Source: Salsipaludibacter albus | GTDB lineage: Bacteria > Actinomycetota > Nitriliruptoria > Nitriliruptorales > Nitriliruptoraceae | NCBI RefSeq assembly: GCF_019798055.1 | Contig: NZ_JAHOPH010000029.1 | Location: 1-47,675, forward strand | Reading direction: 5' to 3' | Length of the DNA stretch: 47,675 nt | Shown: positions 1 through 47,675 of the stretch, piece after piece | Numbering within the stretch: the stretch's first letter is position 1 | Layout of the letters: each line of letters opens with the position of its first letter | Program-made: the position numbers and the translations under genes | Notes under the pieces: generated by a model | Databases searched by the model: none | What the model was told of the DNA's origin: nothing | The model's input: the letters and a program-made list of their open reading frames with translations, nothing else

Positions 1-2
1 GG

Positions 3-860
3 CTCGGGGTCGTGCGCGACGCCGTCCGGGCCGGCCGCCACGCCGTGGTCCTGGCCGCACGGCGTGGCGAGGGCACCGCGATGGTGTGCGCCGACTGCGG
101 CCACCGGCCGGTGTGCCCGGAGTGCGGGTCGTCCCTGGCCGGCGCCGGGCGGGGGCTGGTGTGCCGGACCTGTGGCTGGGGGACGTCCGGGCGACGGTGC
201 CGGGACTGTGGCGGGACGACCTTCGTGCCACTGGCCGCCGGCACGCGGCGGCTCGCCGACGAGCTGCGCGCGGCCGTGGACGTCCCGGTGGCGGTGCTGG
301 AGGGCTACGACGCGGACGTGCCACCGGCGCCCGCGGTCCTGGTGATGACCCGTGGATCGGTGCTGGACGAGGCCCCGGGCGACGTCGGCGGCATCGTGGT
401 CGGCGACGTGGACACGCTGATGCGCCGACCCAGCGTGGATGCTCCCGAGGACACCCTGCGACTGCTGATGGCGCTGGGGTCGTGGATCGGCGGCACCGAC
501 GCGACGATGTCGGTGGTGACACGCGAGCCGGAGGCACCGGCCGTCGTCGCACTGCGCCGCTGGGACGCCGGCGGGTTCTGGCGGAGCGAGGCGTCCGAGC
601 GGGAGCCGTTCCCGCCGGCACGCTCCGCCGTCGCCGTGACCGCCCCCGACCGCGACACCGCCACCGCGCTGGCCGCGGCCCTGGGTGACGGCGTCGCGAC
701 CCTCGTCCTCGGTCCCGCCCCGGCGGAGGGCGGTCACCGTCTGCTGGTGCTGACGACCGACCGCCCGGAGGTCGTCGATCGCCTGTCCGCACGTCGCCGT
801 GACCTGTCGGCCGACAACGTGACCCTGGTCGTCGACGTCGACCCGGTCGACCTCGCCTGA
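3..860 (+). CDS. priA: PriA-like primosomal protein N' (3' part only)
   Basis: The reading frame is open from the window edge, so the gene is truncated at its 5' end and about 285 residues are visible. A cysteine-rich zinc region comes first (motifs CADCGHRPVCPECG, CRTCGWG, CRDCGG), as in the PriA zinc-binding insert, followed by a GTRRLADEL segment matching the PriA GT..(V/L)..EL element. The C-terminal helicase part is strongly diverged: I see no QVAGRAGR-type motif VI and no TQ..KG motif. Family knowledge: actinobacterial PriA proteins commonly lack detectable helicase motifs and may act only as a replication-restart scaffold. Position next to def-fmt-rsmB is the usual actinobacterial context. 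Confidence 0.85.
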   Translation, partial: LGVVRDAVRAGRHAVVLAARRGEGTAMVCADCGHRPVCPECGSSLAGAGRGLVCRTCGWGTSGRRCRDCGGTTFVPLAAGTRRLADELRAAVDVPVAVLEGYDADVPPAPAVLVMTRGSVLDEAPGDVGGIVVGDVDTLMRRPSVDAPEDTLRLLMALGSWIGGTDATMSVVTREPEAPAVVALRRWDAGGFWRSEASEREPFPPARSAVAVTAPDRDTATALAAALGDGVATLVLGPAPAEGGHRLLVLTTDRPEVVDRLSARRRDLSADNVTLVVDVDPVDLA

Positions 861-882
861 CGGGGACCAGCACCCCCACGGG

Positions 883-888
883 TATCCT
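883..888 (+). promoter_or_regulatory. Candidate -10 box for the methyltransferase pair
   Basis: TATCCT in a GC-rich spacer, 30 bases before the GTG of the first methyltransferase. No convincing -35 is visible. Confidence 0.35.
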
Positions 889-917
889 CCCGCCCGACCC
901 AGACCCTGGATCCCTCC

Positions 918-1550
918 GTGTCCGAGACCACCTCCGGGATTCGCTCGGTGTTGTCGCTGCCCGCCGTCTACGAGCTGGCGCAGCGGGCGATCGGGGCCCG
1001 GCGCGGTCGCGATCGGTTCGTGGCCCAGTACGTCCGGCCCGAGTCGGGCATGCGGGTGCTGGACATCGGGTGTGGTCCGGGCACCATCCTGGACCACCTT
1101 CCCCCGACGGACTACCTCGGGTTCGACATCAGCGAGGCCTACGTCCAGGCGGCGCGCGAGCGGTTCGGCGCGCGGGCCACCTTCCAGGCCTGCGGCATCG
1201 ACGACTTCGACCCGGCTGCGCTCGGTGACGAGCCCGTCGACCGGGTGCTGTCCCGGGGCGTCCTCCACCACGTCGACGACCGGACGGCCGACGCCCTGTT
1301 CGCCCTCGCCGCGCGGGTCTCGGGACCCGGCACGGTCGTGATCACGATGGACCCGACGCTGCACGCCGGACAGCACCCCGTGGCGGCGTGGCTCGCACAC
1401 CGGGATCGAGGCGAGGCGGTGCGACGTCCCGAGGAGTACGCGGCGTTCGCGCGGACGCACTTCGCGGAGGTGGACCTGCACCTCCACACCGACCTGCTGC
1501 GGGTGCCCTACAGCCACGCCGTCGTCGTCGCCCGGGGCCCGCGGGGGTGA
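918..1550 (+). CDS. Class I SAM-dependent methyltransferase
   Basis: A 210-residue Rossmann-fold methyltransferase. Motif I is VLDIGCGPG at about residues 44-52, followed by an acidic FDIS loop that would bind the SAM ribose, and a post-motif LSRGVLHHV. The substrate cannot be read from the sequence; small-molecule or lipid methyltransferases share this fold. The start is GTG, and the stop overlaps the next gene's GTG (GTGA), so the two methyltransferases are probably translationally coupled. Family knowledge: methyltransferase genes also lie next to priA in mycobacteria, so the association may be old. Confidence 0.8.
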   Translation: MSETTSGIRSVLSLPAVYELAQRAIGARRGRDRFVAQYVRPESGMRVLDIGCGPGTILDHLPPTDYLGFDISEAYVQAARERFGARATFQACGIDDFDPAALGDEPVDRVLSRGVLHHVDDRTADALFALAARVSGPGTVVITMDPTLHAGQHPVAAWLAHRDRGEAVRRPEEYAAFARTHFAEVDLHLHTDLLRVPYSHAVVVARGPRG

Positions 1551-2410
1551 GTGAGCTCGACCGCGATGTCCTGCAGCGGCGCCTCCGCGACGAGTCGCCT
1601 GCCTTCGCCCGCGCCGTGCGGACCTACGTCGCCGAGGCGGACTTCTTCCACCCGCTCGTCACGACGTCGCTGTCCGGGCGTGGACCACTGACCGTCCTGG
1701 AGGTGGGAGCGGGGGTCGGGCTGCTGGCGATGCGGCTGGCCGCAGACGGTCACCACGTCGTGGCCTTCGAGCCCCAGTCCGCCGGGTTCGACCACAACCG
1801 GGCGATCCGGGACCTCCTCCGGGCGTGCTGGGCCGGTCCCGACCCCGTCGTGGAGTGGCACGACACCGTGTTCGCCCCCGACCTGCTGGATCCCGCCCGA
1901 CCGGTCGATGTCGCCCTGTCGCTCAACGTGCTCGAGCACGTCGCGGATCCGGCCGGGCTGGTCCAGCAGGTCGTGGCGTCGCTCAGGCCCGCGGGGTCCT
2001 ACCGGGTGATCTGCCCGAACTACGCCGTCCCGTACGAGCCGCACTTCAACATCCCGACCGTCTGGTCCAAGCCGTGGACCGGGCGGCTGTTCTCCCGTCG
2101 CATCGACACCGCCGACATGCCCGATCCGCAGGGCCTGTGGGACGAGCTGTCGTGGCCCACCCAGCGTGGCCTGGCCCGGGCCCTGGCCGCGCGGGGGGTG
2201 GCGGTCACGTTCGATCGTCGGGCCACCCATGCCTACCTCGACCGCGTCCTCGGCGATCCCGCCTTCGCCGCTCGCAAGGGGCCCGTCCTGGCCGGTGTCG
2301 CCCGGCTGGTGGGCGGGTCCGCGGGCACCCTGGTGGATCACCTGCCCGTGTCGCTCCTGCCGGTCATCGACGCCACCGCGAGCGCCCGAGGTGTGCCCGC
2401 GGGAGGATGA
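1547..2410 (+). CDS. Class I SAM-dependent methyltransferase, second of pair
   Basis: A 287-residue methyltransferase with motif I VLEVGAGVGLLAMRLA, a following acidic residue in VVAFEPQ, and the LSLNVLEHVADPAGL segment typical of ubiE/bioC-like enzymes. The GTG start at 1547 overlaps the preceding stop by four bases; longer upstream starts would overlap the previous gene heavily and carry no family homology. The C-terminal third (PNYAVPYEPHFNIP, THAYLDR) is a likely substrate-binding part that I cannot place. It is an unrelated-looking partner rather than a recent duplicate of its neighbour. Confidence 0.8.
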   Translation: MSELDRDVLQRRLRDESPAFARAVRTYVAEADFFHPLVTTSLSGRGPLTVLEVGAGVGLLAMRLAADGHHVVAFEPQSAGFDHNRAIRDLLRACWAGPDPVVEWHDTVFAPDLLDPARPVDVALSLNVLEHVADPAGLVQQVVASLRPAGSYRVICPNYAVPYEPHFNIPTVWSKPWTGRLFSRRIDTADMPDPQGLWDELSWPTQRGLARALAARGVAVTFDRRATHAYLDRVLGDPAFAARKGPVLAGVARLVGGSAGTLVDHLPVSLLPVIDATASARGVPAGG

Positions 2411-2442
2411 TCGCCGCCGTCGTCGTCCTGCAGCCGATCGTT

Positions 2443-2448
2443 TACAGT
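2443..2448 (+). promoter_or_regulatory. Candidate -10 box for def
   Basis: TACAGT, preceded by a short T run, 23 bases before the def GTG. A GGAAGGA ribosome-binding site follows at 2459-2465. Confidence 0.35.
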
Positions 2449-2471
2449 GGGCGGCCACGGAAGGACTGCTG

Positions 2472-3035
2472 GTGAGCACGCTCGAGATCCGCCTGTTCGG
2501 GGACCCCGTCCTGCGCCAGGAGGCGCGCGAGGTCACCGACTTCGACGACCGCCTGGCACGGCTGGCCCGCGACATGCACGAGACGATGGCCGCCGCCGAG
2601 GGCGTGGGCCTGGCCGCCAACCAGGTGGGCATCCTCAAGCGCCTGTTCACCTGGGGCGTGGGCGACGAGGACGACGAGCGCGGCAGCGTGGTCAACCCGG
2701 TCCTGCGCGACGCCTCGGAGGAGCTCCAGGAGGGGGACGAGGGCTGCCTGTCCTTCCCGGGGTTGTACTACCCGCTGGACCGGCCGTTGCGGGTCGAGGT
2801 CGGCCATCGCGACCTGCACGGCGAGGAGCACGTCGTCCAGCTCGAGGGGCTGCTGGCCCGCATCTGGCTCCACGAGATGGACCACCTCAACGGGATCCTG
2901 TTCATCGACCACCTGGCCCGCCACGATCGTCGGGCGGCCATGAAGGAGATGCGCCGGATCCGCACGGAGCGTGGCATCGAGGAGCCCGACCCGACCCGGC
3001 CCGGTGGCCTCCTGCTCGGCGGCGGTGGCTCGTGA
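2472..3035 (+). CDS. def: Peptide deformylase
   Basis: Removes the N-formyl group from nascent proteins. All three family motifs are present: GVGLAANQVG (about residues 44-53), EGCLS with the metal ligand Cys92, and HEMDH with His134, Glu135 and His138. At 187 residues it is within the normal range, with a short extra C-terminal tail rich in Gly and Pro. The GTG at 2472 is chosen because GGAAGGA lies 7 bases upstream and the protein then begins at the standard family start. It is followed after 16 bases by fmt, the gene that adds the formyl group Def removes. Confidence 0.97.
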   Translation: MSTLEIRLFGDPVLRQEAREVTDFDDRLARLARDMHETMAAAEGVGLAANQVGILKRLFTWGVGDEDDERGSVVNPVLRDASEELQEGDEGCLSFPGLYYPLDRPLRVEVGHRDLHGEEHVVQLEGLLARIWLHEMDHLNGILFIDHLARHDRRAAMKEMRRIRTERGIEEPDPTRPGGLLLGGGGS

Positions 3036-3051
3036 CGGGCGGCGTGTCCTG

Positions 3052-4020
3052 ATGCGACTGGTCTTCTTCGGCACCCCTGACGTGGCGGTGCCCTCCCTGG
3101 AGGCGCTCCTCGACGCCGACGACGTCGAGGTGGTCGCCGTGGTGACCAACCCCGACCGACCCCGGGGACGGTCCGCGACCCCCCGGCCGTCGGCCGTCAA
3201 GCAGGCCGCGCTGGCTGCCGACGTCCCAGTGTGGCAGCCAGAACGCGGTCGTGACGTGCGGGACGACCTGGCCGCGGCCGAACCGGACGTGTGCGCGGTC
3301 GTCGCCTACGGCTCCATCCTGCCTGCCGACGTCCTGGCCGTGCCGACCCACGGGTTCGTGAACCTGCACTTCTCCCGTCTTCCCCGGTGGCGTGGCGCCG
3401 CGCCGGTCCAGTGGGCCATCCGCGCGGGCGACTCGACCACCGGGATCTCGACCTTCGTCCTGGACGAGGGGATGGACACCGGCCCGTTGCTCGACGTCGT
3501 CGAGACCGGGATCGGCGCCGACGAGACGGCCGGCGAGCTGCTGGACCGGCTCGCGGTGACCGGCGCACCGGTCCTCCTGCAGTCCCTGCGCGACCTCGTC
3601 GACGGGGCCGTCCCGCAACCCCAGCCCGACGAGCTGGCCACCTACGCACATCGGATCGGTCCCGACGACGTCCGGATCGACTTCACCGACATCGCCACGG
3701 CCGTGGCGGCACTGGTCCGGTCCGCGGCCCCCCGTCCGGGGGCACACACGACGTGGCAGGGCGAACGGTTCAAGCTGCTCGGTGCCGTGGTGGCCGACAC
3801 CGATCCCGGCGAGGCACTGCCGGGGGAGCTGGTCGACGCGGGACCCGACGGGCTGGTCATCGCGTGTGGACTGGGCGCGATCCGGGCCACGCTCGTCCAG
3901 CCGGCCGGCAAGGCCGCGATGACGGCCGGGGACTTCGCCAACGGCTACCAGCCGGAGCCGGGCACCCGCTTCGGGTCGCCGGGCCCAGGCGCTGGCGCCG
4001 ACGACGGGGACCCGTCGTGA
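3052..4020 (+). CDS. fmt: Methionyl-tRNA formyltransferase
   Basis: Formylates initiator Met-tRNA from 10-formyl-tetrahydrofolate. The 322-residue protein starts MRLVFFGTPDVAVPSLEAL, the standard N terminus, and carries the active-site region NLHFSRLPRWRGAAP with Asn104 and catalytic His106, then GISTFVLDEGMDTGP. The C-terminal OB-like tRNA-binding domain is complete (RFKLLGAV onwards), with a short disordered tail. The stop overlaps the GTG of rsmB (GTGA), so fmt and rsmB are coupled. The order def-fmt-rsmB is widely conserved. Confidence 0.97.
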   Translation: MRLVFFGTPDVAVPSLEALLDADDVEVVAVVTNPDRPRGRSATPRPSAVKQAALAADVPVWQPERGRDVRDDLAAAEPDVCAVVAYGSILPADVLAVPTHGFVNLHFSRLPRWRGAAPVQWAIRAGDSTTGISTFVLDEGMDTGPLLDVVETGIGADETAGELLDRLAVTGAPVLLQSLRDLVDGAVPQPQPDELATYAHRIGPDDVRIDFTDIATAVAALVRSAAPRPGAHTTWQGERFKLLGAVVADTDPGEALPGELVDAGPDGLVIACGLGAIRATLVQPAGKAAMTAGDFANGYQPEPGTRFGSPGPGAGADDGDPS

Positions 4021-5312
4021 CGGTCGGCGTGGAACCGCGGGCAGCCGCGCTCGAGGCCGTCGCGGCCGTCGACGGCGGCGCCTGGTCGACGGTGGCCGTC
4101 CCCGACGCCATCGCGGACCTGCCCGACGAGCGTGACCGGTCCCTGGCGGCCCACCTCGCGCACGGCACGATCCGTTGGCGCGGGACGCTGGACTGGACCC
4201 TCGAACAGGTTCTCAGCCGGCCACTGGCCGACGTCGAGGAACCGCTGGCCCGGATCCTCCGCCTCGGGGCGTTCCAGCTGCGCCATTCCCGCGTGCCGGC
4301 CCGCGCCGCCGTCGACACGTCGGTCGCGCTGGCCCGCCGGGCCGTGCCCGCGTCGCGGGCGAAGGGTGCGGGCGGCTTCGTGAACGGGGTCCTGCGTGGC
4401 CTGTCGCGACGCGAGGTCGAGATCGACACGCGGATGGCCGAGCTCGACGACGTCGACCGGGTCGCGCTCCAGACCGGCCATCCCCCGTGGATGGTGCACG
4501 AACGGCTCGACGCCGGACGCGACCTCGCCGACGTGACCAGCCTGCTCGCCGCCGACGACGAACCCCCGGGCCTGACCCTGCGGGCCGTGGGCGACCGCGA
4601 CGAGCTGGTCGACGAGCTGGCCGCGGCCGGCGTCGACGCGACGCCGACGGCCCTGGCGGCCCTGGGCGTGCGGGCACCGGGGACGGACCCGCGCCGGCTG
4701 GACGCGGTGGCTGCGGGGCGGGCGGTGCCCCAGGACGAGGCGTCCATGCTGGTGGTCGAGGCCACCCGGGTGAGGGTGGGCGACCGGGTCGTGGACCTGT
4801 GTGCCGCGCCCGGGGGCAAGGCGACCGACCTCGCCCACCGGGTCGGACCCGATGGCCGGGTCACCGCGGTCGAGCTGTACGACCACCGCGCCGACCTCGT
4901 CCGCGAGGCTGCCGCCCGGGTCGACGTGGACCTCGACGTCGTGGTCGGGGACGCCCGCACCGCCGACCTCCCGACCGATGTCGACGTCGTGCTGGTGGAC
5001 GCCCCGTGCACCGGGCTGGGGGTTGGTCGACGTCGACCCGAGGTCCGCTGGCGACGCACACCGGCCGACGCCGACGAGCTCGCCACCCTCCAGCAGGAGT
5101 TGGTCCTGCGTGGCCTCGAGTTGGTCCGCGACGGCGGCCACCTGACCTACGCCGCGTGCACCTGGACGATGGCGGAGACGACCGCGGTCGCCGATGCCGT
5201 CGAGGCGGCGTCGCCCCGGCCACTGCACCGCCTCGAGACCCGCCAGCTCCGCCCGGACCTCCACGACACCGACGGCATGTTCCACGTCACCTGGCAGGTG
5301 CGCCCGTCGTGA
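4017..5312 (+). CDS. rsmB: 16S rRNA (cytosine-967-C5)-methyltransferase
   Basis: A 431-residue protein with an N-terminal NusB-like RNA-binding domain (about residues 1-140) and a C-terminal SAM domain. Motif I is VVDLCAAPGGKATDLA from residue 259. Both RNA m5C cysteines are visible: the catalytic-region PC in DAPCTGLG (Cys331) and the second Cys in AACTW (Cys381), where many homologues have STC. The GTG start overlaps the fmt stop; no other start gives the NusB domain intact. It methylates C967 in helix 31 of 16S rRNA. The spacer after it carries twin repeats. Confidence 0.95.
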   Translation: MTVGVEPRAAALEAVAAVDGGAWSTVAVPDAIADLPDERDRSLAAHLAHGTIRWRGTLDWTLEQVLSRPLADVEEPLARILRLGAFQLRHSRVPARAAVDTSVALARRAVPASRAKGAGGFVNGVLRGLSRREVEIDTRMAELDDVDRVALQTGHPPWMVHERLDAGRDLADVTSLLAADDEPPGLTLRAVGDRDELVDELAAAGVDATPTALAALGVRAPGTDPRRLDAVAAGRAVPQDEASMLVVEATRVRVGDRVVDLCAAPGGKATDLAHRVGPDGRVTAVELYDHRADLVREAAARVDVDLDVVVGDARTADLPTDVDVVLVDAPCTGLGVGRRRPEVRWRRTPADADELATLQQELVLRGLELVRDGGHLTYAACTWTMAETTAVADAVEAASPRPLHRLETRQLRPDLHDTDGMFHVTWQVRPS

Positions 5313-5321
5313 TCCTGCGGT

Positions 5322-5359
5322 GTGATGCCTGGTCCCGGTGACCCGGAGTGAGCCATCAC
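5322..5359 (+). repeat. Structured 38-bp repeat, copy 1
   Basis: Begins GTGATG and ends CATCAC, a 6-bp terminal inverted repeat extended to 7 bp by an outer T-A pair. Inside, GGTC (5331-5334) can pair with GACC (5340-5343). About 82% identical to copy 2 at 5394-5431. Confidence 0.75.
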
Positions 5360-5393
5360 AGCCGGTGGATCGGGGGTGGCGAGGGCTCGCGGC

Positions 5394-5431
5394 GTGATGC
5401 CTGGTTCCGGTGACCCGGAAGGGTCCATCAC
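5394..5431 (+). repeat. Structured 38-bp repeat, copy 2
   Basis: Same 38-bp layout as copy 1, offset by 72 bp. The outer base pair is C-G instead of T-A, and the inner hairpin has a T-G wobble where copy 1 has C-G, so differences preserve pairing. Lies in the spacer between rsmB and rpe. Confidence 0.75.
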
Positions 5432-5486
5432 GCCTGGGGGAGAGGGGAGGTCGGGGAGGGGCGGCAGGTGGCAACGGCGGGGGGAG

Positions 5487-5492
5487 TAGCCT
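5487..5492 (+). promoter_or_regulatory. Candidate -10 box for rpe
   Basis: TAGCCT, 37 bases before the rpe GTG and just after the twin repeats. No clear -35. Confidence 0.3.
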
Positions 5493-5529
5493 GCACGAGC
5501 CAACCCTCGTCGCGTCCCGGGAGTCCGAC

Positions 5530-6222
5530 GTGTCCGTGCTGCACGACATCGTGATCTCGCCGTCGATCCTCGCGGCGGACTTCGCGCGCCTCGGGGCCGA
5601 GGTCGCCGACGTCGCGCCCGCGGTCGAGTGGGTGCACGTCGACGTGATGGACGGCCACTACGTGCCCAACATCACCCTGGGCAACCCCGTGGTGGCGAGC
5701 CTGCGCGCCGCCACCGACCTGGTGCTGGACCTGCACCTGATGATCACCGACCCGGCGACCTACGCACCGCAGCTGGTCGAGCGTGGTGCCGACTCGATCA
5801 CGTTCCATCCCGAGGTCACCGACGACCCGCGGGCCCTGGTCGACCGCCTGCACGAGATGGGTGCGCGGGTCGGCGTGGCGATCAAGCCCGACCACCCGTT
5901 GTCGTCCGTCGTCGAGCTGGTGCCCCACGTCGACCTCGTGCTGGTCATGACGGTCGAACCCGGCTTCGGCGGGCAGTCCTTCCGGGCCGACGTGCTGCCC
6001 AAGCTGGTCGAGGCCGCGGAGTTCCGCGACGAGCACGACCTGTCGTTCCGGCTGGAGGTCGACGGTGGCATCGACCCGGAGACGGCCGTCGCGGTCGCCC
6101 GGGCCGGGGCCGACACGCTCGTCGCCGGCTCCGCGGTGTTCGGCCACGACGACCGGACGGCCGCCGTGGGGGCGATCCGTGCCGCGGCCCAGCGTGGCCG
6201 AGGTGTCGAGGGCGGGGGATGA
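5530..6222 (+). CDS. rpe: Ribulose-phosphate 3-epimerase
   Basis: Interconverts ribulose 5-phosphate and xylulose 5-phosphate in the pentose-phosphate pathway. The 230-residue TIM barrel shows the N-terminal ISPSILAADFARL, the metal/catalytic segment HVDVMDGHYVPN, MTVEPGFGGQSF and the phosphate-binding VDGGI and VAGSAVFG elements. GTG at 5530 (or GTG at 5536) gives the standard length and has a GGGAG sequence upstream; a start at 5410 would lie in the repeats. The stop overlaps the ATG of the first ABC transporter gene. In actinobacteria rpe commonly lies next to the riboflavin genes, which use ribulose 5-phosphate. Confidence 0.96.
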   Translation: MSVLHDIVISPSILAADFARLGAEVADVAPAVEWVHVDVMDGHYVPNITLGNPVVASLRAATDLVLDLHLMITDPATYAPQLVERGADSITFHPEVTDDPRALVDRLHEMGARVGVAIKPDHPLSSVVELVPHVDLVLVMTVEPGFGGQSFRADVLPKLVEAAEFRDEHDLSFRLEVDGGIDPETAVAVARAGADTLVAGSAVFGHDDRTAAVGAIRAAAQRGRGVEGGG

Positions 6223-7955
6223 CCCGGCTGCTGCGCCGGTTCCTGGATCCCGCCCGGCGCCCGATCGGCGGGATCGTCGTCCTCCAGCTCGCGTCGACGA
6301 TGGCGACGCTGTACCTGCCCACCCTCAACGCGCGGATCATCGACGACGGGATCGCCACCGGCGACACGGGCTACATCGTGCGGACCGGTGGGTGGATGCT
6401 GGTGGTCAGCCTGGTCCAGGTCGTGGCGATGGTGCTGTCCGTCCGGCTGGCCGCGGCGGTGGCGATGGGGATGGGCCGCGACGTCCGTGGCGGGTTGTTC
6501 CACCGGGTCGCCGAGCTGTCGTCGCGCGAGGTGACCATGTTCGGGGCGCCGACGCTGATCTCGCGCTCGACCAACGACGTCACCCAGGTCCAGACCGTGG
6601 TGTTCATGGCCCTGGCGCTGATGGTGACGGCCCCCATCACCATGGTGGGCGGGATCGTCATGGCCCTGCGCGAGGACGTCGGCCTGTCGTGGCTGGTGGT
6701 CGTCGCGGTCCCGTTGCTGGGACTGCCGCTGGGGCTGCTGATCCGCCGGATGATCCCGCAGTTCCGGCGGATGCAGACCTCCCTCGACGCCGTCAACCGG
6801 GTCCTGCGTGAACAGATCACCGGCATCCGCGTGGTCCGCGCGTTCGTCCGCGAGGACCACGAGGCGGCCCGGTTCGGGGTGGCCAACGGTGAGCTCACCG
6901 ACGCCGGCCTCGCCGTCGGACGGCTGATGGCCTTCATGTTCCCGATCGTCATGCTGGTCCTGAACGTGTCGAGCGTGGCCGTGCTGTGGTTCGGGGGCCG
7001 CGAGGTCGCGGCAGGGGGGATCGAGGTCGGTGGCCTCACCGCGTTCATGGCCTACCTCATGCAGATCCTGGTCGCGGTGATGATGGCGACCTTCATGGCC
7101 ACGATGGTCCCCCGCGCCGCGGTGTCGGCCGACCGGATCATGGAGGTGCTCGACACCGAGACGTCCGTGCACCTGCCGACCTCCCCGGTCACCGCCCTGC
7201 AGTCGCCGGCCGCGGTGTCGTTCGACCACGTCGGCTTCACCTACCCCGGTGCGAGCCAGCCGGTCCTCGCCGACATCACCTTCACGGCCAGGCCCGGGGC
7301 GACGACGGCGATCATCGGCTCGACCGGGTCCGGCAAGTCCACGCTGGTCAGCCTGGTGCCGCGCCTGTTCGACGCGACGTCGGGCCGGGTGACCGTCGGC
7401 GGAGTGGACGTGCGCGAGGCCGACCCGGACACGCTGTGGTCCCGGATCGGGCTGGTGCCGCAGCGCCCGTACCTGTTCACCGGGACGGTGGCGTCCAACC
7501 TGCGCTACGGCGACCCCGATGCCCCCGACGAGGTGCTGTGGTCGGCCCTGGAGATCGCCCAGGCGGCGGACTTCGTCCGGGCCATGCCCGAGGGTCTTGA
7601 CACGGCCGTCTCCCAGGGGGGCACGAACGTCTCCGGGGGCCAGCGCCAACGGTTGGCGATCGCGCGGGCGCTGGTCCGGGACCCCGAGGTGTTGCTGTTC
7701 GACGACTCGTTCTCGGCGCTGGACGTCAGCACGGACGCGCGCCTGCGCAGGGCCCTGGCCGACCACGCCGGCGGCGTGGCCGTGCTGGTGGTCGCCCAGC
7801 GCGTGTCGACCATCGTGGACGCGGACCACATCGTCGTGCTCGAGGGGGGCCGGATCGTCGGCCAGGGCCATCACGACGCCCTCGTGGAGACCTGCCCGAC
7901 CTACCAGGAGATCGTGGCCTCCCAGGAAGCGGTCGACGCCGGGGTGGGGGGCTGA
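6219..7955 (+). CDS. ABC exporter half-transporter A (degenerate ATP site)
   Basis: A 578-residue type IV exporter: about six N-terminal membrane helices (residues ~15-330) followed by a nucleotide-binding domain. Walker A is GSTGSGKST (367-375) and the signature VSGGQ (around 472) is canonical. The Walker B region is LLFDDSFSALD, with Asp496 in place of the catalytic Glu, and the switch region is VVAQRVSTI, with Gln527 in place of His. Family knowledge: these two substitutions mark the degenerate-site partner of heterodimeric exporters such as TM287/288. The ATG overlaps the rpe stop; the partner gene follows after 4 bases. Substrate unknown (drug or lipid export is common). Confidence 0.93.
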   Translation: MTRLLRRFLDPARRPIGGIVVLQLASTMATLYLPTLNARIIDDGIATGDTGYIVRTGGWMLVVSLVQVVAMVLSVRLAAAVAMGMGRDVRGGLFHRVAELSSREVTMFGAPTLISRSTNDVTQVQTVVFMALALMVTAPITMVGGIVMALREDVGLSWLVVVAVPLLGLPLGLLIRRMIPQFRRMQTSLDAVNRVLREQITGIRVVRAFVREDHEAARFGVANGELTDAGLAVGRLMAFMFPIVMLVLNVSSVAVLWFGGREVAAGGIEVGGLTAFMAYLMQILVAVMMATFMATMVPRAAVSADRIMEVLDTETSVHLPTSPVTALQSPAAVSFDHVGFTYPGASQPVLADITFTARPGATTAIIGSTGSGKSTLVSLVPRLFDATSGRVTVGGVDVREADPDTLWSRIGLVPQRPYLFTGTVASNLRYGDPDAPDEVLWSALEIAQAADFVRAMPEGLDTAVSQGGTNVSGGQRQRLAIARALVRDPEVLLFDDSFSALDVSTDARLRRALADHAGGVAVLVVAQRVSTIVDADHIVVLEGGRIVGQGHHDALVETCPTYQEIVASQEAVDAGVGG

Positions 7956-7959
7956 CCCG

Positions 7960-10014
7960 ATGGCAGAGGGCGTGCGCAGCGAGGAGGAGAAGGCGGCCGA
8001 GGCGCGTCGCGGACCGGGCAGCGGTCCACCGCCGCGTGGCCCGATGGCGATGGGCCGACCCAGCGAGAAGTCCATGGACTTCGTCCCGTCGGCCCGTCGC
8101 CTGCTCGCCCGGCTGCGTCCCCACCGGGTGCGGGTGACCGTCGTGGTGGTCCTGGGCGTGGTGAGCGTGGCGCTGGCGGCGGTCGGGCCGAGGGTGCTGG
8201 GAGGTGCCACCAACCTGGTCTTCGCCGGGTTCATCGGGTCCCGGATGCCCGCCGGTGGCACGCGCGAGCAGGCCATCGACGCCGCCCGTGCGGCCGGTGA
8301 CGACCAGATGGCCGACCTGCTGACCGGGGTGGACTTCACGCCGGGCCAGGGGATCGACTTCGATGCGCTCGGACGGGTGCTCCTGCTGGTCCTGGCGATC
8401 TACCTCGCGTCGTCGGCCTTCCAGGCCTTGCAGGGCTGGATCCTGCAGGGCGTGATCCAGGACACGATGTACCGGCTCCGCCAGGAGGTCGAGGAGAAGC
8501 TGCACCGCCTGCCCCTGGCCCACGTGGACTCCCAGCCACGCGGCGAACTGCTCAGCCGGGTGACCAACGACCTCGACAACGTGGGCCAGTCCCTCCAGCA
8601 GACCTTCTCGGGCCTGCTGACGTCGCTGATGACCGTGGTCGCCGTGCTGGGGATGATGTTCTGGATCTCGTGGGTGCTGGCGCTGGTGGCGCTGGTCGCG
8701 GTGCCGCTGTCCCTGGTCGTGACGCGCCTGATCGCCCGTCGCAGCCAGGCCCTGTTCGTCCAGCAGTGGCGCAGCACGGGTGAGCTCAACGCGATCGTCG
8801 AGGAGGCGTTCACCGCGCACGGCCTGGTCAAGGTCTTCGGGCGCCAGCGCGAGGTGCAGGAGACCTTCGACGCCAAGAACGCCGAGCTGTACCGCGCGTC
8901 CTACGGTGCCCAGTTCGTGTCCGGGATCATCCGTCCGGCGATGATGTTCATCGGCAACGTGAACTACGTCATCATCGCGGTCGTCGGGGGCCTGCGGGTG
9001 GCCTCCGGCCAGATCTCGCTGGGCGAGATCCAGGCGTTCATCCAGTACTCCCAGCAGTTCACCCAGCCACTGACCCAGGTGGCCTCGATGGCCAACGTGC
9101 TCCAGTCCGGGGTCGCCTCGGCCGAGCGGGTCTTCGAGGTGCTCGACGGCCCCGAGCAGCGTGCCGAGACGACCACCCCGGTGGTCATCGACGACCCGTC
9201 CGGCGAGGTGGTCTTCGACGACGTGTCCTTCGCCTACCACCCGGACGAGCCCCTGCTCGAGCACGTCGACCTGGTGGTGCAACCCGGCCAGATGGTCGCG
9301 ATCGTGGGCCAGACCGGGGCCGGCAAGACCACCCTGGTCAACCTCGTCATGCGCTTCTACGAGCTGGACGACGGACGGATCACGCTCGACGGGGTCGACA
9401 TCACCGACATGACCCGCCACGGGCTGCGGGGTCGGATCGGGATGGTCCTGCAGGACGCGTGGCTGTTCGAGGGCACGATCCGGGACAACATCGCCTACGG
9501 GCGCCCCGACGCCAGCGCCGCCGACGTGCAGGCGGCCGCGGAGGCCGCCCGGGTCGACCACTTCGTGCACAACCTGCCCGACGGCTACGACACGGTCCTG
9601 GCCGACGAGGCCAGCAACATCAGCACGGGGGAGCGCCAGCTGATCACGATCGCGCGGGCCTTCCTGTCCCAGCCGTCCCTGCTGATCCTCGACGAGGCCA
9701 CGTCGTCGGTCGACACCCGCACCGAGCTGCTGGTGCAACAGGCGATGGCGACCCTGCGCTCGGACCGCACCAGCTTCGTGATCGCCCACCGGTTGTCGAC
9801 GATCCGCGACGCCGACCTGATCCTGGTCATGGAGTCCGGCCGGATCGTCGAGCAGGGGACGCACGACGAACTGCTGGCGGCGGACGGGACCTACGCCGCG
9901 CTGCACGCGGCCCAGTTCGCCGGGGCGGCCACCGACCTGGACGCCGACCCCGACACGGCCCTGGCCACGACCCCCGGCCCACGCGGCACACCTCGTCGGC
10001 CACCACCGGCCTGA
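7960..10014 (+). CDS. ABC exporter half-transporter B (catalytic Walker B)
   Basis: The 684-residue partner of the preceding gene. It has a roughly 45-residue charged/Gly-rich N-terminal extension, a membrane domain with an extra extracytoplasmic stretch after helix 1 (about residues 90-130), and a C-terminal ATPase. Walker A is GQTGAGKTT, Walker B LLILDEATSS has the catalytic Glu579, and the switch His610 is present. Its signature is ISTGERQ (from Ser555) instead of LSGGQ. The degenerate signature here complements the degenerate Walker B of subunit A, as expected of an asymmetric heterodimer. The ATG start lies 4 bases after the previous stop. Confidence 0.93.
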   Translation: MAEGVRSEEEKAAEARRGPGSGPPPRGPMAMGRPSEKSMDFVPSARRLLARLRPHRVRVTVVVVLGVVSVALAAVGPRVLGGATNLVFAGFIGSRMPAGGTREQAIDAARAAGDDQMADLLTGVDFTPGQGIDFDALGRVLLLVLAIYLASSAFQALQGWILQGVIQDTMYRLRQEVEEKLHRLPLAHVDSQPRGELLSRVTNDLDNVGQSLQQTFSGLLTSLMTVVAVLGMMFWISWVLALVALVAVPLSLVVTRLIARRSQALFVQQWRSTGELNAIVEEAFTAHGLVKVFGRQREVQETFDAKNAELYRASYGAQFVSGIIRPAMMFIGNVNYVIIAVVGGLRVASGQISLGEIQAFIQYSQQFTQPLTQVASMANVLQSGVASAERVFEVLDGPEQRAETTTPVVIDDPSGEVVFDDVSFAYHPDEPLLEHVDLVVQPGQMVAIVGQTGAGKTTLVNLVMRFYELDDGRITLDGVDITDMTRHGLRGRIGMVLQDAWLFEGTIRDNIAYGRPDASAADVQAAAEAARVDHFVHNLPDGYDTVLADEASNISTGERQLITIARAFLSQPSLLILDEATSSVDTRTELLVQQAMATLRSDRTSFVIAHRLSTIRDADLILVMESGRIVEQGTHDELLAADGTYAALHAAQFAGAATDLDADPDTALATTPGPRGTPRRPPPA

Positions 10015-10056
10015 ACGAGGCGAGTGGCTCCCGTCCGCCCGTGGGGCAGGCGCAGA

Positions 10057-10062
10057 TATCAT
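10057..10062 (+). promoter_or_regulatory. Candidate -10 box for the riboflavin operon
   Basis: TATCAT within the only AT-richer stretch (GATATCAT) upstream of the FMN riboswitch. A start near 10069 would place the riboswitch P1 stem at the RNA 5' end. Confidence 0.5.
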
Positions 10063-10069
10063 CCGTGGT

Positions 10070-10219
10070 GACGTCTTCGGGGCAGGTGGAAGTCCTGGCC
10101 GGCGGTGAGAGCCCGCGAGCCGTGGTCGTCGAGGTGGCGTCGAACGCACCGCGACGGTCCGTGGCAGACCCGGTGGAATCCCGGGGCCGACGGTGAGAGT
10201 CCGGATGGGAGGAGACGTC
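10070..10219 (+). ncRNA. FMN riboswitch (RFN element)
   Basis: Matches the conserved FMN aptamer core: GGGGCAGGTGGAAGTCC, GGCGGTGAGAGCCCGCGAGC, then GACCCGGTGGAATCCCGG, GGCCGACGGTGAGAGTCC and GGATGGGAGGAGA. A closing P1 helix pairs 10070-10078 with 10211-10219 (GACGTCTTC with GGAGGAGACGTC, one wobble). The variable arm (about 10122-10162) is longer than the minimum. It lies upstream of ribD and should repress the operon when FMN is bound. The mode is not obvious; no U-tract terminator is seen downstream. Confidence 0.95.
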
Positions 10220-10247
10220 GCGGTGCGGCCTGTCCGGATCCGGGTGG

Positions 10248-10288
10248 GCGTGACCGTGACCGTGGCGACCGGTCCGTCCGGTGTCACG
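10248..10288 (+). promoter_or_regulatory. Hairpin in the riboswitch expression platform
   Basis: CGTGAC (10249-10254 or 10255-10260) can pair with GTCACG (about 10281-10287), enclosing ACCGG-TCCGT-CCGGT. It lies between the FMN aptamer and ribD and could be a terminator-like or sequestering element; it has no T tract. Confidence 0.3.
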
Positions 10289-10360
10289 TCCTGCCTCCCG
10301 TGCCCGCAGGCGCCGACGGCGTGCGAACCCGCACGGCCAGGGCGACCACCGGACGATGAC

Positions 10361-11473
10361 GTGACCGGCCCACCACCCACCACCGACGACGTGCGCTGGA
10401 TGCGTCGTGCGCTCGCGGTCGGCGAGGTCGCCCGGGGCCGCACGCGACCGAATCCGTTCGTGGGGGCCGTGGTGGTGGCCGATGACCACGAGGTGGCGGT
10501 CGGTGCCACGGGACCGGCCGGGACGGCCCACGCCGAGGTGCGGGCGCTGGAGCAGGCCGGTGAGCGGGCCCACGGGGCGACCCTGGTCGTGACCCTGGAG
10601 CCCTGTGCCCACGTCGGACGCACCGCGGCGTGCACCGCGGCGATCGCGGCCGCCGGCATCGCCCGCGTCGTCGTCGGCCTGGCCGATCCGAACCCGCTGG
10701 CCGCGGGTGGAGCCGAACGACTCCGCGCGGCCGGGATCGACGTCACCGTCGGCGTGCTGGACGCCGAGGTCGCCGCGCAGCAGGCCGTGTTCCTCACCAC
10801 CGTGGAGCACGCCCGGCCGCACGTGACCCTGAAGCTCGCCCAGCTCCCCGACGGTGCCACGCGTCCCGACCAGGTCGGCCGGCGCTGGCTGACGGGACCG
10901 GTGGCGCGGCAACGGGTCCACCGGCTGCGGGCCGAGGTGGACGCCGTCCTGGTCGGCTCGGGCACCGCGTTGGCCGACGATCCCGCCCTGACCGTGCGCG
11001 ACGCGGCACCCGGGCCACGCCCGCCCCGCGCCGTGGTCGTCGACCGACGGGGACGGTCGACACCGGACCTGGAGGTCGTGCGACCCGGGACGATCGTGCT
11101 GACGGCGTCGACCGCCGACCCGGACTGGCGCGCGGTCATGGCGTCCGCCGGCGTCGAGGTGGTCGTGGCCGACGACCTGGGCGACGGGCTCCGTCGGCTC
11201 CGGGACCTCGACGTCGCGGCCGTGCTGGCCGAGCCGGGGACGACCCTCGGTCGCGCCCTGGTCGCCGCCGACCTCGTCGACACCCTCGTGCTGCACGTCG
11301 CGGGCACGCGGGTGGACGACGACCGACCGTGGACGCCGGCGGTCTCCCCGCCCCCGGAGTTCCTGCTGGAGACCAGGCGGCGCCTGGGCGACGACGTCGA
11401 GTGGACGTGGCGGCGGCCGCTCGGCGACCATTTCGGGTCCGCCGTGCACGAGCTGTCGAGAGGACGTCGCTGA
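10361..11473 (+). CDS. ribD: Bifunctional diaminohydroxyphosphoribosylaminopyrimidine deaminase / reductase
   Basis: Catalyses the second and third steps from GTP to riboflavin. The N-terminal cytidine-deaminase-like domain has the zinc ligands His57 (HAEV), Cys82 and Cys91 (EPCAHVGRTAACT, close to the family PCxHxGRTPPC). The C-terminal reductase domain begins around ARPHVTLKLAQ and includes AVLVGSGTALADDP. The start is uncertain: GTG 10361 gives 370 residues with a short N-terminal tail; GTG 10391 is an alternative. No strong ribosome-binding site is visible before either. It overlaps ribE by the TGATG junction. Confidence 0.95.
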   Translation: MTGPPPTTDDVRWMRRALAVGEVARGRTRPNPFVGAVVVADDHEVAVGATGPAGTAHAEVRALEQAGERAHGATLVVTLEPCAHVGRTAACTAAIAAAGIARVVVGLADPNPLAAGGAERLRAAGIDVTVGVLDAEVAAQQAVFLTTVEHARPHVTLKLAQLPDGATRPDQVGRRWLTGPVARQRVHRLRAEVDAVLVGSGTALADDPALTVRDAAPGPRPPRAVVVDRRGRSTPDLEVVRPGTIVLTASTADPDWRAVMASAGVEVVVADDLGDGLRRLRDLDVAAVLAEPGTTLGRALVAADLVDTLVLHVAGTRVDDDRPWTPAVSPPPEFLLETRRRLGDDVEWTWRRPLGDHFGSAVHELSRGRR

Positions 11474-12153
11474 TGTTCACCGGGATCGTCGAGGAGGTCG
11501 GGACCGTCACGGCCATCGAGGTGGCCGACGGTCACGCCGAGCTGGTCGTTGCGGCCACGACCGTGACCTCGGACGCACGCGAGGGTGACTCCATCGCCGT
11601 CGACGGCTGCTGCCTGACCGTCGCCCGGCTGCGCGACGACGGGTTCGTCGCCGACCTCATGGCCGAGACCCTGCGCGCCACCGCCCTGGGCGACCTGGCG
11701 GTGGGCGACGGCGTCAACCTCGAGCGGGCCATGGCCGCCGACGGACGCTTCGGTGGTCACGTGGTGCAGGGCCACGTCGATGCCGTCGGCACCGTCACCG
11801 GCCGGCAGGACGACCCGGGGACCACGTGGCTGTCGGTCCGTGCGCCGGCCGAGGTCGCGCCGTACCTGGTCGCCAAGGGCTCGATCACGCTGGCCGGCGC
11901 GAGCCTGACCGTCGTCGACGTCACCGACCACGACGACCGGACCGCGACGTTGCGGGTCGGACTGATCCCGCACACGCTGGCGCACACCACGTTCGGCCGC
12001 CTGGCCGTCGGTGACCGGGTCAACCTGGAGGCGGACGTGCTGGCGAAGTACGTCGAGCGCATCACCTCCGTGCACGTCGGCGGGGACCCGGTCCCCGGCG
12101 GGTCGTCCGACGCCGCGGCACCGTCTCGCCCCGACACAGGGAGTCACCGATGA
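11473..12153 (+). CDS. ribE: Riboflavin synthase, alpha chain
   Basis: Dismutates two 6,7-dimethyl-8-ribityllumazine molecules to riboflavin. The 226-residue protein starts [10 protein letters not shown] and contains two lumazine-binding repeats: the first has DGCCLTV and [10 protein letters not shown], the second GASLTVV and [16 protein letters not shown]-terminal tail of about 25 residues ([12 protein letters not shown]...) is extra. The ATG shares bases with the ribD stop, and its own stop overlaps the ribBA ATG, so the rib genes form one coupled operon below the FMN riboswitch. Confidence 0.97.
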
Positions 12154-13574
12154 ACCTGGCAACGATCGACGAGGCCGTCGCGGCGATCCGTGACGGCGGC
12201 ATGGTCATCGTGGTCGACGACGAGGACCGCGAGAACGAGGGCGACTTCATCATGGCGGCCGACGCCGCCACCCCCGAGGCGCTGGCGTTCATCATCCGGC
12301 ACTCGTCGGGCGTGGTGTGCGCGCCGCTCCTGCCCGCCGACCTCGACCGCCTCGACCTGCCGATGATGGTCACGGTCAACGAGGACCCGAAGCAGACGGC
12401 CTACACCATCAGCGTCGACGCGGCGGTGGGGACGACGACCGGCATCAGTGCCGCCGACCGTGCCCGGACGATCTCCCTGCTGGCCGACCCCGCCGCCACC
12501 GCCGACCAGTTCCACCGGCCCGGCCACGTCTTCCCGCTGCGCTACACCGAGGGAGGCGTGCTGCGACGGCCCGGCCACACCGAGGCGGCGGTCGACCTCG
12601 CCCGGCTGGCCGGCCGCCATCCGTCGGGGCTGCTCGTCGAGGTGGTCAACGACGACGGGTCGATGGCGCGGCTGCCCGACCTGCTGGAGTTCGGGGCGGT
12701 CCACGGCCTGCCGGTGATCAGCATCGCCGACCTGGTCGCGCACCGGCGTCGGGCCGAGTCCCTGGTGGAGCGCGTGGTCGAGGTGCCCCTGCCCACGGCC
12801 TACGGCGAGTGGCGGATGGTCGGCTACCGCAACGTCCTGGACGGCACCGAGCACGTGGCCGCCATCCACGGCGAGCCCGACGTGGACGCACCGGTGCTGG
12901 TGCGGATGCACTCCGAGTGCCTGACCGGGGACGTGTTCCGGTCGCGGCGATGTGACTGCGGCGCCCAGCTGGACGTGGCCATGGAGCAGATCCAGCGCAC
13001 CGGCAGTGGTGTCGTGGTGTACCTGCGGGGCCACGAGGGACGCGGGATCGGCCTGCTCAACAAGCTGCATGCCTACCGGCTGCAGGACGAGGGTGCGGAC
13101 ACGGTCGAGGCGAACCTGGCCCTGGGCCTGCCCGCCGACGCCCGCGACTACGGGGTGGGCGCGTCGATCCTGGCCGACCTCGGGCTGTCCCGGCTGCGGC
13201 TGCTGACCAACAACCCGGCCAAGCGTGCCGGGCTGGAGGGCTTCGGCCTGGAGATCGTCGAGCGTGTCTCGCTGGAGATCGAGCCCAGTGCCCGCAACGC
13301 CGAGTACCTGGCGACCAAGCGTGAGCGCATGGGCCACGAGCTCACCGGCCACGGCGTCGTCTCCGGCGGCATGGGCGATCGCGCCCGGGGCGACGACGAG
13401 GTCCACGGTCTCGCCATGGCCCCACGGGTCCACTACCTGCGTGACGACCTGCGCGACGGGCTGCCCGACGAGGTGCGTGCCCGGGTCGCACCGACCGACG
13501 ACGCCCGGCGGGACGACGGTGACCCACCGCCCCCCGGTCCGGGTGTCCACGACCTGTCGAAGGAGTCGGCATGA
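12150..13574 (+). CDS. ribBA: Bifunctional DHBP synthase / GTP cyclohydrolase II
   Basis: Makes both riboflavin precursors: 3,4-dihydroxy-2-butanone 4-phosphate from ribulose 5-phosphate (N-terminal half) and the pyrimidine from GTP (C-terminal half). The DHBP synthase domain shows [11 protein letters not shown] and the [13 protein letters not shown] segment; the cyclohydrolase domain shows [20 protein letters not shown] with its zinc cysteines and [11 protein letters not shown]. The family usually ends soon after [11 protein letters not shown]; here a tail of about 70 residues follows, rich in Asp, Arg and Pro, of unknown purpose. It overlaps both neighbours by ATGA. Confidence 0.97.
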
Positions 13575-14044
13575 GCACCCGCGCACCCGACGTGCTGGGC
13601 GACCTGGACGCGACCGGCCTGTCCATCCCGATCGTCGCGTCCCGGTTCAACGCCGAGGTGGTTGACGTGCTGGTCGACGGCGCACTCGAGCGCCTGGTCG
13701 AGCTGGGTGCCGATCCGGACGCGTGTCCAGTCGTGCGTGTCCCCGGTGCCTTCGAGCTGCCGGTCGTCGTTGCTCGCCTCGCCGCTCGTCCCGACGTCGA
13801 TGGCGTGGTCGCGCTCGGTGCGGTCGTGCGCGGGGGCACGCCACACTTCGACTACGTCTGCCAGGCGGCGACGACGGGCCTGGAGGCCGTGGCCCGTGAC
13901 CACGACACGCCGATCGGCTTCGGACTGTTGACCACCGACACGTGGGAGCAGGCGACCGACCGGGCCGGTGGCGCCCACGGCAACAAGGGCCGCGAGGCCG
14001 CCGAGGCGGTCGTCGAGACCGTCCGCGTGCTGCACGCCGCATGA
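13571..14044 (+). CDS. ribH: 6,7-dimethyl-8-ribityllumazine synthase
   Basis: Condenses the two RibBA/RibD-derived precursors into lumazine, the substrate of RibE; family members form 60-mers or pentamers. The 157-residue protein shows [23 protein letters not shown] with the active-site His, and [13 protein letters not shown] with GNKGREAA. It is complete. Its last 25 coding bases (14009-14033) reappear 1.2 kb downstream at 15235-15259, in the spacer after the lipoprotein gene. The stop overlaps the lipoprotein ATG. Confidence 0.97.
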
Positions 14045-15210
14045 GCCCGGACCGCCGCCCACGGCGTGGAGTCCGGGTCCCGCTGCGGGCGCGAGTGGCC
14101 TTCCTCGTGGTGGCTGCGTCGCTGATCGCACCGCTGCTGGCCGGATGTGGCGGTGGCGAGGGCGCCGCCGCGGAACCGGACGGATGGCACCGCGCGGAGC
14201 TGGACGCCCCCGCGTCCTCGATCGGGTGGGTCGGGCCCGACGGTGTCGTGGTCCAGACCGCTGCGGACGGCCAGGTCGGCGCCGTCCGGCTGGGCTGGAC
14301 CGGGGTGGCCGAGCCGGTCGCCATGCCTGCCGGTGACGAGCCCGTGCTGGGCTTCCTGCCGGGCGAGGTCGGGCCCCAGGTCGCGACCGTCGCCCCGGAC
14401 GGGACCGTGCTGCTCCACGAGGTCGTCGACCCGGAACGGGACGAGTTCATCGTGTTCGAGCTCCCACCGCCGGTCCCCGGACTGGAGCCGGTGGCGCTGT
14501 GGTGGGGTCACGAGGACGAGGGCCCGATCCCGGTGATCGGCTACCGCGCCCCCGACGGCGACGTGGGGATCCACCCGATGGAGTGGGGCTCGGGGGAGCT
14601 CGATCCCCAGCCGTCCCTGTACGTCGCGCCGGACCGGCTCGACACGGTCCGGATCAGCGCACGGGAGGGCATGCTCCTGGCGGTCGGACGGCTCGGACCG
14701 GATCCCGGCCGGCTCCCACGCCGGGACCGGGCCTGGACCATGCCCACCATCGCCGAACCCGGCACCGGTGGAAACCCAGCCGAGCCTCGTGCGTGGACGC
14801 AGGTCGACCTCGACGGCCGGTTCGACGTCGTGACCGACGTCGACGGGTGGGAGCTGGACCTGTTCGTCGCCGGCGTCCACGAGGACGCACCGGCGGCATG
14901 GGTGCTCGACGGGGAGGCGCTCGACCTGCCCGACGTCGCGCTGGCCGGGGAGGACGCCGCGGTCCTGGTGGCCGACCCCGGCATCGACCGGGACCCCGCA
15001 CTCGGCATCGAGACGGCCGACGGGCCGGCCCTGTTCGTGCCCGGCGACGGCGAGTGGGCGCGGACGCCGATGCCTCCGGGGCGTCTGGACGACGTCGTGC
15101 ACATGCGCGACGTGCGACGGTGGGAGGAGCAGGAGGGCGGGTCACCGGGGCCTGCGGACGGCAGGATCGTGGCGATCATGGACGGCGCACTGTGGTGGCG
15201 CGTGGCCTGA
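14041..15210 (+). CDS. Secreted lipoprotein of unknown function
   Basis: The 389-residue protein starts with an Arg-rich n-region, a hydrophobic stretch (AFLVVAASLIAPLLAG) and a lipobox LLAGC with the modified Cys at residue 36, followed by a Gly linker. The rest has many short beta-strand-like segments with recurring DG turns (GPDGVVV, APDGTVLL, APDGDVGI), which could suggest a beta-propeller, but no motif identifies the family. ATG overlaps the ribH stop, so it is translated from the riboflavin mRNA. Family knowledge: a lipoprotein gene (lprH) also lies near ribH in Mycobacterium; whether the two are related is unknown. Confidence 0.8.
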   Translation: MSPDRRPRRGVRVPLRARVAFLVVAASLIAPLLAGCGGGEGAAAEPDGWHRAELDAPASSIGWVGPDGVVVQTAADGQVGAVRLGWTGVAEPVAMPAGDEPVLGFLPGEVGPQVATVAPDGTVLLHEVVDPERDEFIVFELPPPVPGLEPVALWWGHEDEGPIPVIGYRAPDGDVGIHPMEWGSGELDPQPSLYVAPDRLDTVRISAREGMLLAVGRLGPDPGRLPRRDRAWTMPTIAEPGTGGNPAEPRAWTQVDLDGRFDVVTDVDGWELDLFVAGVHEDAPAAWVLDGEALDLPDVALAGEDAAVLVADPGIDRDPALGIETADGPALFVPGDGEWARTPMPPGRLDDVVHMRDVRRWEEQEGGSPGPADGRIVAIMDGALWWRVA

Positions 15211-15228
15211 CGGGCCGGACCCGCGCCG

Positions 15229-15285
15229 ACGCCCGTCGTCGAGACCGTCCGCGTCCTGCGGGCCGGGGTCACCGACCGCTCGTGA
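15229..15285 (+). pseudogene. Apparent remnant of a ribH 3' end
   Basis: Twenty bases (15235-15254) match ribH 14009-14028 exactly, and 24 of 25 match over 15235-15259. Read in the matching codon phase it gives [18 protein letters not shown] and a stop at 15283-15285, against the RibH end [12 protein letters not shown]. It sits in the spacer between the lipoprotein gene and the convergent CREST-like gene and has no start of its own. Confidence 0.5.
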
Positions 15286-15895
15286 TGTCGGTCGTCGCGC
15301 CCCGATCGGCCTCGTTGGACGTCGCCGTCGCCGCCCGGTCATCATGCTGGCCGGTGGCCCACACCGCCACGGCGGTTGCCGCGGCCAGGTGCCACACGCC
15401 GTGGCCCTGCAGCAGGGAGTCCGGATCGCACAGGACGCCCGCCGCGGCGAGGCGCCCCACCGCCGCTCCCGTGGCGAGCAGTGCCAGCGCCGCCAGCGTG
15501 CGGGGTGAGCGATCGCGCCACAGGATCGCACCGAGCGCGCCGACCGCGGCGACGACGGCCAGCGGCACGGCAGCGGTGGGGACGACGGCGACGGCCAGGC
15601 CGATCGCCGCCAGCGCGGGCCAGGTCGACCACCGCTCGACAGGGGTGCCCGACGCGCCGGCCACGACCAGCAGCCAGGTCAGGCTCACGTCGTGGGCCCA
15701 GGCCGAGCCCGGGGGCATCGGCCCGTGCGACAGCACCGACCCGACGCCCGTGGACACCAGCGCCGCGGCGAGCCAGGCACGCCGAGTGCGGACGAGCACG
15801 ACCAGCCCCGCCACGACGAACGCGAGGCTGGTGAGGGCGTTGACCGGCTGGCCGAGGAAGCCCTCGACCAGTCGTTCGCAGTCCACGGGTGGCAC
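15269..15895 (-). CDS. CREST-like (ceramidase-related) membrane protein
   Basis: A 208-residue protein with about six or seven hydrophobic helices. Conserved-looking polar positions match the CREST membrane-hydrolase pattern: CE near the N terminus with QPVNALTS, a Ser-His pair in SVLSHGPMPPG, an HD in AWAHDVSLTW, and a late HGVWH. In that superfamily (alkaline ceramidase, Per1, PAQR) these Ser, His and Asp residues bind zinc. The substrate is unknown. The start is GTG, with a TAGGCT -10 box 31-36 bases upstream. The assignment rests on motif pattern alone. Confidence 0.55.
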   Translation of the reverse strand: MPPVDCERLVEGFLGQPVNALTSLAFVVAGLVVLVRTRRAWLAAALVSTGVGSVLSHGPMPPGSAWAHDVSLTWLLVVAGASGTPVERWSTWPALAAIGLAVAVVPTAAVPLAVVAAVGALGAILWRDRSPRTLAALALLATGAAVGRLAAAGVLCDPDSLLQGHGVWHLAAATAVAVWATGQHDDRAATATSNEADRGATTDITSGR

Positions 15896-15925
15896 GGCGG
15901 GTGGTCCCGGCTCGGCGTCGAGGCG

Positions 15926-15931
15926 AGCCTA
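15926..15931 (-). promoter_or_regulatory. Candidate -10 box for the CREST-like gene
   Basis: TAGGCT on the minus strand, about 31 bases before the GTG start. The same hexamer recurs upstream of several genes in the window. Confidence 0.4.
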
Positions 15932-15983
15932 CGAGACCCCGCCCCGGCCGAGGTCGACTGCCATGGACTGCGCGGACGCGGTG

Positions 15984-16463
15984 CTAGAGCTGGCCGCGGA
16001 TCTCCCCGCCCGGATGGTCGGGCGTGTGCACGTTGACGTAGACGTTGCCGGCCTCGATGGCGTCGACCAGCGCGTCCAGGTCCTGCCCGGCGAGGGCGCC
16101 GACCAGGTCGTCGGCCGTGATCGTGCCGGTGGCGAGCGTGCCGTTCGTCGGGCCGGGGATCAGCTGTGGCGGGGGACCGTCCGGGTACAGCCACACGACC
16201 ACGCCGCCGTTGGTGCCGGCGGGCGCGAGGTGCAGGTGGGCCATCAGGACGTCGTCGATGTTGGCCACGATCAGCCGGTAGTCGATGCTGGTCCCGTCGG
16301 CGGACTCGCGCAGGATCAACTGGCCGCGCGCGGCGGTGTCGACGGGCGCGACCTCCTGGGCGCCGGTGAGATGGGCGGTGTGGACGGGGGGCGCGGCGTC
16401 AGCCACCACCGCGGTTGCGGCCAGTGCCAGGACGGCACCGGCGATCGTCAGTCGTGTTCGCAT
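15984..16463 (-). CDS. Secreted CHRD-domain protein
   Basis: A 159-residue protein with a Sec-type signal peptide (MRTRLTIAGAVLALAATAVVADA, cleavage near residue 23) and a single CHRD domain: HLTGAQEVAPVDTAARGQ, MAHLHLAPAGTNGGVVVWLY and NVYVNVHTPDHPGGEIRGQL. CHRD domains occur in chordin and in many bacterial secreted proteins; their bacterial role is not defined. The ATG at 16463 is chosen because it begins the signal peptide and has AGGGA upstream; the frame extends further but with no signal-like features. Confidence 0.9.
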   Translation of the reverse strand: MRTRLTIAGAVLALAATAVVADAAPPVHTAHLTGAQEVAPVDTAARGQLILRESADGTSIDYRLIVANIDDVLMAHLHLAPAGTNGGVVVWLYPDGPPPQLIPGPTNGTLATGTITADDLVGALAGQDLDALVDAIEAGNVYVNVHTPDHPGGEIRGQL

Positions 16464-16582
16464 GGGATGTCCCTGTCGTGACGCCGCCGGGACGCGAAGG
16501 TGGGGCCGCGCCCCGACGGCTCGTCGGGCGACCGGGCCCGGCCACCCCCACCCCCTACGCACGACGACCCGCCCCGGTTCAA

Positions 16583-16599
16583 CCGCGCCGGGGGCGCGG
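16583..16599. terminator. Hairpin between hisG and the CHRD gene
   Basis: CCGCGCC and GGCGCGG form a perfect 7-bp stem with a 3-base loop, about 73 bases past the hisG stop on the minus strand. There is no T tract, so it may be a weak or Rho-assisted terminator. A possible CHRD-gene promoter (TTGAAC then GTAGGG on the minus strand) overlaps this area. Confidence 0.35.
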
Positions 16600-16671
16600 C
16601 CCGTCGGCGTTCGCCCCGGGTGGTGGCCAGGTGGAACGTCATGCAGTCAGGCGCTGCGGGCAGCGGGGGGA

Positions 16672-17517
16672 CTACAGCCGGCAGCTGAGGATCTCGGTGA
16701 CGAGGATGCCGCGGGCGCCCAGCCCGTAGAGCTCGTCCATGATGGAGTTGGTGTGGGCGCGCTCGACCATGGCCCGGACCGCGACCCAGCCCTTGTCGTG
16801 CAGCGGCGAGACCGTCGGGGACTCGATGCCGGGGGTCAGGGCGCAGGCCTCGTCGACGGCCTCGACCCGCACGTCGTAGTCCATCATGACCCACTGGCGG
16901 GCGATGATCAGCCCCTGCAGTCGCCGCATCAGCTGGTCGACCGCCGGGTTGTCGCCGTTGCCGTCGCTGCCGATCAGCACGGCCTCGGACTCCAGGATCG
17001 GTTCGCCCACGATCTCGAGCCCGGCCTGGCGCAGCGTGGTGCCGGTCGACACGACGTCGGCGACCACGTCGGCCACGCCCAGGCGTGGCGCCGTCTCGAC
17101 CGAACCGTCGAGGTGGATGAGCTCGGCGTCGATGTCGTTGGCCGCGAGGTTGCTGCGCACCAGCCCGACGTAGGACGTGGCGATCCGACGCCCGTCGAGG
17201 TCGGCCACGCCCTCGACGGTCCCCGGCCGGGCGGCGTAGCGGAACGTCGAGCGCCCGAAGCCCAGCGGCAGGACCTCGTGGGCGGCGGCCTCGGAGTCCA
17301 GGAGCAGGTCCCGCCCGGTGATCCCGGCATCCAGCGCCCCGGTGCCGACGTAGGTCGCGATGTCACGCGGGCGGAGGTAGAAGAACTCCACGTCGAGGTC
17401 CGGGTCGACCTGGACGAGATCACGACGGTCCCGGCGTTGCCGGTAGCCGGCCTCCCGCAGCATGTCGATGGAGGCGTCGGACAGGGTCCCCTTGTGGGGC
17501 AGGGCGACACGCAGCAT
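16672..17517 (-). CDS. hisG: ATP phosphoribosyltransferase (long form)
   Basis: Catalyses the first step of histidine synthesis. At 281 residues it is the long, self-contained form with a C-terminal ACT-like HisG_C domain for histidine feedback (VAVRAMVERAHTNSIMDELYGLGARGILVTEI), so it needs no HisZ. The N terminus MLRVALPHKGTL and the segments GALDAGITGRD and DVVADVVSTGTTLR are characteristic. ATG 17517 is chosen over an upstream start because it has GGAAGA before it and matches the family N terminus. It follows hisE after 88 bases. Confidence 0.96.
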   Translation of the reverse strand: MLRVALPHKGTLSDASIDMLREAGYRQRRDRRDLVQVDPDLDVEFFYLRPRDIATYVGTGALDAGITGRDLLLDSEAAAHEVLPLGFGRSTFRYAARPGTVEGVADLDGRRIATSYVGLVRSNLAANDIDAELIHLDGSVETAPRLGVADVVADVVSTGTTLRQAGLEIVGEPILESEAVLIGSDGNGDNPAVDQLMRRLQGLIIARQWVMMDYDVRVEAVDEACALTPGIESPTVSPLHDKGWVAVRAMVERAHTNSIMDELYGLGARGILVTEILSCRL

Positions 17518-17605
17518 GGGTCTTCCGTGGCGGGTGGCGGTGAGGGACCACGCGCGGCCGGGGTGCACGTCGCCGCAGCGCGGGGGTCGGTCGGGTCGGG
17601 CCCGT

Positions 17606-17869
17606 CTACAGGTGAGCGTAGACGTCGTCGGTCGTCAGTCCGACGGCCAGCATGAGGACCTGGACGTGGTAGAGCAGTTGGCTGATCTCCTCGGCGGTCC
17701 GGTCGGTCCCCTCGTGCTCGGCCGCCATCCAGGCCTCGGCGGCTTCCTCGACGACCTTCTTGCCGATGGCGTGGACGCCCTGGTCGAGCGCCGCGACCGT
17801 GCCGGAGCCCTCGGGGCGGGTACGTGCCTTGTCGGAAAGTTCCGCGAACAGGTCGTCGAAGCTCTTCAT
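17606..17869 (-). CDS. hisE: Phosphoribosyl-ATP pyrophosphohydrolase
   Basis: Catalyses the second step of histidine synthesis, hydrolysing PR-ATP to PR-AMP. The 87-residue all-alpha protein shows the MazG/HisE-type metal motif [15 protein letters not shown] and a second [14 protein letters not shown] helix. ATG 17869 begins [11 protein letters not shown], the standard N terminus; a much longer frame upstream is a GC-rich artefact. Order hisE-hisG matches other actinobacteria. hisI and the other his genes are not in the window. Confidence 0.95.
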
Positions 17870-17963
17870 GGGTGCAGTCCTGTGCCCGTGGGGCGGGTGG
17901 TCGGTCCGGTCGGCGGCCCCGGCCGTCACGACGGCGCCGACGCGGCGGCAGGGGTGGATCCGG

Positions 17964-17969
17964 ACACTA
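17964..17969 (-). promoter_or_regulatory. Candidate -10 box for hisEG
   Basis: TAGTGT on the minus strand (within GATAGTGT), about 95 bases before the hisE ATG, in the divergent spacer. Confidence 0.3.
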
Positions 17970-18010
17970 TCGGCGGGTCCTGCCGGATGGCACCCGTGAC
18001 GGCTCCCACC

Positions 18011-18016
18011 TATGCT
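18011..18016 (+). promoter_or_regulatory. Candidate -10 box for the small secreted protein
   Basis: TATGCT, one of the few AT-containing hexamers in the hisE/small-protein divergent spacer. Transcription from here would include the 11-bp repeats at 18057-18089. Confidence 0.35.
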
Positions 18017-18056
18017 GCACGGTGCGCGGCGACCGGTCCTCGTCCGGTGAACCGCG

Positions 18057-18089
18057 CCCCCAGTCCGCCCCCAGTCCGCCCCCCAGCCG
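18057..18089 (+). repeat. Short tandem repeat, 11-bp unit, three copies
   Basis: CCCCCAGTCCG occurs twice back to back (18057-18067, 18068-18078), followed by a degenerate third unit. Lies in the 5' leader of the small secreted protein gene. Confidence 0.7.
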
Positions 18090-18133
18090 CCCGGAGTCCG
18101 CGCCGACGCGCGACCGACGCCAAGGAACCCATC

Positions 18134-18370
18134 GTGACTCGTCGCCTGCCCCTCGCCCTGGCCGCACTGCTGGCCAGCGTCTTCTGCGTGTTCGCCCTGG
18201 CCGTGCCGGCCATGGCGACGGAGGGTGCCCAGAGCGACCCGGCAGAGGCCGAGGCCGACGCGGACTGGACCGGGACCATCCTGGCCATCGGCCTGGGCTT
18301 CCTGGCGGCGGTCGGCGTGTTCGCCGACGCCTCGCCGGGCAGCATCCCACGCGCCGACGCCCACCACTGA
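18134..18370 (+). CDS. Small secreted or membrane protein, unknown
   Basis: A 78-residue protein with an N-terminal signal peptide ([26 protein letters not shown], likely cleaved after AMA) and a second hydrophobic segment ([20 protein letters not shown]) separated by an acidic stretch ([10 protein letters not shown]). The mature form would be a single-span membrane peptide with a short outside acidic region. GTG 18134 is supported by CAAGGA about 7 bases upstream. I do not recognise the family. It precedes the DUF1844-like gene by about 140 bases. Confidence 0.6.
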
Positions 18371-18511
18371 GCCCGCTGAGCCCGGACACGCCGCCGTGCG
18401 GACGGCTCGTCGCCGGGCCGGCACGCCCGGCTCGACCACGTCCGCGTGGACCGGGACCCGTGCTCGACATCTCCGCAGCCCGACTCGCGACCTCGCCTGG
18501 AGCAGCACTCG

Positions 18512-19042
18512 ATGAGTGACATGCCGATCGACCCGAACATGGCCGCCGACCTCGGTGGCCAGCCCACCGGCCAGCCCTCCGAGGAGGAGGTGCGCCAGTA
18601 CCTCGCCCAGATGCGTGGTGCCCCGGTCGAGCAGGTCCTCGCGGAGGTCCTGCAGGGACTGCTCAACGCGGCCCAGATCAAGCTGGGTCGACGTGACGGT
18701 CGGCTGTTGCTGGACACCGCCACGGCGTTGGTCGAGCAGTCGCGTCCGGCGCTGTCCAGCGATCTTGCCGGCCAGGTCGACGAGGCCCTGTCCCAGCTGA
18801 AGATGGCCCAGGTCGAGGCCGAGAAGGAGGTCGCCGAGGCCGGACGCGAGGAGCCCAACGACCTCGGTGGCTCCGCCGGTGACGGTGGGGCGGGGGCCGA
18901 CGACGCGACCGAGCCCACGACCCCGGACCAGCAGGCCACCCCGCGGCAGGCGCCCGGCGGCCAGCAGCCCGGGGCACAGCAGCGCGGCCAACAGCCCGGC
19001 GGGAACTCGCCGCTCGACAAGCTGTGGATCCCGGGTCGCTGA
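18512..19042 (+). CDS. DUF1844-like protein upstream of infC
   Basis: A 176-residue cytoplasmic protein. The folded part (about residues 20-110) is helical: [40 protein letters not shown] and a coiled-coil-like segment with [18 protein letters not shown]. The C-terminal third is low-complexity Gly/Gln/Pro ([15 protein letters not shown]) and ends [11 protein letters not shown]. Family knowledge: a DUF1844 protein is found beside infC in several actinobacteria; function unknown. The match is by general pattern, so the family name is tentative. The ATG at 18512 overlaps no other gene. Confidence 0.6.
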
Positions 19043-19107
19043 CCTCGCCGGCCGAGACGACGTGGTCGTCCGGTCATCACTGCGCACGTCGCCCGTGCGC
19101 CGTGCGC

Positions 19108-19113
19108 TACACT
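19108..19113 (+). promoter_or_regulatory. Candidate -10 box for the infC operon
   Basis: TACACT followed by an unusually A/C-rich start region (ACAACAACACAGG). Transcription from about 19120 would give a leader of roughly 260 bases before infC. No clear TTGACA-like -35. Confidence 0.45.
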
Positions 19114-19169
19114 CCTCGACACAACAACACAGGTCGAAGTGGACCACGGTCGCGAGGCCGCCCGGTCCC

Positions 19170-19299
19170 ACCCGGCAGGGGCAACCCTCCCCGGGTCGCA
19201 CACCACACCCGACGCCGTGCCAGGCGTCGTCGACTCCACGGGGTCGGCGGCTGGCAGGGCGTGGGAACTGTCTGGGCGACCCCACGGGGTCGCCCGTTT
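19170..19299 (+). promoter_or_regulatory. Structured infC leader with terminator/antiterminator
   Basis: Hairpin 1 (19170-19196) pairs ACCCGG with CCGGGT around AGGG-GCAA-CCCT, a GNRA-type loop. Hairpin 2 (19210-19229) is CGACGCC with GGCGTCG. The terminator stem pairs 19274-19282 with 19287-19295 (GGGCGACCC/GGGTCGCCC) and is followed by GTTTC. GGGGTCG at 19240-19246 is perfectly complementary to CGACCCC at 19277-19283 and could form an exclusive antiterminator. This looks like transcription attenuation control of infC-rpmI-rplT. Confidence 0.6.
19274..19299 (+). terminator. Attenuator terminator in the infC leader
   Basis: Perfect 9-bp stem with a 4-base loop (CACG), then GTTTC. It lies upstream of infC and about 230 bases after the previous gene, so it can act either as that gene's terminator or as a leader attenuator. 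Confidence 0.6.
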
Positions 19300-19381
19300 C
19301 CGTGTCGGCGACGTTCGCCACGAGCGATGCGCCGGTGCCCGCCGCCCAACGACCTCCACCCACGCACCGGGAGACACCACC

Positions 19382-19918
19382 ATCGAGCAACCGCACCGTC
19401 TCAACGCCGACATCAAGGAACCGCGCGTCCGCCTGATCGACGCCGCCGGTGAGCAGGTCGGCATCGTCCAGCTGGCTTCTGCCCTCCGCCAGGCCCGTGA
19501 GCTGGACCTCGACCTGGTCGAGGTCGCACCACAGGCCGACCCGCCCGTCTGCCGCATCATGGACTACGGCAAGCATCGCTACGAGCAGGACCAGAAGGAG
19601 AAGGAAGCCCGCAAGAAGCAGAGCCAGATCACGGTCAAGGAGATCAAGATGCGCCCCAAGATCTCCGACAACGACTACGGGACGAAGTCCGGCCACGTCC
19701 GGCGCTTCCTCGAGGACGGCTCCAAGGTCCGCGCGACGATCATGTTCCGCGGCCGGGAGATGACCCACACCGAGCTGGGACGCAACCTGCTGGACCGGCT
19801 GGCCGAGGACATGGAGCAGCTGGCCACGGTCGAGGCCTACCCCAAGGTCGACGGCCGCAACATGGTCATGGTGCTCGCCCCGATCCGCGACAAGTCGGCC
19901 GAGGGCGCGAAGGCCTGA
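19382..19918 (+). CDS. infC: Translation initiation factor IF-3
   Basis: Binds the 30S subunit and checks the initiator tRNA-start codon pair. The 178-residue protein starts (M)[19 protein letters not shown] and shows [38 protein letters not shown] and the C-terminal domain to LAPIRDK. No ATG or GTG lies at the expected position; an in-frame ATC at 19382 does, 8 bases after GGGAG (19369-19373). IF-3 genes elsewhere use AUU, AUC or AUA for autoregulation, so ATC is the likely start. An extended in-frame N terminus upstream runs through the leader hairpins and is unlikely. Confidence 0.93.
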
Positions 19919-19923
19919 CCCAC

Positions 19924-19951
19924 CGGGTCGGCGACCGTCGCCCAGGACCCG
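19924..19951 (+). promoter_or_regulatory. Strong hairpin between infC and rpmI
   Basis: CGGGTC pairs with GACCCG, enclosing GGCGA-CCG-TCGCC (perfect 5-bp stem) with a small CAG bulge. It lies just after the infC stop in a 170-base gene-free spacer and could be a processing site, weak terminator, or ribosomal-protein binding site controlling rpmI-rplT. Confidence 0.4.
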
Positions 19952-20088
19952 AGCCCGAGACCCCGCCTGCCGGGGCACGAACCGAACACGCCGCGAGCGG
20001 CCCCTCGGGGCCCCGACGTCGGCCTGCCCGGCGAACGACCCGCACCACACAGATCCCGATCCGTCCGCCTGCCACCCAGGAGGCCACC

Positions 20089-20283
20089 ATGCCAAAGCAG
20101 AAGACCCACAGCGGTGCCAAGAAGCGCTTCCGCGTCACCAAGAACGGCAAGGTGATGACGAAGCAGAAGAACCGCGCCCACATCCTCGAGAAGAAGTCCG
20201 CCTCGCGCAAGCGCCGCCTGAAGGGCCAGACCGAGGTCGCCAAGCCCGACGCCAAGCGCGTCAAGCGGCTGCTGAACAAGTAA
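20089..20283 (+). CDS. rpmI: 50S ribosomal protein L35 (bL35)
   Basis: A 64-residue, very basic protein, [20 protein letters not shown] onwards, with the family's [18 protein letters not shown] segment. It binds 23S rRNA in the large subunit. ATG 20089 is preceded by AGGAGG (about 20079). It is followed after 10 bases by rplT, giving the standard infC-rpmI-rplT order. It is the only gene near here ending with TAA. Confidence 0.97.
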
Positions 20284-20293
20284 GGAGCCAGTC

Positions 20294-21220
20294 ATGGCAC
20301 GTGTCAAGGGTGGCGTTCACGCCAAGAAGAAGCACAAGTCGGTCATGGACCGCGCCAAGGGCTTCCGCGGTGCACGCAGCCGCCGGTTCAAGGTGGCCAA
20401 GGAAGCCGTCATGCACGCCGAGCGGTACGCGTACCGCGACCGGCGCGCCCGCAAGGGGGACTTCCGTCGTCTGTGGATCACGCGGATCAACGCCGCGGCC
20501 CGCATGGACGGCCTGAGCTACTCGCGCTTCATGCACGGGCTCAAGCTCGCGGAGGTCGAGGTCGACCGCAAGATCCTCGCTGACATGGCCGTGCGCGAGC
20601 CGGAGGGCTTCACCGCCCTGGTGCTGGTCGCCAAGGACGCCCTGGGCGTCGAGGCGGACGGGACCGAGGGTGCGGCGCGTCGTGCCTCGACCAACGGTTC
20701 GTCGAGCAACGGGTCGTCGGCCGACACCGGTGACGACGCCGGGGTCCAGACCTCGGCCGACGTCGCACAGTCGGTGGGTGACACCGACACCGACGACTCC
20801 CCGACCCCCGACGAGGAGGTCGAGTCGGCGGCGGAGAAGGCCGCGAACGAGACCGACGAGGCCGACGAGGCCGACGAGGTCGTCGACGAGGCAGGCGATG
20901 CCGAGGACGAGCCCGTCGACAGCGACGCCGACGGCGAGTTGGACGACGAGGACGCCACGCCGTACGGCGAGGGCTCGGCCGCCGCGGACGACGACGGCGC
21001 CGGTCCCGAGGGCTGGACCGTCAAGGGCAACGCCGACTCCATGCTCTACCACACCGAGGAGTCGCCCTACTACGACCGCACCAAGGCCGAGGTCTGGTTC
21101 GAGACCGAGCAGGCTGCCGACGCGGCCGGCTTCGAGCGCTGGGACCACGAGGCCGCCGCGGACGACGACGTCGAGGTCGTCGAGCCCGAGGACGCGCCAG
21201 ACGAGTCCGAGGACGAGTAG
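20294..21220 (+). CDS. rplT: 50S ribosomal protein L20 with acidic tail and sunset-like domain
   Basis: Residues 1 to about 118 are a normal bL20: [48 protein letters not shown]. The usual protein stops there; this one has 308 residues. Residues about 120-240 are a low-complexity acidic Asp/Glu/Ala linker ([14 protein letters not shown]). Residues about 240-283 form a compact unit, [20 protein letters not shown] followed by [16 protein letters not shown], like the small domain NCBI calls 'sunset', known from memory in actinobacterial proteins. The final 20 residues are acidic again. GGAGCC precedes the ATG. Whether the tail is kept on the mature ribosome is unknown. Confidence 0.93.
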
Positions 21221-21238
21221 GACCGACCACGTCCGACC

Positions 21239-21273
21239 CGACGCCCACCACCCCACGCGGGTGGTGGGCGTCG
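21239..21273 (+). terminator. Terminator of the infC-rpmI-rplT operon
   Basis: A perfect 15-bp stem (21239-21253 with 21259-21273, ending ACCACCC/GGGTGGT) and a 5-base loop CACGC, 18 bases after the rplT stop, followed by TTCGTGT. Confidence 0.85.
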
Positions 21274-21315
21274 TTCGTGTCAGCGGGTCCAGGGGAACTG
21301 TCGAGGGCCGTCGCC

Positions 21316-21390
21316 GGGATGGTGTGCGCTTCTCGTGCGCGGGGGCACGTGGTCGGCACACCATCGTGCGGCGTGGCCCGAAGTCGGGGG
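21316..21390 (+). repeat. Palindromic repeat, copy A
   Basis: Contains GATGGTGTGC (21318-21327) and its exact reverse complement GCACACCATC (21356-21365), enclosing a second stem CGTGC/GCACG (21334-21338 with 21345-21349). Homology to copy B continues about 25 bp past the outer stem (GTGCGGCGTGG). Confidence 0.85.
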
Positions 21391-21398
21391 TCGTGGCG

Positions 21399-21472
21399 GG
21401 GATGGTGTGCGCTTCTCGTGCGCGGGGGCACGTGGTCGGCACACCGTCGTGCGGCGTGGTCCGGATTCGGGG
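21399..21472 (+). repeat. Palindromic repeat, copy B
   Basis: Starts 83 bp after copy A with the same nested stems; outer arms 21401-21410 and 21439-21448 with one changed base that leaves a G-T-type pair. Together the two copies fill most of the 303-bp gene-free spacer between rplT and the SnoaL-like gene. Confidence 0.85.
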
Positions 21473-21487
21473 CAGGGTGGCCGGGCC

Positions 21488-21493
21488 TAGGCT
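21488..21493 (+). promoter_or_regulatory. Candidate -10 box for the SnoaL-like gene
   Basis: TAGGCT, 31-36 bases before the ATG and just after repeat copy B. Confidence 0.4.
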
Positions 21494-21523
21494 CGTGGAC
21501 CCACCGACTCCGAGGACGTCGCC

Positions 21524-22009
21524 ATGGAATCCGGACCCGCCGTGCACCCGCGGGTGCGTGACCAGCTGCAGGCGCGGTTGGACACCGGGGACTACGACGA
21601 GATCCTGGCGCTGTGGAAGGCGCACTCGATCGCCGAGGACGCCCGCGACCTGGACGGGCTTGTCGCGACGCTCGCGCCGGACTGCGTCTACGAACTGGTC
21701 GGCGGCGACGTCGAGCCGGGTCACCGTTGGGAGGGCCACGAGGGTGCCAGGCGCTTCTACACCGAGTTCCTCGGTGCGTTCCCCGACGTGGCCTTCTTCC
21801 TCCAGGACATCACCGTCGGCCCCCAGGGCGTGACCGAGGTCGCCCGGGTCTCCGCCACACAGGTCGGGTCCTTCGCCGGCTGGCCCGCCACCGGGGAGCC
21901 CGTCACGTTCACGGTGGTGATCGTGTTCCCCTGGGACCCCGTGTCGCGACGATTCCGGGGTGAGCGCGTCCTGGCCGTGCGGGGCGATGCCCCCGGCGGG
22001 GATGCCTGA
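21524..22009 (+). CDS. SnoaL-like (NTF2-fold) protein
   Basis: A 161-residue protein with the pattern of SnoaL-like polyketide cyclase/ester cyclase family members: a helical start (ILALWKAHSIAEDARDLDGL), LAPDCVYELV, the GHEGARRFYTEFLGAFPDV segment, and beta strands ending in FTVVIVFPWD. Such proteins bind small hydrophobic ligands or act as cyclases or isomerases; the substrate cannot be read here. It overlaps or abuts the RNA methyltransferase that follows, so the two are likely cotranscribed. ATG 21524 follows GAGGAC. Confidence 0.75.
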   Translation: MESGPAVHPRVRDQLQARLDTGDYDEILALWKAHSIAEDARDLDGLVATLAPDCVYELVGGDVEPGHRWEGHEGARRFYTEFLGAFPDVAFFLQDITVGPQGVTEVARVSATQVGSFAGWPATGEPVTFTVVIVFPWDPVSRRFRGERVLAVRGDAPGGDA

Positions 22010-22010
22010 C

Positions 22011-22805
22011 ATGGGGCGACCCGAACCGATCACGTCGGTGCGCAACGACCGGGTCGTCGCCGCGGCCGGCCTGTCCGCCAAGAAGCGGCGCGACGCCAGC
22101 GGCACCTACCTGGTGGAGGGACAGCACCCGGTCGCCGAGGTGCTGGCCGACGGACTCGCCGAGACGGTCTTCGTGACCGCCGACCGCCGCGACGAGGTCG
22201 TCGCGCTGCCCGGCGCCGACCGGGTCGAGGTCGTGGAGGTGGCCGACCACGTGCTGGAGCGGATCGCCGACGCCCGGTCGCCCCAGGGCATGGTCGCGGT
22301 CGCCCGGCAGCGGTGGAGCACCCCGGCGGAGGCGGTGGCCGGCACCGCCGTCACCGTCCTGCTGGTCGATGCCAACGACCCCGGCAACGTCGGGGCGATC
22401 GTGCGCACCGCCGACGCGGCCGGCGCCCGGGCCGTCGTGTTGACCACGGGGTCGTGCGATCCGCACAACCCCAAGGCGGTCCGTGCGGCCGCGGGGTCCG
22501 TCTCGCACCTGCAGCTGGCGATGGCGGACGACCCGGTCGCCGTGGTCGACGCCGCCCGCGCCGCCGGACGGCGCACGCTGGCCCTGGACGGCTCCGGCGA
22601 CCTCGACCTGCTGGCCGCCGGCCCACACCCGGGCGGGGACCTGCTGGTGATGGGCTCCGAGGCCCACGGCCTGCCCGCGGACGTCCTGTCTGCCGTCGAC
22701 GGCATCGCGTACGTCCCGATCCGCGGCCGGGCCGAGTCCCTCAACCTCGCCGCTGCCACGGCCGTCGCCCTGTACGCCGTGACCTCGCCCCCCGGCGACT
22801 CCTGA
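22011..22805 (+). CDS. TrmH/SpoU-family RNA 2'-O-methyltransferase
   Basis: A 264-residue SPOUT-fold enzyme. An N-terminal substrate-binding domain (ITSVRNDRVVAAAGLSAKK, GTYLVEGQHPV) precedes the knotted SAM domain with VDANDPGNVGAIVRTADAAG, LVMGSEAHGL and the final motif ESLNLAAATAVALY. Target is likely rRNA (TsnR/MRM-type); the nucleotide is not determinable. Its place between rplT and pheST is common in actinobacteria. ATG 22011 is preferred because GGGG lies 9 bases upstream; ATG 22002 is possible and would overlap the previous stop. Confidence 0.9.
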   Translation: MGRPEPITSVRNDRVVAAAGLSAKKRRDASGTYLVEGQHPVAEVLADGLAETVFVTADRRDEVVALPGADRVEVVEVADHVLERIADARSPQGMVAVARQRWSTPAEAVAGTAVTVLLVDANDPGNVGAIVRTADAAGARAVVLTTGSCDPHNPKAVRAAAGSVSHLQLAMADDPVAVVDAARAAGRRTLALDGSGDLDLLAAGPHPGGDLLVMGSEAHGLPADVLSAVDGIAYVPIRGRAESLNLAAATAVALYAVTSPPGDS

Positions 22806-22845
22806 GGGCGGCTGTCGGACCCCGGACGGCCAGGTCGACGGCGAT

Positions 22846-22851
22846 ACCGTG
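22846..22851 (+). promoter_or_regulatory. Candidate -10 box for the SDR gene
   Basis: TACCGT within GATACCGT, about 70 bases before the SDR start, in the 114-base spacer after the methyltransferase. Confidence 0.3.
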
Positions 22852-22919
22852 CAGGATGTTCGGCGGTGCGGTGGGCACACGCCGGCTCGACGTCCCCGCC
22901 GCAGCCGAGAGGTCCCACC

Positions 22920-23696
22920 GTGACCACCCCAGCCCCGTCGCCCGACTCGCCAGATGGCTCCGGCGACGCCGGCCCCTCCCCACGCGTGACGCTGGTGATC
23001 GGTGGAGGTGGGGGCATCGGCAGCGAGGTGGCACGTCGGCTGCCGGGCACGGTCGTGGTCGCCGGGCGGGACATGGCGTCGCTGGAGGCGATCGCCGACG
23101 AGGTCGGCGCGCACACCCGCCAGCTCGACGCCCGTGACCTCAACGCGGTCTCCGACGTCTTCGACGAGATCGTCGACGAACACGGTCGACTCGACGGCGT
23201 TGTCAACGCGGCCGGCAGCGTGGTCATCAAGCCGGCGCACCTGACGACGCCCGACGAGTGGGTCGCGATCGTGGGCACCAACCTGACCACGGCGTTCGCC
23301 ACGGTGCGTGCCGCGGGGGCGGCCATGCGCGACGGCGGCAGCGTCGTGCTGGTGTCGACCGCGGCCGCGACGACGGGCCTGGCCAACCACGAGGCGATCG
23401 CGGCCTCCAAGGGCGGCATCGACGCCCTGGTCCGTTCGGCTGCCTCGACCTACGGGCGCCGGGGCCTGCGCTGCAACGCCGTGGCGCCCGGACTGGTCCG
23501 CACGCCCCAGACCGCCCGGCTGACCGACAACGAGACGCAGGCCGAGACGTCCCGGGCGATGCATGCGCTGGGTCGCCTGGGCGAGCCCGCCGACGTCGCC
23601 GACGCGATCCTGTTCCTGCTCGATCCCGACAACGACTGGATCACCGGCCAGGTGCTCGGGGTCGACGGCGGACTGGGACGGGTCCGCACCCGCTGA
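22920..23696 (+). CDS. Short-chain dehydrogenase/reductase lacking the canonical Tyr
   Basis: A 258-residue SDR fold: nucleotide-binding VIGGGGGIGSEVARRL, NAAG, the catalytic-type Ser146 in LVSTAAA, APGLVRTPQT and the C-terminal ITGQVLGVDGG. The usual YxxxK is replaced: Lys164 is in NHEAIAASKGG, but residue 160 is Ile, and at the FabI-type spacing (-7) residue 157 is His. So the standard proton donor is missing or relocated. The substrate is unknown. GTG 22920 is supported by GAGAGG 7 bases upstream; the preceding frame is Pro-rich and not family-like. Confidence 0.85.
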   Translation: MTTPAPSPDSPDGSGDAGPSPRVTLVIGGGGGIGSEVARRLPGTVVVAGRDMASLEAIADEVGAHTRQLDARDLNAVSDVFDEIVDEHGRLDGVVNAAGSVVIKPAHLTTPDEWVAIVGTNLTTAFATVRAAGAAMRDGGSVVLVSTAAATTGLANHEAIAASKGGIDALVRSAASTYGRRGLRCNAVAPGLVRTPQTARLTDNETQAETSRAMHALGRLGEPADVADAILFLLDPDNDWITGQVLGVDGGLGRVRTR

Positions 23697-23748
23697 CCGG
23701 GAGCGACTGCCTCGGGACGGCTCCGGGCGGGTCGTCGCCGCGCGGCGT

Positions 23749-23754
23749 TACGCT
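23749..23754 (+). promoter_or_regulatory. Candidate -10 box for pheS
   Basis: TACGCT following a T (GTTACGCT), about 39-44 bases before the pheS start. Confidence 0.35.
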
Positions 23755-23792
23755 GCGAGCCCGCCGACCACCGTTCCCACGAGGTGTCCGAA

Positions 23793-24836
23793 GTGTCCGC
23801 ATCGACGGCTGTCGCCGACCTCGAAGACCTGCAGGCCCGGGCCGTGGCCGCCATCGACGGCGCCACCACGCTCGACGAGCTCGACGAGGTCCGGGTCGCC
23901 TTCACGGGCCGCAAGTCCGAGCTCGCCGACGTCCAGAAGACGATGGGCTCGATCGCTCCCGAGGACCGCAAGGTGCTGGGCAAGGCCCTGAACGCGTTCA
24001 AGACCGAGGTCGAGGGTGCGCTGGACCAGCGTCGGGCCGTGCTCGAGGCGGCTGCGCTCGAGGCCCGGCTCGTCGACGAGCGCATCGACCTCACCGTGCC
24101 GCCCGCAGCCGTGCCGCCCGGCCGCCCGCACCTGATCACCCAGACCGAGCAGGCCATGGTCGACACGTTCGTCGCGCTCGGCTGGCGGGTCGCCGACGGC
24201 CCCGAGGTCGAGTCGGCCGCCTACTGCTTCGACGCGATGAACATCCCGCCCGACCACCCGGCCCGCCAGGACATGGACACGATCTACCTCCAGGACGGCC
24301 GGACCGACGAGTTCGGCCTGCCGGAGGTCGTGCTGCGGCCCCACACCTCGCCGGTGCAGGCCCGGGTGATGCGTACCCAGGAACCGCCGATCGCGATCGT
24401 GATCCCGGGGCGGACCTATCGCAACGACACGGTCGACGCGACCCACTCGCCGGTGTTCACCCAGGTCGAGGGCCTCGTGGTGGGCGAGGGCATCACCATG
24501 GCCCATCTCCACGGGTCGCTGCTGGCCTTCGCCCGGGCGATGTTCGGCGAGGACCGCGAGATCCGCCTGCGGCCCTCGAAGTTCGAGTTCACCGAGCCGT
24601 CCGCCGAGGTCGACGTGTCCTGGGGCACCAACCCCGACGGCACCACGAGGTGGCTGGAGATCCTGGGGTCGGGCATGGTCGACCCGGTCGTCCTGTCGTG
24701 GTGCGGGGTCGACCCCGACCGCTTCACCGGCTTCGCCTTCGGGATCGGCGTCGAGCGGGTGGCCATGCTGCGCCACGACCTGCACGACATCCGCGATCTC
24801 TACGAGGGCGACGCCCGGTTCTCCGCCGTCTTCTGA
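23793..24836 (+). CDS. pheS: Phenylalanyl-tRNA synthetase alpha subunit
   Basis: Class II catalytic subunit that charges tRNA-Phe as an alpha2-beta2 tetramer with PheT. The 347-residue protein has an N-terminal coiled coil (about residues 1-90), then RPHLITQTEQ, LRPHTSPVQARVM (motif 2 region), ATHSPVFTQVEGLVV and motif 3 FGIGVERVAMLRH. GTG 23793 is chosen because GAGG lies 8 bases upstream; GTG 23784, three codons earlier, is also possible. An 86-base spacer with a hairpin separates it from pheT. Confidence 0.96.
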   Translation: MSASTAVADLEDLQARAVAAIDGATTLDELDEVRVAFTGRKSELADVQKTMGSIAPEDRKVLGKALNAFKTEVEGALDQRRAVLEAAALEARLVDERIDLTVPPAAVPPGRPHLITQTEQAMVDTFVALGWRVADGPEVESAAYCFDAMNIPPDHPARQDMDTIYLQDGRTDEFGLPEVVLRPHTSPVQARVMRTQEPPIAIVIPGRTYRNDTVDATHSPVFTQVEGLVVGEGITMAHLHGSLLAFARAMFGEDREIRLRPSKFEFTEPSAEVDVSWGTNPDGTTRWLEILGSGMVDPVVLSWCGVDPDRFTGFAFGIGVERVAMLRHDLHDIRDLYEGDARFSAVF

Positions 24837-24843
24837 GCCGGCC

Positions 24844-24865
24844 GTGCCTCCCGCGTGGGAGGCGC
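24844..24865 (+). other. Hairpin between pheS and pheT
   Basis: GCCTCCC and GGGAGGC form a perfect 7-bp stem with loop GCGT, extendable by a wobble and a G-C pair. It is not followed by a T tract, so it is more likely an intercistronic processing or stability element than a terminator. Confidence 0.45.
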
Positions 24866-24922
24866 GTCCCCTGCTCCACCCCTGTCCGACCTCCCGTCGA
24901 TCCGCCGTCTCACGAGGACACG

Positions 24923-27418
24923 ATGAAGCTCCCACTCTCCTGGCTGGCCACGTTCGTGGACCTGCCCGACGGTCCCGTCGCCGACCTGGCCGAGACGATG
25001 GGCCGGTTCGGGCTGGAGGTCGACGCGATCGACACGCCCGGCGCCGGCGTGACCGGCACGAGCACGGCCCGGGTGGAGTCGTGGGCCCCGCACCCCGACG
25101 CGGATCGCCTGCGGGTGGTCACCATCACCCACGGCGACGACGTCGTCGAACTGGTCTGTGGCGCGTCGAACTTCGACACGGGTGACGTCGTCGTGCACGC
25201 CGGGGTCGGCGGCTCGATCCCCGGGATGACCCTGGAGGCGCGCGAGCTCCGCGGGGTCGTGTCCAACGGGATGCTGTGCTCGGCACGCGAGCTGCAGCTG
25301 GGCGAGGACCACGACGGGATCATGGTGCTCGACCCCGACACGCCCCTGGGCGTCGACGTCCACGACGTGCTGCCGCTGGGCGAGCCGGTCATCGACCTCG
25401 AGGTCAAGGGTGCCCGGGGCGACGTGCTGTCGGTGCTGGGCGCGGCCCGCGACCTGGCCGCCGTGCTCGACACCGACCTGCGGGCCCCCGACCCGTCGTT
25501 GCCCGACGTTGGCGACGACGCGGTCGACGTGGTCATCGACGCCCCGGAGGGCTGCACCCACTTCGTCGCGTTGACCCTCGACGACGTCACCGTGCCCGAC
25601 GCATCGCCCTGGTGGCTGCGCCAGCGCCTGGCCCAGGTCGGCGTGCGCGCCATCAGCCCCCTGGTGGACATCACCAACTACGTCATGATGGAGCTGGGCC
25701 AGCCGATGCACGCCTACGACGCCGACGAGCTCGACGGCGACCTGCGGGTGCGGTGGGCGAACGAGGGGGAGCACCTCACCACGCTCGACGACGTCGACCG
25801 GGCCCTGTCGACCCGGGACCTGGTGGTGGCGGACGCCGCCGGACCGGTCGGGCTGGCGGGCGTGATGGGTGGCGAGGCCACCGAGGTCACGCCGCGGACC
25901 CGTCGGCTGGTGCTGGAGGCCGCCGTGTGGGACCCCGGGACGATCCGGCACACCGCCCGTTCCCTGCGGCTGACGTCGGAGGCGTCCCTGCGGTTCGAGC
26001 GCGGGGTGGACCCGGCGGGTGCTCGTCGCGCCGTCGCGCGCGCCTGGGAGCTGCTGGCCGCGATCGGCACGGCGACCCCGGTCGGCCTGGCCGAGGCAGG
26101 TGCCCCGGTCGACCGGCGACCGTCCGTCGAGGTCGACCCGGCGCGGGTCAACGGGCTCCTCGGACTGTCGCTGGACGCCGACGAGCAGGCGGCCCTGCTC
26201 GCCCGGGCGTCGGTCGGCACCGAGCGGGACGGTGACGCCCTGGTCGTGACGCCGCCGTCGTGGCGTGGTGACCTGACCCGCATGGCCGACGTCGCCGAGG
26301 AGGTTGCGCGCCTGCACGGCTACGACCGCATCCCGGCGGAGCTCCCCCCGATCCTGCAGCGTGGTGGCCTGCGGGCCGACCAGCAGGCCGAGCGCGACCT
26401 GCGCACCGTCGCGACCGCCTTCGGCCTGGACGAGGTCGTGACGCGGCCGTTCGTCGGTGACGACCACTTGGCCGGGACCGTGCCGTCCGACGGGCTGGTC
26501 GTGCTGGCCAACCCCCTGGCCAAGGACGCCCACGCGATGCGCCCCAGCCTGCTCGAGGGACTGCTGGGCGTGGTCCGCCGCAACGTCGGACAGTCCCGTC
26601 CGGGGGTCGCGGTGTTCGAGGTCGGGCGGATCTTCCGCCCCGCAGGCGACGCCCTCGACGACGTGATGGACGCCCTCGAGCCGGACGGCGCCGACGAGCT
26701 GCCGGGCGACCTGGCCGAGTGGCGCTGGCGCCTGCCCGACGACAGCCTCCTGCCGACCCAGCCCAAGGCCATCGGGGTCGCCCTGCAGGGGCGCCGGACC
26801 GCGCCGGGCCGACTCGACGACGTCACCTGGAGCGCCCAGGACGCACTCGCCGTGTTCGACGAGGTGGTGCGCCGCCTGGGCCACGAGCCGGACGAGCTCG
26901 TGCTGGACCGGGTGCCGGTCGAGCGCGCGGGTCTCCACCCGTACCGGACCGTGGCGATGCAGGTGCGCGCGGGTGACGGGGCGCCGGTCGAGGTCGGCGT
27001 CGTCGGCCAGCTGCACCCGACCGAGGCCGCGCGTCGGGACCTGCCCGAGCCGGTCGTGGTCGGCGAGCTGGTCGTCGAGCCGTTCCTGCGTGCCCTGGCC
27101 GCCGGCCGCCGGCCGACCACCACCGCGGCCCTGGTCACCCGCCCGACGATGATCGTCGACGTCGCGGTCGAGGCCCCCGACGAGGTCGCCTGGGCCGACC
27201 TCGCGGCAGCCGTGCGGGACACGGTCGGCGAGCTGCTGGTCGACCTCAAGGTGTTCGACGTCTACCGGGGTGACCCGTTGCCGGAGGGCCACCGGTCGAT
27301 CGCGGCCCGCCTGTGGTTGCAGGCCGCGGACCGTGCGCTGACCGGTGACGACGAGGCCCGGGTCCTGGACGGGGTCGAGGCCGCGGTCGCCGATGCCGGC
27401 GGTCGCATGCGCCGGTGA
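24923..27418 (+). CDS. pheT: Phenylalanyl-tRNA synthetase beta subunit
   Basis: The 831-residue partner of PheS. Domains in order: an N-terminal tRNA-binding OB domain (about residues 40-150, RVESWAPHPDADRLRVV, VSNGMLCSARELQLG), the B3/B4 editing domain (SPLVDITNYVMMELGQPMHA, GVMGGEATEV), B5 (PPSWRGDLTRMADVAEEVAR), the catalytic-like core and a C-terminal ferredoxin-like anticodon domain (RPTMIVDVAVEAPDE). Length is normal. ATG 24923 follows GAGGAC. A much longer frame upstream overlaps pheS and is not real. Confidence 0.97.
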   Translation: MKLPLSWLATFVDLPDGPVADLAETMGRFGLEVDAIDTPGAGVTGTSTARVESWAPHPDADRLRVVTITHGDDVVELVCGASNFDTGDVVVHAGVGGSIPGMTLEARELRGVVSNGMLCSARELQLGEDHDGIMVLDPDTPLGVDVHDVLPLGEPVIDLEVKGARGDVLSVLGAARDLAAVLDTDLRAPDPSLPDVGDDAVDVVIDAPEGCTHFVALTLDDVTVPDASPWWLRQRLAQVGVRAISPLVDITNYVMMELGQPMHAYDADELDGDLRVRWANEGEHLTTLDDVDRALSTRDLVVADAAGPVGLAGVMGGEATEVTPRTRRLVLEAAVWDPGTIRHTARSLRLTSEASLRFERGVDPAGARRAVARAWELLAAIGTATPVGLAEAGAPVDRRPSVEVDPARVNGLLGLSLDADEQAALLARASVGTERDGDALVVTPPSWRGDLTRMADVAEEVARLHGYDRIPAELPPILQRGGLRADQQAERDLRTVATAFGLDEVVTRPFVGDDHLAGTVPSDGLVVLANPLAKDAHAMRPSLLEGLLGVVRRNVGQSRPGVAVFEVGRIFRPAGDALDDVMDALEPDGADELPGDLAEWRWRLPDDSLLPTQPKAIGVALQGRRTAPGRLDDVTWSAQDALAVFDEVVRRLGHEPDELVLDRVPVERAGLHPYRTVAMQVRAGDGAPVEVGVVGQLHPTEAARRDLPEPVVVGELVVEPFLRALAAGRRPTTTAALVTRPTMIVDVAVEAPDEVAWADLAAAVRDTVGELLVDLKVFDVYRGDPLPEGHRSIAARLWLQAADRALTGDDEARVLDGVEAAVADAGGRMRR

Positions 27419-27457
27419 CGCCCGCCCGCCGACCCCCCGCCGAGCGTGATGGAACAC

Positions 27458-27471
27458 TGCACACTGTTGCA
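27458..27471 (+). promoter_or_regulatory. Possible weak ArgR-like box near arfB
   Basis: TGCA-CACTGT-TGCA shares the TGCA-N6-TGCA frame of the argC and argG boxes, but without their CGCATAG extension and not at a promoter -35. May be chance. Confidence 0.2.
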
Positions 27472-27516
27472 CGATCCGGTCACGCCCGGCTGACCCAGGC
27501 GTCGGCGACCGGGGCA

Positions 27517-27522
27517 TAGGCT
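27517..27522 (+). promoter_or_regulatory. Candidate -10 box for arfB
   Basis: TAGGCT (in GCATAGGCT), about 58-63 bases before the arfB ATG. Confidence 0.4.
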
Positions 27523-27579
27523 GGTGGGGCGCCCGGAGCCGGGCCGTGGTCGTGTCGAGACGCAACCGGGAGGTCGAGC

Positions 27580-28008
27580 ATGTCGTCGCTGCACGTCGAT
27601 GCCAATCACCGCATCCCGGACTACGAGCTCGACATGCGGGCGTCCAAGTCGTCTGGGCCGGGTGGCCAGAGCGTCAACACCACCGACTCGGCGGTCGAGT
27701 TGCGCTGGTACCCGGAGGCCTCGCGGGCCTTCACGCCCGACGAGAAGCGGCGCATCAGCAAGAAGCTGTCCAACCGGATCACCAAGGACGGCTGCCTGAT
27801 CGTGCGGGCGAGCGAGCACAAGAGCCAGCACCGCAACCGCGAGGAGGCGCGCCAGCGTCTGAAGGAGTGGCTCGTCGACGCGCTGCGCGTGTCCAAGCGC
27901 CGCCGCCGGACCCGTCCCAGCCGGGCCTCCAAGCGTCGCCGGGTCGAGAACAAGCGGCACCGCGGCGAGGTCAAGCGTCTTCGCCAGAACCCCCAGCCAC
28001 CCGCGTAA
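27580..28008 (+). CDS. arfB: Alternative ribosome-rescue factor (ArfB/YaeJ-type peptidyl hydrolase)
   Basis: A 142-residue stop-codon-independent peptidyl-tRNA hydrolase that frees ribosomes stalled on mRNAs without a stop. It has the release-factor GGQ loop in SSGPGGQSVNTTDSAVEL (Gly28-Gly29-Gln30), and the SKKLSNRITKDGCLIVRASE segment. The C-terminal tail is highly basic (KRRRRTRPSRASKRRR, VENKRHRGEVKR), as needed to enter the empty mRNA channel. Short length with no codon-recognition domain separates it from RF1/RF2. GGGAGG precedes the ATG. Confidence 0.93.
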   Translation: MSSLHVDANHRIPDYELDMRASKSSGPGGQSVNTTDSAVELRWYPEASRAFTPDEKRRISKKLSNRITKDGCLIVRASEHKSQHRNREEARQRLKEWLVDALRVSKRRRRTRPSRASKRRRVENKRHRGEVKRLRQNPQPPA

Positions 28009-28058
28009 CCCGTACGACCACCCGACACGTGCCAGGGACGGGGGGATTCGTGGGTGTT

Positions 28059-28084
28059 CGCATAGAGCGTGCATGAACTTGCAG
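28059..28084 (+). promoter_or_regulatory. ArgR operator (ARG box) upstream of argC
   Basis: CGCATAG-A-G-C-G-TGCATGAACTTGCAG matches the argG-upstream box in 21 of 26 positions. It covers the -35 hexamer TTGCAG (28079-28084), so ArgR binding would block polymerase. Resembles the TGCAT-type ARG boxes of actinobacteria. Confidence 0.75.
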
Positions 28085-28108
28085 TTCGTGCTGGGGTGGG
28101 TCTACCAT
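28079..28108 (+). promoter_or_regulatory. argC promoter
   Basis: -35 TTGCAG (28079-28084), 18-bp spacer, -10 TACCAT (28103-28108). The same layout occurs upstream of argG. Confidence 0.65.
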
Positions 28109-28136
28109 CCGCACTCGCGACGACGAGGAACCAACC

Positions 28137-29159
28137 GTGGCACGTGTGGGCATCGTGGGCGCCTCCGGATACGGGGGCGCCGAGCTCGTGCGGCTCCTGG
28201 ACGGCCATCCCGACCTGGAGGTCGAGACGCTGGCCGCCCATTCCGGGGCCGGGACGCCGGTGGCGGACCTGTTCCCCAACCTGCAGGGGCGAGGCCGGTT
28301 CGACGCGATCGACGTCGACGCGCTCGGCCGCCTCGACCTGGTCTTCGTCGCGACGCCGGACGGTCCGGCACTGGACCTGGTCCCGGACCTCGTCGCCGCC
28401 GGCACGCGCGTGGTGGACCTGTCGGCCGCCCACCGCCTGCCCGCCGAGGACTACGCGACCTTCTACGGGCAGGCCCACCCGCGGCCGGACGACACGCCCG
28501 CCGTCTACGGGTTGACCGAGTTCGCTCGTGACCGGGTCGCCGACGCCACGGTCGTGGCCAATCCCGGGTGCTACGTGACCACCGCGCTGCTGTCGCTGGT
28601 GCCGGTCGCGTCGCTGCTGGACCTGTCCACGCTGGTCGTGGACGGCAAGTCGGGGACGTCGGGTGCGGGGCGTGGGGTCTCGGACCGCATGCACGTGTCG
28701 CACGTCACGGCCAGCATCACGGCCTACGGCGTCCCGGGGCACCGCCACACGGGCGAGATCGAGGTGCACCTGGGCCTGCTCGGCGAGGTGGACCGCCCGA
28801 CCATCACGTTCACCCCCCATCTCGTGCCGATGGTCCGTGGCCTGCTGACCACCTCGGTGGCCCGGCTGGCCGACGGGGTCATGGGTGACGACCTGCGAGA
28901 CGCCCTCGAGACCCGCTACGCGGACGAGCCGTTCGTGACGGTGCTGCCGGCCGGCACCCAGCCCGTCACCAAGGCGGTGGCGGGGTCCAACAGTGCCCAG
29001 GTCGCGGTCGAGGTCGACGACCGGACCGGGAGGGCCACGCTCACCTCGGTCACCGACAACCTCGTGAAGGGCGCGGCCGGGCAGGCCGTCCAGAACGCCA
29101 ACATGATGCTCGGCCTGGACGAGCGTGCCGGCCTGCCGACCGTCGGGACCTACCCGTGA
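28137..29159 (+). CDS. argC: N-acetyl-gamma-glutamyl-phosphate reductase
   Basis: Third step of arginine synthesis. The 340-residue NADP-dependent dehydrogenase starts VGIVGASGYGGAELVRLL (nucleotide binding), and carries the active-site Cys in VANPGCYVTTALL and the SGAGRGVSDRMH and GHRHTGEIE segments. GTG 28137 is preceded by GAGGA 7 bases upstream. Its stop overlaps the argJ GTG (GTGA), starting a chain of coupled arg genes. Confidence 0.97.
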   Translation: MARVGIVGASGYGGAELVRLLDGHPDLEVETLAAHSGAGTPVADLFPNLQGRGRFDAIDVDALGRLDLVFVATPDGPALDLVPDLVAAGTRVVDLSAAHRLPAEDYATFYGQAHPRPDDTPAVYGLTEFARDRVADATVVANPGCYVTTALLSLVPVASLLDLSTLVVDGKSGTSGAGRGVSDRMHVSHVTASITAYGVPGHRHTGEIEVHLGLLGEVDRPTITFTPHLVPMVRGLLTTSVARLADGVMGDDLRDALETRYADEPFVTVLPAGTQPVTKAVAGSNSAQVAVEVDDRTGRATLTSVTDNLVKGAAGQAVQNANMMLGLDERAGLPTVGTYP

Positions 29160-30445
29160 CCGGCTCGCCCACCCCGGAGCCCCGAGCACCGCAGCCCCTG
29201 GCGCTCGGGCCGACCCAGCGCACCGCCCTGCGGGCTTGGGGGCCGGACGACCGGTCCGGCCTGCGCCCGCTCGACGGGGGGCTGACCGCGGTCGGCGGAC
29301 TGGCGGCCGGCGCCGCCACCAGTGGCGTCAAGGAGTCCGGGGCGCCGGACCTCGCGCTGGTGCTGGCCAGTGGTCCGGCCACCGTCGCTGCGGTCACCAC
29401 CTCCAACCGGGTCAAGGCCTCCAGCGCGGTCCGGACCGACGAGATCGCCCGTCGCGGCACGGCGCGCGCGGTGGTGGTCAATTCCGGCAACGCCAACGTG
29501 GCGACCCGGGACGGCCACGCCCACACCGACCGGCTCGCGGCCGCCGTGGCCGCCGAGGCCGGGATCGACCCCGACGAGGTCGTCGTCATGTCGACCGGGG
29601 TCATCGGCGTGCCGTTGCCGATCGAGCAGGTGGAGGCCGCCGTGCCCGCCGTCGTGGCCGACCTGTCCGACGACGGCGGCCTGCGGGCAGCCACCGCCAT
29701 GATGACCACCGACTCGGGTCCCAAGCAGGTCGCGTTCGAGGTGACCGACGACTCGGGTGGACGGTGCGTCGTCGCCGGGATGGCCAAGGGCGTCGGGATG
29801 ATCGAGCCGAACATGGCGACCCTGCTCGTCACGGTCGCCACCGACGCCCCCCTGCCGGCCGCGGTCGCCCGCCAGCTGGTCCGACGCGCTGCGGACGCGA
29901 CCTTCAACCGGATCAGCGTCGACGGCGACCAGTCCACCAGCGACCAGCTGGTGCTGCTGGCGACCGGGACCGCGCCGGACCCACCCGGCCTGCAGGCGCT
30001 GGCGCGTGGCGTGCATGCCGTGTGCGCCGACCTCGCGGCGCTGGTCGTGGCCGACGGCGAGGGCGCCAGTCGCATCGCCGCCATCACCGTCACCGGTGCC
30101 ACCGACGAGGACCAGGCGGAGTCGCTGGCCCGCAGCGTCGCCACCTCCAACCTGGTCCGGGCGGCCATCCACGGTGCGGATCCCAACTGGGGACGGATCC
30201 TGATGGCGATGGGCAATGCCGACGCCGACTTCGACCCTGCACGGGTCCAGGTCACCTGCAACGGCATCGCGGTGTGCCGGTTCGGGGTCGCCGCGTCGTT
30301 CGATCGTGGCCAGGCCGCCCGCGCGATGGACCGCGACGCCGTCACCATCGAGATCGACCTCCAGCTCGGCCGCGCCTCCGCCACCCTCCTCACCTGCGAC
30401 CTGACCGAGGACTACGTCCACTTCAACAGTGCGTACACGACATGA
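29156..30445 (+). CDS. argJ: Bifunctional ornithine acetyltransferase / N-acetylglutamate synthase
   Basis: Recycles the acetyl group of N-acetylornithine onto glutamate, so no ArgE is needed. The 429-residue precursor cleaves itself before the nucleophile Thr222 in KGVGMIEPNMATLLV. Other family segments: NSGNANVATRDG, TDSGPKQVAFEV, FNRISVDGDQSTSDQ, and the C-terminal AYTT end with EDYVHFNSAYTT. An N-terminal extension of about 35 residues precedes the homologous start. It overlaps argC and argB by 4 bases each. Confidence 0.96.
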   Translation: MTGSPTPEPRAPQPLALGPTQRTALRAWGPDDRSGLRPLDGGLTAVGGLAAGAATSGVKESGAPDLALVLASGPATVAAVTTSNRVKASSAVRTDEIARRGTARAVVVNSGNANVATRDGHAHTDRLAAAVAAEAGIDPDEVVVMSTGVIGVPLPIEQVEAAVPAVVADLSDDGGLRAATAMMTTDSGPKQVAFEVTDDSGGRCVVAGMAKGVGMIEPNMATLLVTVATDAPLPAAVARQLVRRAADATFNRISVDGDQSTSDQLVLLATGTAPDPPGLQALARGVHAVCADLAALVVADGEGASRIAAITVTGATDEDQAESLARSVATSNLVRAAIHGADPNWGRILMAMGNADADFDPARVQVTCNGIAVCRFGVAASFDRGQAARAMDRDAVTIEIDLQLGRASATLLTCDLTEDYVHFNSAYTT

Positions 30446-31572
30446 GCGATTTCGAGTCGGACCGTTTGACGACGCGGGAGTCGGCGGCGCAGCACAAGGC
30501 GGCGGTGCTGCGCGAGGCGCTGCCGTGGATCACCCAGTTCCACGGGTCCACGGTCGTGATCAAGTACGGCGGGAACGCGATGGTCGACGCGGAGCTGAAG
30601 CAGTCCTTCGCCGCCGACGTCGCCCTGATGCACTTCGTCGGGCTCCGCCCGGTGATCGTCCACGGCGGGGGACCCCAGATCTCGGCCCTGGCCAACCGTC
30701 TCGGCATCGAGTCCACCTTCGTGGACGGACTGCGGATCACCGACGACGCGATGATGGACGTCGTGCGCATGGCCCTGCTCGGCGAGGTCAACCCCGAGCT
30801 GGTCGGGCTGGTCGAGCGCGCCGGGGCCCCCGCCGTCGGCGTGGCCGGCACGGACGCCGGGCTGCTGACCGTGACCCCCGCCACCTCGCCCGGCGGCACC
30901 AGGCTGGGACGCGTCGGCGACGTCGCGTCGGTCGACACGACCATCCTCGACGACCTGCTGGACGACGGGTTCCTCCCGGTGGTCGCCACGGCCGGCCGTG
31001 ACGAGCACGGCGTGGACCACAACGTCAACGCCGACCTGGCCGCGGGGGCGATCGCCGGGGCGCTGGGTGCGGCCAAGCTGATCTACCTGACCGACGTCCC
31101 CGGCCTGTACCTCGACTTCGGGGACGCCGAGAAGGGCATCGACCCCGACCGGGGCTCCCTCATCGGGCAGGTCACCCCCGAGCGGCTGCGCGAGATGCTC
31201 GACCACGGCGACCTGCACAGCGGGATGCTGCCCAAGGTCCGGTCCGTGCTGGCCGCGCTGGACGCGGGCGTGCCGCAGGCCCACCTCCTGGACGGCCGGG
31301 TGCGCCACGCCGCCCTGATCGAGCTGTTCACCGACGAGGGCATCGGCACGATGGTGAGCCGCGGTGCCGTCACTGCGTCCGGACTGACCTTCGCGTCCGA
31401 CCACGACCCCGAGCACCCGTCACCGCGCGACACCACGCGTGCCGCGGCCGGCGTCGACGCACCGCCCGACGGCATCCCGTCCCACCGCAAGCAGGCCGGA
31501 CGGGCGGAACGCGCGGCCGCGCCCCCCGACGTCTCCGACGAGTCCGCCTCCACCCCCGGGAGCACGCCATGA
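30442..31572 (+). CDS. argB: Acetylglutamate kinase
   Basis: Second step of arginine synthesis, and in actinobacteria usually the arginine feedback point. The kinase shows VVIKYGGNAMVD, VIVHGGGPQIS, HNVNADLAAGAIAGALGA and MLPKVRSVLAALDAGV. The N-terminal helix before the catalytic core (ESAAQHKAAVLREALPWITQF) is the type seen in arginine-inhibited hexameric enzymes. The usual protein ends near GTMVSRG; this one has 376 residues with about 65 extra, Pro/Ala/charged residues at the C terminus. ATGA overlaps join it to argJ and argD. Confidence 0.96.
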   Translation: MSDFESDRLTTRESAAQHKAAVLREALPWITQFHGSTVVIKYGGNAMVDAELKQSFAADVALMHFVGLRPVIVHGGGPQISALANRLGIESTFVDGLRITDDAMMDVVRMALLGEVNPELVGLVERAGAPAVGVAGTDAGLLTVTPATSPGGTRLGRVGDVASVDTTILDDLLDDGFLPVVATAGRDEHGVDHNVNADLAAGAIAGALGAAKLIYLTDVPGLYLDFGDAEKGIDPDRGSLIGQVTPERLREMLDHGDLHSGMLPKVRSVLAALDAGVPQAHLLDGRVRHAALIELFTDEGIGTMVSRGAVTASGLTFASDHDPEHPSPRDTTRAAAGVDAPPDGIPSHRKQAGRAERAAAPPDVSDESASTPGSTP

Positions 31573-32810
31573 GCACCACGTCGTCCGACCTGTCCGACGC
31601 GACCGCGGCCGCCCACGAGCGTGATGCCGCCCACGTCATGGGCACCTACGCCCGACGTGCCCCGGTGTTCGTCCGTGGCCAGGGGACCGTGCTGTTCGAC
31701 GCCGACGGCGACAGCTGGCTCGACTTCCTCGGGGGGCTGGCCGTCACGGTGCTCGGCCATTCCCACCCCGCCGTCGCCGGCGCGGTGCGTGAGCAGGTCG
31801 GCGCGGTGCAGCACACCTCCAACCTGTTCCTGACCGAGCCGATGCTGGGCCTGGCCGAGCGACTCGCGCGCATCACCGGGTGGGACGACGCGCGGACCTT
31901 CTTCGCCAACTGCGGCGCCACGGCCAACGAGGCCGCGATCAAGCTGGCCCGCCGCCACGGCAAGGCCATCGCCGACGACAAGGTCCGGATGGTCACGCTC
32001 GACCGGTCCTTCCACGGCCGCACCTTCGCGACCCTCGAGGCCACCGGCCAGCCCGAGAAGCACGCCCCCTTCGCGCCACTGCTGGGCTACGTCGACACCG
32101 TGCCGTTCGACGACCCCGAGGCGCTGACCGCCGCCGTCACCGACCAGCACTGCGCCGTCATGCTCGAGGTGGTGCAGGGCGAGGGCGGCGTGCGTCCGCT
32201 CGACCCGGCCGTGCTGTCCGCGGCACGGGCGGCCTGCGACGCCCACGACGCCCTGTTGATCGTCGACGAGGTCCAGACCGGCATGGGGCGCCTGGGGGAG
32301 TGGTTCGGCTTCCAGACCACCGACGTCGTGCCGGACGTCATCACGCTGGCCAAGGCGCTCGCCAACGGCCTGCCCATCGGCGCCTGTGTCGCCCACGGCG
32401 CCGCCGCCGACGTGTTCGGGCCGGGTGACCACGCCACCACCTTCGGGGGCAACCCGGTGACGGCCGCGGCGGCCAACGCCGTGATCGACACCATCGAGGG
32501 GGACGGGCTGCTGACCACGGCCGACGTCCGCTCGCGCCGCCTCACCGGGGCGCTGGACGGCCTGGCGCAGCGCCACGACCTGGTCGCCGGCTGGCGCGGC
32601 CGAGGCCTGCTGCTGGGGGTCGAGCTGACCGCACCGGTGGCGCGCCACGTCGAGCAGGCCGCCGAGGAGGGTGGACTGATCGTGAACGCGGTCGCCGACG
32701 ACGTGGTCCGGATGGCACCGCCGCTGACGGTCTCCAACGCCGAGATCGCGACCGCCATCACGACCCTGACCCAGGCGCTGGACACCGCCCTGGCGACCCA
32801 CGACGCCTGA
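31569..32810 (+). CDS. argD: Acetylornithine aminotransferase
   Basis: PLP-dependent fourth step of arginine synthesis, which can also act in lysine synthesis. The 413-residue fold-type I enzyme has FFANCGATANEAAIKLAR, the FHGRTFATLEATGQ segment, LLIVDEVQTGMGRLG (Asp contacting the cofactor) and the PLP lysine in ITLAKALANGLPIGAC. ATG 31569 overlaps the argB stop. A 63-base gap then separates it from argF. Confidence 0.96.
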   Translation: MSTTSSDLSDATAAAHERDAAHVMGTYARRAPVFVRGQGTVLFDADGDSWLDFLGGLAVTVLGHSHPAVAGAVREQVGAVQHTSNLFLTEPMLGLAERLARITGWDDARTFFANCGATANEAAIKLARRHGKAIADDKVRMVTLDRSFHGRTFATLEATGQPEKHAPFAPLLGYVDTVPFDDPEALTAAVTDQHCAVMLEVVQGEGGVRPLDPAVLSAARAACDAHDALLIVDEVQTGMGRLGEWFGFQTTDVVPDVITLAKALANGLPIGACVAHGAAADVFGPGDHATTFGGNPVTAAAANAVIDTIEGDGLLTTADVRSRRLTGALDGLAQRHDLVAGWRGRGLLLGVELTAPVARHVEQAAEEGGLIVNAVADDVVRMAPPLTVSNAEIATAITTLTQALDTALATHDA

Positions 32811-32873
32811 CGCCCCCGGTCCTGGATGCCGGGAGGACCGACTCACCGTTGCACCGACGAGCTGGAGCTGACG

Positions 32874-33845
32874 ATGCAGGACTTCCTGTCCGTGGCGGAC
32901 GCCACCCCCGCCGACCTCGAGGCGATCCTCGACCGCGCCGACGACCTCCGGCTCGCACGCCACGCGGCCCTGGCCGCCGGGCGGTCGCCGGTCACCGCGG
33001 ACGTGCTCGACGGGCGCACCGTCGCGCTGGTCTTCGAGAAGCCGTCGCTGCGCACGCGGGCGTCGTTCGAGGTGGGGGTCCACGAACTGGGTGGCGCGAC
33101 CCTGCCGATGTGGAACACCGAGATCAACCTGGGAGGGCGCGAGTCGGTGTCCGACGTGGCCCGGGTGCTGGCCCGCTACGTCCAGTGCATCGTGATCCGC
33201 ACGTTCTCCCACGACAACCTGGTGGAGATGGCCGCGGCGGTCGACGTCCCGATCGTCAACTCGCTGTCCGACCACGAGCACCCGTGCCAGGCGCTGGCCG
33301 ACCTCCAGACCGTGCGCCAGGTGTTCGGCGACCTCGCCGGGCGCACGCTGGCCTACGTCGGCGACGGCAACAACGTGGCGCACTCGCTGCTGCTGGCCGG
33401 GGCCCTGGCCGAGATGCACGTCCGGGTGGTGCATCCGGATGGCTACGCCCCCGACGACGACGTGGTCGCCGCCGCCCGGGACCTGGTCGGTGAGGTGGGC
33501 TCGGTGTCCACCACGACCGATCCCCGAGCCGGTGTCGAGGGGGCGGACGTGGTCTACACCGACGTCTGGGCCTCGATGGGCCAGGAGGCCGAGGCCGCGG
33601 CGCGGGCCACCGCGTTCGACGGGTTCCGCGTCACCACCGACCTGATGGACCTGGCGGCCGACGACGCCATCTTCCTCCACTGCCTGCCCGCCCACCGGGG
33701 CGAGGAGGTCGACGCGGCGGTGATCGACGGGCCCGCGTCGCGGGTCTTCGACCAGGCCGAGAACCGCCTCCATGCCCAGAAGGCCCTGCTGGCGCACCTG
33801 CTGGGGGCCGGCCACGGCTCGAGCCGTGGGACGGCACGACCGTGA
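32874..33845 (+). CDS. argF: Ornithine carbamoyltransferase
   Basis: Makes citrulline from ornithine and carbamoyl phosphate. The 323-residue protein has the carbamoyl-phosphate motif [15 protein letters not shown], the [11 protein letters not shown] segment, and the ornithine/active-site Cys in [17 protein letters not shown] about 7 bases before ATG 32874 supports the start; the preceding in-frame codons are not family-like. The stop overlaps the argR GTG, so repressor and enzyme are coupled. Confidence 0.96.
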
Positions 33846-34315
33846 GCGATGCGCGGGCGGTCGACAAGGTCCAACGCCAGCGCGTGCTGCGGGACCTGCT
33901 GGCGACTCGTGCGCTGCAGTCGCAGGCCGACGTGGTCGACGCGCTCGCCGCCGAGGGGATCGCCTGCAACCAGGCGACCGTGTCGCGTGACCTCGACGAC
34001 CTCAAGGCGGTCAAGGTCCGCGGGGTCGACGGCAGCCAGTCCTATCGCGTCCGGGCCGACCTGGTCGACTCGGGCTGGGCGGACGTCGAGGCCACGATCC
34101 GCCAGTTCGTCGTCGACATCACCGCCAGCGGGAACCTGGTGGTGCTGCGCACCCCGCCCGCGTGCGCGCACCCGGTGGCGTCGGCGATCGACCTGGGCGG
34201 CGTGGACGGCGCGATCGCGACCATCGCGGGTGACGACACCGTCCTGGTCGTGGCTGCGGAGGGGCTCGCCGGGGCCGACCTCGCCCAGCGGATCCGCGCC
34301 CACCTCGGCCACTGA
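33842..34315 (+). CDS. argR: Arginine repressor
   Basis: A 157-residue ArgR/AhrC-family regulator. The N-terminal winged helix-turn-helix contains [20 protein letters not shown] and [14 protein letters not shown]; the C-terminal domain, which forms the hexamer and binds arginine, has [18 protein letters not shown] and the arginine-contact motif [14 protein letters not shown]. Its targets are probably the matching boxes at 28059 and 34335. GTG overlaps the argF stop, so it represses its own operon. Confidence 0.96.
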
Positions 34316-34334
34316 GCCCGGTGATGTCGACCAA

Positions 34335-35874
<1,540 letters not shown>

Positions 35875-35876
35875 GC

Positions 35877-36305
35877 ATGGAGCGCGTGGGGGAGTACCGG
35901 ATCGTCGGCGACCTGGCTGCGCTGGACATGGACCTGGCGCATCGGGCGATGTCGCATGACTCGTACTGGGCGCGGGGCCGCACCCGTGCCGACCATGACC
36001 GCGCGTTCGCGAACTCCCGCGTCGCGGTCGCGCTGGACGCCGACGGCGCCACCGTGGCGTTCGCCCGGGCGGTGACCGACGGGGTGACCCATGCCTGGCT
36101 CGCCGACGTGTGGGTCGAGCCGGACCACCGGGGGAGGGGACTCGGGACGGCCGTCACTGCCTTCCTGGTGGAAGCGCCCGACCTCGCCGAGGTGCGACGC
36201 TGGGCCCTGGTCACCTCCGATGCCCAGACGCTCTACGAGCGGTTCGGGTTCGCCGCCCACGAACCCCCGCCCACCCTGATGGAACGGTTCAGCGACACCG
36301 TGTGA
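35877..36305 (+). CDS. GNAT-family N-acetyltransferase
   Basis: A 142-residue GNAT protein with the acetyl-CoA loop VEPDHRGRGLGTAV (motif A) and the following LYERFGFAAHE (motif B). Substrate is unknown. The ATG lies two bases after the argG stop, so it is translated from the argG message; in other bacteria ArgA-type acetyltransferases serve arginine synthesis, but this protein is short and lacks features that would make it a specific acetylglutamate synthase. An alternative start one codon away is unlikely. Confidence 0.88.
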   Translation: MERVGEYRIVGDLAALDMDLAHRAMSHDSYWARGRTRADHDRAFANSRVAVALDADGATVAFARAVTDGVTHAWLADVWVEPDHRGRGLGTAVTAFLVEAPDLAEVRRWALVTSDAQTLYERFGFAAHEPPPTLMERFSDTV

Positions 36306-36369
36306 GCCGACGCGCCCGGCGGCGGTCGCTGCGGCACCAGCCTCCTCGCGATGACCCGCCGAGCCTGAC

Positions 36370-36375
36370 TAGCGT
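36370..36375 (+). promoter_or_regulatory. Candidate -10 box for the DUF1697 gene
   Basis: TAGCGT, about 28-33 bases before the GTG start. Confidence 0.3.
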
Positions 36376-36402
36376 CGTGCGGGAGTGGACGAAGGAGCTC
36401 CC

Positions 36403-36939
36403 GTGGCCCGTGCCGTGGCCCTGTTGCGCAGTGTCAATGTCGGTGGGAACCGGATGACGATGGCGTTCCTGCGCGAGCTCGCCACGGCGGCGGGCTGTCG
36501 GGAGGTCGAGACGGTGCTCGCCACCGGCAACGTCGTGATGGCGGAACCGGACGACCTCGAACACACGCGCCGCACCCTGGCGGAGGCGCTGGCCGAGGGC
36601 TTCGGTCCGATCGACGTGGTGATGCGGACCCACGCCGAGCTGGCCGACGCCGTGGCGCGCAACCCGTGGGCGGCCGACGTCGGGACCGGCACGCGTGAGG
36701 GCCGGTTCGTCCACACGATGTTCCTGCAGTCCCAGCCCGTCGCCGAGGCGATCGCCTCGCTCGCCCGCGACGACTCCGACGACCTGTTCGCGGTCTCGGG
36801 ACGGGAGGTGTTCGTGGCCTTCGCCGACGGCTCCCAGGGCAGTCGCTACCAGGGCAGTTGGTTCGAACGTCACCTCCAGGTGGTGGGCACGATGCGCAAC
36901 CACAACACCGTGGAGAAGCTGGTCGCGGCGAGCACCTGA
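36403..36939 (+). CDS. DUF1697 protein
   Basis: A 178-residue protein with the DUF1697 pattern: ALLRSVNVGGNRMTMAFLRE at the N terminus, VETVLATGNVVM, then the C-terminal SGREVFVAFADGSQGSRYQG and RNHNTVEKL. The family is widespread and has no confirmed function. GTG 36403 is preceded by GAAGGAG (36391-36397); the first GTG at 36385 lies upstream of that ribosome-binding site and is not used. Confidence 0.88.
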   Translation: MARAVALLRSVNVGGNRMTMAFLRELATAAGCREVETVLATGNVVMAEPDDLEHTRRTLAEALAEGFGPIDVVMRTHAELADAVARNPWAADVGTGTREGRFVHTMFLQSQPVAEAIASLARDDSDDLFAVSGREVFVAFADGSQGSRYQGSWFERHLQVVGTMRNHNTVEKLVAAST

Positions 36940-37006
36940 ACCCCCTGCCCGGGACCAGGTCGCCGTCGGGCTCGATCTCGGGCTTCTCGACCGAGCCATC
37001 GCCGTC

Positions 37007-37012
37007 TAGGGT
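37007..37012 (+). promoter_or_regulatory. Candidate promoter of the CHAT-hydrolase module
   Basis: -10 TAGGGT, with TTCTCG 17 bases upstream (36984-36989) as a possible -35. About 93 bases of leader precede the CHAT gene. Confidence 0.35.
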
Positions 37013-37104
37013 GGATCCAGGTCCTCGCGCGGTGTGGTGGTCGACGTATCACGCCGCCCGCGCCGGGCTCGGAGTGATGGGCACGCGACACGTGAGGGGC
37101 TCCG

Positions 37105-39390
37105 ATGGATCCGGTGGTCGTCCTGGACGCACGCACGCTGGGCAGGCATGCCCACCGAGCCGTGGAGGGTCTCGACGACGCCGACTGGGTGTTGGTGACC
37201 CGCCGTGGACTGGACACGTCCTGGACGGCGGTGCGGGTCGGGGAGGTCCGCACGGTGCCGGACGAGGTGCCCGTGGGCGAGGCGCTGGACCTGGATGCCG
37301 CGCCGGACGTCACGACGTGGGATCCGGGCGACGACGTCGCCCGACCGGACGGCCCCGCATGCGTCGTGGGTCCGGACGGTCCGGTGGGGTCGCTGCACCT
37401 CGACCAGCTCGAGCCCACCGCCGCGGCGGCCGATCCTCCCCGCCGGGGGTTCTTCCTGCCGGGTCGCGAGGACGACGCCGGGACGGACGAGCGGCCGACC
37501 ACGCGTTCGTGGAACCCACCTCCGACGCTGCGTGGCGACGGGGGCGCGGACCACGCCAGGCCGCCGGCCGTCACGTTCCCCGACACCCCGACGACACGGT
37601 CGGACCCCCCGCCGACATCGGGGGCCGAGCCACCCCAGCCGCCGATGCCGGAGCCACCCAGCGCCGGTGCGGCCGGGGAGGTCGACGATGGCGCGGGCGC
37701 AGACGGGGAGGTCGGCGCGGCGCAGGACGAGGGTGTGGAGTCGGACGGCGGGGACCAGGCGGCAGCGGACGACGGCGCCGTGACCCAGGACCTGACCACC
37801 TTCCCCCGGATGGAGGCGCCGGAGCAGGTGACGGCGGCCACCACGCTCGAACTGGTCGTCGGACTGGGGGACGCACCGATGCCCACGACCGGGGACGCAC
37901 CGGAGGGTGGGCCGATGCGGGTGGTGGCTGCCGGTCCCACCGTGGACCTGGAGATCCAGGTGGTGGCGCCCGACTTCACCATGCCGGCAGGCGGTCGTCG
38001 CTTCCTGCACGTGCGGACCGACGACCCCTCGGCGTCCTCGGTGACGGTCCCACTGGTGGCACCGGCCGTGGAGGAGGCCCGCCGCACGACGGTCCGAGTC
38101 GAGTACGTCCACGGTGGCATGCCGATCGGCCAGGCCTGGCGCGAGGTCGTGGTGACCCCCACCGACGAGCGGGTCGAGGCGACCGTCGAGACGGGCGCGG
38201 CCGCGGTGACCGTGTCGGACCCGGCCAACTGGGCGGACCTGACCGTGATGGTCAGTGAGGGCCCACGCCCGGACGTCCTGACCTGGAGCTTCTTCACGGC
38301 CCACGACGTCGACATCCCCGAGCAGGCCGACCGCGGGCTCGACGCCGCGGACGCCCGGGACTTCGCCCACCAGCAGGTCGTGCGGCTGGGCCAGTCGGCG
38401 GGGTCCGAGCTCGAGGGCACCGAGCTTGCCGGCGTGTCCCGGATCGTGGCCGACGTCATGCCACCGGAGTTCTGGGAGGCCCTGGCCGCCGTGGCCGCCG
38501 TCGTGGACCAGATCCCCTCGCTGTTCCTCGTCACGGCCGATGCGTGGATCCCGTGGGAGCTGGCCTCGACCGAGCCTGCCTACCTGCCACCCGAGGTCGT
38601 CGACGCCGACGTCCCGATGTTCCTGGGTGCCCAGTTCCGGGTCGCCCGCTGGCTCGAACAGCGCAAGGTCGGACGCATGACCGCCCCGGTGCTGCCACCG
38701 CTGGACCACCACACGGTCGGCCGTCTCTGCCTCGTCATCGGCGACTACCTGGCTGCCAACGGCCAGCGCCCGCTGCCCGCGGCCCTGGCGGAGGGCGACG
38801 AGCTCAAGCGCCGCTACCCCTACGTCTGGAAGTCCGCGACGGCCACCGACCTGGCCGCGGTGCTGGGCGACCGGATCGTCGTCGAGGGTCGTCCGGTGGA
38901 GATCGACGCACTGCACCTGGCCTGCCACGGCCGGGTCAGCGACGACGTCCGCGAGACCGGGATCGTGTTGTCCGACGACCGGCGCACCCTCAGCCCGACG
39001 ACCGTGCGGGGCTCGACGTTGTCACAGCGCCGCAACCCCTTCGTGTTCCTCAACGCCTGCCAGGTGGGCCAGGCAGCGCCGGATCCCGGGGGCTACGGCG
39101 GCATGGCCGGCGCGTTCGTGCGCGAGGGCGCCACCGGGTTCGTCGCACCGCTGTGGGAGGTGGCGGACGACCTCGCCAACCGGGCCGCCCTGGAGTTCTA
39201 CGCCGACACGCTCGAGGGCGGACTGCCGGTGTCCGAGGCGATGCGGCGGTTCCGTGCCGGCTTCGTCGAGGGCCAGTCGACTCGCCTGTCCTACGTCTAC
39301 TACGGCCATCCCGGACTGCGACTGTCGCTGGCCGACGGGGCCGCCACCGACGCACCCACGCCGGACCAGCCGGCACCCGACCGGCCCTGA
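37105..39390 (+). CDS. CHAT-domain (caspase-like) protease
   Basis: A 761-residue protein. Residues 1 to about 105 form a small N-terminal domain I do not recognise; about 105-235 are a Pro/Asp/Glu-rich disordered linker; about 235-370 look like a beta-sandwich (FLHVRTDDPSASSVTVPL, RTTVRVEYVHGG); the C-terminal CHAT domain carries the dyad His608 in LHLACHG and Cys652 in FLNACQVG, with the closing YVYYGHPGLRLSL. CHAT peptidases are related to caspases and separase, and several act in bacterial defence. No signal peptide or membrane helix. ATG 37105 follows GAGGGG. Its substrate is unknown. Confidence 0.88.
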   Translation: MDPVVVLDARTLGRHAHRAVEGLDDADWVLVTRRGLDTSWTAVRVGEVRTVPDEVPVGEALDLDAAPDVTTWDPGDDVARPDGPACVVGPDGPVGSLHLDQLEPTAAAADPPRRGFFLPGREDDAGTDERPTTRSWNPPPTLRGDGGADHARPPAVTFPDTPTTRSDPPPTSGAEPPQPPMPEPPSAGAAGEVDDGAGADGEVGAAQDEGVESDGGDQAAADDGAVTQDLTTFPRMEAPEQVTAATTLELVVGLGDAPMPTTGDAPEGGPMRVVAAGPTVDLEIQVVAPDFTMPAGGRRFLHVRTDDPSASSVTVPLVAPAVEEARRTTVRVEYVHGGMPIGQAWREVVVTPTDERVEATVETGAAAVTVSDPANWADLTVMVSEGPRPDVLTWSFFTAHDVDIPEQADRGLDAADARDFAHQQVVRLGQSAGSELEGTELAGVSRIVADVMPPEFWEALAAVAAVVDQIPSLFLVTADAWIPWELASTEPAYLPPEVVDADVPMFLGAQFRVARWLEQRKVGRMTAPVLPPLDHHTVGRLCLVIGDYLAANGQRPLPAALAEGDELKRRYPYVWKSATATDLAAVLGDRIVVEGRPVEIDALHLACHGRVSDDVRETGIVLSDDRRTLSPTTVRGSTLSQRRNPFVFLNACQVGQAAPDPGGYGGMAGAFVREGATGFVAPLWEVADDLANRAALEFYADTLEGGLPVSEAMRRFRAGFVEGQSTRLSYVYYGHPGLRLSLADGAATDAPTPDQPAPDRP

Positions 39391-39408
39391 GGGCCAGGAG
39401 CGACCACC

Positions 39409-40917
39409 ATGGCACGCATCGACGCCACGCGACGCGAGGTCGCACCCGGCTACTGGGTCACGGCACCCAGCCTCGAAGGAGACGTCGAGGCCCACCCTGC
39501 CGCGCCCGGCGGCACCCGGGCCCCCACCATCGAGCAACCGACCGAGGCCCTGGTCGACGCACTCGATGCAGCCGACATGCGCGAGGTGCAGCTGCTGGAG
39601 GTCCGGGCGCGCACCACGCGCCCCGGTGGTCCGACCCGTGGTGCCCCGCCGGCCGAGGCGGCCGACACGGTGATGCTGGAGGTGCCCGACCTGGGCGACA
39701 CGGTCGGACAGGTCGTCATGGCCGTCCATCCCGGCGGGGCCGTCACCTGGCACCCTCCGGCCGACCAGTCCAGCCTCGGCGGGCCCACGCGGGGTGCGGG
39801 CGCCACCACGACCTTCCGCATCCGCCTGCCCGAGGCCGGCACCACGCCGACCACGGATCCCGATGCCGACGGCGACACGCAGCGCGGGCTGCTCGGACTG
39901 GCCGGGTCCACCCTGCTCAAGGTGTTCGTGTTCCCCCTGCTGCGTGACGCCGCCGGCCGAGCCGTCCAGTCGCTGGCCGGCAAGTGGGAGGCGTCCAAGC
40001 GCCCGCCCCGCCTGCGCTGGTACGGCCCCGGGGCCGATCGGGCCGACGGCGCGGACGTCGACGGCGAGGGACTCGCCCGGCTGCGCGAGGGGCGTGGCCT
40101 GCTGCTGGTCCACGGCACCTTCTCGACCGCGGTCGCCGGCTTCGGCCAGTTGCCACGTGACCTGCTGGGGGACCTGCACCACGCCTACGGGGGACGGGTC
40201 GTGGCGCTGGAGCACCCGTCGATGTCGATCAGCCCGGTGGACAACGTCGCCTGGCTGTCCGAACGGCTGGGCGACGGGCCTGCACTGGACCTCGACGTGC
40301 TGACCCACAGCCGAGGGGGGCTGGTCGGGCGGGTGCTGGCCGGCCAGGCCGGGCCGGTCCCGGGCGTCAAGGTCGGCACGCTGGTGTACGGCGCGACCCC
40401 GAACCACGGCACGCCGCTGGCCGACCCGGACCACGTGGGCACCTACCTCGACCGACTCACCAGCCTGCTGAACCTGTTCCCGGGTGGTCCGTCGGACGTG
40501 GTGCGGGTGGTGCTCGAGGCACTGATGACGGCCGTGAAGGCCACCGTCACCGGCGGGATCGCCACCCTGCCGGGGATCAGCGCGATGGCGCCGGAGGGGG
40601 AGTGGCTGGCCGGCGTGCGGTCCGCTCCCGACAGCACCGTCGTGCACCGTGCCATCGCCGCCGACTACGAGCCGACGGGTGCGTTGGAGGTGGCGTTCAA
40701 GCACCGCGTGAAGGACGCGATCGTCGACCGGGTCATGGGACCGATCGCCAACGACCTGGTCGTGCCGACCATCGGGGTGTCGGGCACCGACGACGACCCG
40801 GACGCGATCGTGGCCGACCCGTTGGTGTTCGCGCCCGAGGACGGCGTGCACCATTCCAGCATCTTCGCGCAGCCGCGGACCCACGCCGCCCTGCGCGAAT
40901 GGCTCACCGGCGCCTAG
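39409..40917 (+). CDS. Alpha/beta hydrolase paired with the CHAT protease
   Basis: A 502-residue protein whose gene begins 18 bases after the CHAT stop, with AGGAG before the ATG. Residues about 60-150 form a beta-rich N-terminal domain, followed by a conserved-looking bridge (TLLKVFVFPLLRDAAG, WEASKRPPRLRWY). The hydrolase core has the oxyanion-loop LLLVHGTFS, nucleophile Ser301 in THSRGG, likely acid Asp449 in NDLVVPT and His481 or 482 in VHHSSIF. I recall lipase-like proteins of this type (possibly DUF7379) beside CHAT genes. Substrate unknown; a phospholipase or esterase effector is plausible. The stop overlaps the convergent trkH stop. Confidence 0.82.
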   Translation: MARIDATRREVAPGYWVTAPSLEGDVEAHPAAPGGTRAPTIEQPTEALVDALDAADMREVQLLEVRARTTRPGGPTRGAPPAEAADTVMLEVPDLGDTVGQVVMAVHPGGAVTWHPPADQSSLGGPTRGAGATTTFRIRLPEAGTTPTTDPDADGDTQRGLLGLAGSTLLKVFVFPLLRDAAGRAVQSLAGKWEASKRPPRLRWYGPGADRADGADVDGEGLARLREGRGLLLVHGTFSTAVAGFGQLPRDLLGDLHHAYGGRVVALEHPSMSISPVDNVAWLSERLGDGPALDLDVLTHSRGGLVGRVLAGQAGPVPGVKVGTLVYGATPNHGTPLADPDHVGTYLDRLTSLLNLFPGGPSDVVRVVLEALMTAVKATVTGGIATLPGISAMAPEGEWLAGVRSAPDSTVVHRAIAADYEPTGALEVAFKHRVKDAIVDRVMGPIANDLVVPTIGVSGTDDDPDAIVADPLVFAPEDGVHHSSIFAQPRTHAALREWLTGA

Positions 40918-42479
40918 CGGCGCCACAGGTCCGGGGTGAGCAGGAGCAGGATGGGGAAGATCTCCAGCCGGCCGACCAGCATCAGTCCGGACAGCAGCCA
41001 CTTGCCGGCCGGCTGGACCAGGGCGAAGTTCTCGGTGGGCCCGACCAGCCCCAGCCCCGGCCCGATGTTGCCCAGTGCACTGGCCACGGCCGACACCGAC
41101 GTGACCAGGTCGAGCCCCACGACGTCGATCGCCCGGGACTCGATGACGCTGAGCGCGAAGGTCCCGGTCATGAACAGGAACATGTAGAACAGGAAGAACG
41201 ACTGGACGTTGCGGACCAGGTCGGGCGGCACCGCCCGCCCGTCGAAGCGGGTCACGAAGACGCCCCGCGGATGGACCAGCCGGCGCAGGTCCGACGCGGC
41301 TGACCGGGTGAGCACGCCCACCCGGAAGCTCTTGACCCCGCCGGCCGTGGACCCGGCCATGCCACCCACGAACATCAGCCCGACCACCAGGATCTGGAGT
41401 CCGGGCACCCACGTGCCGAAGTCCGCGGTCGCGAACCCGGTGGTGGTGACGATCGTCAGGGCGGTGAACAGCCCGTCTCGGACGAGCTGCTCGATGCCGG
41501 ACACCGCCGGGTCGACGTCGCCGCCGTCGACCAGCCCGATGACCAGCAGGACCATCGCCGCCACCACGATCGAGGCGTAGAGCCGGAACTCGCCCGAGCG
41601 CTTGTAGACCCCGGGGTCACGCAGCGCCCGGAAGTGCAGGGCGAACGACGCGCCCGCGGCGAACATGAACAGGATGATGACCCACTGGGTGTAGGGCCCG
41701 AACCCGGTGATCGAGGTCGACTCGGTGCCGAACCCGCCGGTCGACATCGTCGTCAGCGAGTGGTTGATCGCCTGGAACACCGACATGTCACCGAAGCTGA
41801 GCAGCACCATCTCCAGCACGGTCAGGCCGAGGTAGACCAGCCACAGTCGCTTGGCGGTCTCGCGGAACCGTGGCGTGAGCCGGTCGGGTCGTGGGCCGGG
41901 GGACTCGGCCCGGGCCAGCTCGACCCCGCCGACGCCCAGCAACGGCAGCACCGCGATCGACAGCACGATGATGCCCATGCCGCCGATCCACTGGGTCAGC
42001 GATCGCCACAGCACCAGGCCGTTGCCGAGCGCGCCCGGGTCCTCCAGGATCGACGCGCCGGTCGTCGTGAAGCCCGAGGTCGTCTCGAAGAAGGCGTTGG
42101 TTATCGACGGGATGGCCCCGGTGAACAGGTACGGCAACGTGCCGACCGCCGACATCGCGACCCAGGCCAGGCCGACCGCGGCGAAGCCCTCGCGGGTGGT
42201 GAGCTCGCCGGGCCGTCCGACCCCGCGCCACATCGCCAGGCCGCCCGCCATGGCGACGCCGGCCGCCGCGGCGATGCCCCCGGCGTCGCTCCACTCGCGC
42301 GAGACCAGCGCGACCGCGGCCGGCACCAGCATGGCCGCACCGGTGGCACCGACGACCGCGCCGATGATGTAGAGCAGCCGGCGGAACTGGCGACGATGGG
42401 ACGTGCGGACCCGGGACCTCAGCGGCCGGGACCGGACCGGGGAGTCGTCGTCGGGGGGCCGGTCGGTCAGGCCGTGCAC
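40914..42479 (-). CDS. trkH: Trk-type potassium channel subunit TrkH
   Basis: A 521-residue membrane protein with about ten helices. The four selectivity-filter repeats are visible: FETTSGFTTTGAS, LTTMSTGGFGTES, LTIVTTTGFATADFG and the ALGNIGPGLG segment, each with the conserved Gly. It imports K+ with TrkA as the nucleotide-binding gate. The GTG start overlaps the 3' end of trkA by 13 bases, so the two are coupled. An Arg-rich N-terminal tail precedes the first helix. Confidence 0.95.
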   Translation of the reverse strand: MHGLTDRPPDDDSPVRSRPLRSRVRTSHRRQFRRLLYIIGAVVGATGAAMLVPAAVALVSREWSDAGGIAAAAGVAMAGGLAMWRGVGRPGELTTREGFAAVGLAWVAMSAVGTLPYLFTGAIPSITNAFFETTSGFTTTGASILEDPGALGNGLVLWRSLTQWIGGMGIIVLSIAVLPLLGVGGVELARAESPGPRPDRLTPRFRETAKRLWLVYLGLTVLEMVLLSFGDMSVFQAINHSLTTMSTGGFGTESTSITGFGPYTQWVIILFMFAAGASFALHFRALRDPGVYKRSGEFRLYASIVVAAMVLLVIGLVDGGDVDPAVSGIEQLVRDGLFTALTIVTTTGFATADFGTWVPGLQILVVGLMFVGGMAGSTAGGVKSFRVGVLTRSAASDLRRLVHPRGVFVTRFDGRAVPPDLVRNVQSFFLFYMFLFMTGTFALSVIESRAIDVVGLDLVTSVSAVASALGNIGPGLGLVGPTENFALVQPAGKWLLSGLMLVGRLEIFPILLLLTPDLWRR

Positions 42480-43798
42480 ATCGCCTCGATCTCGTGGATC
42501 GCGCTGGCGGGCGCGAACACGATCAGGCGGTCGCCGGCCCCCACCGGGGTGTTGCCGGTCGGCACCGCGGCATGTCCGTCCTTGGCCACGCCACCGATCA
42601 CGGCCGTGGTCGGGATGTCGAGGTCGCGGACCCGCAGGCCGTCGGCGTCGCTGCCCGGTGCGACCTCGATGTCGAGGGCCTCCGAGTCGGTGTCCTTGAA
42701 GGTCGCGACCGAGTGGATGCGGCCCCGCCGGACGAACTGCAGGATGGCGTTGGCGGCCGCGAGTCGGCTCGACACCGACGCGTCGATGTCGGAGCCCACC
42801 ATCAGTCCCACGTAGCTGAGCCGGTGGAAGCGAGCCAGCGCCGTCGAGGCCCCGAGTGCCTTCGCCACCAGGCTGGCGGTCAGGTTGACGTCGTCCCAGC
42901 CCGACAGCGCCGCGACCGCGTCCCCTTCACCCAGCGACAGGTCCGACAGCACCGACGGGTCGGTCGGATTGCCGTTGATCACCAGCGCCTTGGGATGGCG
43001 ATCGGCGAGCCGGCGGCACCGGGCCTCGTCGTGGTCGACCAGCACGACCTCGTGGTGCTCGGCGAGCAGCAGGTCGGTGGCCAGCTCGGCCATCCGGGTC
43101 GCGCCCATCACGACGACCCGCTGGATGCGCTCACGTTCCTTGCGCAGCAGGCAGCGGGCGCGGGGAAGGTCCTCGGTCCGCGACATCAGCAGGACGTGGT
43201 CGTGCTCCTCCACGACCGTGTCACCACGGACCGGCACCGTCTCGCCGTGGCGCACGATCGCGGCGACCGCCCAGTCGAAGCCGTCGTGGGTCGCGCGCAG
43301 GTCCACCAGGGCACGGTCCAGCAGCGGACTGTCCCGACGCACGATCCCCCCGACCAGGGTCAGCTGTCCGTCGACGAACGGCACCAGGTCCGACACACCA
43401 CGTTGGCTGACCAGGTCGAGCACCTCGTGGGCCGCCATCTCGCCCGGGTCGATGACCACGTCCACGCCGAGGTCCTCGACACCCGCGATCAGGTCGGGAT
43501 CCTCGATCCGTGCCACGGTGCGCTTGGTGCCCAGCACGTGGGCGGCGTGACAGGCCAGCACGTTGACGCCGTCGGAGTTGGACACCGCGATCATCAGGTC
43601 GGCGCGGGAGGCGCCGGCTTTGCGCAGGACCGCCGGACTGGCGCCGTTGCCGGTCAGCACGAGCGCGTCGAGGTGCTCTTGGACCACGGCTGCGCGGACG
43701 TCGTCGTTCTCGATGACGACGACGTCCTGGCCTTCGTTGGACAGGCGCTCGGCGAGGTAGCTGCCGACCGCGCCCGAGCCGACGATCAGGATGCGCAC
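42467..43798 (-). CDS. trkA: Trk potassium system NAD-binding subunit TrkA
   Basis: A 443-residue peripheral protein with two RCK units in tandem: N-terminal VRILIVGSGAVGSYLAERL (Rossmann fold), a TrkA_C domain (LTLVGGIVRRDSPLL), then a second Rossmann unit RVVVMGATRMAELATDLL and second TrkA_C (VAPGSDADGLRVRDL). GTG 43798 gives the correct nucleotide-binding start, with CCGGAG upstream; a longer frame over the argH promoter is not real. It regulates TrkH by NAD(H)/ATP binding. Transcribed divergently from argH. Confidence 0.95.
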   Translation of the reverse strand: MRILIVGSGAVGSYLAERLSNEGQDVVVIENDDVRAAVVQEHLDALVLTGNGASPAVLRKAGASRADLMIAVSNSDGVNVLACHAAHVLGTKRTVARIEDPDLIAGVEDLGVDVVIDPGEMAAHEVLDLVSQRGVSDLVPFVDGQLTLVGGIVRRDSPLLDRALVDLRATHDGFDWAVAAIVRHGETVPVRGDTVVEEHDHVLLMSRTEDLPRARCLLRKERERIQRVVVMGATRMAELATDLLLAEHHEVVLVDHDEARCRRLADRHPKALVINGNPTDPSVLSDLSLGEGDAVAALSGWDDVNLTASLVAKALGASTALARFHRLSYVGLMVGSDIDASVSSRLAAANAILQFVRRGRIHSVATFKDTDSEALDIEVAPGSDADGLRVRDLDIPTTAVIGGVAKDGHAAVPTGNTPVGAGDRLIVFAPASAIHEIEAMCTA

Positions 43799-43817
43799 GG
43801 GGTGCTCCGGGTCCGGT

Positions 43818-43842
43818 GTCCCGGGAGGATACGTCCCGGGAG
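43818..43842 (+). repeat. Twin GTCCCGGGAG repeats in the trkA-argH spacer
   Basis: GTCCCGGGAG at 43818-43827 and again at 43833-43842, 15 bp apart. Each has a palindromic CCCGGG core and they flank the trkA -10 box, so they could be a regulator site. Confidence 0.5.
43826..43831 (-). promoter_or_regulatory. Candidate -10 box for trkAH
   Basis: TATCCT on the minus strand, 28-33 bases before the trkA GTG, between the twin repeats. Confidence 0.45.
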
Positions 43843-43881
43843 CTGTCCGACCACGCTGGTCGAGTCGCAACGGCCGACAAG

Positions 43882-43887
43882 TAGGCT
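43882..43887 (+). promoter_or_regulatory. Candidate -10 box for argH
   Basis: TAGGCT in AAGTAGGCT, about 52-57 bases before the argH ATG. No ARG box is seen here, unlike argC and argG. Confidence 0.4.
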
Positions 43888-43938
43888 CGTCGATGGTCGC
43901 ACCGGCGGCCCACGACGAGCCCGTGACCGGGAGGCAGG

Positions 43939-45390
43939 ATGGGAACCGACGCGACCGGGGCCGGCCGGCTCTGGGGGGCACGCCTGCAGGCCGCGCCGGC
44001 CGACGCGGCATGGGCACTGGGCGTGTCCACGGCCGTCGACGGTCGACTGTGGCGCCAGGACCTCGCCGGCTCGCGTGCGCACGCGGGCGAACTGCACCGC
44101 ATCGGCGTGCTGGACGACGCCGAGCACGATCGGTTGCTCGCCGCGCTCGACCGGTGCGCCGACCTGTTCGCCGACGAGGCGTTCCCCTTCCGGGACGACG
44201 ACGAGGACGTCCACGGGGCGATCGAGCGCTGGCTGGTCGACGACCTCGGGCCCCTCGGCGGCAAGCTGCGGGCCGGCCGTTCCCGCAACGACCAGATCGC
44301 CAACGACCTGCGGCTGTACCTCAAGGACGCCACCACCGGCGTCGTGGCGGGGATCCGGGGGGTCCAGCGCGCCCTGCTCGACCAGGCGGAGGTCCACCTG
44401 GGCACCGACGACCGGCCGGCCACGCTGGCCCCGGGGATGACCCACCTGCAGCGGGGCCAGCCCGTGCTGCTGTCGCACCTGCTGCTCGCCTGGGTCTGGA
44501 TGCTCGAGCGTGACGCCGGGAGGTTCCTCGACGCCCGGGCGCGCATCGACGAGTCCGTCCTGGGCTCGGGCGCACTGGCCGGGCTGACCCTCGACCTCGA
44601 CCCGGCCGCCTACGCCGCGTCGCTGGGGTTCGCACGGGTGGCACCGAACTCGATGGACGCGGTCGCCGCCCGCGACGGGGCCACGGAGTTCCTGGCAGCG
44701 GCGGCGATCCTGTCGGTGACCTGCTCGCGCATCGGTGAGGAGCTCGTGCTGTGGTCGACCGCGGAGTTCGGCTACGCCCGGGTCGGGGACGCCTTCTCGA
44801 CCGGCTCGTCGATCATGCCGCAGAAGCGCAACCCCGACATCGCCGAGCTCGTCCGGGGCAAGACCGGTCGGGTCGTCGGCGACCTCGTCGCCCTCCTGAC
44901 GACCGTCAAGGGGCTGCCGATGACCTACAACCGCGACCTCCAGGAGGACAAGGAGCCGGTGTTCGACGCGGTCGACACGCTCGAACTGGTCCTGCCCGCG
45001 CTGGCCGGGACGATCGCGTCGCTGCAGTTCGACGTCGATCGGCTGGCGACGGCGGCCGCCGGGGGGTTCTCGCTGGCGACCGACCTCGCCGAGGAGCTGG
45101 TCCGCCGTGGCGTGCCGTTCCGCGACGCCCACGAGGTCGTGGGCGGGCTGGTGCGCCGGGCCGAGCAGGCCGGCGTGGACCTGGACGGGCTCGACCCGGC
45201 AGTGATCGCCGATGCGCACGATGCGCTCGACACCTCGGTGGCGGAGCTGCTGGACGTGCGCGCGGCGGTCGAGCGACGGGACGCCTCGCTCGGGACGGCC
45301 CCCGGCAGTGTCCGGGTGCAGTTGGAGCACGCACGCCGGCTGGTCGGTGCGCAGTCCGACGACCGTCCGGGCCGCGAGGGGGGTGCCTGA
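43939..45390 (+). CDS. argH: Argininosuccinate lyase
   Basis: Last step of arginine synthesis, releasing fumarate. The 483-residue fumarase/aspartase-superfamily enzyme shows AGRSRNDQIANDLRLYLK, APGMTHLQRGQPV, the signature GSSIMPQKRNPD with its flexible active-site Ser, and LPMTYNRDLQEDKEP. The C-terminal tail of about 20 residues is extra. GGGAGGCAGG precedes ATG 43939. It stands about 8 kb from argG, with its own promoter, instead of directly behind it. The stop shares bases with the polX ATG. Confidence 0.97.
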   Translation: MGTDATGAGRLWGARLQAAPADAAWALGVSTAVDGRLWRQDLAGSRAHAGELHRIGVLDDAEHDRLLAALDRCADLFADEAFPFRDDDEDVHGAIERWLVDDLGPLGGKLRAGRSRNDQIANDLRLYLKDATTGVVAGIRGVQRALLDQAEVHLGTDDRPATLAPGMTHLQRGQPVLLSHLLLAWVWMLERDAGRFLDARARIDESVLGSGALAGLTLDLDPAAYAASLGFARVAPNSMDAVAARDGATEFLAAAAILSVTCSRIGEELVLWSTAEFGYARVGDAFSTGSSIMPQKRNPDIAELVRGKTGRVVGDLVALLTTVKGLPMTYNRDLQEDKEPVFDAVDTLELVLPALAGTIASLQFDVDRLATAAAGGFSLATDLAEELVRRGVPFRDAHEVVGGLVRRAEQAGVDLDGLDPAVIADAHDALDTSVAELLDVRAAVERRDASLGTAPGSVRVQLEHARRLVGAQSDDRPGREGGA

Positions 45391-47144
45391 TGCCGCGGAC
45401 CAACGACGACGTCGCGGCGGCCCTGGACGAGCTCGCCCGGCTGACCAAGGTCGACGAGCAGGACCCGAACTCGTTCCGGGTCCGGGCCTACGAGCGGGCC
45501 GCCCGCGCCGTCGAGTCCCTGTCGACCGACGTGACCGACATGAGTGCCTCGGCCCTGGCCAAGGTCTCGGGCATCGGGAAGTCCACGGCAGCGAAGATCC
45601 GCCAGTTCGTCGACGACGGCCACATCGACAAGCTCGAGTCCCTGCGCGAGAAGTACCCACCGGGGCAGTTGCAGCTGTTGCAGGTCCCGGGGCTGGGTCC
45701 CAAGATGCTCGGGCTGCTGGACGAGGTGCTGGGCGTGCGCGACCTCGACGGCCTGCGTGGCGCGATCGCCGACGGCAGCTTCGCGGACCTGCCCGGACTG
45801 GGCGACAAGACCGCCGAGAACCTCGCCAAGGCGATCGAACGGATGCACCTCGCGTCCAAGACGTCGCGCAGACCGGTCGCCGAGGTGCTGCCCGTCGCCG
45901 AGCGGCTGGTCGCCGACCTCGCCGACCTGGACGCGGTCGAGGAGGTGGCCTGGGCCGGGTCCCTGCGCCGCTTCCGCGAGACGATCGGGGACGTGGACCT
46001 GTTGGCCACGCTCGCCGACGGTGCGGACGCCGAGGACGTGATGGCGGCGTTCCGCGACCACGACCTGGCCGCTGAGGTGGTGGGGTCGGGAACCACCAAG
46101 ACCTCGATCGTGACCCGGGACGGACTGTCGGTCGACCTGCGTGTCGTCCCCCCGGCGTCGTTCGGGGCGGCACTGGTGTACTTCACCGGCTCCAAGGCCC
46201 ACAACATCGCCCTGCGCCAACGGGCGATCGAGCGAGGCTGGAAGCTGTCGGAGTACGACCTGGCCGATGCCGAGTCCGGGGAGGTCGTTGCCGGGGCGAC
46301 CGAGGAGGAGGTCTACGCGGCCCTGGACCTCGCCTGGGTCACGCCCGAGCTGCGCGAGGACGTCGGGGAGGTGCAGCGCGCCGCCGAGGACACGCTGCCG
46401 GAGCGTGTCGAGGTGGCCCACCTGCGTGGCGACCTGCACGTCCACACCGACTGGTCCGGCGACGGTCGCGAGACCCTCGACGCGATGGTGGCCGCCCTGG
46501 TGGAGCGCGGGCTGGACTACGCGGCGATCACCGACCACGCCGAGGACCTGCGGATCAACGGGATCTCGCGCGAGGGGATGCTCGAGCAGCGCCGCGTGCT
46601 GCGGGCACTGGAGGAGTCGCGCGGGGACATCCGGCTGTTCCACGGCACCGAGCTCAACATCGGGGTGGACGGCTCGCTGGACTACGACCAGGACTTCCTC
46701 GACCGGTTCGACTTCTGCGTGGCGTCGGTGCACAGCCACTTCACGCGGCCGGTCGCCGAGCAGACCGAGCGACTGGTCACGGCGATCCGCAATCCTGCCG
46801 TCAACGTCATCGGGCACCTGACCGGCCGCAAGCTCGGACGGCGGCCCGGCATCGAGCTCGACCTCGAGCCGGTGTTCGCCGCCTGCGTCGAGACCGGCAC
46901 CGCGCTGGAGATGAACGCCGCACTGCCCCGCCTCGACGCGAGCGTCGACGTCGTCCGGGCCGGGATCGAGGCCGGGGTCACGTTCGTGATCTCGACCGAC
47001 TCGCACGCGATCCGGGAGCTCGACCGGGCACGCCACGGCGCCGCCCAGGCCCGCCGCGCCGGTCTCGCCCCCGACGGCATCGCCAACACCCGGCCCACGG
47101 CTGATTTCGAAGACTGGGTGGCATCTGTCCGGAGCGGGGGATGA
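45390..47144 (+). CDS. polX: DNA polymerase X with PHP domain
   Basis: A 584-residue bacterial PolX for gap filling in base-excision repair. N-terminal 8-kDa and fingers regions contain two helix-hairpin-helix elements (KVSGIGKSTAAKI, VPGLGPKMLGLL, LPGLGDKTAENL); the palm has the metal pair Asp201/Asp203 in GDVDLL; from about residue 348 the PHP domain begins (DLHVHTDWSGDG, ITDHAEDL, GTELNI, STDSHAIREL) and is expected to give 3' exonuclease activity. The C terminus ends [22 protein letters not shown], and a second copy of that tail follows at 47201. Coupled to argH by TGATG. Confidence 0.96.
   Translation: MPRTNDDVAAALDELARLTKVDEQDPNSFRVRAYERAARAVESLSTDVTDMSASALAKVSGIGKSTAAKIRQFVDDGHIDKLESLREKYPPGQLQLLQVPGLGPKMLGLLDEVLGVRDLDGLRGAIADGSFADLPGLGDKTAENLAKAIERMHLASKTSRRPVAEVLPVAERLVADLADLDAVEEVAWAGSLRRFRETIGDVDLLATLADGADAEDVMAAFRDHDLAAEVVGSGTTKTSIVTRDGLSVDLRVVPPASFGAALVYFTGSKAHNIALRQRAIERGWKLSEYDLADAESGEVVAGATEEEVYAALDLAWVTPELREDVGEVQRAAEDTLPERVEVAHLRGDLHVHTDWSGDGRETLDAMVAALVERGLDYAAITDHAEDLRINGISREGMLEQRRVLRALEESRGDIRLFHGTELNIGVDGSLDYDQDFLDRFDFCVASVHSHFTRPVAEQTERLVTAIRNPAVNVIGHLTGRKLGRRPGIELDLEPVFAACVETGTALEMNAALPRLDASVDVVRAGIEAGVTFVISTDSHAIRELDRARHGAAQARRAGLAPDGIANTRPTADFEDWVASVRSGG
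47077..47093 (+). repeat. 17-bp direct repeat in the polX tail, copy 1
   Basis: GCATCGCCAACACCCGG inside the polX coding end; identical to 47202-47218, 125 bp downstream. Confidence 0.9.
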
Positions 47145-47266
47145 CGGCAGGAACGCGACGTTGCGAGCGAAGCGAGCAACTCGAACGCGCCCGGAGGGCG
47201 CGCATCGCCAACACCCGGTCTTTGCGCGACTTCGAGACCTGGGTCGCAGCGGTGCGCGCAGGGTGA
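47141..47266 (+). CDS. Short ORF ending in a copy of the PolX C terminus
   Basis: ATG 47141 overlaps the polX stop (ATGA) and opens a 41-codon frame. Its first half crosses a palindromic segment (encoding [15 protein letters not shown]), and its second half reads [21 protein letters not shown], closely matching the PolX end IANTRPTADFEDWVASVRSG. The copy is in a different frame from polX. It is either a remnant of a tail duplication or allele exchange, or a translated small peptide; I favour a remnant. Confidence 0.4.
47157..47204 (+). repeat. Palindromic repeat element between polX tail copies
   Basis: GTTGC (47160-47164) pairs with GCAAC (47176-47180) across GAGCGAAGCGA, and CGCGCCC (about 47187-47193) pairs with GGGCGCG across GGA. 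The GCGAGCGAAGCGAGC core is the type of dispersed palindrome seen in GC-rich genomes. Confidence 0.6.
47202..47218 (+). repeat. 17-bp direct repeat of the polX tail, copy 2
   Basis: GCATCGCCAACACCCGG, exact copy of 47077-47093; downstream bases are diverged at DNA level but encode a similar peptide. Confidence 0.9.
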
Positions 47267-47288
47267 TGGGTCCGTCCCCGGGCGCGAC

Positions 47289-47675
47289 GTGAGCGAGGTC
47301 GACTGGTCAGGTCCCTCGGCTGACCTGCTCGACGGCCCGGTCGAGCAGGTCGCTCCCCGGCTGCTGGGCATGGAATTGTCGGTGGCCCACGACGAGGCGC
47401 CGGTGACCGTGCGCATCGAGGAGGTCGAGGCCTACGACCGCGACGATCCGGCGTCCCACACCTTCCGTGGCCCGACCGCACGCAATCGCGTCATGTTCGG
47501 ACCACCGGGGCACCTGTACGTCTATCGCAGCCACGGCATCCACCTGTGCGCCAACGTGGTGTGTGGGCCCGACGGTCACGGGGCGGCCGTGCTCCTGCGG
47601 GGCGGGGTCGTCGTGGCCGGACGCGCGCTGGCGGTGGCGCGTCGGGCCGGTCGTGACGGCGACGGGTGGCTGGCC
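47289..47675 (+). CDS. Alkyl-adenine (3-methyladenine) DNA glycosylase, 5' part
   Basis: The frame is open to the window edge; 129 residues are visible. They match the AAG/MPG family: a start with [19 protein letters not shown], the catalytic Glu region [40 protein letters not shown] and GIHLCANVV. It would excise alkylated bases in base-excision repair, the same pathway PolX serves, so the neighbours fit. The start GTG 47289 has only weak ribosome-binding sequence before it. Confidence 0.92.

Follow-up and report, generated by a model that had tools for sequence, protein, structure and literature searches.

A pair of 38-bp structured repeats in the genome of Salsipaludibacter albus is probably one locus of a dispersed REP-type family of palindromes, whose unit, a 44-bp hairpin, is often doubled and would be spread by a factor other than a Y1 transposase. 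REPs count among the most common repeats of bacteria, and RAYTs that act on hairpins with a GTAG tag are usually held responsible for spreading them. The pair lies in contig NZ_JAHOPH010000029.1 (assembly GCF_019798055.1), of which the whole stretch analysed, 47,675 nucleotides, is termed the window. An earlier note, made from the letters of the window, had offered a REP-like reading; this is the best reading of the repeats, supported by 29 places in the S. albus genome and by families of matching layout in other genomes of the class (referred to here by G numbers).

The twin copies stand at 5322-5359 and 5394-5431, 72 bp start to start, and both show the GTGATG/CATCAC ends and inner CCGGTGACCCGG hairpin ascribed to them in the earlier note. 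Each belongs to a 44-bp palindrome on the forward strand: element 1 (5319..5362; covariance model score 46.9 bits, E 8.5e-9) and element 2 (5391..5434; 51.2 bits, E 5.7e-10), both of the type termed class A below, and both training sequences of the models R1, R2 and R3. They are identical at 36 of 44 positions and are separated by a 28-nt spacer (5363..5390). Their inner hairpin cores, also on the forward strand, lie at 5334..5347 (CCCGG-TGAC-CCGGA) and 5406..5419 (TCCGG-TGAC-CCGGA). As had been claimed, copy 1 has T-A as its flanking pair where copy 2 has C-G. The further claim that an inner C-G pair becomes a T-G wobble fails, since in the layout backed by the whole family that position pairs with A, giving a C/A mismatch in copy 1 and a T-A pair in copy 2. 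The pattern GTGATG-N20..32-CATCAC has three matches in the window against 0.03 expected, and none of 100 shuffles reaches three; the third match (5644-5675), with 20 bases between its ends, is inside rpe. Folded singly as RNA, the copies are only moderately more stable than shuffles (z -2.5 and -2.3), and folded together as DNA they give z -2.7. The family of 29 genomic places is stronger evidence than this folding of single copies.

These places were found with R2, a covariance model built from 24 copies (its predecessor R1 was built from nine), at E <= 0.01. They comprise the reported pair, a third window member at 27443..27486 (forward strand; 31.1 bits, E 1.9e-4) and 26 places elsewhere; 24 are training sequences and five are new, including 27443-27486, which is flanked by pheT-like and RF-1-domain genes. 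The genome-wide pattern and covariance searches proposed in the earlier note thus dispose of the objection that the genome might hold no further copies. Exact GTGATG/CATCAC ends with 24-28 bases between them occur at five places, on both strands each, and a reversed control pattern at none. With two mismatches allowed the pattern had 440 matches against 53 for the reversed control, most of them chance by eye, and only the rows with a recognisable core (C19:45346, C34:107712) were kept; the R1 match C39:23910 was dropped as apparent coding sequence, likewise by eye.

In this genome the unit, GTGA-N30-TCAC, is an imperfect palindrome of 38 bp, or of 44 bp if its flanks are included, and bears one of two cores. 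Class A (12 copies) has the core TCCGG-TGRC-CCGGA or close variants and class B (17 copies) GCSRACTGTYGC or close variants, the third window member carrying the class B core TGCACACTGTTGCA. The GTGA/TCAC ends are common to both classes and invariant in the 24-sequence alignment. Column pair 17-28 of the inner stem is C-G in 12 rows and G-C in 12, a compensatory difference that separates the classes. Pairing is poor in the region that joins the outer stem to the inner one (column pairs 9, 11, 12 and 13 each pair in fewer than half of the rows), making the element an imperfect palindrome in its own genome. All but two of the 29 places lie wholly outside called genes; the two overlap a called gene end, one a stop and one a doubtful start. 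At 38-44 bp and 29 places the family is a REP in the general sense of a 20-50 bp palindrome with many extragenic copies; against the REP-type reading, 29 is a low copy number for REPs. The family does not look like a CRISPR array, with one to three units per locus and pair identities of 32-43/44 in this genome. Positions 5250-5500 match no Rfam family at E <= 5, and eight loci searched match none at the gathering threshold; the sole Rfam match in the window is an FMN riboswitch (RF00050, 87.2 bits) at 10069-10220 on the forward strand. At one class B locus (L047, contig C19, 2739 to 2847) the 70-nt gap separating two copies holds a direct repeat of 36-bp period.

Palindromy is kept by compensatory change of the arms. 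An alignment across families (A4) has 40 cells changed on both sides against 17.2 +/- 3.1 in shuffles, none of 500 reaching that number, a count that leans towards structure because its rows were picked with structure-aware models. In an alignment of copies from the congeners G039 and G041 (A5), 96% of cells are paired and 12 are changed on both sides, against 4.1 +/- 1.5 in shuffles (0/500). The signal within the S. albus genome is weaker: 42 both-side cells against 30.2 shuffled (1/500), with two of five measures not above the shuffles.

Copies often come in pairs at preferred distances. Same-strand class A pairs in the S. albus genome are spaced by 72, 71, 69, 71, 71 and 71 bp, and class B pairs by 108, 61 and 61 bp. 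These nine neighbour pairs within 110 bp compare with a null mean of 0.31 and a maximum of three in 2000 simulations, and by core orientation the members of all nine lie on a single strand, a distinction that near-palindromy blurs. In G039 and G041 a distance of exactly 71 bp separates all ten pairs of neighbours lying within 200 bp of each other; these ten, like four of the six class A pairs, have a 27-nt spacer. Genome G030 has pairs at 72 and 48 bp and G053 one pair at 50 bp, and none of the 19 G045 copies scanned by eye has a second copy within 130 bp. Part of the pairing may reflect local duplication, because in the S. albus genome members of the same locus are more alike (86%) than members of different loci (77%). 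That the twin is a mere tandem duplication of a 72-bp stretch, its second copy drifting, would suit this difference, the 72-bp period that Tandem Repeats Finder reports at the twin (2.1 copies, 77% match) and the weak resemblance between the spacer and the sequence following copy 2 (a fraction of 0.03 of shuffles score as high). This explanation is nonetheless highly improbable: it leaves unexplained the other loci and the 71-bp period in G039 and G041 despite unrelated arms, and at C34a, C25 and most G039 pairs no further copy of the spacer adjoins the pair.

The dispersed family occupies 20 loci in the S. albus genome, as judged from gene calls by our own codon-score script: eight convergent, nine unidirectional (in one case the next called gene is 908 bp off), two divergent and one near a contig end. 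Convergent gaps hold eight of the 18 loci counted (L046 and L112, one of them near a contig end, being left out), against two of 44 gene gaps in the window, a small background sample (Fisher p 4e-4). Many copies moreover lie 8-60 bp downstream of a stop and form stable hairpins, most of all in G039 (z -12). The copies could therefore have been retained at 3' ends as transcription terminators or as hairpins of mRNA 3' ends, alike through shared use and not through mobility. We consider this unlikely. A T-tract is found on either side of none of the copies (0/29, 0/26 and 0/19, thus 0/74), which makes a terminator role unlikely, and no terminator-like site was found in 5200-5600. Divergent gaps are also occupied, at two loci here and at three of 14 resolved in G039; locus L109 has a separate strong hairpin between stop and element; and terminators require neither the fixed 44-bp length nor the core letters nor the 71-bp pairing.

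Alternatively, the copies could be operator sites, palindromic in duplex DNA, for a DNA-binding regulator or nucleoid protein. The invariant GTGA/TCAC ends of the 24 aligned copies speak for this, and a constant length and constant spacing of pairs would agree with a protein assembly. Such a role is very unlikely, however, as most sites lie behind genes and not at promoters, the arm letters vary in compensation instead of being conserved, and in G039 many copies from dissimilar loci agree at all 44 positions. This last identity suggests recent copying.

The second objection foreseen in the earlier note, that relatives might hold no copy, is removed by families of matching layout that several genomes of the class contain. 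Searched against 150 genomes, R2 found any match in five (S. albus included) and many matches in S. albus only. A laxer R2 search of 36 relatives found the same geometry with other arms in G030 (GTGTCGG...CCGACAC), G045 (CGTTGAACG...CGTTCAACG) and G025; weak R2 matches in relatives (E up to 3) were mostly read as chance, and these were kept because the exact layout is present. A generic model, R3, was then built from 15 sequences and matches 13 of 66 genomes of the class at E <= 0.01, among which the training genomes (S. albus, G025, G030 and G045) match by construction. Outside the training set it finds families in G039 (17 places), G041 (3), G061 (1), G053, G051 and G047; its weak matches in G005, G024 and G031 are not counted as families. 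These independent families have their own arms each, except that G039 and G041 have arms in common. What the families share is the 44-bp layout and a CCGG-N4-CCGG centre, the arms being unrelated. The layout is not universal, as R3 finds nothing at E <= 0.01 in the other 53 genomes, which include the sole congener of S. albus (G001).

Simpler patterns were less specific. Exact GTGATG-N24..28-CATCAC matches 38 of 61 genomes (S. albus included), and the listed matches outside S. albus lack a shared core and were judged chance by eye. A genome contig collection had no match to the class A pattern and two to the class B pattern, apparently one conserved Rhodocyclaceae coding sequence and thus chance. 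Four pattern searches of viral contigs gave 0, 2, 0 and 0 matches, the two being rejected as lacking the closing TCAC, and plasmid and phage searches gave none. Other hairpins were seen along the way. Locus L071 of G025 has GTGTGA...TCACAC hairpin repeats in tandem (1370-1470) before the element, between genes that by eye look like nusB and pyrR, and in the congener G001 a stop codon is followed by a perfect hairpin of another kind, GTGTGCGGATCAGCCCG...CGGGCTGATCCGCACAC (L073, 1501-1542). At G045 loci L205, L206, L207, L209, L218, L143 and L145 several genes are called as ending within the palindrome; the G045 arms carry TGA on both strands.

The twin itself lies between an rsmB-like gene (16S rRNA methyltransferase RsmB/F; 4017..5312, forward strand) and an rpe-like gene (ribulose-phosphate 3-epimerase; 5530..6222, forward strand). 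Six bp separate the rsmB-like stop codon from the first 44-mer, and the 38-bp copies start 9 and 81 bp downstream of that stop. The two genes are side by side in seven relatives among 12 genomes searched. Between aligned ends the intervening stretch is 220 nt in the window and 61 (G007), 85 (G019), 75 (G016), 103 (G015) and 74 nt (G002) in five of them; it is longer in G008 (317 nt) and G003 (292 nt). R3 has no match in these two long gaps, which speaks against the REP-type reading; a quick hairpin finder reports nothing in them, but it misses the imperfect hairpins of the window as well, so that its silence carries no weight. The short gaps in five of seven relatives fit an insertion of the 116-bp doublet. 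The relatives, being too diverged, offer no clean pair of empty and filled sites, and rsmB was not found beside rpe in the congener G001. A second sign of movement comes from G041, where the doublet L199 precedes the same gene as the G039 doublet L191 and has a spacer nearly identical to that of another G039 doublet, L192, whose neighbour genes differ. The shared spacer suggests copying or gene conversion of a whole doublet. Gene order at L191 and L199 is common to one side of the doublet only, which places the doublet at a rearrangement breakpoint.

The REP-associated (Y1) transposase proposed in the earlier note did not turn up. PF01797 (Y1_Tnp) has no match in the S. albus genome, which is 97.3% complete, and none in 27 of the 28 genomes checked; the sole match, part-length, is in G041, so that 26 of the 27 other genomes lack one. 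The same model matches five of 14 control genomes, E. coli included. At 97.3% completeness a missed Y1 gene is possible, but such a miss is unlikely to recur in G039 (95%) and G045 (93%); G030 is only 53% complete. No other candidate enzyme was found. At locus L048 (contig C34) copies stand on one side (2102, 2173) and the other (3213, 3282, 3353) of an AbiEi-like gene (2297-3223) whose C-terminal part is nuclease-like and whose called stop codon falls within the first downstream copy. PADLOC assigns this gene to AbiEi; PF04480 (DUF559) has no match there, and Pfam offers only a sub-threshold REase_MTES_1575. Its candidacy as mobiliser is not supported, the genes examined beside copies in G039, G041, G045, G030 and G025 being of unrelated kinds.

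Compared with known systems, we file the family as untagged, RAYT-less and REP-like, with REPIN-like doublets. REPINs are REP doublets and mostly inverted, as are 93% of 430 in Pseudomonas fluorescens SBW25 (PMC3116915). Like REPINs as described there, the present repeats are short extragenic palindromes in genome-specific families with an excess of doublets at a preferred distance. The GI doublet of SBW25 also has 71 bp between first residues, probably by coincidence (PMC3116915). The doublets thus have the preferred spacing of REPINs but not their inverted members, since by core asymmetry the members here are on the same strand. The repeated unit is the whole 44-bp palindrome, and no RAYT was found. 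The families also resemble GTAG- and CGTC-tagged REPs (PMC3733652) in being palindromes of 20-40 bp placed behind genes, mostly in gaps between convergent or unidirectional ORFs. GTAG lies within 6 nt of an end in 0/29, 0/26 and 0/19 copies, unlike GTAG-REPs, and CGTC at one end in 3/29, 1/26 and 4/19, so it is not the constant tag of a CGTC-REP. CGTC REPs are said to be without a dedicated transposase (PMC3733652), and none was found here either. The word Actinobacteria is absent from the same paper; it does list untagged REP-like families in M. tuberculosis, D. radiodurans, Bordetella, Brucella and cyanobacteria. With E. coli REP/BIME elements (PMC8266576) our family shares imperfect palindromy, a conserved zone of mismatches inside the palindrome, a place between genes and composite arrays. 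In E. coli the REPs bear GTAG, and the Y1 transposase TnpA_REP cleaves them (PMC8266576); here neither GTAG nor a Y1 transposase was found. Our literature searches found no description of these families.

A mechanism for such a dispersed family can be outlined. Its unit is the 44-bp palindrome, able to form a hairpin and often present twice at a period near 71 bp (the palindrome plus a 27-nt spacer). Copies would spread as DNA within a genome into intergenic space, mostly behind stop codons. A trans-acting protein, neither Y1 nor RAYT, may recognise the folded layout of arms and core on single-stranded DNA and copy singlets or doublets, and in each lineage the arm letters may have drifted jointly with that protein. 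Transcribed copies would form 3' hairpins, so any influence on the 3' ends of mRNAs is probably incidental. A bolder version, which we hold only tentatively and think rather less likely to be right than wrong, is a previously undescribed REP system in which one such protein family copies doublets of hairpins through genomes of the whole class, the layout staying fixed (44-bp palindrome, 27-nt spacer, 71-bp period, CCGG-N4-CCGG centre) while the arms diverge per lineage. Families that span the class with a shared layout and fixed-period doublets, with no tag and no Y1 enzyme, would separate layout from enzyme. They would also allow a second mobiliser to be sought in concrete terms, and G039, with its near-identical copies, would be the place to look.

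Follow-up and report, generated by a model that had tools for sequence, protein, structure and literature searches.

What controls the infC-rpmI-rplT operon of Salsipaludibacter albus, and to which product of the operon does its long leader respond? Almost no information exists on control by ribosomal proteins in Actinobacteria (Aseev et al. 2021, PMC8470358). We analyzed the leader within a 47,675-nucleotide stretch of DNA (contig NZ_JAHOPH010000029.1, positions 1 to 47,675), referred to below as the window.

The infC-rpmI-rplT locus

In the window, infC, rpmI and rplT (starts at 19382, 20089 and 20294) are co-directional. The following features frame the leader and the operon:

19108..19113, + strand: -10-like hexamer TACACT (found in the sequence by eye)
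19369..19373, + strand: GGGAG, ribosome binding site of infC (sequence)
19382..19918, + strand: infC, encoding IF3 (Pfam IF3_N and IF3_C; ATC start codon)
20089..20283, + strand: rpmI, encoding L35 (Pfam)
20294..21220, + strand: rplT, encoding L20, the presumed source of the effector (Pfam)

Judging from TACACT at 19108-19113, transcription would start near 19120, as the preliminary description had assumed; similar TAnnnT hexamers were seen by eye 5' of the leaders of relatives. The leader between TACACT and infC is about 260 bases long. The product of the gene 5' of the leader (18446-19042) ends with LWIPGR and has no Pfam match; the same gene also precedes the leader in relatives from the same class that lack an operon infC (L133-L152). 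Residues 3-109 of the 308-aa rplT product match L20; the long acidic tail behind them has no Pfam match. Elsewhere in the window, an FMN riboswitch was identified (10069-10220, + strand, 87.2 bits).

Folding of the whole 283-nt stretch was unremarkable compared to shuffled sequences (z -1.1); for the 188-nt leader up to the terminator z was -3.1, and none of 200 shuffles was as stable. Two hairpins named in the preliminary description were found in the leader, one with a GNRA loop (19170-19196, GCAA) and one of 7 bp with CGACGCC/GGCGTCG arms near 19210-19229. That description had covered only part of the conserved core at 19137-19198, which consists of AAG and two stacked hairpins.

A conserved element upstream of infC

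To the comparison of leaders, 61 related genomes were available, mostly drafts, the nearest named relatives being Nitriliruptorales/Nitriliruptoraceae genome bins. IF3 was detected in 52 of them, and 28 leaders were usable (25 from the family of the window, one from its order and two from another family of the class). The same element recurs in all 28. It opens with AAG and a single bulged base, continues with a covarying hairpin A and an invariant C, and closes with a hairpin B that begins ACCYG; a terminator lies downstream. In the window it consists of two parts:

19137..19169, + strand: AAG, bulged T19140 and hairpin A (19141-19145/19164-19168, G19139/C19169), presumed to be the 5' half of an L20 site; AAG and three G-C pairs are invariant, the next pairs covary, and the register is that of RF00558
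19170..19198, + strand: hairpin B (ACCCGG 19170-19175/CCGGGT 19191-19196, GCAA loop), identified by covariation, folding and model R1

Pairs were counted both in a model-based alignment and from fixed anchors, since a MAFFT alignment of the full elements misaligned hairpin A. Counted from the anchors, without folding, hairpin A forms 174 of 196 pairs against a shuffled maximum of 156, while the model-based alignment (32 sequences) shows pairing in 95.2% of cells and 42 double-change cells compared to 12.8 expected, and all slid controls collapse; these statistics ignore kinship, and neither the shuffled nor the slid control fully removes relatedness. The fourth pair of hairpin A shows the variation directly, being CG in 12, UA in nine, AU in five and GU in two of the 28 leaders.

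A covariance model, R1, was built from the leaders of 12 relatives with the window left out. Its top match in the genome of the window is the element itself (19135-19198, 40.7 bits, E 8.5e-7; runner-up E 0.04), and it recovers all 28 leaders. Among 30 loci fetched with matches of 20-30 bits beyond the closest relatives, L050 was the sole infC locus outside the family, and R1 alone is therefore unspecific in this range.

Terminator and candidate antiterminator

Downstream of the element, the 9-bp terminator of the preliminary description is present at 19274-19295 as GGGCGACCC-CACG-GGGTCGCCC, with nine perfect pairs, followed by GTTTCCGTGT. Dinucleotide shuffling of the leader yields a perfect 9-bp hairpin in only 2.4% of cases. 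The region comprises:

19193..19199, + strand: GGGTCGC, candidate antiterminator partner of 19276-19282 (predicted fold; no better than chance across relatives)
19210..19262, + strand: species-specific linker hairpins containing GGGGTCG 19240-19246 (fold; GGGGTCG is absent in L002)
19274..19305, + strand: intrinsic terminator with stem 19274-19295 and the weak U-tail GTTTCCGTGT (sequence; relatives conserve the stem through compensatory changes)

GGCG-NNC/GNN-CGCC terminator stems with compensatory changes are shared by 19 close leaders (L005, whose row is hairpin A, was left out of this count). The conservation and covariation that the preliminary description proposed to look for in related leaders were thus found for the stems of the element and the terminator; the 19210-19229 hairpin proved species-specific on comparison with relatives.

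Would the terminator be part of a switch? L20 might bind the leader and yet control expression at the level of RNA stability or of translation; alternatively, the terminator might be a fixed brake. Such control would accord with the weak U-tail, with an antiterminator pairing no better than chance (see below) and with the infC leaders of some members of the phylum, in which no clear terminator was detected by the finder used. However, a terminator stands behind the element in nearly all leaders, low-GC members have strong U-tracts, and the terminator stems covary. We consider control without a switch unlikely, and a terminator-antiterminator switch is the reading followed here.

As antiterminator, the preliminary description had named GGGGTCG (19240-19246), which is indeed perfectly complementary over 7 nt to 19277-19283. 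However, 26% of shuffles contain one or more perfect 7-mer complements of the terminator arm; the leader has two (19193-19199 and 19240-19246). L002, the leader from the same genus, lacks a counterpart of GGGGTCG, which in the window is buried in a more stable local helix, and forcing its pairing yields -89.8 kcal/mol compared to -102.7 kcal/mol for the best fold, a cost of 13 kcal/mol. An attenuator working through this pairing is very improbable; of the earlier proposal, the attenuator-type leader is well supported and the named antiterminator is not.

Folding of the growing transcript suggested another partner. In the predicted folds of this one sequence, transcripts ending at 19283 or 19290 have hairpin B open and GGGUCGC (19193-19199) paired with GCGACCC (19276-19282), and once the terminator is complete, the element together with the terminator is the best fold. 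The likeliest antiterminator partner in these models would be the 3' arm of hairpin B, 19193-19199. Across relatives, complementarity between element and terminator arm did not exceed that of shuffled arms (median p 0.44 for the 28 close leaders and 0.36 for the wider phylum set); in a partition-function version 15 of the 28 leaders scored above 0.5, with shuffled arms often equally high. L013 has a suggestive complementarity, GGGTCACCG matching CGGTGACCC. AGGTCG often occurs in the hairpin B loop (L003, L005-L007, L010, L019); since this motif, too, can pair with the terminator arm GGCGACC, the partner may differ between genera.

The element is linked to rpmI-rplT rather than to infC

The preliminary description had left open whether the leader senses L20, IF3 or the state of the ribosome. 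Three families of the class of the window (f3, f4 and most of f5) lack the operon-type infC and have instead a divergent IF3 gene adjoining rpmG (L33); rpmI lies at another place in these genomes. The rpmG-adjacent IF3 genes (L234-L253) group in a clade of their own with full support, and genome G049 has both kinds of IF3 gene, which indicates that infC was displaced and did not move; physical relocation of infC was rejected on these grounds.

The element was found directly 5' of rpmI(-rplT), by its layout, in 15 of the 18 genomes without an operon infC, and 10 of these 15 were confirmed by model R2 (E below 0.05). No element was found before the rpmG-adjacent IF3 genes of the f3, f4 and f5 genomes. 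G049 and G050, with an intact infC-rpmI-rplT, have the element upstream of infC, and neither layout nor model R2 detected one directly before their rpmI. The element thus remains at rpmI-rplT in genomes whose operon has lost infC, so the leader is tied to the L35-L20 pair. Of these two proteins L20 is the preferred effector, being the one known to act on such leaders (PMC10931766, PMC6097659). This linkage and the RF00558 matches to homologous leaders in the phylum point to L20, not IF3, as the effector. Displacement of infC with the leader kept at rpmI-rplT is a natural experiment that separates the two.

Sensing of IF3 or of the general translation state would suit a leader standing before infC. 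It would also suit the rare start codon of this gene, AUC in all 28 operon-linked genes of the group (L001-L029). The infC gene of E. coli starts with AUU, and IF3 controls its own translation; by analogy, the AUC codon suggests self-control of IF3 at the start codon, in translation. The element, however, remains before rpmI-rplT where infC has been replaced by another IF3 gene, and is absent from that gene, which renders this alternative extremely improbable and favours L20 among the signals first considered. Among the divergent rpmG-adjacent IF3 genes (L094-L112), all 18 readable starts are ATG, TTG or GTG.

Proposed mechanism

The leader is probably a diverged L20 leader acting as an autogenous transcription attenuator of infC-rpmI-rplT. 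Free L20 would bind the junction of AAG, hairpin A and hairpin B (19137-19198) and stabilize it; with the junction held, the terminator at 19274-19295 would form in vivo and expression of infC-rpmI-rplT would fall. With L20 bound up in 23S rRNA, the element would be released, and the freed part, for which the 3' arm of hairpin B (19193-19199) is the likeliest candidate, would pair with the 5' arm of the terminator so that transcription continues. The assumed direction of control is that of B. subtilis, where L20 binding promotes the terminator (PMC10931766, PMC6097659). Against this reading stand the failure of RF00558 to score the window, the weak U-tail, and, over the relatives, a complementarity between element and terminator arm that does not exceed that of shuffled arms.

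This leader offers a concrete, testable candidate for an L20 switch in Actinobacteria. In M. tuberculosis, the infC 5' UTR is more abundant than the coding part (PMC3207917); by analogy, this high UTR-to-coding ratio fits an L20 attenuator, without proving one, and such a switch would be a possible reason for it.

Distribution and comparison with known L20 leaders

The L20-type leader is a known element (Rfam RF00558, L20_leader). RF00558 gave no match to the window up to E 10, its gathering score being 58.7 bits. In other actinobacteria it matches the same site 5' of infC, with scores that fall as the sequences diverge: 65.6 bits in L063, above the cut-off, then 56.1 (L076), 45.1 (L064), 39.2 (L071) and 38.8 (L077). 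The lowest score was 18.3, in G059, where the covariance model built here matches the same bases.

The layout was also found in further infC leaders across the phylum, among them named records of Corynebacterium, Brevibacterium, Collinsella, Slackia, Acidimicrobiales and Thermoleophilia. A loose layout finder detected it in 57 of 76 regions upstream of infC compared to 17 of 78 downstream controls; it was missing from some of the infC leaders scanned (L065, L080, L088, L119-L124). On balance, we lean toward an ancestral origin of L20 attenuation in Actinomycetota and its presence in nearly the whole phylum, from Coriobacteriia through Corynebacterium to Nitriliruptorales, with divergence concealing it from current models. 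Within the class of the window, several families would then have kept the leader at rpmI-rplT once a second IF3 gene had displaced infC, the new IF3 genes having ordinary start codons and not AUC.

The RF00558 consensus, AAG-a-AGAAGC..GCUUCU-C-gCC..GGc, and the window, AAG-U-GGACC..GGUCC-C-ACC..GGU, are in the same register. The AAG-N-stem-C-stem layout is present, with the invariant AA and consecutive C-G pairs in all 32 sequences. The B. subtilis infC-rpmI-rplT leader of RF00558 and the window share the operon, the invariant AA and CC/GG pairs, and a terminator behind the element, at 19274-19295 here and likewise in relatives; where infC is gone, the element stands directly before rpmI-rplT, still 5' of the L35-L20 genes. 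The window differs in its high-GC sequence, which lies below the reach of the model, and in the variable length of hairpin A. The inner helix is CAGG..CCU, in contrast to the gcgCAUA-type interior of hairpin B in RF00558, and the terminator arms differ. The best reading of these sequence comparisons is that this leader belongs to the known L20-binding type, in a diverged form missed here by public models.

The hallmark of L20 leaders is an AA dimer with two consecutive G-C pairs (Eckert and Weinberg 2020, PMC7247131), and both are invariant in the window and its relatives. They are shared by the L20 leader candidate of deltaproteobacteria, which was described as a further structural scaffold (PMC7247131); it belongs to another phylum and is likened here by its published description. 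In E. coli, L20 is likewise the effector of its own operon, rpmI-rplT (PMC10931766), where it represses translation via a pseudoknot and a hairpin and infC lies outside the control.
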